Source: a virus
IMG/VR virus record: IMGVR_UViG_3300023109_002863
Span: 1-33,877 of that record
DNA length: 33,877 nucleotides
Reading direction: 5' to 3' (one strand)
Position 1 is the first letter of the stretch; each line of letters opens with the position of its first letter. Shown here piece after piece: positions 1-33,877 of this stretch. The notes under the pieces were generated by a model. The model saw only the letters and a list, made by a program, of their open reading frames with translations. It had not been told where the DNA came from and ran no database searches. The translations under genes and the position numbers were made by a program.

Positions 1-2
1 AA

Positions 3-1136
3 GACGTTAAAAAAGCTCTCGATGATATCGATAGCGTTAATCCGTTTGCAACCTATCTATCTGATAGTACATTAAGTCGTGTTGGCGGCTGGATCGATAC
101 CGGTTCTTATGTTCTCAATGCAATTGTTTCAGGCTCGATTCATGGTGGTATACCAAAAGGTCGAGTTACTATGTTAGCCGGTGAATCAATGACTGGTAAA
201 TCGCTGTTCGTTATGAAAATACTAGCAGCTGCTCAGAAAGAAGGACTTATTCCTGTTATATTCGATACTGAAAATGCTATCGATCCTGAAGGCGCTGAAA
301 GACTCGGTCTTGATGTTAGTAATGTTAAGTATGTACCTTGTATTAGTATCGAACAAACACGTAATGCATTGTATAAGTTCCTTACTTCAGTCAAAGAGAA
401 AGGACTTGAAGGTAAGTTCATTGTAGCTATCGATTCACTCGGTAATTTACAATCAGAATTATCTCTAGCCCGTATGGGCAAGGATAGTACTTCAACAGAC
501 ATGGGTACAAACGCTCGTGCTATGAAGTCGTTAATGCAGACTTGTACTAATTTAGGTGCAGTTACTCAGACTACTATTCTTTGTACTAATCACGTGTATG
601 ATAACCCAGCTGCGTTGTTTCCATCCATCGAAAAGAACATGCCAGGTGGTAAGTCGTGCGTATATCTCCCGTCAGTTACAATTCAACTAGCGCGTAAGCC
701 AGTTAAGTCGGACGGTGGTAAGACTATGGATGGTGAAACTGCAGTAGCTCAGAAAAACTATGCAGGTATTATCATTAGAGCTCTTACTCGTAAGAATCGA
801 TTTATTAAACAGTACTTGGAAGGTGAAATGTATCTATCATTTGCATCTGGACTGGATAGATACTTCGGTATGATCGATCTTGCTGTCGGTGTTGGTGCTG
901 TTATTAGTACAGGTGCAACGTATCAGCTGCCAGACGGTAAGAAGTTAGGGTATTATAAGAATTGGCGTAAGGATAAGGAACTCTGGGAAAATACTATTCT
1001 ACCAGTGGTAGAAGAACGTATTGGTAAAGTGTGGTCTTACTCGAATGAAGAGGAAGAAGAGCTACCAGATGAAGTTGAAGATGAGAAACCCAAACCAAAG
1101 CCATTATCAGATCTTATTTCTGATGACGACGAATAG
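3..1136 (+). CDS. uvsX: UvsX/RecA-like recombinase (5' end outside the window)
   Basis: The reading frame is open from base 3, so the gene starts upstream of the window; the first internal Met (base 171) is not the start because conserved sequence (GGIPKGRVT) precedes it. The product is the phage strand-exchange recombinase, which loads on gp32-coated ssDNA for recombination-dependent replication. The Walker A motif is GESMTGKS, at about residues 60-67 of the visible part, and a Walker B-like VAIDSLG lies about 75 residues later. The C-terminus is strongly acidic (a run of Glu, ending SDDDE), as is common in UvsX/RecA proteins. The visible part is 377 residues, close to the roughly 390 of T4 UvsX, so only a short N-terminus is missing. 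The next gene begins 5 bases after the stop. Motifs are seen directly; the role is known for the family. Confidence 0.93.
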   Translation, partial: DVKKALDDIDSVNPFATYLSDSTLSRVGGWIDTGSYVLNAIVSGSIHGGIPKGRVTMLAGESMTGKSLFVMKILAAAQKEGLIPVIFDTENAIDPEGAERLGLDVSNVKYVPCISIEQTRNALYKFLTSVKEKGLEGKFIVAIDSLGNLQSELSLARMGKDSTSTDMGTNARAMKSLMQTCTNLGAVTQTTILCTNHVYDNPAALFPSIEKNMPGGKSCVYLPSVTIQLARKPVKSDGGKTMDGETAVAQKNYAGIIIRALTRKNRFIKQYLEGEMYLSFASGLDRYFGMIDLAVGVGAVISTGATYQLPDGKKLGYYKNWRKDKELWENTILPVVEERIGKVWSYSNEEEEELPDEVEDEKPKPKPLSDLISDDDE

Positions 1137-1141
1137 TATAA

Positions 1142-1888
1142 ATGAGTAAGAGATTAGTATTATCAATAAGCGGTGGTATGGATAGTGTTGTGCTATTGCA
1201 TATGGCTGCTGATAGGGGGTTTAAGGCAATTAACCTTATATCCTATAACTATGGTCAACGTCATGTACGTGAACTTGACTGTATACAGCATCAGATTGAT
1301 GCAATGAAGAGTAAGTTTCCTGATATTGAAGTAGATCACTATACAGCTGATGTACGATTTATTCAACATCTAGCACCCACATCATCACTCACTAATACCG
1401 ATATCGATAACCCGGATATTAGTAAAATGGCTGGTGATGCTCAGCCGGTTAGTTATGTACCGTTTCGTAATCAATTGTTCAATACAATAGGATGTGCATA
1501 TGCAGAGTCTAAAGGCGCAGATACCGTATGGTATGGAGCAGCAGAGGTCGATTCATTAGCAGGTTATTGGGATGGTAGTGTTGAGTTTGTCGACTCTATG
1601 AACGCTCTAATTGCTCTTAATAGAGAAAATCGTATTCAAATTGAAGCACCGTTATTAACTATGAGTAAAGAGGCTATCGTTAAGGAAGGTGTAAGGTTAG
1701 GAGTGGACTTCGGTAAGACATGGACTTGTTACTCTAATCGTAAGGATGGTCTAGCTGATGCTACTACTCCTTCATCTAGTATGAGAGTAAAGGGCTTTGT
1801 TGATGCTGGGTATCAAGATCCAATCCAGTATGTTCAGCAGGATAAACTGAATGAGTTATATATGGCTAAAGGCTGTAAGAAAATTTAA
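1142..1888 (+). CDS. queC: QueC-like PP-loop enzyme (preQ0 synthase family) with degenerate zinc site
   Basis: QueC is an ATP-dependent enzyme that turns 7-carboxy-7-deazaguanine into preQ0, a precursor of queuosine, archaeosine and of 7-deazaguanine bases in some phage DNAs. The 248-residue length matches the family. The ATP-binding PP-loop SGGMDS is at residues 10-15. Other QueC signatures are present: YVPFRNQLF, a GYWDG version of GYPD, EAPLLTMSKEAIV, TWTCY (Cys196) and RVKGF. The oddity is the C-terminal zinc knuckle. The family has Cys followed by CGxCxxC, but here the aligned positions are Asp206, Thr209 and Ser212, leaving only Cys196. The frame is otherwise intact, so this is substitution rather than decay. 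It lies 5 bases after uvsX, is probably co-transcribed, and is followed by a strong terminator. No QueD, QueE, FolE or DpdA gene is in the window. Family membership is strong; the substrate is uncertain. Confidence 0.85.
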   Translation: MSKRLVLSISGGMDSVVLLHMAADRGFKAINLISYNYGQRHVRELDCIQHQIDAMKSKFPDIEVDHYTADVRFIQHLAPTSSLTNTDIDNPDISKMAGDAQPVSYVPFRNQLFNTIGCAYAESKGADTVWYGAAEVDSLAGYWDGSVEFVDSMNALIALNRENRIQIEAPLLTMSKEAIVKEGVRLGVDFGKTWTCYSNRKDGLADATTPSSSMRVKGFVDAGYQDPIQYVQQDKLNELYMAKGCKKI

Positions 1889-1902
1889 ACTATAACGGCA
1901 AT

Positions 1903-1934
1903 AAAAAGAGGCATCGTACGATGCCTCTTTTTTT
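1903..1934. terminator. Bidirectional rho-independent terminator
   Basis: A perfect 20-base palindrome at 1908-1927 (gaggcatcgt/acgatgcctc) is flanked by five A residues on the left and seven T residues on the right. It therefore reads as a hairpin plus U-tract on both strands. It sits between the convergent stop codons of the queC-like gene (1888) and the minus-strand gene ending at 1961, exactly where a shared terminator is expected. Confidence 0.9.
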
Positions 1935-1960
1935 ATGTATATTATCTATATATATATATA

Positions 1961-3379
1961 TTAAAGACCGTAGCGACGTAACTCTTCTAACTGCCAGTGT
2001 GTCTTTGGCTTATAACGCTCTTTAAAGCTTTGTGACTGGCTAGAAGATTTTTTATTTTGCGAACCCTTGTTTCGCGCATCTTTACTAGCTTGCTCAGTTA
2101 AGTACATACTAGTTGAGTTTGTTGTTACATTAAGATGGCGTTGATTTTCGAAGTTCTCAGTGACTGTCATCTCATTACCTTCTTCTCCCTCTACGTTATC
2201 TGATGTTTCACTATTAGCTTTAGCATTAAAGAAATCTTTCAGATCATTTGCAATTTCTGCTTCTACTTGATCACCTGCCTCACCATACTCATTATACATT
2301 GCATTACAACCGTTGGCCATATCAGCGTTTGAAAGCTTATTAACCGGGCGACCGGTAAGGTCTGCAGCGCGCTGTGTACAAGCATCAAGTACTTCTTGCT
2401 TAACACTATCTTCATTATTTTCCCTTGGGTACTCACCAGGTATAGTAGGACCAGCCTTATCTTTCTCATGCTGTCTTGCATCTTCATCAGCACGCAACGC
2501 TGCACCTGCAGAGCGATGATCGAGCTCTGGAGTCACCTCTCCTGGTAAATCTGGCTTTTCATTAAAGCTCTCAGCATCTTCAATAGTAGTGTTAAGCAGC
2601 ACTTCAATTAAGTCTTCTTTTGCACCTGGGAAGTGCTTAAGAATAAGACCTGTCATTAGATCTTGTACTTTCGCTTCAGTTCCAAAAGATCCGATAGGAG
2701 CCTGAACGTTAAATCCGGACCTTGTAGCTTCAGCAGTATACCCTGCGCCGTTTAAAATACTAACAAGCTTTTTTGTTATTGCATCTTTATTTTCTAACCC
2801 GTAAAGACTAACATCTACATCATCAAAATCTAAAACTGTATCTTCTACATCAGCAGCTGTAAGTCCTTTTGCAAGATTTATAATCTCACTAGTTACTTCA
2901 TCTTCTAGATCTTTTGCATCTTCGTCCTGAGGCTCATCTTCTTTTATCTCTACATAGGTTTTACCTTGCAGATTAGTAAGCCCGAAGTTAAGCATATCCT
3001 TAGCATTTAATTTTATATGCTTTATAATATCATCACTCTCTTGCTGGAATCCAAATAACTTATCATGAGCTTCAGGATTAATCTCTTTTAATGTGTTTGA
3101 GATATAGTTAGATGATGTAGCTTTTTTCGCTAAAGCTTGGAACTGCTCATCGTTAAGGTAATCCTTATCATATAGAGCTCTTAATACTATTAAGTTTTTA
3201 ACTCTAGAAATAGCGCCTACAGGCTTTCCAGTTCTTTCATTTCTATATGCTTTAAGCATGAGATTTAACCCATCTTCACCGCCGGCGGCACCTTTAACAG
3301 TACGCTTAAAGCTATCTGCCATCTCATCTAAAGTTTCCATTCTTTCTAAAAGAATATTAAATCGATCTAAAGAGCTCAT
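1961..3379 (-). CDS. Unknown late protein, candidate internal head protein
   Basis: This 472-residue protein was not recognised. It is hydrophilic, with a long acidic middle (about residues 140-200 and 270-330) and a Ser/Gln/Lys-rich basic tail ending in RRYGL. No membrane segment or enzymatic motif is visible. The N-terminus MSSLDRFNILLE ends in Leu-Leu-Glu, which resembles the short N-terminal capsid-targeting peptides of T4 internal head proteins that the prohead protease cuts after Leu/Ile-x-Glu. The gene is on the late (minus) strand, has a TTAAATA box 7 nt before the ATG, and ends at the bidirectional terminator. It interrupts a plus-strand replication block. A virion or head role is inference; it could equally be another late protein. 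Confidence 0.8.
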   Translation of the reverse strand: MSSLDRFNILLERMETLDEMADSFKRTVKGAAGGEDGLNLMLKAYRNERTGKPVGAISRVKNLIVLRALYDKDYLNDEQFQALAKKATSSNYISNTLKEINPEAHDKLFGFQQESDDIIKHIKLNAKDMLNFGLTNLQGKTYVEIKEDEPQDEDAKDLEDEVTSEIINLAKGLTAADVEDTVLDFDDVDVSLYGLENKDAITKKLVSILNGAGYTAEATRSGFNVQAPIGSFGTEAKVQDLMTGLILKHFPGAKEDLIEVLLNTTIEDAESFNEKPDLPGEVTPELDHRSAGAALRADEDARQHEKDKAGPTIPGEYPRENNEDSVKQEVLDACTQRAADLTGRPVNKLSNADMANGCNAMYNEYGEAGDQVEAEIANDLKDFFNAKANSETSDNVEGEEGNEMTVTENFENQRHLNVTTNSTSMYLTEQASKDARNKGSQNKKSSSQSQSFKERYKPKTHWQLEELRRYGL

Positions 3380-3386
3380 ATAGTAA

Positions 3387-3392
3387 TATTTA
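3387..3392 (-). promoter_or_regulatory. T4-type late promoter box (TAAATA)
   Basis: TAAATA reads on the minus strand 7 nt before the ATG at 3379. It resembles the T4 late consensus TATAAATA, which is recognised by RNA polymerase with gp55, gp33 and the clamp. The short spacing leaves almost no 5' leader. Confidence 0.6.
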
Positions 3393-3448
3393 ATTAATTG
3401 TAGGTGAATTATAATAAAACTTGCAAAATAAAAGGAACATTCATATAC

Positions 3449-3454
3449 TAAATA
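3449..3454 (+). promoter_or_regulatory. T4-type late promoter box (TAAATA)
   Basis: CTAAATA reads on the plus strand 6 nt before the ATG at 3461. It is divergent from the box at 3387-3392. There is no Shine-Dalgarno sequence between the box and the start. Confidence 0.6.
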
Positions 3455-3460
3455 AGTAAT

Positions 3461-3850
3461 ATGAAACTATCTTATAAGGATTTCAACAAAATGAACGATA
3501 AAGAGCTTCGAGCTCTTCCTGGGGTAGGTAAAAGAACCGCTAGAAACATCGTAGCAATGCGACCATATCGTAATAGTAACGATTTATTCAAGGTTGGTGG
3601 GTTAGGTACCAATACTCTTATGAAGTTTGGTATTGAAAAGACTAAAAAGAAGCGTAAAAAATGGATAACCATCGAAGGTATCGACTATCCTCACTATTGC
3701 TTTGCTTTTGATGAAAGAAATATTAAGATTATGGATTTTTTCTGGCGAATTCCACGTGAATATAGATTATACTACGGTAAAATGGAAGAAAGTATGGTTC
3801 TTACAAAGAAGTTACGAGCAAAATTAGATATACAATTGGAAAAACTATAA
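3461..3850 (+). CDS. Helix-hairpin-helix (ComEA-type) DNA-binding protein
   Basis: A 129-residue basic protein. The N-terminal half carries a helix-hairpin-helix pair: LPGVGKRTARNIV (hairpin GVG at residues 21-23), then a second, weaker hairpin VGGLG at 45-49. This is the arrangement of ComEA-like non-specific DNA-binding modules. A Lys/Arg-rich stretch (TKKKRKKW) follows, then about 65 residues that I do not recognise. No nuclease motif is visible. It has its own TAAATA box 6 nt upstream and precedes the amidotransferase gene by 19 bases. A role in DNA binding is well supported by the motif. The process it serves (replication, packaging or modification) is not visible in the sequence. Confidence 0.8.
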   Translation: MKLSYKDFNKMNDKELRALPGVGKRTARNIVAMRPYRNSNDLFKVGGLGTNTLMKFGIEKTKKKRKKWITIEGIDYPHYCFAFDERNIKIMDFFWRIPREYRLYYGKMEESMVLTKKLRAKLDIQLEKL

Positions 3851-3869
3851 TATTTGATTAAATTATTTT

Positions 3870-4538
3870 ATGTGTGCGATTTTTGGGTCATTTTCCTCTT
3901 CAATGAATGAGATATTATACGACGCTAATAAAAAGAGAGGTAATTTTGCGAGTAGTTTAGTGCAAGTTACTTCTGACGATCAATACATATATAAGAGTGC
4001 CGGAGGTATTGATTTTGATAAAGTAAAATATTCTGATCATACAGAATATTTTATGGGACATGTACAAGCTCCTACATCAGTACAAAGAGAGTTCCGTTAT
4101 GAAACGTCGCACCCGTTTGAAGCTATGTCGTGGCTACTCTTTCATAACGGTGTTTTAGTAAATGAAGAGCAGATCCGCGATAATTACTTACGCTATGTTT
4201 TAAACCCTGTTGATAGCTCGTTAATAGTAAATTTAATTCAATACTTTATGGAGAGTGATGTATCAAAAAAGCCTAACCCTATAAAATATATTAAGCAAGC
4301 TTTAGAAGTTATAGATGGTACCTTTGCTCTTTCTATAGTTGATTGTGATACATGTGAAATTTACTTGGCTAGGGTAGGTTCAATTCTTTATTATAACAAT
4401 ACAGGATCCTTTTCTACTTTATCTGGTGAGGGATTTAAAGAAGTACCTGAAGGTACAATAATGAGACTTAATAAATCTACTAAACGATTTAATAAAGTAG
4501 GCTCGTTTAAATATAGCTCCCCCTTTATGTTTATATGA
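3870..4538 (+). CDS. Free-standing class II glutamine amidotransferase
   Basis: An N-terminal-nucleophile amidohydrolase that should release ammonia from glutamine for a partner synthetase. Mature Cys2 follows the initiator Met in MCAIFG. The family motifs appear in order: RG at 23-24, GHVQAPTS at 63-70 (compare GHTRWATHG), HNG at 92-94 with the oxyanion Asn, VDSSLI at 114-119 and DGTFALS around 149-155. The 222 residues cover the amidotransferase domain only; the synthetase half seen in PurF, GlmS, AsnB or Gat-QueC is absent. The 3' end overlaps the next gene, a glycosyltransferase, by 4 bases (ATGA), so the two are translationally coupled. A QueC-like PP-loop protein lies 2 kb upstream. Either could be the partner; the enzyme class is secure, the acceptor is not. 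A TAAATT box is 5 nt before the start. Confidence 0.87.
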   Translation: MCAIFGSFSSSMNEILYDANKKRGNFASSLVQVTSDDQYIYKSAGGIDFDKVKYSDHTEYFMGHVQAPTSVQREFRYETSHPFEAMSWLLFHNGVLVNEEQIRDNYLRYVLNPVDSSLIVNLIQYFMESDVSKKPNPIKYIKQALEVIDGTFALSIVDCDTCEIYLARVGSILYYNNTGSFSTLSGEGFKEVPEGTIMRLNKSTKRFNKVGSFKYSSPFMFI

Positions 4539-5185
4539 ATAATAGTTTTATAATATCAGCTACTAAAGGCTCGAGAAAAGATACCTTATTATTTAAGAGT
4601 AATACGGAAGAAGATATTTTCTTTAAAGAATATAATAAAGATTCACTTCAAAAAGTATACAACAAGGCTATCGATTTTGCTATAAAGGAAAATTTAGAAT
4701 ATATTGTATTAGTTCATGATGATGTCGTTTTAGAGAATTTTAGTACGCAAAAATTAAAAGAGAATTTTGAAGAATTTGATTTATTTGGAGTGGCTGGTAC
4801 ATCTGAAGTAAAGCTTCAATCACCAGCGTTATGGCATTTAATGGGAGGTGGGATTAACAGTGATAATTTACACGGTGCAGTAGCACATCTACATGGTAAT
4901 AAAAAATCAATGACATCATTTGGACCATATCCGAGTAGAGTAATAATGTTAGATGGTGTATTTATGGCCATATCTCGTAAAGTGTTTAAGAAAATAAGAT
5001 TTGATGAAGATTGCCCATCTAAGTTTCACTTTTACGATTTAGATTATAGTTTAACTGCTCATAAAGCAGGGTTTAAAGTAGGAGTTTCAGATGTGTATAT
5101 AACTCATGCATCTCCTGGTTTAAGAGAGTTTACAGAAGAATTTAATAAAGGATCAGATTGGTTCTTGAAAAAGCATAAAAGTTAA
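4535..5185 (+). CDS. StrF-like family 2 glycosyltransferase
   Basis: A 216-residue protein resembling the small GT-A glycosyltransferases related to streptomycin-biosynthesis StrF. Visible features are VLVHDDVVLENF with the acidic metal/nucleotide motif HDD at 61-63, LDGVFMAISRKVF (139-151), the FHFYDLDYSL block at 164-173 and a late His (residue 191, THASPG). No membrane segment is seen. It overlaps the amidotransferase gene by 4 bases and ends 13 bases before gp41, so it sits in a replication operon rather than the virion block. It may modify DNA, a small molecule or a host or virion glycan; the sequence does not say which. The fold family is fairly confident, the substrate unknown. Confidence 0.75.
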   Translation: MNNSFIISATKGSRKDTLLFKSNTEEDIFFKEYNKDSLQKVYNKAIDFAIKENLEYIVLVHDDVVLENFSTQKLKENFEEFDLFGVAGTSEVKLQSPALWHLMGGGINSDNLHGAVAHLHGNKKSMTSFGPYPSRVIMLDGVFMAISRKVFKKIRFDEDCPSKFHFYDLDYSLTAHKAGFKVGVSDVYITHASPGLREFTEEFNKGSDWFLKKHKS

Positions 5186-5198
5186 TTATACTTAGATC

Positions 5199-6503
5199 GT
5201 GAGTAAGTTAGATTTAGATTATTTTGAGAATATCTTAATCTATAAGTCCCTAACAGATAGTGGTTATTTGGCTACTATTGCAGACGTTGTTAAGCCTGAA
5301 TATTTCAAAAATAAGGCTATCGCTGACGTTTTTTCAATTATTAAGGACTTTAGTGATAAGAGAAACAAGCTTCCTACTACAACTGAGCTTAAGTCTTATC
5401 TGGTGAGCGACGAGCAGAAAGACTCGTTCAAAATACTTGTAAAGTCTTTTTCAGAGATCGATAAGGGTCTTGATAACGATGAGCTTTATGATAATACAGA
5501 GCAGTTCTTGAAAGAGAAGGCTGTATATCATACTATGCTTTCAGTTGCAGAGGACGTAGCAAGCGGTAAGGTTGATACGTCAGTAGTTTTAGATAAGTTT
5601 GAAAAGTCGTGTAATATAAGTCTAGTTACTGATCTTGGTTTAGATATTCATAACGATATCGATATACTTATAGATGATATAAATTCTGTACAAGCTCATA
5701 TTCCTAGTCAGTGGGAATGGCTAGATAATAACCTTGATGGAGGATTTTTAGAATCTGGTAAATCTCTTTATGTATTTGCCGGTGAGACAAATATAGGTAA
5801 GTCTATCTTTCTTGGTAATATTGCTAAGAATATAGCGTCACAAGATAAGAATGTTCTATTAATTACTTTAGAGATGTCGGAGTTATTATACGCAAGGCGG
5901 TTATGTACTAATATCTCTAAAATACCTATGAAAGAGATGGGTATGAATTCTGCTAGTCTTAAGCATGCTGTTAATCAAGAGCCCGGTAGAATCTTTATTA
6001 AAGAGTTTCCACCTTCAACAGTTACACCTAATCAGATTAAAGCGTTTATAAAAAAGTTTCATGATCAAGGTATCAAGTTAGATGCTATTGTCATAGACTA
6101 TCTTAACCTTATACATTCGACTATTGGTAATAATTCTTATGAGCGTATTAAAAACGTTACTGAGCAAGTGCGCGCTATGTCTTACTTATTTGAATGTCCG
6201 ATTATCTCTGCAACTCAGTTAAATAGATCTGGTTTCGATCAAGATAATCCCGACTTAGCTACTATCTCGGAATCTATAGGACTTGCTGCTACAGCAGACG
6301 TTATTATGTCGATTTATCAGAATGAAGAAGATAGGGAGTTAGGTATTATTAGACTTGGTATGATGAAAAATCGTTACGGTCCTCGTGGCAATACTCAAGC
6401 TATGCGAATAGATTACTCTACCCTTAGTATTGAAGAAGCAGATGATATAGAGTTTGATGAAGAAGATGACACGCTTCAGTCGTTAGTTGCATTCTCGCAA
6501 TAA
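5199..6503 (+). CDS. 41: Replicative DNA helicase, gp41 (DnaB family)
   Basis: This is the hexameric 5'-3' helicase of the T4-type replisome, which works with primase gp61 and the loader gp59. The 434 residues compare with 475 in T4. An N-terminal helical domain (about 1-150) is followed by a RecA-like motor: Walker A AGETNIGKS at 194-202, Walker B LDAIVIDYLN at 294-303, and the SATQLNRSG segment at 337-345, typical of DnaB helicases. The C-terminus is acidic (EFDEEDD). Translation appears to start at GTG 5199; no Shine-Dalgarno and no TAAATA box precede it, so it is probably read from the upstream operon. In many T4-like phages uvsX and 41 lie close together; here a queC/GAT/GT insertion separates them. 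Confidence 0.92.
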   Translation: MSKLDLDYFENILIYKSLTDSGYLATIADVVKPEYFKNKAIADVFSIIKDFSDKRNKLPTTTELKSYLVSDEQKDSFKILVKSFSEIDKGLDNDELYDNTEQFLKEKAVYHTMLSVAEDVASGKVDTSVVLDKFEKSCNISLVTDLGLDIHNDIDILIDDINSVQAHIPSQWEWLDNNLDGGFLESGKSLYVFAGETNIGKSIFLGNIAKNIASQDKNVLLITLEMSELLYARRLCTNISKIPMKEMGMNSASLKHAVNQEPGRIFIKEFPPSTVTPNQIKAFIKKFHDQGIKLDAIVIDYLNLIHSTIGNNSYERIKNVTEQVRAMSYLFECPIISATQLNRSGFDQDNPDLATISESIGLAATADVIMSIYQNEEDRELGIIRLGMMKNRYGPRGNTQAMRIDYSTLSIEEADDIEFDEEDDTLQSLVAFSQ

Positions 6504-6507
6504 CGGT

Positions 6508-6513
6508 TAAATA
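6508..6513 (+). promoter_or_regulatory. Late-type promoter box (TAAATA) that supports a GTG start
   Basis: GTTAAATA is followed by six bases and then the GTG at 6520. An ATG at 6516 is out of frame with the DHH gene. The 6-nt spacing, the same as at several other genes in the window, supports GTG 6520 as the true start. Confidence 0.55.
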
Positions 6514-6519
6514 TTATGA

Positions 6520-7389
6520 GTGAACATCCTCATATACACAGATAATGATTTGGATGGAGCGGGGTCTGCTTTAGTATTAAAATGGTATTTTGAGACTATA
6601 GCAAATGTAGTAATCGAAGAAACAGGAGAATCTACTTTAATATCAAAGCTCAAATCTAAGAACGGTGCATTAGATACTTTCGATAAAGTGTTTATTTGTG
6701 ATCTTGCTCTTACAGAAGATATTATACCTGAAGTTGATAAAAAGAATTTCGTAATATTTGATCATCACGTCGATCATAGTAAATTAAGAAATAATTATAA
6801 GCATGCAAAAACTATAATTAAGCCATATTCATCATGTTCAAAATTAATTTATGATACGTTCCTATCTAAATTATCTCTTACACAGCAACAAATAGATCTT
6901 ATAAATTTTATTGATGAGTATGATTCTTATAAAATTAAAAATGCTGAAGCACTTAAACTTAATGCTATATTTTACCTTTACAATAATCCTAAAGTTAATA
7001 AATTTATAGAATCGTTTAATCATGGTATAAGAGATTTTAATATATTAGAAAAAAATTCTATAAATCTATTCTTTAAGAAATTTAAAGAGCAATTAAACAA
7101 CGCTGAAATTTATAAAGGAAAAATAAAAGATTATAGCGTTGTTGCGACGTTTGCTAATTATGCTGTTAATGAAGTAGCACACTCAATAATAGCAAAACAT
7201 AACGTTGATATAGGTATAGTTGTAAATAAGGAAACTAAAACAGTATCCTTTAGACGGAGCAAAACTTCAGAGGTAGATGTTAGTATACTTGCGCGTAAAT
7301 TTTGTAATGGTGGTGGTTCGGTAGGGGCTGCAGGTGGAGCATTAACAGAACAATTTGGAAACTTAACAAAACTTTTAACCCGTGTCTGA
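6520..7389 (+). CDS. DHH/DHHA1 phosphoesterase (RecJ/NrnA-like nuclease)
   Basis: A 289-residue member of the DHH superfamily, whose members are Mn2+-dependent phosphodiesterases acting on ssDNA, short oligonucleotides or cyclic dinucleotides. Motif I is YTDNDLDGAGSA (Asp8, Asp10, Asp12), motif II ICDLAL (Asp61), motif III DHH at 81-83, and the C-terminal DHHA1 signature is GGGSVGAAGG at 264-273, so all catalytic elements are present. The GTG start gives MNILIYTDND, placing motif I at the correct distance from the N-terminus. In T4 the slot upstream of genes 33, 59 and 32 is held by rnh; here this nuclease fills it, while an rnh-like gene is found at 11199. The substrate (primer or oligonucleotide scavenging, recombination, or signalling nucleotides) is open. 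Confidence 0.88.
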   Translation: MNILIYTDNDLDGAGSALVLKWYFETIANVVIEETGESTLISKLKSKNGALDTFDKVFICDLALTEDIIPEVDKKNFVIFDHHVDHSKLRNNYKHAKTIIKPYSSCSKLIYDTFLSKLSLTQQQIDLINFIDEYDSYKIKNAEALKLNAIFYLYNNPKVNKFIESFNHGIRDFNILEKNSINLFFKKFKEQLNNAEIYKGKIKDYSVVATFANYAVNEVAHSIIAKHNVDIGIVVNKETKTVSFRRSKTSEVDVSILARKFCNGGGSVGAAGGALTEQFGNLTKLLTRV

Positions 7390-7666
7390 AATAAATTCAT
7401 CCTACTCTCTTACAGATAAAGAAACTGAGCATTTACTTTTATGTTTTTGTACTTTTTGTTCTCTACTGAAAGGAAAAAAACTTTCTTATCAAAACATATT
7501 TTTACTCTTGCTAAAAGAAGAAAAGTTACGAAAATTATTTAAGGACTTATTAACACTTGATACTAACTATGAAATGGTAAAGCTATTTATTGAGTTTGAC
7601 CCTCTTATAGTTAAGTCAAAATACGTTACTAAGTTTTTAAATAAGAATAAAGACTTAAATCTATGA
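7382..7666 (+). CDS. Small unknown protein, positional candidate for late co-activator gp33
   Basis: A 94-residue, mostly helical protein beginning at GTG 7382, overlapping the DHH gene by 8 bases and the next gene by 4. It is Leu/Lys/Phe-rich with several Cys near residues 26-32, and no metal-binding pattern is evident. I did not recognise a domain. The order (nuclease, small protein, ~218-residue protein, gp32) parallels T4 rnh-dsbA-33-59-32, which makes this the positional equivalent of gp33, the co-activator bridging late RNA polymerase and the clamp. The LDFLL-type clamp-binding tail of T4 gp33 is not visible, so the assignment is inference only. Confidence 0.6.
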   Translation: MSEINSSYSLTDKETEHLLLCFCTFCSLLKGKKLSYQNIFLLLLKEEKLRKLFKDLLTLDTNYEMVKLFIEFDPLIVKSKYVTKFLNKNKDLNL

Positions 7667-8319
7667 TATCTGAAAAGGAAAAAATAATATATAATAGCTT
7701 TCTGTATACACAACGCACATCACAAAACAAGCCTTTTAGACCTCGTCAAAATTTTGATAAGGTATCAGGTACAGAAGAAGCAAGTCTCAAAAAATTATTC
7801 CTATTGTTATCAAAATACAATCATATCAACTATAACGATTATTTTATCGCGCCTTATAAAATATACGGTAAAGATAATTACTTTGATTTAGCTTTTTATA
7901 ATACTACACGTGCGCTTAAGTGTTATACTATGTATATGAAAGATAAAGAGCTTTCAGATCCAGATAATGCAGAAACCATTAAGACTGCTAAGGAGTGTAT
8001 TAAGTTTATTCACAAATACTGCACTCAAAATAATCTTACTTTAAGTCAGTATAAAAATACTATAGAAGGTACTATACCAGTCCCCCTACAACACTTGAGA
8101 GAACATAAGATAAATTTTTATACACTACATTCTTTAAATATTGAAACAAAACTTAAGCAGTTAGATAATCAATTACTCGATTTTATTGTTAAAGACTATT
8201 ATCAGATTTGTAATACAACAAGAACTAAGTTAGCGGCTTCAAGAATACTTAAAGAAAAGATTAAAAATGGCTTAAAAATAATAGAAGATGACTTGATTAA
8301 TAGAATTGAGTCTTTATAA
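7663..8319 (+). CDS. Candidate helicase loader gp59
   Basis: A 218-residue, Lys- and Tyr-rich, apparently all-helical protein directly upstream of gp32. T4 gp59, which loads gp41 on gp32-coated forks, is also a helical basic protein of 217 residues encoded immediately upstream of gene 32. Length, charge and position agree; I could not match a diagnostic sequence motif, so the call rests on synteny. The gene overlaps the preceding one by 4 bases and ends 2 bases before gp32, consistent with coupled translation. A structure prediction compared with the T4 gp59 two-domain helical fold would settle it. Confidence 0.55.
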   Translation: MISEKEKIIYNSFLYTQRTSQNKPFRPRQNFDKVSGTEEASLKKLFLLLSKYNHINYNDYFIAPYKIYGKDNYFDLAFYNTTRALKCYTMYMKDKELSDPDNAETIKTAKECIKFIHKYCTQNNLTLSQYKNTIEGTIPVPLQHLREHKINFYTLHSLNIETKLKQLDNQLLDFIVKDYYQICNTTRTKLAASRILKEKIKNGLKIIEDDLINRIESL

Positions 8320-8321
8320 TA

Positions 8322-9167
8322 ATGTCATATATGAGTGCATTTAATTCAACAATGTTTCAATCGATAAAAGACGCTCTTGTGAGCGATAGTAAGCAAAATA
8401 ACAATAATTATAATGAGATAATGGCATGTCGGCCTGGTAATACGTATACAGTTAGACTCCTGCCGTATACCCCTAACCCTGCTAAGACATTTTTTCATTA
8501 CTATAACCACGGGTGGGTTTCTTATGCAACTGGTCAATATGTCCAGAATTTGAGCCCGCAAACGTTTGGTGAGCGAGATCCGATCGCGGAAGAAAGATAT
8601 AAAGTTCTTCGTACTGGTAGCGAAGAAGAAAAAGAGCGTATGCAAGCTGTTAAGCGACTCGAGAAGTGGTTAGTTAATGTCTATGTTATTGATGATCCAA
8701 CTAATCCTGATAATAAAGGTAAAGTTAAAATGCTTCGTTATGGTAAGCAACTTCATAAGATCATTACCGAAGCTATTGAAGGTGAAGATGCAGAAGAGTT
8801 TGGTCCGCGTATTTTTGATCTTGGACCAGAGGGCGTTAGTCTTAAGATTAAAGTAGAAGATCAAGGTGGCTTTCCAACTTATGTTTCTTCTAGATTTACT
8901 ACTGCTGGTAAGATTGAGGTATCAGAAGATGAGCAGAAAAAGCTTTATGATAATGTCTTCAATCTCGAAGAAGTATTTACTCTCAAGTCTTATGACGAAC
9001 TTAAGCAAATGCTTAATGAGCATTATTATTGTAAGGTAGAAGAAGAGGAAGAAGTAGTAACTAATACACAACCGGTTACTAATACTGTTGCGGAACCTGT
9101 AGCATCTGTTGCTGCTGAAGAAGATACTACAGAGTCTGATATAGATGATTTACTAAAGGATCTTTAA
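8322..9167 (+). CDS. 32: Single-stranded DNA-binding protein gp32, without zinc ligands
   Basis: The cooperative ssDNA-binding protein that coordinates replication and recombination. The 281-residue length is close to T4 (301). Matches to gp32 include VRLLPYTPNP, VNHG-like YNHGW, the NVYVIDDPTNPDNKGKV block at 119-135 followed by YGKQLHKI, and the acidic C-terminal tip ESDIDDLLKDL, which in T4 recruits partner proteins. A Ala/Val/Thr-rich linker precedes the tip. Unlike T4 gp32 (His plus three Cys ligands), the corresponding stretch (about 72-92) has no Cys, so the structural zinc appears lost. No Shine-Dalgarno is present upstream of the start. Confidence 0.9.
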   Translation: MSYMSAFNSTMFQSIKDALVSDSKQNNNNYNEIMACRPGNTYTVRLLPYTPNPAKTFFHYYNHGWVSYATGQYVQNLSPQTFGERDPIAEERYKVLRTGSEEEKERMQAVKRLEKWLVNVYVIDDPTNPDNKGKVKMLRYGKQLHKIITEAIEGEDAEEFGPRIFDLGPEGVSLKIKVEDQGGFPTYVSSRFTTAGKIEVSEDEQKKLYDNVFNLEEVFTLKSYDELKQMLNEHYYCKVEEEEEVVTNTQPVTNTVAEPVASVAAEEDTTESDIDDLLKDL

Positions 9168-9168
9168 T

Positions 9169-9642
9169 ATGACAGAAGAAGAAAAAAGGATGGTTATGCA
9201 GTTCATGGGGCAAACCTATGGTGAGACGAGAAAGCAAGATGAAATGCTTGTTGCCTCGTCAGGTAATTTAAAGCCTAAGTCGGAAGAGATGAAGGCAGCT
9301 TTTACAAATATGGCGCGTACACCTACTATACAGCAGCAAGCTCCAGCGCCAGTTGCTCCAGTGCCAGTTGCTCCGGTGCCAGTTGCTCCGGTGCCAGTTG
9401 CTCAAGAACAAGCTGTAAGCGAGTTAGCCCATGTCGATCAAGTTGCAGCCCCACCAGCTGTAAGTGAGCAAGTACAAGATCCGGATCAGTTAATGTTTGA
9501 CCTAACGGAGCCTAGTATATTAGATAAGTTGTTAGAAGCTAGTAAAACTACAAACTTGCTTTTAAAGGATATTAAACTACTCTTAGAGAAGGAAAATGGT
9601 AAGCCAGCAAAAAAGAAAGCTACAAGTAAAAAATCGGGATGA
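9169..9642 (+). CDS. Unknown protein with Ala-Pro-Val repeats, between gp32 and clamp
   Basis: A 157-residue protein in three parts: a charged N-terminus (1-55), a low-complexity Pro/Ala/Val linker made by four 15-base tandem repeats (about residues 58-77), and a C-terminal predicted helix (LDKLLEASKTTNLLLKDI) ending in a Lys-rich tail. A QLMFDL segment near residue 107 loosely resembles bacterial clamp-binding peptides, but it differs from the LDFLx type used with T4 gp45. The last 47 bases overlap the clamp gene in another frame. The position suggests a replication accessory or adaptor role; this is inference and the family is unrecognised. Confidence 0.75.
   Translation: MTEEEKRMVMQFMGQTYGETRKQDEMLVASSGNLKPKSEEMKAAFTNMARTPTIQQQAPAPVAPVPVAPVPVAPVPVAQEQAVSELAHVDQVAAPPAVSEQVQDPDQLMFDLTEPSILDKLLEASKTTNLLLKDIKLLLEKENGKPAKKKATSKKSG
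9340..9399 (+). repeat. Four 15-base tandem repeats encoding a Pro-Ala-Val linker
   Basis: Units at 9340-9354, 9355-9369, 9370-9384 and 9385-9399. The last two are identical (gctccggtgccagtt) and the first two differ by one or two bases. Each encodes five residues (APAPV or APVPV). The in-frame unit length allows copy-number change by slippage without breaking the gene. Confidence 0.9.
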
Positions 9643-10327
9643 ATTTTTAAAGTTCTTAGACGCTTTATCGAAAATAAACGAGAGTTGTATCTTAAGAATA
9701 AAAAAAGATAGTATCAGTAGTCTCGTTTCTAGTGTCGATAATACTCTAATTTTACATGCGCAGTATGATACTGAATGTGATTTTGAAGATACAATTAATA
9801 TCCCAGATATTAAAAAGTTATCAAGAGTAATCGATACTATTAATAGTAAGGAGTTAACGTTCGACATTAATTCTAATAATATTGAATATAGCGGGAACGG
9901 TATTAAGTTTAAATACCATTTATTTGATGAAGGGTTCTTAACTGAGCCAAATATTAATTTAGATAAGATAAACTCTTTCGATTATGATGTAAGTTTTAAT
10001 CTTACTAAACAAATTCTAACACAAGTCTTTAAAGGTAGTACATTTGCTACTAATACTAATAAGATCTATTTTTATACAGAAAATGATATTCTTATGGCGG
10101 AGTTAACTGATAGAGCTAGGCATAATACAGATAACTTTACGTTGGCTATTGATAGAGCTTCGTTTGATCTTAAACCTACTCCAATTAATTTTGATAATAT
10201 AAGACTACTAACGAATATTGGTAATACGTTTGACGTTAATATTAATACTCAATATGGAGTTGCCATTTTCAATAGTTCTCTTAATAATATTAGATTAAAA
10301 TACGTTTTATCGTCCTTAACACAATGA
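9596..10327 (+). CDS. 45: Sliding clamp, gp45-like
   Basis: A 243-residue protein with alternating beta-strand/helix character and no catalytic motif, close to T4 gp45 (228 residues). Features consistent with a clamp are the N-terminal helix NRDEFLKFLDALSKINESCIL, the repeated two-domain strand pattern and a central linker near residue 110. In T4 the trimeric clamp tethers the polymerase and activates late transcription. The start at ATG 9596 overlaps the upstream gene by 47 bases; no later Met fits, and AAGGA just before it is the only Shine-Dalgarno-like sequence I noticed at a start in the window. Sequence similarity is weak, so the call combines fold impression, length and replisome context. 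Confidence 0.65.
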   Translation: MVSQQKRKLQVKNRDEFLKFLDALSKINESCILRIKKDSISSLVSSVDNTLILHAQYDTECDFEDTINIPDIKKLSRVIDTINSKELTFDINSNNIEYSGNGIKFKYHLFDEGFLTEPNINLDKINSFDYDVSFNLTKQILTQVFKGSTFATNTNKIYFYTENDILMAELTDRARHNTDNFTLAIDRASFDLKPTPINFDNIRLLTNIGNTFDVNINTQYGVAIFNSSLNNIRLKYVLSSLTQ

Positions 10328-10641
10328 ATAATAACCAGATTAAAAATAAACTTAAAACAGCCAGTTACTTTACAAAGAGATTAAAAGATTCTGGATTTGA
10401 AACTTGGAAGATCTTTAATAAGTATAGTGAGAGTGATCCAAGAAGATGGACTGTACTAATTGATCCGGGTGGAGCTTCAATATATATAACCTGCTTTGAG
10501 AATAAGCCGTTTTACAACGAGTATCTTTTTACTTTTGATGATGGTAATGTTAACTTCAAGCCTGGATTTAGTTTAAAGACTGATTCGATTGAGGTTGTTG
10601 TTAACCGACTTCTAAGTAATGGGGCTAGTCAACGTGAGTAA
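10324..10641 (+). CDS. Small unknown protein downstream of the clamp
   Basis: A 105-residue protein whose ATG overlaps the clamp stop (ATGA), implying coupled translation. It begins with a basic helix (IKNKLKTASYFTKRLKD) followed by a strand-rich region (RWTVLIDPGGASIYITCF, EYLFTFDDGNVNF) and a closing helix. No motif, membrane segment or metal site is recognised. Coupling to the clamp gene suggests a replication or late-transcription accessory role, but the sequence does not show it. Confidence 0.75.
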   Translation: MNNNQIKNKLKTASYFTKRLKDSGFETWKIFNKYSESDPRRWTVLIDPGGASIYITCFENKPFYNEYLFTFDDGNVNFKPGFSLKTDSIEVVVNRLLSNGASQRE

Positions 10642-10656
10642 TATAAGTATATGTAA

Positions 10657-10662
10657 TAAATA
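10657..10662 (+). promoter_or_regulatory. Late-type promoter box (TAAATA)
   Basis: AATAAATA lies 5 nt before the ATG at 10668, in the 26-base gap after the previous gene. It matches the spacing seen at other starts. Confidence 0.55.
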
Positions 10663-10667
10663 AATGT

Positions 10668-10952
10668 ATGAGTGATCAAGATCCAGAGGATCCTCGAGAT
10701 GAAGAGTTGAGAGAGTTAATTGAAGAGGCTTTAAAATTGAATATTAATCAACAAAAGACATTTAAAGATAGAAAATCTTTAATTAACTCTGTATCTGGTT
10801 ATCTAGAAGAGTATTTAGATAGTTTTATTCTACTAGCATACGATATGAACGGCGACCCTGTTACCATAAAGAGTATACAAACAACGCAACAAGATGAAGC
10901 TTTAAGATCGATGCTTATATCTTATTTTGCTACTGAAATAAGTAGAGTGTAA
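10668..10952 (+). CDS. Small acidic unknown protein
   Basis: A 94-residue protein with a very acidic N-terminus (DQDPEDPRDEELRELIEEALK) followed by predicted helices and a short strand-like segment (AYDMNGDPVTIKSI). No domain is recognised. It heads a likely co-transcribed set (10668-13111) that goes on to RNase H and primase, with a TAAATA box 5 nt upstream. Its stop overlaps the next start by one base. Confidence 0.75.
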   Translation: MSDQDPEDPRDEELRELIEEALKLNINQQKTFKDRKSLINSVSGYLEEYLDSFILLAYDMNGDPVTIKSIQTTQQDEALRSMLISYFATEISRV

Positions 10953-11218
10953 TGCTAAATAAACAACCTGTTAAAAAACGCGATACGTATGCAGTTAATC
11001 ATGGTGATCATGCTGGTCAAATGTTTATTGTTGTCGAGACTGGGAAGGATACTGTAAATTGTCTAGCGGTTCCCGAAATGAAAAACGTTAAAGTTCCGTT
11101 TGAAGCTTTTGAACATGGAAGGAACACTGATATAATTAGTTATGTCGAATGTTTATCAAGGGATATATTCAAAGTGATAAAAACACAATATACAAAAAAT
11201 GAAAACACTAATAATTGA
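10952..11218 (+). CDS. Small unknown protein, possible KOW/SH3-like barrel
   Basis: An 88-residue protein. The segment HGDHAGQMFIVVETGKDTV followed by NCLAVPEMKNVKVPFEAF looks like a five-strand SH3/KOW-type barrel, as in proteins that bind nucleic acid or polymerase; this is a pattern impression, not a proven match. It overlaps the previous gene by 1 base and the RNase H gene by 20 bases, so it is tightly embedded in the replication operon. No metal site or membrane segment is present. Confidence 0.7.
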   Translation: MLNKQPVKKRDTYAVNHGDHAGQMFIVVETGKDTVNCLAVPEMKNVKVPFEAFEHGRNTDIISYVECLSRDIFKVIKTQYTKNENTNN

Positions 11219-12068
11219 CGGTAACAATCTCATCCATAGAACTTTTTGGACTGCTAAAACGCAATCTAAACGTACAGGTATTGAAGATCCCTTAGAGATA
11301 GCTAATTTTCACATTTATTTTACTCTAAACGCGATTTATTCATATATTAATCGCTTCAAGCCTACTAAAACTATAGTTGTTTGGGATGAAAAGCCCGATT
11401 ATCATCAAAACGTTCGTAAAGAAGAATTAACCGAGTATAAAGGTAATAGATCTAAAGATAGTACACCGCATGAGCAGAATGATATCATTAAATCTATGTT
11501 AGGTAATCTTGGTATCTCTTCTATCTTTCCAAGAGAGCGTGAGGCGGATGATATAGTAGCATATATTTGTAAGACTTTCGAGGGTAAAAAAGTAATTGTA
11601 TCAGTGGATAGAGACTTTCTTCAGTTAGTTGATAAAGATACTATACTGTTTGATCCTATCCGTAAAAGAGAGTTTGTTTTAGAGACATTCGAACAAGATA
11701 CTGGATATAAAAAGACAGAATGGCTTAATGCTAAATGCATGTTAGGTGATAAATCAGACAATGTACCGGGTATACCTCGCTTCGGTAAAGCTAAAGTACG
11801 TAAGTGGTTGGACGGCGAGCTTGCTCTTACTGAAGAGCAAGAAGATATTTTTACAAGAAATATGAAAGTCTTTGACTTACGTGAAGTAATGTGTCATGAT
11901 AGTGAGAAAAATTACTATCTTGAGCAGCTAAATACGAGTATTGAGCCAGATTGGAGTAACTTTGTAGCGGAGTGTGAGGAAAGAGACTTTAAAAATATTT
12001 TAAAGAAAAAAGAGCAATGGTATTCGTCGTTTATTCTTTCGAATAAACTACAATCTTTATTGGGATGA
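11199..12068 (+). CDS. rnh: RNase H / 5'-3' exonuclease (FEN family, T4 Rnh-like)
   Basis: This metal-dependent 5' nuclease removes RNA primers and adjacent DNA from lagging-strand fragments. The acidic FEN-family residues are visible: IIDGNN (Asp7), VVWDEK (Asp63), EADD at 115-118, SVDRDFLQL (Asp137 and Asp139) and GDKSDNVPG at 183-191 (Asp184, Asp187), followed by the helix-hairpin-helix-like PRFGKAKV. The basic arch segment EYKGNR is at 79-84. The 289 residues compare with 305 in T4 Rnh. The gene overlaps the preceding one by 20 bases and the primase gene by 4 (ATGA). Active-site residues look complete. Confidence 0.92.
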   Translation: MKTLIIDGNNLIHRTFWTAKTQSKRTGIEDPLEIANFHIYFTLNAIYSYINRFKPTKTIVVWDEKPDYHQNVRKEELTEYKGNRSKDSTPHEQNDIIKSMLGNLGISSIFPREREADDIVAYICKTFEGKKVIVSVDRDFLQLVDKDTILFDPIRKREFVLETFEQDTGYKKTEWLNAKCMLGDKSDNVPGIPRFGKAKVRKWLDGELALTEEQEDIFTRNMKVFDLREVMCHDSEKNYYLEQLNTSIEPDWSNFVAECEERDFKNILKKKEQWYSSFILSNKLQSLLG

Positions 12069-13111
12069 GATTACCAGAAGATTTCGTAGTTCTTAAATTT
12101 TATGAATTAGGTCATAGACCTATCTTTAATAAGTTTAATAACGTCTACCAATGCGCTTGTCCTATTTGTAGGGAAGGTAAATCTTTCAACTCAAAGCGTA
12201 GATGTTATTATGTACCTAAAAATGATAATGTATTTTGCCATAATTGCGGGTGGTCGTCTAAACCTTTTAGATGGATAAAAGAGGTAACAGGTACTACTGA
12301 TACAGAGGTTATTACCGAGCTTAGAGATTTTACACCAGATGTAGATTCTCTTATTATAGATAAGAGTGAGGAAAAGGTAGTAATTAAGGCTACAACTCTA
12401 CCGTTAGATAGTATTAACCTCTTCGATGAGATGCAGCAAGATTTCTATAAAGATAGTCTTATAGTTAGAGCGTGTAATCATATTATTAAAACGAGGAGGC
12501 TAGATACAGCGGTAAATAGACCTGATAAACTATATGTTTCGTTAACAGACAAAGTTCATAAAAATAGATTAGTTATTCCTTTTATTAATGAAAGAGAAGA
12601 GGTAGAGTTTTATCAATCTAGAACAGTTAAAAATTCTGATTTGAAAACTAAACCTAAATATCTTGGTAGGTTAGGGTCCGAAAAGACTTTATTTAATATT
12701 GATAAAGTATCGAATAATCATGATAAGGTTTATATATTTGAAGGTCCTATTGATGCGTTTTTTGTGCGTAACTCAGTAGCAGTTGCTGGTATTACTGAGC
12801 GTGGTCGCTCGTTTACCAAGCGTCAGCAAGAGCAGTTAGATACAGTTCTAAAATGGTATGATAGAGTATGGCTGCTTGACTCTCAATGGGGGGATAGAGC
12901 ATCTATGATTAAGTCAGAGACATTACTTAAACAAGGAGAGAGCGTGTTTATATGGCCGGAAGCGTTAGGTAAGAAGTTTAAGGACTTTAATGACTTAGCT
13001 ATAGCAGCTAATAAGAATGAAATTAGCTGGGAGTTTATTCAAAAAAATACCTTCCAAGATCTGGAAGGTATTGTAAAAATGACTGAGATTAAAAAATATA
13101 ATAATATTTAA
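12065..13111 (+). CDS. 61: DNA primase gp61
   Basis: Primase that makes the RNA primers for the lagging strand with gp41. The N-terminal zinc-binding module has CPIC at 32-35 and CHNC at 58-61, with further Cys at 30 and 47. The Toprim-like catalytic part shows FEGPID at 225-230 and VWLLDSQ around 268-274, then KDFND at 306-310. The 348 residues match T4 gp61 (342). It overlaps the RNase H gene by 4 bases. Its stop codon abuts the stop of the convergent minus-strand gene with no spacer, and its 3' end carries a hairpin that appears to be the terminator for that opposing gene. Confidence 0.9.
   Translation: MRLPEDFVVLKFYELGHRPIFNKFNNVYQCACPICREGKSFNSKRRCYYVPKNDNVFCHNCGWSSKPFRWIKEVTGTTDTEVITELRDFTPDVDSLIIDKSEEKVVIKATTLPLDSINLFDEMQQDFYKDSLIVRACNHIIKTRRLDTAVNRPDKLYVSLTDKVHKNRLVIPFINEREEVEFYQSRTVKNSDLKTKPKYLGRLGSEKTLFNIDKVSNNHDKVYIFEGPIDAFFVRNSVAVAGITERGRSFTKRQQEQLDTVLKWYDRVWLLDSQWGDRASMIKSETLLKQGESVFIWPEALGKKFKDFNDLAIAANKNEISWEFIQKNTFQDLEGIVKMTEIKKYNNI
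13041..13072 (-). terminator. Rho-independent terminator for the minus strand, inside the primase gene
   Basis: An 11-bp perfect stem, 13046-13056 pairing with 13062-13072 (aataccttcca / tggaaggtatt), encloses a 5-base loop. Read on the minus strand it is followed directly by seven T residues (plus-strand A at 13041-13047). On the plus strand no T-run follows. It lies about 40 bases downstream of the stop of the minus-strand gene ending at 13112. Confidence 0.85.
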
Positions 13112-13543
13112 TTATACGTGCTTAAACGTCGGATTATCAGTTTGGGCTAAATAACCTCTAAATGACTCAGCTAATGAAGCTAATTCAGTCGCTACACGAG
13201 CTATCTTACGCTGCTCTGACTGCTTCATTCTATCAAAAATAGTATCAGGCTCGGCTCTTGAGAGTGCTGATTGAATAGATTCTGTTTCACCATTAAGATA
13301 ATTCAAAAAGGTATCCATCTCAGATATCCAACCAGTTAACTCAGTTCTCATTTGTGCAGCAGCTTCAGACTGCGCCATAGCCGCCTTAACAACCGGGTCA
13401 TCATTTTCTGTTGGCTCATCTACTTCTAAATCTACATCAAAATCTTCAGGATTAGTATCATTATCTAATTCTGCATCAAATGCTTTTTCTTCATCAGTAG
13501 CTTCTTTGAGAGTTTTCAAAAATCTATTTTCGAATTTTGTCAT
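13112..13543 (-). CDS. Candidate internal head / prohead core protein
   Basis: A 143-residue acidic, helical protein of unknown family. An upstream in-frame Met at 13630 exists, but those extra 29 residues are antisense to the neighbouring gene. The Met at 13543 has a CATAAATA box 5 nt upstream and gives the N-terminus MTKFENRFLKTLKE. That 14-residue amphipathic start ending in Leu-Lys-Glu resembles T4 capsid-targeting peptides cleaved after Leu/Ile-x-Glu. The next region is very acidic (DAELDNDTNPEDFDVDLEVDE), followed by predicted helices. It has its own late promoter and terminator, so it is a monocistronic late transcript, suggesting an abundant product. The head role is inference. Confidence 0.75.
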   Translation of the reverse strand: MTKFENRFLKTLKEATDEEKAFDAELDNDTNPEDFDVDLEVDEPTENDDPVVKAAMAQSEAAAQMRTELTGWISEMDTFLNYLNGETESIQSALSRAEPDTIFDRMKQSEQRKIARVATELASLAESFRGYLAQTDNPTFKHV

Positions 13544-13545
13544 GT

Positions 13546-13572
13546 AATTATTTATGCTCAACATAAATAATT
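13546..13572. promoter_or_regulatory. Head-to-head late promoters in an 11-bp inverted repeat
   Basis: 13546-13556 (aattatttatg) and 13562-13572 (cataaataatt) form a perfect inverted repeat around 5 bases. Each arm contains CATAAATA reading outward: the left arm drives the minus-strand ATG at 13543 (5-nt gap), the right arm the plus-strand GTG at 13576 (6-nt gap). The two sites are too close for two polymerases to occupy at once. Confidence 0.6.
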
Positions 13573-13575
13573 TAA

Positions 13576-13902
13576 GTGAATAACGGTTATTATCCTTATA
13601 GTATGGGTATTGCAAATAAGCAATTTTCAAGAGATTTAGATCCTGTTAGTCAAATGGGGAAATATAAAGAGGAAGAAAAGCTTCAAAAAGCCCCTACTTT
13701 ATTACCCTACGATTTGGAGACTGTAAAACAATCACTGGGTAACGCATTTGTCGCTCTTACCCAAGTACGAGCTTCTTTAAAAATAGCTGAAGGTAATAAT
13801 GAAGTTAATTACGGAGCTATAGACAGTATAAAGAATAAAATAGACGAAATAAATAAATTAATACTTGATATACCAGAAGATTTAGCTAAAATTAGTATAT
13901 GA
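13576..13902 (+). CDS. Small unknown protein
   Basis: A 108-residue protein. GTG 13576 is preferred because a CATAAATA box precedes it by 6 nt; an in-frame ATG at 13603 (MGIANKQFSRDL) is the alternative. The N-terminus is Tyr/Pro-rich and polar, and the C-terminal half (from about 48) is predicted helical and may form a coiled coil (LGNAFVALTQVRASLKIAE, IKNKIDEINKLIL). No catalytic motif is seen. It overlaps the following membrane-protein gene by 4 bases. Function unknown. Confidence 0.7.
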   Translation: MNNGYYPYSMGIANKQFSRDLDPVSQMGKYKEEEKLQKAPTLLPYDLETVKQSLGNAFVALTQVRASLKIAEGNNEVNYGAIDSIKNKIDEINKLILDIPEDLAKISI

Positions 13903-14303
13903 AAATTCTTTATCAGGTTTTTCTTATTACTTTAATCTCACTTTTAACTGGCTACTCATTTCAGAGTGTTTTTGGTTTTGTAGAAACTTGTATAATAGCT
14001 ACAGTGTTGCAGTTAGTTACACCGTCTATCTATCAAGCCATTACTAAAAATAGAATACGAATTTTAGCTTTAGAAAGTGAAATAAATGAATTGGCGGATA
14101 TGAGTACTTGTAATATTCCATGCCCTTGTGGTGGTTACACATTTAGCGAAATAGTTGTAGTAAGTGAAGATAGCGTTACTACTAAATGCCCTGTATGTAA
14201 TGGTGAATATAAATTAATACCATCTGTTAGTGTGGTATTAACTACAGAGCCCCTTAATTTAGGTAAATCGTTTGAACATAAAGAAGTTAAAGAAGAAGAA
14301 TAA
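13899..14303 (+). CDS. Membrane protein with C-terminal zinc ribbon
   Basis: A 134-residue protein. Two hydrophobic segments (about 4-21 and 25-45) predict a membrane hairpin. A short basic and helical stretch follows, then a Cys4 zinc-ribbon pattern: CPC at 75-77 and CPVC at 97-100, with beta-strand sequence between. The tail is acidic and basic mixed (EHKEVKEEE). It is translationally coupled to the preceding gene (ATGA overlap). Such membrane-tethered zinc ribbons are seen in small phage proteins acting on the host envelope, but no specific function is evident here. Confidence 0.75.
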   Translation: MKILYQVFLITLISLLTGYSFQSVFGFVETCIIATVLQLVTPSIYQAITKNRIRILALESEINELADMSTCNIPCPCGGYTFSEIVVVSEDSVTTKCPVCNGEYKLIPSVSVVLTTEPLNLGKSFEHKEVKEEE

Positions 14304-14323
14304 TAAATTAGCTTATATTTTTT

Positions 14324-14335
14324 ATTGCTAGCAAT
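14324..14335. promoter_or_regulatory. 12-bp palindrome, possible operator
   Basis: ATTGCTAGCAAT is a perfect palindrome 15 bases upstream of the TATAAT at 14351. It lies in the gap between two plus-strand genes and is preceded by a T-run rather than followed by one, so it does not look like a terminator for the plus strand. An operator role is only a possibility. Confidence 0.3.
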
Positions 14336-14350
14336 TATAAGTTGAGACGC

Positions 14351-14356
14351 TATAAT
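14351..14356 (+). promoter_or_regulatory. TATAAT box (sigma70-like -10), 6 nt before the start codon
   Basis: TATAAT is followed by six bases and the ATG at 14363, so transcription would begin at or near the start codon. No convincing -35 hexamer is seen 16-18 bases upstream. Confidence 0.5.
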
Positions 14357-14362
14357 TAAAAT

Positions 14363-14800
14363 ATGAGACAAAGTAATATTAGTAGAGTTTTAGCAGTTTT
14401 AGCGACTTTAGCAGTAATTTTTTTACTGAAGTATGGTATACAGAGATATATGGATGGGTATCCATCAGGACCTACTGTTAATATTACCGATATATACATG
14501 GATATAGAAAGTACTACCTTCTATAAGGCGAAGCCCTTTAATGAGGGTAATTTATTTACAGGAACTGTAAATACTTTTAACGAAGCAGGTGATTTAAGAG
14601 CAAAAGTAGGGATTAAAGAGGGTCAATTTCACGGCCCTTATACTACTTGGCATGATAATGGTCAAGAGATGATCTCTCTTATATGGAAAAAGGGTACACA
14701 CTTTAAAAACTTTAAAGCATATCATTCCAATGGAGATCGAGTGGAGGGTGGTAACGAACTCGCTGAAAAAGTATTCAATGGTGAGATAGTATTAGAGTAA
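14363..14800 (+). CDS. Membrane-anchored MORN/YwqK-like repeat protein
   Basis: A 145-residue protein. A hydrophobic helix at about 9-24 (VLAVLATLAVIFLLKYG) predicts an N-terminal membrane anchor or uncleaved signal. The rest carries MORN-2/YwqK-type repeats with the pattern G-x-x-x-G plus NG: GNLFTGTVNTFNEAGDL, EGQFHGPYTTWHDNGQ and a weaker third unit ending AYHSNGD. These short beta-hairpin repeats occur in many bacterial surface proteins of unclear function. It has its own TATAAT box and no Shine-Dalgarno. It may act at the host envelope during infection; this is inference. The family call is fairly firm. Confidence 0.75.
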   Translation: MRQSNISRVLAVLATLAVIFLLKYGIQRYMDGYPSGPTVNITDIYMDIESTTFYKAKPFNEGNLFTGTVNTFNEAGDLRAKVGIKEGQFHGPYTTWHDNGQEMISLIWKKGTHFKNFKAYHSNGDRVEGGNELAEKVFNGEIVLE

Positions 14801-14812
14801 TAGGAACTCCGA

Positions 14813-14818
14813 TATAAT
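14813..14818 (+). promoter_or_regulatory. TATAAT box (sigma70-like -10), 6 nt before the start codon
   Basis: TATAAT with a 6-base gap to the ATG at 14825, the same geometry as at 14351. No clear -35 element is seen. It lies in the 24-base gap between the two genes. Confidence 0.5.
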
Positions 14819-14824
14819 AATAGT

Positions 14825-15094
14825 ATGCAAAGTAATATAAATGAAAAATTCGAAAAGACATTTACCTTTAACCTTAAAGATGGAACAACAAAGGTAATGC
14901 AGTTCGATGAATTTGTAAGATGGGCGTGTCTTATCGAGGGAGTTGGTAGAGTTGCTGATAAGCTAGAAGAAAAGGGTGTAGATATGAAGAATAATGATTG
15001 GGTAAAACCTTTAGCTTTTCATAAATATGTTGAAGAAAGATACCCGTCACTTTATCAAGATTTAAAAGTGGAAGCTAAAATGGGTAATATTTAG
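14825..15094 (+). CDS. Small unknown soluble protein
   Basis: An 89-residue soluble, mixed-charge protein (FTFNLKDGTTKVMQFDEFVRW, then a helical region with EEKGVDMKN and a C-terminal helix). No motif is recognised. It ends 32 bases before the convergent glycosyltransferase gene; no clear terminator hairpin separates them. A TATAAT box rather than TAAATA precedes it, grouping it with the MORN protein in a possible earlier expression class. Confidence 0.7.
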   Translation: MQSNINEKFEKTFTFNLKDGTTKVMQFDEFVRWACLIEGVGRVADKLEEKGVDMKNNDWVKPLAFHKYVEERYPSLYQDLKVEAKMGNI

Positions 15095-15126
15095 AGTGTG
15101 TTATCATGCACATGTAAAAGGGTAGA

Positions 15127-15966
15127 TTAATTCTTTATATCTAATTCCTTCTTTACTTCATCAATGTAATCAGTAGAAATAGTGGATTTAAAATTATCTA
15201 TAACCTCATTAATATCCTTACCTATTTCGTTAAAAGCGATCATATAGTTACGGAATCGTTCCTTTAAATCAACACTATAAGGGATGCCATTAGGTCTAGC
15301 AAATCTATGATTCCATCTCAAGAACGGTAGGCATATTGTTTTTTTACCGTTAAGCTTATACTTTTCATGTATATAACCTTCTTCTCCACCAAATCCTCTA
15401 AACTTATTATTAAAACCTGGCCACGAATTCTTCCTACTACTAAATAATCCTAACCCATTACCCGGGATCTCAAACGGCTTGGCATTTCTATCCGTCCCTC
15501 TCTTATCTGTAGCCCATTTTCCCCACATAAATGAATTCCACTTCTTTGCAGAGAAGTCAAAATGTGTGGATATATGTTTTAAATCATCATATAACAGAGG
15601 TCCTTGTAATAAGTTTCCTTTATCGAGTCCCTTATCGTAGTAATTAAGTAACTTTTTAAGTGAACCTGGTTCTAATAGAACGTGACAATCTAAAACTAAT
15701 ACATATTCAGTATCAGCTAGGTCAAATATCTTACGTCTTAAATAAGTACTGCTATAATTTGTAAATTCAACATAAGTTACTGGCTCTGCAATATTATTAA
15801 TATGATTTTTAAGCTCTCTCCCACTAGCGCTCCCGGGATTATTATTTATAACAATAAATTCCACTCTATCCATAACCTCAGAATGATACATTCTTAAAGA
15901 TTGTAACGTAAAAAATGCACCGTCATAATCATCATATACGCATATACCAATAGTTATTTTCTCCAT
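15127..15966 (-). CDS. GT-A glycosyltransferase with a D-x-H motif
   Basis: A 279-residue family-2-like glycosyltransferase. The N-terminus ITIGICVYDDYDGAF and VEFIVINNNPGS are the nucleotide-sugar-binding start of the GT-A fold. The metal-binding motif is VLDCHVLLEPG (Asp93-Cys-His95), a D-x-H variant like that of polypeptide GalNAc-transferases. Later signatures are GFGGEEGYIHEKY (191-203), carrying the likely base Glu, and LRWNHRF (His220). It is the last gene of the minus-strand tail block and has a TAAATA box 5 nt upstream, so it is expressed late and could decorate virion proteins or sugars of the cell surface. The substrate is not visible. Confidence 0.85.
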   Translation of the reverse strand: MEKITIGICVYDDYDGAFFTLQSLRMYHSEVMDRVEFIVINNNPGSASGRELKNHINNIAEPVTYVEFTNYSSTYLRRKIFDLADTEYVLVLDCHVLLEPGSLKKLLNYYDKGLDKGNLLQGPLLYDDLKHISTHFDFSAKKWNSFMWGKWATDKRGTDRNAKPFEIPGNGLGLFSSRKNSWPGFNNKFRGFGGEEGYIHEKYKLNGKKTICLPFLRWNHRFARPNGIPYSVDLKERFRNYMIAFNEIGKDINEVIDNFKSTISTDYIDEVKKELDIKN

Positions 15967-15971
15967 ACAGC

Positions 15972-15977
15972 TATTTA
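15972..15977 (-). promoter_or_regulatory. Late promoter box (TAAATA)
   Basis: TAAATA on the minus strand, 5 nt before the ATG at 15966. It gives the glycosyltransferase its own late start. Confidence 0.6.
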
Positions 15978-15996
15978 CTGGTATCTATTCTAAAAA

Positions 15997-16860
15997 CTAG
16001 GTAGGTATAGCGGTAATATTAGATACTGTAGTAAAGGAAGTATTCGGATTGAATACTAAAGGTGCTGAAGTAATCGTTTGAGTTAAAACTTCGTTAGTTT
16101 CTAGTCCTTCAATATGAACATTTTTAAGAAAAAAGTCTCCAACAGATAATGCTGTGTTTTGTGTAGAAATAGGTGTGCAAAATGAATAACCTACAAATAT
16201 ATTTGTTAAATTATTAAACTCTTTTAGTCTAAATGGTAGTTCAACCGTAGTTAAAGTTTGATATTTTGTATTAATTTTCTTATCTATAGAAATCTTTGTA
16301 CCTAAATTCGCATATCTAACTCTTAAAGTTTGGAATTCATTCGATGTAAGTGAAAATGTCGGAGAAAACGCGGAAAGATGTTCGTAAAGGATAAGATCAT
16401 TAAAATAATCACGAATACACAAGCTGTTTCTTTTAATTTGATGTTCTCCGACGCCGGTTCTACTGTCTCTACCCGATAATCCATATAATCCAGTACTATC
16501 AAATACAACTTTAATAAGCTGACCGCTTAACGTAGTAGAATCTAAAACTAAATTAATTTCACCCTCTGTGGTTATTGAAGATATAGGAGATTGATCTGTA
16601 GTTAATGATGCTTCACCTACAGTTAGCTCTGGATCCGTATCACCTACGTATTGACCTGGTAATGATGACAATTCGCCAGTTAAAGAAGTTAAAAAGGTAC
16701 CAAACGCATACTCATAGTTACTGTTGTATACATTATCACCAGGTAATTTAAACTGTAATGACCATACTATGTCATAATTTGAGTTATAACTTAAATCTTT
16801 CTCTACAAACTGATAGTATCTTGCATCAGATGGTAGAAGGATGTCGGATGGAAAGGCCAT
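15997..16860 (-). CDS. Putative lectin-like (concanavalin-fold) tail protein
   Basis: A 287-residue, strand-rich protein with no signal peptide. The pattern resembles a concanavalin/LamG-like jelly-roll: YDIVWSLQFKLPG, an EGEINLVLDSTTLSGQL strand pair, FQTLRVRYANLGTKISIDKK and NLTNIFVGYSFC. This fold usually binds glycans. I could not match a named family, so the call is by pattern. It sits directly downstream of the fibre genes in the late direction and has the full TATAAATA box 6 nt before the ATG. A role in host-surface recognition or as a virion decoration is likely but inferred. Confidence 0.75.
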   Translation of the reverse strand: MAFPSDILLPSDARYYQFVEKDLSYNSNYDIVWSLQFKLPGDNVYNSNYEYAFGTFLTSLTGELSSLPGQYVGDTDPELTVGEASLTTDQSPISSITTEGEINLVLDSTTLSGQLIKVVFDSTGLYGLSGRDSRTGVGEHQIKRNSLCIRDYFNDLILYEHLSAFSPTFSLTSNEFQTLRVRYANLGTKISIDKKINTKYQTLTTVELPFRLKEFNNLTNIFVGYSFCTPISTQNTALSVGDFFLKNVHIEGLETNEVLTQTITSAPLVFNPNTSFTTVSNITAIPT

Positions 16861-16866
16861 TATACA

Positions 16867-16874
16867 TATTTATA
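16867..16874 (-). promoter_or_regulatory. Full T4 late promoter (TATAAATA)
   Basis: An exact T4 late consensus on the minus strand, 6 nt before the ATG at 16860. Confidence 0.75.
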
Positions 16875-16882
16875 CGGTAAAA

Positions 16883-17041
16883 CTAATTAAACGCATCAAT
16901 TATCTGATCGAGCTTACCTAAAAGATCTTTTACTTTTGCTAATTCATCTAATTCATCTACATTAAATGATAATTTAAGTAGTAATTCTTTTAACAATACA
17001 AAATCTTCGTAATCTAGACCTTCAACTATTAACTCTTCCAT
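16883..17041 (-). CDS. 52-residue helical acidic protein
   Basis: A short gene in the gap between the lectin-like gene and the fibre genes. It starts at ATG 17041 with a TAAATA box 5 nt upstream and ends in TAG at 16883-16885. The product (MEELIVEGLDYEDFVLLKEL..., ending DQIIDAFN) is acidic and Leu-rich, with a heptad-like spacing predicting one or two amphipathic helices. The promoter position and the in-frame start strongly support a real gene. Its place beside fibre genes would suit a fibre-assembly chaperone or a small structural subunit, but there is no sequence proof. Confidence 0.65.
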   Translation of the reverse strand: MEELIVEGLDYEDFVLLKELLLKLSFNVDELDELAKVKDLLGKLDQIIDAFN

Positions 17042-17046
17042 ATAGA

Positions 17047-17052
17047 TATTTA
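17047..17052 (-). promoter_or_regulatory. Late promoter box (TAAATA)
   Basis: GTAAATA on the minus strand, 5 nt before the ATG of the 52-residue gene at 17041. Confidence 0.6.
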
Positions 17053-17058
17053 CAGCAT

Positions 17059-18555
17059 TTAAAGACTATATCCATGAACTTCGATAAGTATAGGGAAATT
17101 ACTCCCATCCCTAGCCAAGTAAATATTATTATTAGCTTTATCTACCCTCGAAGAAAATCCTGCTGTGTGCATATCATGCCTTTTGTTAGGACCTTGATGA
17201 GCACCCATTATAAATTTATTGCTTGTTGAGTTAGGAGATGCGGAGTTATCATATGTATTGTATATAGTAATCTCAATAGTGTTATCACTTGTCATTATTC
17301 CCGGTCTTATCACTCCAAAGATTGCCTTTGCATTTAGTGGTATGTTAATAGCAGCTAAACTAAACGTTTCCCATGAAGTCATACCGTTAGGCAACGTCCG
17401 ATTCACAAGGATTTCAGGTTGATCAAGATAGACTGTTTTATATATGCAATTATCTTCCTTATACCCGGATAATCCTACTTCAAGTGTACCACTTAAAAAT
17501 TCTGTAGCTGTATCTAAGATATCAACCCCGTTTAATGTAGCGGAAAGCGGAGAAGTAAACTTAATTGTAGGAGCTTGTACACTATCTTGGAAGGCTTTAA
17601 TAATAAACGTAGTACCGAATGCTGAGAGGCTACTATTTGCTCCGGAAGTAATAGGGTAAAGTGTAGATAAAAACGGATCATTTACGTCTGTACCGTACAA
17701 TGCCCTATTAGTTAAATTAGGTAAATTGAAGTTATTAACATCACCCCCGTATCTATTACCTATTACAGCTGACAAGTCCGGGTAATTAGCACCAGCTACT
17801 AAAGAACCGTCACATTTTAGCCAACCATAAGGTACAAACTCAGCTCCTGTTACAAACGGTACTATAGTACCTGCAGGTATTTGATTTGCGGTGGTTGTAG
17901 GAACGGTACTAGATATAACTGTAGGCAATCCCCAGGATAATTGATTATTGGTATCTGATATAAGAAGACTATTATTTGTAGATGGAGCTATAGAAGGAAA
18001 ATCGTAATTAACTGAACTAATCTTAAGTTTAGAAGGTAAAGTTAAGTAGCTAGTAGCGTCAACTGTACGCTGTGTAATCTCATCAATATTAATACTACCA
18101 CTTAATGCTATTCTATTACTAGCATCAAGTTCAATGCTATTACCTAACGCGTCTGCAGAAAAATTACCAGCAGATAAAGTACCTATAATAATACGTTGAG
18201 CAGAATCTATTTGTAGCGTCTCGTTACCAGCGCTAACTAGATTTGATATAGTTTCCCAGTCTAAAGCATTAGATCCGTCATTTTGCTTAATACGCTGTAA
18301 TGTATTATTATCATTATCGAAAGCTAAATCATTTATCTCTCCAGTACTGATAGTAATATCAGACCTACTACCTAAAAATTTGTTACCTAATAAATTACCT
18401 CCAACAGTAGTACCGTCTCCTATAAATAAACGCTTAGTATCAGAAGCATATCCTAATTCACCTTCATCTAAGGTAATATTTTTTCTATCTTCGTTAGTAC
18501 CTCTACGTACAAGTAGTTTTAAGAGAGTGTTTTCTAGTATTTCAATTGAAGCCAT
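17059..18555 (-). CDS. Tail-fibre protein with MTD-N-like head and tail-collar domain (paralogue 1)
   Basis: A 498-residue protein. N-terminal residues 16-62 show an attachment module, VRRGTNEDRKNITL followed by GELGY and RLFIGDGTTVGG, a pattern common at the start of phage tail-fibre proteins (major tropism determinant N-like). A strand-rich middle follows. A tail-collar domain begins near residue 228 (GTIVPF, PYGWLKCDGS, IGNRYG, FNLPNLT). The last ~200 residues are a separate strand-rich domain, the likely receptor-contact part. The next gene upstream in the late direction encodes a protein of the same design, so the two are tandem paralogues with different tips. The ATG is preceded by AAAATAAAT, a weak late-box variant. 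Confidence 0.85.
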   Translation of the reverse strand: MASIEILENTLLKLLVRRGTNEDRKNITLDEGELGYASDTKRLFIGDGTTVGGNLLGNKFLGSRSDITISTGEINDLAFDNDNNTLQRIKQNDGSNALDWETISNLVSAGNETLQIDSAQRIIIGTLSAGNFSADALGNSIELDASNRIALSGSINIDEITQRTVDATSYLTLPSKLKISSVNYDFPSIAPSTNNSLLISDTNNQLSWGLPTVISSTVPTTTANQIPAGTIVPFVTGAEFVPYGWLKCDGSLVAGANYPDLSAVIGNRYGGDVNNFNLPNLTNRALYGTDVNDPFLSTLYPITSGANSSLSAFGTTFIIKAFQDSVQAPTIKFTSPLSATLNGVDILDTATEFLSGTLEVGLSGYKEDNCIYKTVYLDQPEILVNRTLPNGMTSWETFSLAAINIPLNAKAIFGVIRPGIMTSDNTIEITIYNTYDNSASPNSTSNKFIMGAHQGPNKRHDMHTAGFSSRVDKANNNIYLARDGSNFPILIEVHGYSL

Positions 18556-18563
18556 GATTTATT

Positions 18564-20003
18564 TTAGTAGTTAAAAATTGGTATTGCATATCTATCAAAT
18601 GTAGCGCCGTTATTTCGGGTACTACCGGATAAAGCTAGTGTTAAAAATCCTGCTGAACTAAGAATTAGTGAATTACCGTCTGAATCAGTAGCTGAGTAGG
18701 TTGTGCCATTATGAGAATAACCTTCTGAAACTTGGTTAGGGGCTCCAGTAAACATTCCAGTTTGTGCAGATGTAAATTTAATTATATAATTAGTAGCAAT
18801 AGCTGATAAGTTAGCTGCAGAAGTATCAGTCTCACTCCCAGTTAAATACCACGTTTGAGAAGTGGTAGGTGTAATTCCGGTACCAAATTGCAATACATTA
18901 CCACCTGTTAAATTAGGCAATCTAAAGGTATTACCCGCAGTACCATAATTTGTACCTATAACTTTATAAAGTTCACTGAAGTCGTCCTTTTCTAAAAAAT
19001 GTCCGTTGCAAAGTAAATACCCTTCTGGCACGTTACCTATAGCTGCAGCATGTGGTAGTATAGCTCCCACGGGTACAAAATCAGCACCTGTTAACGATGT
19101 CGCTGTTAAGCAATCAAAGAACGTAGAATCAGGTATACCATTTGCTACCCCGTAGGTATCTAATACAATTCGAGACATTTCGTATTCTCCAGATACGCTC
19201 TGCACTTTAAGAGATAATTGCTTATTGGTTAAATCAAAACTATCAAAGTTTACACTAGATAAAATATTTTGAATTTGCTTAGTAGTGTTGTTGTATATTA
19301 ACCCCTCTCCGAAAGTGTCATTTCTAAAAGAACTAAAAGCTACTGAACTAGTCGGTGCACCGGCTATTTGTAGCTTGTTGTCCACATCAAACATTAATCC
19401 AGAAGTGTTAGCATCACCTATATCAATCTTTAAAGGAGTACCAGCTCCACCAACTAATCCGCTTGATAAGGCTGTTGTTTTTATTTCTCTTTCACCTACA
19501 GAGCTAGTTTTTAGTGATAATTTAGTCGAGGATAGTTCTAAAAAGTCTGTATTAAAATCTACTGCAATTGAGCTACCATCTCTTACCAAACCACTGCCAA
19601 ATGCAGAATTAGTTATATCATTAGCATCTAAAGAGCTCTGCTTAACAGTTAGTGTATTAGAGGTTGTAAATTCAATATTATCATTGTCTGGTACAGGTCC
19701 AATGTACGACCATCCAGAAAGTGAAGAGTTATATTCGTTTGCAGTAAGAGAGTAAAGTTTTGAGTTAGCGTATCCTATATCTCCAATTTGAGCACCTGCA
19801 ACTGTTCCAAGACCGGATTCTAAATTAAAAATACCAAAGTTTTTATTACCTACAACTTTACCACCTGATAACGAGCCATCACCTACGAACACTCTCTTGG
19901 TATCGATTGTATAACCTAATTCCCCTTGATCTAATACTATTTTCTTACGTTGATCATCAGATCCACGTCTTACTTTTATCTTTACTATTGTAATATCTGG
20001 CAT
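18564..20003 (-). CDS. Tail-fibre protein with MTD-N-like head and tail-collar domain (paralogue 2)
   Basis: A 479-residue protein. Residues 11-57 repeat the attachment module of its neighbour (VRRGSDDQRKKIVL, GELGYTIDT, FVGDGSLSGG). A middle with repeated short Ser/Thr/Leu strands (about 90-280) suggests a trimeric fibre. The collar domain is about 310-375 (VGAILPHAAA, PEGYLLCNGH, GTNYG, FRLPNLTGG). The C-terminus is a Ser/Gly-rich tip unlike that of paralogue 1. The 8-base gap to the next gene and the lack of a clear TAAATA box suggest co-transcription with the short collar protein upstream. Fibre identity is well supported; the receptor is unknown. Confidence 0.85.
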   Translation of the reverse strand: MPDITIVKIKVRRGSDDQRKKIVLDQGELGYTIDTKRVFVGDGSLSGGKVVGNKNFGIFNLESGLGTVAGAQIGDIGYANSKLYSLTANEYNSSLSGWSYIGPVPDNDNIEFTTSNTLTVKQSSLDANDITNSAFGSGLVRDGSSIAVDFNTDFLELSSTKLSLKTSSVGEREIKTTALSSGLVGGAGTPLKIDIGDANTSGLMFDVDNKLQIAGAPTSSVAFSSFRNDTFGEGLIYNNTTKQIQNILSSVNFDSFDLTNKQLSLKVQSVSGEYEMSRIVLDTYGVANGIPDSTFFDCLTATSLTGADFVPVGAILPHAAAIGNVPEGYLLCNGHFLEKDDFSELYKVIGTNYGTAGNTFRLPNLTGGNVLQFGTGITPTTSQTWYLTGSETDTSAANLSAIATNYIIKFTSAQTGMFTGAPNQVSEGYSHNGTTYSATDSDGNSLILSSAGFLTLALSGSTRNNGATFDRYAIPIFNY

Positions 20004-20015
20004 TGTTTTAAATTG

Positions 20016-20600
20016 TTAAGCTGATCTCCTCCAAACGTAAAGACCAAATGCTGGAGGAGTATTGTGGAATGGTTGTCCGCCCCCAACCACAGAGGATGTA
20101 ATTGAAATAGCACCTCTAGCATTTCCTTCCCGTCCAACTCTATGCGAATTATTGGCAACTACATCGGTTTGATCTTTATTATCTACAATGGTCTCATGTG
20201 AATGCGCCGGCATCTCTTCGATTGTCAAAGTGTGATCATACTCACCTTCTGCATCTGTATCACCTTCAGTTACAGTGTGAGTTGCACCGTTAATGTCACT
20301 ACCAGTACCTACCCCAGCAATAAATTTACCTTCTGATATTAAAACCCAAGTTGTATTAGAGATTCTAGTACCCGGATTGACATTATCAGCTGTAAAAAGT
20401 ATAGAGTTTATAGGAAAAAAGGTATCTAACGAAATATCTATACCTTTAACAACAACTTTTTCTGTGGATATCTCTAGTGGAGACTTATTACCTAGACCAT
20501 CATAAACATTATCTAATGTATCGGTAAGATTACTACCACTTAAATGAAGAAGGGATGTATACCTATCTGAGATAAATTGATTTTCTAAACTCGCCGACAT
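20016..20600 (-). CDS. Short tail-collar/fibre protein (gp10/gp12-like C-terminus)
   Basis: A 194-residue protein with the phage collar signature: NTTWVLISEGKFIAGVG, HTLTIEEMPAHSHE and the closing GGGQPFHNTPPAFGLYVWRR. The paired His of MPAHSH and the ending are characteristic of T4-type short-fibre and baseplate collar proteins, where they bind metal in a trimer. The N-terminus (ENQFISDRYTSLLHLSG) probably contacts the baseplate. An exact TATAAATA lies 6 nt upstream, so it heads the fibre transcript (20600 to 17059). The family is strong; the exact T4 equivalent cannot be assigned. Confidence 0.85.
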   Translation of the reverse strand: MSASLENQFISDRYTSLLHLSGSNLTDTLDNVYDGLGNKSPLEISTEKVVVKGIDISLDTFFPINSILFTADNVNPGTRISNTTWVLISEGKFIAGVGTGSDINGATHTVTEGDTDAEGEYDHTLTIEEMPAHSHETIVDNKDQTDVVANNSHRVGREGNARGAISITSSVVGGGQPFHNTPPAFGLYVWRRSA

Positions 20601-20606
20601 ATAATA

Positions 20607-20614
20607 TATTTATA
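20607..20614 (-). promoter_or_regulatory. Full T4 late promoter (TATAAATA)
   Basis: An exact TATAAATA on the minus strand, 6 nt before the ATG at 20600. It lies across the end of the preceding gene. Confidence 0.75.
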
Positions 20615-23539
20615 TTAACTACTTAGAATGCTATCGTAAATAGTTTTTTGAAGTTCAAATAATTTAGAAAATACCCTATTTACTGATAGATAGTTTACAC
20701 TTTCGTTACTATGAAAGTAAAAATTACGCGTATCTATCTCTATAGGTGTAGGTATTTTATAATCGTTAAACACTTTTACATCGGTATTTTCTACTCGTGA
20801 AGAAACCGTTCGATTATCAGGTTGAGCACTAATATCAACTTGAGGCTTAGGAACTCCATACCTATTTAACTGTTCTTCTTGTGATAAGTTTTGAAATGCC
20901 TCATACTCTAACCTAGAAACTTGTTGTTCATTAATATAATAATACGTTGGTCCGACCCTCTCTCTAAGATCATTGAATCTCTGCGTCCTGTCAAAGGGGT
21001 TTCCCTGGGTTCCGTTGGGTAACTTTTGTCCGGGAAAGTTTCCATTTAAAAATTCCTGTAATTCTTCAGCGTTAACCTCTATTCTACCATACTCCGTTTT
21101 CTCTAGGTCCCCGGGAAATGGGAACAGGTCTTTGGCATCAATTTCTATATTTCTCGTCTCCCCGCCTCCGAACCCGATAGGTGCCGGGTTAAAACCTCTC
21201 CTCGCTGTTGGATAATCCGACACCGTAATATAGAACTTCTGATTCTGGTTCAAAACCGGTGTGTTTAATATCTTGGAAGCGTCAAGTTCATCAAAACCAA
21301 ACCCAGAATTTCTGGAAAAATTACCATATTCATAATTCACACCGTATTGATTTGGTAATAATATTGCACTAGGAGAATCTATACTAGCTACAAATCCCCA
21401 ATAAGTCTTTCCCAGCCGCGGCTGGGATACCGCCGGCTTTGACGCCTCTAGAGTGGATGGAACCGTTTTAGTAGATGAAGTGACACTTAGTTCGGGCGCC
21501 CGGATAGAACTCGACGGGTCCTCAATATCATCCCTAATCACACGAATACCATACTTATTCAACTGCTCCTCACGAGATAATTTTTGAAATTTCTGGTATT
21601 CTTCTAAAGAAACTTTCCTTTCATTAATATAATAATTTTTTAATTCATCTGCTTTGGGTATTCTTGTAAAATTGTTATAGATATTAATAGTATCACGTAA
21701 AATATCTTGAATTAAAACGTTTAAATTAATACCTAGACCAGTTTCACAAATAGTATCAAAAATATCTGGGTTAAAAGAGCTTTTTAGATCGCCAGGCACT
21801 AAACTTATTCTCTTTTTATTGGTAATATCAGAAGAGAAATAAATTCTACCTATATTATGATAGTAACTATAAGTTTTATCTTTAAACGTATCAGTAAAAT
21901 TATTAATAAGATTTAACTGATTCGATTTAAGACTATTGGTATTAAATTTCCACTTGTTAGTATTAAATTTATATGCTGATGTAAAGAGAATATCTGGAGG
22001 TAGTTGTAAATTTATATCACTTTCGACAAAAGAAGTAATAGGAATAGGATCAGTAATCATCCTTTCCGTTAAATTTCCATTATCCTTTATAGTGAATAAA
22101 TTACTATCATAATCTGAAAACTCTACATCTATATCGATAATTGAATCGTCATCTCTGTATATAAAATACCCGTCAGGTCTATCCTCCGGTAAGTTAAAAT
22201 TAATTAACGTCTTATTTGCTGTTGTAGCAATATAGAAGATTTTATCTGGATACTGAGGAAAACTAATTTCTAAAGGACTCCCTAAACCTAATTCTTTTGC
22301 TGCATTTTCTTCGCAAAAAAGAGGGTAATAATAACCAGTACCTTCACCTGCTGATCCAAAGACCGTAACGGGTGTATTTTTAGTAGTGTTTTGGTTATAT
22401 TTTTCTCCAATAACTACTCTCTTAATAGTTGTAGGTTCTGGTATTATCTTATCAATTAAATATTGTTCTATATCTAAAAAGTAAATATTATAATCCAAAG
22501 TATTGCTAACTGGCTTAGTAACAATTAAGAGTAAATTATCTGTATAACGTGAATTTACTTTTACGTATTCTGGGTTGTTAAAGGTTGAAACTGGTATAGT
22601 AGCTAATACCTCACTAGTTGTATTAGGTGAAATCTCTAAATTTATATTATATTCAGAATCTAAAACTTGAACTACTTTGTAATTCTTACCAAAGCTTATA
22701 TTATTATTAATAACGATAGATGCTGAAGTTTTTATTTTATCTATTATCTTTAACCTTGTACAAGCTCTAAATATATCCCTATCATAAATGTTTGTATAGT
22801 TGAAACCATCCTCTTCTAACATAGGTGAGTAAATTAAGCCATTAGCTTTATCAACATCTAATTTTTTTACACTAGCTAATTCATTTTGAACAGTTTCATT
22901 GGAAATTTTTTCTAATTGACCGTTAAAACAGCCACTAAAAGCAATTGTTTTTGAATCTGTTGTAATAGTATATATAAATCCATCTTCGAACGTCTCTATA
23001 TAAGATTTTTTTGTATTATCTAATTCATAAAGTTCAGGAAATATATTCTTATCCGCCCCTTCAAATGGATCTATTTGATATGGTGTAGTTAAATCTTTTA
23101 ATAAGTTTCTATCATCGTTTCTATCGTCGATTGTAGTTGAAGATAAACCAAAAAATCCTCCTAAAGTCTGCTCATCTTTAAAATTAGAAGAATTAAAGTA
23201 GGAACTACTATATACTTGACCTAGACTAAAAAGTGAAAGGTTATTTTCATATAGTATATTAAAATTTTTCTTTAAGAAATCATTACTAAGAATATTTCTA
23301 GGCGAATATTCCAGGTTGTTTATTTTATTAGTAGTAAGAGCTGAAGGGGAATTATCAAACTCTCTTTTATCTATTATACTTCTAGCTAAAAAGTTATCTT
23401 TTGAGCTTAACTCTTTAGAAAATGAGTTTTTTACCCGTCCTGTATAAGGAATACTGTCTTCAATATTTACAAAACCACTATAATCTTGTCCACTAAGTGT
23501 AAAAGCATTGCCAGAAGTATATTTAAAGTAATTTATCAT
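20615..23539 (-). CDS. Large baseplate/tail protein with an inserted GC-rich cassette
   Basis: A 974-residue unrecognised structural protein in the baseplate block. The N-terminus contains LSGQDYSGFVNIEDSIPYTGR, a style seen in large tail proteins of marine myoviruses. Residues ~1-630 are AT-rich and strand-rich. A 29-residue motif (YYINERKVSLEEYQ... ending LNKYG) at about 636-664 is repeated at about 867-895 (YYINEQQVSRLEYE... ending LNRYG). Between them lies a region encoded by DNA of clearly higher GC, including GFGGGETRNIEIDAKDLFPFP and GNPFDRTQRF. This looks like an acquired domain. The start overlaps the preceding gene by 4 bases. It is probably a virion protein by position; the function is unknown. 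Confidence 0.8.
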   Translation of the reverse strand: MINYFKYTSGNAFTLSGQDYSGFVNIEDSIPYTGRVKNSFSKELSSKDNFLARSIIDKREFDNSPSALTTNKINNLEYSPRNILSNDFLKKNFNILYENNLSLFSLGQVYSSSYFNSSNFKDEQTLGGFFGLSSTTIDDRNDDRNLLKDLTTPYQIDPFEGADKNIFPELYELDNTKKSYIETFEDGFIYTITTDSKTIAFSGCFNGQLEKISNETVQNELASVKKLDVDKANGLIYSPMLEEDGFNYTNIYDRDIFRACTRLKIIDKIKTSASIVINNNISFGKNYKVVQVLDSEYNINLEISPNTTSEVLATIPVSTFNNPEYVKVNSRYTDNLLLIVTKPVSNTLDYNIYFLDIEQYLIDKIIPEPTTIKRVVIGEKYNQNTTKNTPVTVFGSAGEGTGYYYPLFCEENAAKELGLGSPLEISFPQYPDKIFYIATTANKTLINFNLPEDRPDGYFIYRDDDSIIDIDVEFSDYDSNLFTIKDNGNLTERMITDPIPITSFVESDINLQLPPDILFTSAYKFNTNKWKFNTNSLKSNQLNLINNFTDTFKDKTYSYYHNIGRIYFSSDITNKKRISLVPGDLKSSFNPDIFDTICETGLGINLNVLIQDILRDTINIYNNFTRIPKADELKNYYINERKVSLEEYQKFQKLSREEQLNKYGIRVIRDDIEDPSSSIRAPELSVTSSTKTVPSTLEASKPAVSQPRLGKTYWGFVASIDSPSAILLPNQYGVNYEYGNFSRNSGFGFDELDASKILNTPVLNQNQKFYITVSDYPTARRGFNPAPIGFGGGETRNIEIDAKDLFPFPGDLEKTEYGRIEVNAEELQEFLNGNFPGQKLPNGTQGNPFDRTQRFNDLRERVGPTYYYINEQQVSRLEYEAFQNLSQEEQLNRYGVPKPQVDISAQPDNRTVSSRVENTDVKVFNDYKIPTPIEIDTRNFYFHSNESVNYLSVNRVFSKLFELQKTIYDSILSS
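20855..20941 (-). repeat. Diverged 29-codon repeat, copy B
   Basis: Encodes YYINEQQVSRLEYEAF... ending EEQLNRYG. It pairs with copy A at 21548-21634, 693 bases apart, sharing 20 of 29 residues. The copies flank the GC-rich segment. Confidence 0.85.
20942..21547 (-). other. GC-rich island inside the tail protein gene
   Basis: By hand count, 20941-21240 is about 46% G+C, against about 22% in the sample 22441-22560 of the same gene. Codon choice also shifts (more CCG, CGG and GGG). The island is bounded by the two copies of the 29-codon repeat. Confidence 0.75.
21411..21426. repeat. 16-bp GC-rich perfect palindrome
   Basis: CCCAGCCG/CGGCTGGG lies within the GC-rich island. It is far richer in G+C than anything nearby. 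No U-tract follows on either strand, so it is not an obvious terminator. Confidence 0.8.
21548..21634 (-). repeat. Diverged 29-codon repeat, copy A
   Basis: Encodes YYINERKVSLEEYQKF... ending EEQLNKYG. It is the N-terminal-side copy of the pair and marks the upstream edge of the GC-rich island in the direction of translation. Confidence 0.85.
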
Positions 23540-25857
23540 TTAAAGTTTTTAAAGTTTATTTTATTTATTACGGTTGTAGCGGGTAAATTACGCTGTATAT
23601 TAGTAAGTAAGTTATTTTTAACGTCATCTAATATATCTAAATTAGTTATATTTAAATTATCTACGTTAATATCAATAACGTTCGACTTAGATTTTAAATT
23701 AGCACCAAGAGTATTAAGTGTTTCAATATTATCAGTAAAGTTTCTCATACCACATGGTAGTGATACGTATATATCATCAATTTTATTTATATTTCTTGTA
23801 TAAACTGTTACTATTTCATCCTCTTTTGATAGTGGTTGTAAAGATAAAAGCAAATTACTAATAATATTGTTATCTATAATATTTGAGAGAAGAATATCTT
23901 CTTTAATTCCAGCACTATTTAAGATAATATCACCGAAAAGTATATTTTTATTTGTATATTGAAAAGCTTTTACATCATACACAAAGACCTTGATAGTGTT
24001 GAGATATACTATACCTTCACCTGTTAAGTTATTAAATGAAATATATAAATCATTTTTAGTTAAATCTGATAAAACTAGATCTTTAGTAAAGATTTCATAT
24101 AAATTAGTAGCGTTATCGAAAAAAGTAAATGAAAGTGAAAGGCTACCTTCTGTTTTTTCTATACTTAAACCAGCTTGTATTTCATTGAAGTTAGATTTAA
24201 TTGTAAAATCTTTGTCAAAAAATTTAAATGCCAAAGTATACCCACCGTTAGTATTAATAGTTTTAAAATAATCCGGAGCAGTTCGTTCTTGTTGAGTTAA
24301 ATCACAATATTTTAACTGCATACGTTCATCTACCTCCTCTAGTTTGCTTATTCTTTCATAGATATATTCTTTTTTTGGTTCAAAGGTAAGATCGCTCTTT
24401 TTATCGAAAAATAGTTTTTCAGTTACTGATTGTTTAAGAGTGGAATTACTTTCAATAAGATTTTCTATCACATTATCGTAAGTAATGTTAAAGATCGGTG
24501 CACTACCTAATGCAGACTCTTTAGAAATCAAATCTGGATAATAATATCTATCTACCCATATTCCTTCCTCACCTGGCATACCTGATAACCAAGTACATAG
24601 ATATTGACTTTCAGTTGCTGGTAAATTTTCTAGCGTTTTAAATACTTTATCTGCAAAATACGGGTAGGGAAAAGCAAAAGAACCTGATTCGACGAATTTA
24701 GTATCATTAATATTAATCTTATCAAATGGATTAAGAGAAGAAGGGGCTATAAATAAATTAGATCCCGGTGTTATTTTATAAGTGATATTATAAGTTACAA
24801 AATTTAGTTCAAGAGACGAGTCTTCTTCTGAATTAATATCATTTAAAATGGATGTGTAATTTCTAATTTTATCGTTAAACACTAAATCCTTATCAGAACT
24901 TAATAAATTGTTTGATGAGGTAAAGCTATCTGCAGTATCTGAAATATTTTTGAGATTTATCAAGTTAAAGGTACTGTCTTTTGTTGTACTATTTTTATAA
25001 AAGAGATAGTTTGATCTTAAATCAAAAGAGCTTCTGTCATTATTGATAAGGTATTCGGAATCAGTATATTCAATAAACGAAGTATTAATAGGGTTATTTA
25101 CAATTGTGCTTTGATTGAACACTATTTTGGCTGAGGTTCCGTTTATATAAAAATAATTTAAATTTTCGAACGAATCTATAACTCTACCTACTAATTTTTC
25201 TTTTTGTTTTCTAATTATATATTTCTTATTATTTTTATTAGTTAGGAAGGTAAGGTATTGTGTATTACCAGCTTTAGTTAAAATATATTCTAGTTTTCTA
25301 CCATCTCTACTTAATTTATTCTCATTAACAAAAATTACTGGAATAGTACCACTTTCTTCGCTATCATCCGTGGCTACAAGATAATATTTTTCAGTATTGT
25401 CAATATACGCTACTGAACAAAAAAAGTCGTCTATAAACTCAATCTCGAACAAAGTATCACTGTCTACCTGGCTATTACTAAAAGCAGTAGCAGCAATAAA
25501 TTTGTAATTAATAAAGTTATCAACATCGTCAAAATATTCTTGCCTAATATCCTTTACAAATTTTAAAAAGTTACCACTACGGTCGCATTTAGCAAACTGT
25601 AATGAAGTATAAATTGAACCTGGCTTAATTTTTTCAGATTTAAATTCAACAAAGTTGTTTAGTGTATCTAAATTAGTAAGATAAAAATTAGTATAGTTTT
25701 TATTTTTAAAATCAACAGTACCCGAAAGTGCAGTAATAAAATTAAATGAAAATCCTCCTGCGTAAGATCTACTAAACTGATTTAAGTTAAGACTATTAAT
25801 ACATAAATCCTTTGTGTTAGATTTATATGTACTTAAACTTACAGTAGTCGAACTCAT
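23536..25857 (-). CDS. Large baseplate/tail protein of unknown family
   Basis: A 773-residue strand-rich, Asn- and Ser-rich protein with no recognised enzymatic motif. The segment from about 525 (GGYTLAFKFFDKDFTIKSN through NDLYISFNNLTGEGIVYLN) has the alternating pattern of a concanavalin/LamG-like domain, suggesting carbohydrate contact. The rest is not assignable. A TAAATA box lies 7 nt before the ATG, so it starts its own late transcript together with the 974-residue gene it overlaps by 4 bases. Virion location is inferred from the baseplate context. Confidence 0.8.
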   Translation of the reverse strand: MSSTTVSLSTYKSNTKDLCINSLNLNQFSRSYAGGFSFNFITALSGTVDFKNKNYTNFYLTNLDTLNNFVEFKSEKIKPGSIYTSLQFAKCDRSGNFLKFVKDIRQEYFDDVDNFINYKFIAATAFSNSQVDSDTLFEIEFIDDFFCSVAYIDNTEKYYLVATDDSEESGTIPVIFVNENKLSRDGRKLEYILTKAGNTQYLTFLTNKNNKKYIIRKQKEKLVGRVIDSFENLNYFYINGTSAKIVFNQSTIVNNPINTSFIEYTDSEYLINNDRSSFDLRSNYLFYKNSTTKDSTFNLINLKNISDTADSFTSSNNLLSSDKDLVFNDKIRNYTSILNDINSEEDSSLELNFVTYNITYKITPGSNLFIAPSSLNPFDKININDTKFVESGSFAFPYPYFADKVFKTLENLPATESQYLCTWLSGMPGEEGIWVDRYYYPDLISKESALGSAPIFNITYDNVIENLIESNSTLKQSVTEKLFFDKKSDLTFEPKKEYIYERISKLEEVDERMQLKYCDLTQQERTAPDYFKTINTNGGYTLAFKFFDKDFTIKSNFNEIQAGLSIEKTEGSLSLSFTFFDNATNLYEIFTKDLVLSDLTKNDLYISFNNLTGEGIVYLNTIKVFVYDVKAFQYTNKNILFGDIILNSAGIKEDILLSNIIDNNIISNLLLSLQPLSKEDEIVTVYTRNINKIDDIYVSLPCGMRNFTDNIETLNTLGANLKSKSNVIDINVDNLNITNLDILDDVKNNLLTNIQRNLPATTVINKINFKNFK

Positions 25858-25864
25858 TACTATA

Positions 25865-25870
25865 TATTTA
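25865..25870 (-). promoter_or_regulatory. Late promoter box (TAAATA)
   Basis: TTAAATA on the minus strand, 7 nt before the ATG at 25857, in the 42-base gap between genes. Confidence 0.6.
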
Positions 25871-25899
25871 AGCTATAATTAGTGTTTCAAAAGAGTCAA

Positions 25900-26541
25900 T
25901 TACTCAACAATAATAACATCTGTACCATCCCTATTGTCTAATATAACGTTTTCGTTATCTTTTACTACTTTTTCTAAATTTTCATCTACATCATTTATAA
26001 CATAGGATGTAAATTTATTTTCGTTGGTTCTATTTGTAGTTTCAATAATATAATTATCTACTTCAGTTCTTAGTATCAGCTCGCTATCCATACCTATATT
26101 ATCAAGTAATTGAACATCTTCTAGTTTTATATCACCAATATTCTCATAATACCCCTCCGTTCTTATACTTAGTGGTATATTGATCTTTGTAATTTCACCT
26201 GTAGTATACTGGATACCAATTTTTGCAGTTAACTGTTTAACTAGACTAGTCTCTGATGGATAATATATATGTGTATATGTAGTATTAAGAAAGGGAGGAG
26301 AAACACCCTTAGTAACTTCATCTAGGATGCTTTCAGTTCTATATTCAATAAAAGTTTTTATTTCCGGTTCAAAAATATCAGAACCATCACCCCAATCTAT
26401 AGCTACATAGTACGGAAAAACTTCAGAAAACACGTTTGTTAAGTTAATTGAAATTTGAGTTTGATCAAATAAATCTATTGTGTCCTGATTTGAAATTAAT
26501 CCTGTAGTTGTTGTAGAGAGAGATATATTAAACGTATTCAT
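25900..26541 (-). CDS. Small baseplate-locus protein with a PKD-like domain
   Basis: A 213-residue protein. Residues ~28-140 resemble a PKD immunoglobulin-like domain: ISINLTNVF, YYVAIDWGDGSDIF (the WGDGS signature at 50-54) and the later TYTHIYYPSE with the family's T-H-x-Y strand, then LTAKIGIQYTTG. PKD domains mediate protein or glycan contacts at surfaces. The C-terminus is acidic and ends DVIIVE. It is translationally coupled (4-base overlap) to the 937-residue gene upstream. Probably a virion component; the partner is unknown. Confidence 0.75.
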   Translation of the reverse strand: MNTFNISLSTTTTGLISNQDTIDLFDQTQISINLTNVFSEVFPYYVAIDWGDGSDIFEPEIKTFIEYRTESILDEVTKGVSPPFLNTTYTHIYYPSETSLVKQLTAKIGIQYTTGEITKINIPLSIRTEGYYENIGDIKLEDVQLLDNIGMDSELILRTEVDNYIIETTNRTNENKFTSYVINDVDENLEKVVKDNENVILDNRDGTDVIIVE

Positions 26542-29351
26542 AATATTAAGGAGTTATTACTTGTTTCAAGAGGTAAAGAACTTAAATTAAAATTAAATGA
26601 ACTTAAAATATTAATATTTTCAAATGTAAATGTTTTATTATCATTTACAGCTCTTACATACTCATTTCTTATGAATGATACTTCTTTATTTGAATCTATA
26701 AAGAAATTATGAGTAGCTATAACAGGGGACATATTTTGATCTTTTAAAATATAACTTAAATTAAATGCATCTATATCTCCTCTGTATGTAATTTTAGGAG
26801 TATCAGCTTTATCATATAATATATTATAACCTGATAAAACAAATCTACTTATATTATCTCTTAACTGGTCGTCACTTTTAGGAAATATCTTAATATTAGT
26901 TCTATCTACATAACTATACTCGTAAATTTCAGGGTAAACAGATAGAGTTTTAGTTTCAGTTGAATCCTCTTCTACTTTAAGTTTGTAATAATAAACATTT
27001 AAATCTTTCTTAAATCTATTACTAATTTTATCAAAATTATTAGTATTTACAGATAGAGAAATATTATCTGTAAAAGGGTTGTTAAATATATTATCTTTAA
27101 AATTTAATTGTTCTATAACGAAAAAGCTGCTAGTTTGTATAAATAGCGTATCGTAAAAGAGATCAAAATTTAACACATTGCTAGAAATATCACTGACTAT
27201 AGTAGAAGTATATTTAGATGAAAGATATGGTAAAAGATCAAAAATTTCACCATTTGCATTAGTAGCAGCATTTTTTACATAAATTTTACCTTCTAGATCC
27301 TTAGTTTCAAATTTATCAAAAGTAGCAGAAGTATTAGTTACAGTAGTAGTTATTTCATAGACTGTATCATCATAAGAATAACTCTCTGGTAAGAAATTAT
27401 ATTCAAAATTTAACCTATCTGTAAATTTACCTCCTTCGTAATTACTATAAGAATTATTAAGACTAGTAAGTTGTAGGCTAATTGAAAAATTACCGGATAA
27501 ACCTCGTGTAAATGAATTAGTATCATCATTTAATGCTCTTTGTATAAGTGAACTTAATTGAGGAGTACTAGCACTACTAAGTTGTGCGACACCTCCTTCA
27601 ATCAAATCAGAAAAATAAAACTGCTGGGCGGTGTTTGAAAAGGCACTTAAATCAGATGAAATAGGATCAGGTAAAAATTCTGAATCTGTTTTCATGAAAT
27701 ATGCACCATCTATTATACCTGCTGTCTCTATATCCCTTTTAATAAAATCTACTTTTGTTGTTGTAGGTTCAATTAACTCTTCATAAGGGCAAAAATATCT
27801 AAAAAAGATATTATATGCTGAAGAAGGAAAAAACGGAGCTGTATGACTTGCAGTTAATCCATTTGTAAATGAAGAAAGTCCTGACCTAAACGTCTCAGCA
27901 TAAGTAGTTGTATCTATTGTATTGTAATTAAAATTAAACCCTTCATTATATAAGGTATCATAAAACTGATAACCATTTAATATAAGATTTTTAACTGTAG
28001 GAGGGTCTATAACAGTTAAATTATCCCTAAAGTAATTATTATCCTTTACTAATCCAAAAACGTTACCAAATAAATCTTTTTTACCATCATCGATATACCC
28101 CTTATCAAAAAGAAAAGCTAAATCAGAACTTTCATTTCTCTGTTCATATTTAGAACTATAGCCAATATAAGATGTATCTTCCCTAGTTGTATTAGGTTGT
28201 AATTTTGCAACTCCACTAGATATATTTTTAAAAAAATCATCCGGCTCTATATTAAAAACTAATATATCCTGATTATTTGTATATATTTTCGGATCAGGAA
28301 AAATATACAAACTATCGGGTTTGTATGTTTCATCGAGTTCAAAGTCTATTGCAGGCGCTTGAATTACATTTATACCTGTATTAGAAGGTTTAAAGAATCC
28401 CGTTTCTCTTTTAGTATTAATTTTATTAGCAAATACACTAGCTGTAGTAGGATATTGTTGATTTAAAAAATTACTATATGGCTTATCTGCCTTTAACAGA
28501 ATGTCATACACAAACTCACCTGTAAAATTAGAAGATATATAGTAAAAATCAGTTCCTATATACTTCTCAGTAAGCGATCTTTTATTATCGAAGATACTAT
28601 CTGATTCAAGATATAACTTTAAAATATCACTGAAGCCTTCAAAAACTTCTGCTACTAAATCAACATTATTAGCAAGAAATATATTATCAGACGGTAAATC
28701 ATCAGGCGTATAGCTTATAAAATGTTTACCATATTCTCTCTCATCTGGTTCCTGATTAAAGTAAGAAGTAAATACATCAAAATATTCAGTTAATGATACT
28801 TGTAAATTACTTTTTATTTCATTTATATTATAATCTATAGCACTATCTTCTCTATTTTTAAGGAAGTTTAGTATAGTGCTATGTGCACTCTTTACAACAT
28901 TAAAGCTACTTGTTTTAGTTTTTACTTTTTTAGGTACATTACCTAAATTTACCCTCTCAAGCCTATAATATTCAATAATCTCCCTTAGCTTTTTACTAAA
29001 AAAGGAAATAGCGATAGCGATATCATTTGTATCATTAAAATCTAAATACTTTAAGAACTTCTTTTCAGTTTGATTACTAAAATTAATAGTAATCTCCTTG
29101 AGAAAATCTTTATATCTATCTATTACAAGGGCTTTATTTGAAGTATTTTTATTATTAGTTTTACTATTCCATTTATTTAAATATATAGTGTAATATTCCT
29201 GTAATGTATCAGGTTGATAATCTACTTTTACTACCTTTATAAACTGTATAAAGGAAAACGCTTGGTTTCTATCCAAAGCATTAGCATCTAATACGTTATT
29301 ATTGGTAATAGACTGCGGTACTTCAGGATAACCTTTTATTACATTTTCCAT
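26538..29351 (-). CDS. Large baseplate wedge-region protein, positional candidate for gp7
   Basis: A 937-residue protein with a helical, charged N-terminal third (QAFSFIQFIKVVKVDYQPD, NLQVSLTEYFDVF) and a strand-rich remainder with many Asn/Ser/Tyr residues. No motif was recognised. In T4 the baseplate order is 25 (elsewhere), 6, 7, 8; in several marine relatives 25, 6 and a very large protein are adjacent, and this is one of two large genes just downstream of gp6. The gp7 equivalence is positional only. A TAAATA box lies 6 nt before the ATG. Confidence 0.75.
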   Translation of the reverse strand: MENVIKGYPEVPQSITNNNVLDANALDRNQAFSFIQFIKVVKVDYQPDTLQEYYTIYLNKWNSKTNNKNTSNKALVIDRYKDFLKEITINFSNQTEKKFLKYLDFNDTNDIAIAISFFSKKLREIIEYYRLERVNLGNVPKKVKTKTSSFNVVKSAHSTILNFLKNREDSAIDYNINEIKSNLQVSLTEYFDVFTSYFNQEPDEREYGKHFISYTPDDLPSDNIFLANNVDLVAEVFEGFSDILKLYLESDSIFDNKRSLTEKYIGTDFYYISSNFTGEFVYDILLKADKPYSNFLNQQYPTTASVFANKINTKRETGFFKPSNTGINVIQAPAIDFELDETYKPDSLYIFPDPKIYTNNQDILVFNIEPDDFFKNISSGVAKLQPNTTREDTSYIGYSSKYEQRNESSDLAFLFDKGYIDDGKKDLFGNVFGLVKDNNYFRDNLTVIDPPTVKNLILNGYQFYDTLYNEGFNFNYNTIDTTTYAETFRSGLSSFTNGLTASHTAPFFPSSAYNIFFRYFCPYEELIEPTTTKVDFIKRDIETAGIIDGAYFMKTDSEFLPDPISSDLSAFSNTAQQFYFSDLIEGGVAQLSSASTPQLSSLIQRALNDDTNSFTRGLSGNFSISLQLTSLNNSYSNYEGGKFTDRLNFEYNFLPESYSYDDTVYEITTTVTNTSATFDKFETKDLEGKIYVKNAATNANGEIFDLLPYLSSKYTSTIVSDISSNVLNFDLFYDTLFIQTSSFFVIEQLNFKDNIFNNPFTDNISLSVNTNNFDKISNRFKKDLNVYYYKLKVEEDSTETKTLSVYPEIYEYSYVDRTNIKIFPKSDDQLRDNISRFVLSGYNILYDKADTPKITYRGDIDAFNLSYILKDQNMSPVIATHNFFIDSNKEVSFIRNEYVRAVNDNKTFTFENINILSSFNFNLSSLPLETSNNSLIL

Positions 29352-29357
29352 TTATAT

Positions 29358-29363
29358 TATTTA
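29358..29363 (-). promoter_or_regulatory. Late promoter box (TAAATA)
   Basis: AATAAATA context on the minus strand, 6 nt before the ATG at 29351. It also overlaps the end of the preceding 14-base gap and the stop region of the next gene. Confidence 0.55.
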
Positions 29364-29365
29364 TT

Positions 29366-31459
29366 TTAGATTATAGATAAGCTACTGAACAATGAATTAC
29401 GTAGCGCTATATCTTCAATGTTATTATCTCCTTTAAAACTACTTAGCGTTGTATCTAAATTAAAGGTATTAAGAATATCACTATAATTTAATAAACCACC
29501 TACTATAGTACCTTCAACACCTGGAGTATATTCATAAAATCTATAAAATTTCGATAGGTCTGATGAGGTAAAAGATGTAGGTAGAACTAACGGCCACCCC
29601 CAATCTGTATTAAATTCACTTAGCTTATATTGTAAAGTATCTACTGCGCATACCGGTTGATATGTGTTAAGAAGTGAGTAATTATTACTAAATTTCTCTA
29701 ACGCAACTATATCCGTACCAGCGGTAACTGTATATGTAAATGTATCTATATCATCACCTAAATTTTTACCATATACATCCTTCGTTGTAATTCCTTTATC
29801 GTTAAAATTCTCTTTAAATTTATTTTCTGTACCTCTAAATTGATTATAATCTGTTGAGAATAGATTCATCAATCTTACTATCTCTGGTGGAAAGTTTAAA
29901 AATGATTTGTCATATACATTAGAATTTTCATTTAATAAATCGCTTATACTTAACAAGCTGTTAATATCACAAGTATCTATATTAATTTTGTTATTAGCGA
30001 AATTAAAAATCTTTTCATTAAGCTTCTTACCAAGCGAAGAGCTATTAGAGCTTATATTACCAAATATTGAACCTAAAAAATCGTCAAATAATATATTTTT
30101 ATCTACTAGTATTTCTTGGAATTGTAGACTTTTAAATATTTCTGTATAATCTACATCTTCATTCGTTTTAGCAAAATAGTAATAGTCTTTAGGGTATATA
30201 CTAAACTCAACACTCTCACCCGTCAAATTAAACGTTTGTGATGTATTTGTAAATTCTGCGCTTACTCTTAGTGTAAAAGTATCAAATCCGGATAAACCAT
30301 CATCAAACGTTAAGTTTCCATAAAACCAATAATCACTATTAACACCAGAAATAGAGCTATTTAAACTAGATATACTATAAAATGAAGAATCAACCTCTTG
30401 ATTAGAGCTGTCAATTAACCTACCAGTAATACTTCCATTCAATGTTAAGTTTTTAACAGTAAAATTAGATATACTCGTAGGTTTAATAAAAAATGGTATA
30501 GGCGCTTTCTTGAACTGAACTGGGCTAATATTGAATATTTGAGCTTCTTCGCTACCTTCTTCAGTTAATCCGTTATCATTAATTGTTATTGAACTTAAAT
30601 TAGAAGATAATGAAGTTGTCCCGACATTAGCTGTTAATGAAATTGATAGGTTATTATTAAAATTATTTAAAGAGTAATCTAAACTACCATCTTTACTAAA
30701 GATTTTGTTTCTATCTTTAAAAAGATTTATAGCTATTTTTTCACTTGGAGCTTCATCTGTTAAAAAATAATAGATTTCTCTACCAGATGTACCAACAAAT
30801 ACACTTCCCTTATCAGTACTTTTAGCATCTACAATAGTATTACCCGATAAACGCACATATACGTTAGAGCCACTTAAACTTATATTAGGAATTTCATTAA
30901 ATTCAAATGCAGATATTTTATTAATATATGATTTTTCTAAGAATGAATAGTATTTTTTAAGGTGATTAAATTTATACGGTAAGAGATTGAAATAATTTGG
31001 TATAGATAAACCAGAAACAGTATAAAATATGTTATTACTAGTTTGATAAAAAGGAGTTTTATTAGTAATAGTAATAGGTTTTGAGATCTCTCCGGCTGAT
31101 AAATTTAAAATATTATCAGCTATATCTACAGAAAATGTATTTTCAATATAATCGTATACAAGAAGATCTGCAGAATATGAAGCTAATACAGAATTATTTT
31201 CACAATCATTTAATATCATTCTTACCTTATATTTACCCGGTAATTCGTAATAATGAGTAGCAGTTAATCCTGAACCAACAGTACCGTCACCAAAATCGAA
31301 TGTGGCCTCTAGTCTATTTAAATCGGAATAAAAGTCAGTTGAAGGTAAATCCGCCTTAAAAGTAAAGGGGGTAATACCTAAATTATAAGAAGAAAGTACA
31401 CTTTCGTTTTTATAATCACTTACTTCGAATAATGCATAAGTTGTATCTATATTACTCAT
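29366..31459 (-). CDS. Baseplate-locus protein with an N-terminal PKD domain
   Basis: A 697-residue protein. Residues ~33-103 form a convincing PKD domain: FTFKADLP, LEATFDFGDGTVGSG (FGDGT at 56-60), THYYELPGKYKVRMIL and a closing DLLVYDY strand. The remainder is strand-rich, with repeated Leu-Ser-Gly/Asn turns and several Ig-like stretches, then a helical part around 430-540 and a C-terminal LSSFKGDNN region. It overlaps the gp6 gene by 8 bases and is therefore co-transcribed with gp25 and gp6. It is probably a baseplate component that contacts the host surface or a fibre; the T4 counterpart is unclear. Confidence 0.8.
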   Translation of the reverse strand: MSNIDTTYALFEVSDYKNESVLSSYNLGITPFTFKADLPSTDFYSDLNRLEATFDFGDGTVGSGLTATHYYELPGKYKVRMILNDCENNSVLASYSADLLVYDYIENTFSVDIADNILNLSAGEISKPITITNKTPFYQTSNNIFYTVSGLSIPNYFNLLPYKFNHLKKYYSFLEKSYINKISAFEFNEIPNISLSGSNVYVRLSGNTIVDAKSTDKGSVFVGTSGREIYYFLTDEAPSEKIAINLFKDRNKIFSKDGSLDYSLNNFNNNLSISLTANVGTTSLSSNLSSITINDNGLTEEGSEEAQIFNISPVQFKKAPIPFFIKPTSISNFTVKNLTLNGSITGRLIDSSNQEVDSSFYSISSLNSSISGVNSDYWFYGNLTFDDGLSGFDTFTLRVSAEFTNTSQTFNLTGESVEFSIYPKDYYYFAKTNEDVDYTEIFKSLQFQEILVDKNILFDDFLGSIFGNISSNSSSLGKKLNEKIFNFANNKINIDTCDINSLLSISDLLNENSNVYDKSFLNFPPEIVRLMNLFSTDYNQFRGTENKFKENFNDKGITTKDVYGKNLGDDIDTFTYTVTAGTDIVALEKFSNNYSLLNTYQPVCAVDTLQYKLSEFNTDWGWPLVLPTSFTSSDLSKFYRFYEYTPGVEGTIVGGLLNYSDILNTFNLDTTLSSFKGDNNIEDIALRNSLFSSLSII

Positions 31460-33281
31460 CTATGACTACTACTTTACTAGATAAAGAATTAGGATTTATA
31501 AAATAAGGAAACTTAAAAAAGGGCAGCGTTGTATTTTGATTTACTATTTCTATATCAGCTGTTGGGTAGAGAGGATTAAAAGAAACTAACGACAATCCTT
31601 TAAATGATATGTTTTCATCTGTATTTCTAGTTTCAATTCTTTTTATACCCTCAATACTTAAGAGCGAAGCAGTTAACGTATTTAAATTAATTTCTTGTCC
31701 TAATAAATTGTTAACAGGCTCGAAGAAATTATTGATAGCTGCAACTACTAGAGATTTAAGCCTTTCTTTATTTATTTTATTTTTTGACTCTCTAACTACT
31801 ATTAAATTAGTACTATTACTTATTTTAGGAGTTAGACTTGCTTTATTTGACATACCTAAATCGAAAGCCATATAAATAGGATCGCGTGGTACTACTTCCT
31901 GCGATAGGCTTTTTTTATCATTTGCCATATCAACTATAAGATTTTTAAGAGAATTACTTAAAAATTCTGGATACTCCCCATCGTTTGTTATAGTAAATCT
32001 TGTAACTGTAAATATATTAACGTTATTAAAATCGCAGCTATCTGCAAAATTTATTTGATTTATAAGAACTCTATTTGACTTATCAGGATCTACACAGATA
32101 TTATAAAAATATTGTATATACTCATCAATAAAGGACTTATTATTAACTACGGTTGAATCGATAAGAATATTATTGAAATTCTTATCCATAAATGATTCAT
32201 AATCCTCCGTAGAAACTAACCTTAACTGCGAGTTAAATATTCTAGGAGCGTTTTCCTTTATTTGTTCTACAGTCTCTTCATCAACTACTGGTGAAGAATT
32301 ATTAGAATTATTAAATGTAAGTAAAGAGCTGTTTGTAGATGTAATAAATGTTGTTGAATCTTTATTTGTGTAAGTATCATTAAAAATCTTTCTTTGCCGT
32401 GAACTATCATAAACAAAAAGCTTATTACCATTGATAGCATTTTTGCTTATTATTCCTTTTTGATTATCAGATAAGATGTAGTTTATAGAAACAATATCTC
32501 CTTGAGCTAGAATTTTACCAGATGATCCATCACCAAACTTAATTACAAAGTGACCATTTTCGTTAAGTCGTTTTTCAAATACCCTTTCATTTTTATCTGC
32601 TATATAAAGATTATCTACTTCTTTATATTCATAATACTCATTAGAATTAACTTCTTTAACATAGACGCTTAGTGTGTTATCAGCAATGAATCTATCATCA
32701 TTACTATCAAGTATATTATCTATTACTACATTTAAGGTTTCAAATTCACTACCTTGTGCAGTATAGTCCGGATATTCCCCTACAGTTCCTTGATATAAAA
32801 TAACGCTCTCATCTAAAACACTAAGCTTTTGTTCTTTAGCCTCTGATATGGTAAAGCTATAATCTTCATTAGTTGTATATTGAATATTATCGACTAAAAA
32901 ATATGAATACTTCTTTATAGTATAGTTACCAGTTGCTAGACCAGCTGCAGCAGTCGCGTTAATAGGTGCTAAAGATGTCTGCTTACCTGTTGGTTTATAG
33001 CCAATTGTCTTGACTATTTTATTCATATTTTCATATAACGTAGCTTGATCAAAAGTAACTTCTGAAGCAGTATTGTTTAAGTAAAATAGCAATATATGGT
33101 ATGAATAAGCTACAATATCTATAATAGCAGCAAGATTACTACCTTCAAAATTTTGATCGGTAAATTTTTCATTTTCGTTTAATCTTTGAACTATAAAATC
33201 TTTTAAGCTTACAGCATCAAAAGCAGTATAAGCATTTGTTGGTAAATTAAAATCTAGGAAATCGTTATTTTTATCTGCCAT
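31452..33281 (-). CDS. 6: Baseplate wedge protein gp6
   Basis: A 609-residue homologue of gp6, which joins wedges into the baseplate ring and is the conserved J-like core subunit of contractile tails. Matching features are the N-terminal LKDFIVQRLNENEKFTDQNFEGSNLAAIIDIVAYSYH, with the FxGSNLAxI pattern typical of gp6/J proteins, the LYENMNKIVKTIGYKP helix, and VFEKRLNENGHFVIKFGDG, then GDIVSINYILSD. T4 gp6 is 660 residues. It follows gp25 with a 3-base gap and no separate TAAATA box at the usual distance, indicating co-transcription. Identification is good. Confidence 0.88.
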   Translation of the reverse strand: MADKNNDFLDFNLPTNAYTAFDAVSLKDFIVQRLNENEKFTDQNFEGSNLAAIIDIVAYSYHILLFYLNNTASEVTFDQATLYENMNKIVKTIGYKPTGKQTSLAPINATAAAGLATGNYTIKKYSYFLVDNIQYTTNEDYSFTISEAKEQKLSVLDESVILYQGTVGEYPDYTAQGSEFETLNVVIDNILDSNDDRFIADNTLSVYVKEVNSNEYYEYKEVDNLYIADKNERVFEKRLNENGHFVIKFGDGSSGKILAQGDIVSINYILSDNQKGIISKNAINGNKLFVYDSSRQRKIFNDTYTNKDSTTFITSTNSSLLTFNNSNNSSPVVDEETVEQIKENAPRIFNSQLRLVSTEDYESFMDKNFNNILIDSTVVNNKSFIDEYIQYFYNICVDPDKSNRVLINQINFADSCDFNNVNIFTVTRFTITNDGEYPEFLSNSLKNLIVDMANDKKSLSQEVVPRDPIYMAFDLGMSNKASLTPKISNSTNLIVVRESKNKINKERLKSLVVAAINNFFEPVNNLLGQEINLNTLTASLLSIEGIKRIETRNTDENISFKGLSLVSFNPLYPTADIEIVNQNTTLPFFKFPYFINPNSLSSKVVVIDE

Positions 33282-33284
33282 AAT

Positions 33285-33773
33285 TTATATAAAGTTATAA
33301 CCACTACTATTTAATACTGATCTAAGCGAAAGACCGTATATATTAAGTGATGGTACGTTAATTTGTAGTTGAATGTTGTATTGTTGCTCATCTTCTAAAG
33401 CCTGAACTTCTACTCTTTGAAGCTGTATTCTCGGCTCTAAATTTGGTAAGGAATCTTGAATAGTTTCTTGAATATCTTCTTCTGTAAATGTAGAAACAGG
33501 CTCAAAAAGATATCTTCTTAAATCTATACCAAAAAGCGGATTTAGTATTTTTTGTCCTGGTGAAGTAAGAAAAGCACTAGCTATACTGTTTTTTATAGCC
33601 TCTATATCATATAACCCCGCGACATCCTTTAATTCCTCTTTTCTATTGAGTTGCGCGTTAAAAGTATAAGAATTATTAATATCTAAAAGTAGGTCTTTAA
33701 AGAGATAGTTCTGTTTAATAGCATTATCTTCAGCCTTACCTACTGATACGGTATCTATCTTTATTAGAGCCAT
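33285..33773 (-). CDS. 25: Baseplate wedge protein gp25
   Basis: A 162-residue member of the GPW/gp25 family, the small wedge subunit that forms the sheath-initiating position of the baseplate. The signature AIKNSIASAFLTSPGQKI followed by LNPLFGIDLRRYLFEP (about 59-92) is the conserved core, and TFTEEDIQETIQDSL and LNIYGLSL follow as expected. T4 gp25 is 132 residues. It begins the operon 25-6-PKD protein with TAAATA 5 nt upstream. Motif-based identification is strong. Confidence 0.92.
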   Translation of the reverse strand: MALIKIDTVSVGKAEDNAIKQNYLFKDLLLDINNSYTFNAQLNRKEELKDVAGLYDIEAIKNSIASAFLTSPGQKILNPLFGIDLRRYLFEPVSTFTEEDIQETIQDSLPNLEPRIQLQRVEVQALEDEQQYNIQLQINVPSLNIYGLSLRSVLNSSGYNFI

Positions 33774-33778
33774 GTATA

Positions 33779-33784
33779 TATTTA
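33779..33784 (-). promoter_or_regulatory. Late promoter box (TAAATA)
   Basis: TTAAATA on the minus strand, 5 nt before the ATG of gp25 at 33773. Confidence 0.6.
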
Positions 33785-33788
33785 ATGG

Positions 33789-33877
33789 CTACTTCTTTTT
33801 CCACTGCTGCCTCTTAGGACCTCTTTTATTATATTTTTTACCTTTAATTTTTTTACATGCAGCGTGAGTCGGTCTAC
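33789..33877 (-). CDS. C-terminal end of a very basic protein (runs off the window)
   Basis: On the minus strand an open frame enters at the right edge and ends at a TAG (33789-33791), 15 bases before the gp25 start. The visible 29 residues are rich in Lys, Arg and Gln (RPTHAACKKIKGKKYNKRGP, then KRQQWKKK). Another frame is also open for 31 residues, but its product looks less protein-like and its stop lies inside the gp25 promoter. No function can be given. Confidence 0.4.
   Translation of the reverse strand, partial: RPTHAACKKIKGKKYNKRGPKRQQWKKK

Follow-up and report, generated by a model that had tools for sequence, protein, structure and literature searches.

A split QueC and glutamine amidotransferase pair, very likely part of a 7-deazaguanine DNA-modification pathway, in uncultured T4-like phages

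Our analysis indicates that two genes in the stretch of viral DNA studied here (the window), an IMG/VR record that is a linear fragment of 33.9 kb and covers only part of the genome, very likely belong to a pathway for the modification of DNA with 7-deazaguanine, because the same split pair is found in phage isolates and the full gene set of the pathway in four near-complete relatives. The products of these genes, a QueC-family protein and a class II glutamine amidotransferase (Gat), probably make up a two-subunit, glutamine-dependent QueC that would feed QueF and a DpdA-type transglycosylase modifying phage DNA. The genes of the locus are as follows:

171 to 1136, plus strand: UvsX-like recombinase, left boundary of the locus, outside the pathway (phrog_97, E 4.8e-44; synteny)
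1142 to 1888, plus strand: queC, QueC-family PP-loop synthetase without the zinc site (PF06508; AlphaFold model; Foldseek against PDB)
1961 to 3379, minus strand: ORF between queC and gat, on the opposite strand to them, without a Pfam or PHROG match
3461 to 3850, plus strand: helix-hairpin-helix protein upstream of gat, a lineage-specific neighbour (PF12836, E 6.8e-9)
3870 to 4538, plus strand: gat, stand-alone class II glutamine amidotransferase (GATase_6; same family as Gat of KVP40 and nt-1)
4535 to 5185, plus strand: GT2-type glycosyltransferase, a conserved neighbour with a candidate role in the pathway (PF13712, E 7.7e-14)
5199 to 6503, plus strand: gp41-like replicative helicase, right boundary of the locus, outside the pathway (phrog_19, E 1.3e-75; synteny)

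The original prediction of a QueC-family PP-loop protein at 1142-1888 is borne out by the PF06508 profile, which the 248 aa product matches with an E-value of 2.6e-47 and 161.5 bits (cut-off 22 bits); its score for the TIGR00364 QueC equivalog is below the cut-off (133.6 vs. 150.3 bits). The protein keeps the motifs of canonical preQ0 synthases, namely the SGGxDS ATP loop (SGGMDS, residues 10-15), YxQxHxxE (YGQRHVRE, 37-44), VPxRN (VPFRN, 106-110), and the essential Tyr and Arg residues, and also carries YWDG (142-145), K176, and C196-Y197. Counterparts of Y35, R99, Y131, and Y189, which are essential in E. coli QueC (PMC13329287), are all present. The top PDB matches of its AlphaFold model (pLDDT 86) are QueC proteins of B. 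subtilis and E. carotovora (Foldseek E 2e-12). These canonical bacterial enzymes (3BL5 and 2PG3, respectively) have the fold and the E. coli-essential residues in common with the window QueC, but they contain the C(x)8CxxCxxC zinc motif and the YPDC motif and have no Gat partner, whereas the window QueC has lost both motifs and has a putative one.

The QueC half is thus altered, as had been noticed: C196 is the sole remaining Cys of the zinc motif, the other three being replaced (DATTPSSS), and YPDC reads YWDG, with its Cys gone. All 31 window-clade sequences in the tree set have other residues in place of the three zinc Cys, and the tree places the loss of the site as a single event within a clade that already carried the split QueC and Gat; YWDG occurs also in most relatives, including those that keep the zinc site. 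Because the three lost Cys are a hallmark of canonical QueC and their loss is clade-wide, the reaction of this QueC may have changed. The new acceptor considered in the original prediction is not needed, since the residues essential in E. coli QueC are retained and the changes are confined to the Cys of the zinc and YPDC motifs. A degenerate QueC is ruled out by the dN/dS values of 0.035-0.063 against close relatives. Protein deazaguanylation of the Cap9/QatC type was also rejected, as the 248 aa protein has canonical QueC motifs and its structural match to Cap9 ranks below that to QueC; no CD-NTase or qatA/B/D partners were found among the annotated neighbours of QueC.

A class II glutamine amidotransferase without a synthetase half had been noticed 2 kb away, and it is indeed there. 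The gat start lies 1,981 bp beyond the queC stop in the window, and the 222 aa product matches GATase_6 (31.1 bits; cut-off 27 bits), with no synthetase domain; its best PHROG is phrog_12378, the Gat family of nt-1. It carries C2, R23-G24, GHVQAPT (63-69), H92-N93-G94, and D115, and the class II features among these, i.e., the N-terminal catalytic C2, the oxyanion residues N93-G94, and the substrate residue D115, are invariant in 20 diverse rows of the alignment. The signature substrate-binding Arg of GlmS and PurF is that of GHxR. In Gat, GHxR is replaced by GHxQ, with H64 and Q66 invariant in the 20 rows, and the glutaminase activity is not certain, since the signature Arg is a Gln across the whole Gat family. 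Gat may also serve another step, because preQ0 synthesis needs one ammonia only and canonical QueC takes free ammonia.

Of the 112 testable IMG/VR loci, 111 have both queC and gat between uvsX and gp41, and in all loci examined they are two ORFs, never one fused chain. In the window, uvsX ends 5 nt upstream of queC. The gene at 1961..3379 is missing from diverged relatives (L054 and L058-L062), where queC and gat touch or, among L058-L062, touch or overlap; the helix-hairpin-helix gene is undetected in several relatives. Both proteins are under strong purifying selection, the dN/dS values of the window Gat against close relatives being 0.059-0.106. The pairing does not reflect chance, since one locus is shared by more than 100 contigs and the dN/dS of both genes is low; as the module is present in all 112 loci, their synteny does not distinguish a functional link from common descent.

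Vibrio phages KVP40, nt-1, and 2.275.O and Pseudomonas phage pf16 encode a split QueC (phrog_1550) and a class II Gat (phrog_12378) of the same families as the window, and their Gat has C2 and CHVQAPT or GHVQAPT, as in the window family. FolE is encoded beside the pair in all four, and QueF too in KVP40, pf16, and 2.275.O. In KVP40, nt-1, and pf16, the pair adjoins QueD and DpdA2 (phrog_10773) genes as well, which supports the earlier proposal of a 7-deazaguanine pathway with QueC and Gat acting in trans, whereas relatives of the window clade have a transglycosylase of another family. The isolates differ further in that their QueC keeps all four zinc Cys, while the window clade has lost the site, and in that their queC and gat are adjacent, while in the window clade an opposite-strand gene lies in between.

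Profile searches of the window gave zero matches to QueD, QueE, FolE, FolE2, and QueF or to three DpdA families, in agreement with the absence of DpdA, QueD, QueE, and FolE reported before. The search for pathway genes beyond the window, proposed as a check, found them in relatives. Four near-complete genomes (G037-G040, 185-230 kb) encode FolE or FolE2, QueD, QueE, QueC, Gat, QueF, and a compact DpdA-like protein. The set of FolE, QueD, QueE, and QueC is complete in these four and partly present in a closer relative (G005, QueC 86% identical), whose QueC contig also carries FolE2, QueD, and QueE; the window fragment itself has QueC and Gat only. In the relatives, the genes of FolE, QueD, and QueE are about 20-35 kb from queC, and a DpdA-QueF operon is about 50-80 kb from it. 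QueF, a core gene of these genomes, has in G037-G040 the ESKSxKLY and SNC...D residues and an intact NADPH motif of the reductase type. The genome from which the window derives presumably carries the pathway genes beyond its fragment.

Neither the window nor its relatives nor the near-complete genomes gave a DpdA match to PF01702, phrog_887, or phrog_10773, and the first trace of a transglycosylase was a weak hhalign match (30% probability) in an all-family scan. The compact DpdA-like protein (267 aa) has its motifs in TGT order, and its AlphaFold model (pLDDT 91.6) finds only TGT or DpdA structures among the top 50 Foldseek matches, with VIA Z-scores of 18.0 against arcTGT and 17.6 against DpdA 7ui4. 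Of 80 loci, 78 have its gene together with those of QueF and a P-loop kinase, and homologues occur in Flavobacterium phage immuto, an available isolate in which the gene is annotated as DpdA and belongs to a homologous DpdA-kinase-QueF operon, and in Campylobacter phage CP220. The fold and the homology to the immuto gene point to a DpdA-type transglycosylase in G037-G040. A DpdA-free pathway was dropped after the motif order, the immuto homologue, and the TGT fold had been recognised.

The CP220 homologue, gp056, is 46% identical and adjoins a homologous kinase, gp057. This Firehammervirus phage encodes FolE and QueC in addition to the transglycosylase by the kinase, as do the relatives of the window, but its QueC keeps the zinc Cys, no Gat is annotated beside it, and its product is reported as dADG. 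Its group has been listed without DpdA and with DNA highly modified with dADG (PMC6884629), and dADG insertion in Firehammervirus has been described as possibly DpdA-independent.

In the pathway that we favour, FolE or FolE2, QueD, and QueE, encoded elsewhere in the genome, would make 7-carboxy-7-deazaguanine, which QueC would convert with ATP to 7-amido-7-deazaguanine and further to preQ0. Gat, with C2 as the catalytic residue, would hydrolyse glutamine and hand ammonia to the QueC subunit within a putative Gat:QueC complex, catalysis by the latter being presumably zinc-free. QueF would convert preQ0 to preQ1, and the compact TGT-fold enzyme, whose gene shares an operon with those of QueF and the P-loop kinase, would exchange guanine for the deazaguanine base, probably in DNA and not in tRNA. 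The predicted product is dPreQ1 in preference to dG+ or dADG. Halovirus HVTV-1, which has preQ0 genes and a QueF-family gene like the relatives of the window, provides a precedent, dPreQ1 making up about 30% of G in its DNA (PMC6884629), although its host is archaeal and no phage DpdA is known for it. ADG as an end product owing to zinc loss is a weakened candidate, because the core QueF needs preQ0.

The alternative that survives best, albeit a rather unlikely one, is that the pair acts like the fused Gat-QueC of Enterobacteria phage 9g and Crenarchaeota, with preQ0, free or in DNA, being converted to archaeosine and dG+ as the resulting base. Those systems also pair a class II Gat with QueC, in a DNA (9g) or tRNA (archaea) pathway, and the fused version of the two domains gives dG+ in 9g (PMC6884629); nt-1, a bearer of the split pair, contains dPreQ0, dG+, and dADG at a low level (PMC6884629). 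However, dG+ in nt-1 amounts to only about 0.02% of G and has been ascribed to ArcS, and the window QueC is nearer to QueC of nt-1 and 2.275.O than to the QueC domain of 9g. The latter belongs to a single chain, in contrast to the two ORFs of the window, and 9g keeps the zinc Cys, has Arg where split Gats have Gln, and uses a different DpdA. In addition, the core QueF of the same genomes would compete for preQ0, and the archaeosine-type product of the original prediction is disfavoured because this QueF, with its intact NADPH motif, points to preQ1.

The GT2 glycosyltransferase gene overlaps the gat stop by 4 nt and accompanies queC in 110 of 112 uvsX-gp41 loci; its conserved residues are H61 and D63 of the HDD motif, D140, D168, and H191, and tblastn against isolate phages gave zero matches. 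We regard it as doubtful that this enzyme is a third one of the pathway, which would glycosylate preQ1 or another deazaguanine in DNA and so yield an undescribed base by way of the zinc-free two-subunit QueC. Still less probable is the production of preQ1 for the host tRNA-guanine transglycosylase, with more queuosine in host tRNA at infection and unmodified phage DNA. Such a route was proposed by Hutinet et al. for phages with preQ0 genes and without DpdA (PMC6884629) and would fit the complete preQ1 pathway of the relatives (a tRNA scan covered two near-complete ones), but these phages encode a TGT-fold transglycosylase linked to QueF, and its homologue is found in CP220, from a group with dADG-modified DNA. 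A glycan-modifying system of QueC, Gat, and GT2 without deazaguanine is very improbable: WbpG-type N-sugar amidotransferases belong to the QueC superfamily, the glycosyltransferase gene is closely associated with gat, and sugar-nucleotide epimerase/dehydratase genes are common to the relatives, but the motifs of the window QueC are those of a canonical preQ0 synthase and not of WbpG, and the full route to preQ1 and the TGT-fold enzyme are encoded in the same genomes.

The preferred reading, a glutamine-fed QueC of two subunits serving DNA modification, recasts QueC in these phages. The Gat beside QueC in nt-1 and KVP40, which had gone unremarked, bears on the synthesis of dG+ in nt-1. The window QueC naturally lacks the zinc site and so allows the role of zinc to be tested. 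The compact transglycosylase family makes CP220 gp056 a concrete candidate for dADG insertion in Firehammervirus, a link that may already have been published. Our results point to the modification of DNA with 7-deazaguanine in a large group of uncultured T4-like phages, in which deazaguanine in the DNA would protect against restriction and the modified bases probably shield phage DNA from bacterial defences.

The window, a linear IMG/VR virus record of 33,877 bases, encodes QueC and Gat as separate proteins, as the original prediction had stated:

1142-1888, + strand: QueC, 248 aa (Pfam PF06508, E 2.6e-47)
3870-4538, + strand: unfused class II glutamine amidotransferase (Gat) domain, 222 aa (best PHROG phrog_12378, also the family of the Gat of phage nt-1)

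The two reading frames are 1,981 bp apart, counted from the stop of QueC to the start of Gat, and the score of this QueC lies below the NCBI cut-off for QueC equivalogs. Both genes are genuine and conserved as a pair. Scanning viral contigs revealed 65 QueC relatives with identity down to 40%, and an alignment query gave at least 590 matches. Among 112 loci possessing both uvsX and gp41, the interval between these genes contains QueC, Gat and a GT2 glycosyltransferase in 109, QueC and Gat in two, and QueC and the glycosyltransferase in one. Pairwise dN/dS values against close relatives are 0.035-0.063 for QueC and 0.059-0.106 for Gat. In five diverged loci (L058-L062) the two genes abut or overlap; in the clade of the window they are separated by a helix-hairpin-helix gene and an opposite-strand gene. 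The latter (1961-3379 in the window) has no Pfam or PHROG match and is absent from the diverged relatives. The GT2-type glycosyltransferase gene (4535-5185), which shares 4 nt with gat and accompanies the module in 110/112 loci, had no match in a tblastn search of isolate phages. A DHH-family phosphoesterase gene (6520-7389) adjoins that of the gp41-like helicase and is kept in most loci of the clade.

The QueC relatives retain SGGxDS, YxQxHxxE, VPxRN, Y142, K176 and C196-Y197, including counterparts of Y35, R99, Y131 and Y189, which are essential in E. coli QueC according to site-directed mutagenesis (PMC13329287). The AlphaFold model of the window QueC (pLDDT 86) has the QueCs of B. subtilis and E. 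carotovora as its first matches. YWDG replaces YPDC, also in zinc-keeping relatives. The three zinc cysteines besides C196 are substituted in the window QueC and 30 more rows of the tree set, and are retained in 18 rows (diverged relatives such as loci L053-L063, the KVP40 group, 9g, CAjan and CP220). Since the 31 zinc-less rows form a single branch (support 98/96) nested among zinc-keeping split QueC and Gat pairs, the zinc site was lost once, when the split arrangement was already present. In Gat, C2, R23, N93-G94 and D115 are invariant among 20 diverse members. These residues fit an active class II glutaminase; the arginine of GHxR, found in GlmS and PurF, is Gln in all 20, so that this activity is probable rather than assured.

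In the isolates KVP40, nt-1, F86, pf16 and Vibrio phage 2.275.O, QueC is directly followed by a gene of the same Gat family, mostly annotated as hypothetical. FolE adjoins these pairs, as does DpdA2 in KVP40, nt-1 and pf16. KVP40.0123 (L073 4043-4951) and pf16_gp79 (L221 6002-6946), annotated as GTP cyclohydrolases, match QueF of the T4-like relatives. The DNA of nt-1 contains dPreQ0, dADG and dG+ (PMC6884629); the passage of that study on nt-1 treats dG+ via ArcS, with no mention there of the Gat of the split pair.

Profile searches for QueD, QueE, FolE, FolE2, QueF and three DpdA families gave no match within the window, in agreement with the original prediction for DpdA, QueD, QueE and FolE. 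As the window is a genome fragment, four near-complete relatives, G037 (197 kb), G038 (209 kb), G039 (230 kb) and G040 (185 kb), were read piecewise. Each carries QueC, Gat, QueD, QueE, FolE or FolE2, a TGT-fold DpdA-like protein, and a QueF that has both the motif ESKSxKLY and the residues SNC...D of the active site. The contig of G005 (45 kb), whose QueC is 86% identical to that of the window, encodes FolE2, QueD and QueE; presumably the genome of the window also possesses the genes lying outside the fragment. A FolE2-like GTP cyclohydrolase replaces FolE in part of the clade, namely in G005 (L085 16931-17986) and five more relatives. P-loop kinases of the Pfam AAA_28 type (L175 8620-9465, L088 15928-16656, L179 2736-3287) adjoin QueE in several relatives and are also placed between the DpdA-like gene and QueF, in 80 of 80 loci inspected. 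G037 has a tmRNA gene (L168 15777-16193).

DpdA was not found with PF01702, phrog_887 or phrog_10773. When 372 families were compared profile against profile, one core family of ~267 aa drew a weak match (30%); it carries the motifs LLDNSIFEL, VPD, VQG, HHLLGC and DTSNP in TGT order. The top 50 Foldseek matches of its AlphaFold model (pLDDT 91.6) are all tRNA-guanine transglycosylases or DpdA (7ui4), and in VIA-align the model scores Z 18.0 against arcTGT and 17.6 against DpdA, with 231-235 residues aligned. In 78 of 80 contigs the gene is grouped with those of QueF and the P-loop kinase. The closest isolate homolog (48.5% identity), annotated as DpdA, is that of Flavobacterium phage immuto, grouped with QueD, QueE, FolE, a kinase and QueF. 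Campylobacter phage CP220 gp056 (NC_027997.1 54675-55451; L379 4001-4777), annotated as hypothetical, is 45.6% identical to the DpdA-like protein; the adjoining gp057 is a kinase of the family seen in the T4-like relatives. In its discussion of them, PMC6884629 places Campylobacter phages of this type among phages without DpdA and notes their dADG.

The interpretation of the pair as a base-modification system is supported in part and extended; the relatives encode the rest of a 7-deazaguanine pathway. Gat and the zinc-less QueC probably form a complex with ammonia transfer, a two-subunit, glutamine-fed QueC producing preQ0, which QueF would reduce to preQ1. An archaeosine-type base is not favoured, and dG+ or dADG is a possible product; dPreQ1 is favoured because QueF is a core gene. 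In HVTV-1, which has preQ0 genes and QueF, dPreQ1 accounts for ~30% of G, as given in the portion of PMC6884629 on this phage. The best reading is a pathway from two-subunit QueC through QueF to a TGT-fold enzyme, which would exchange guanine in phage DNA for preQ1.
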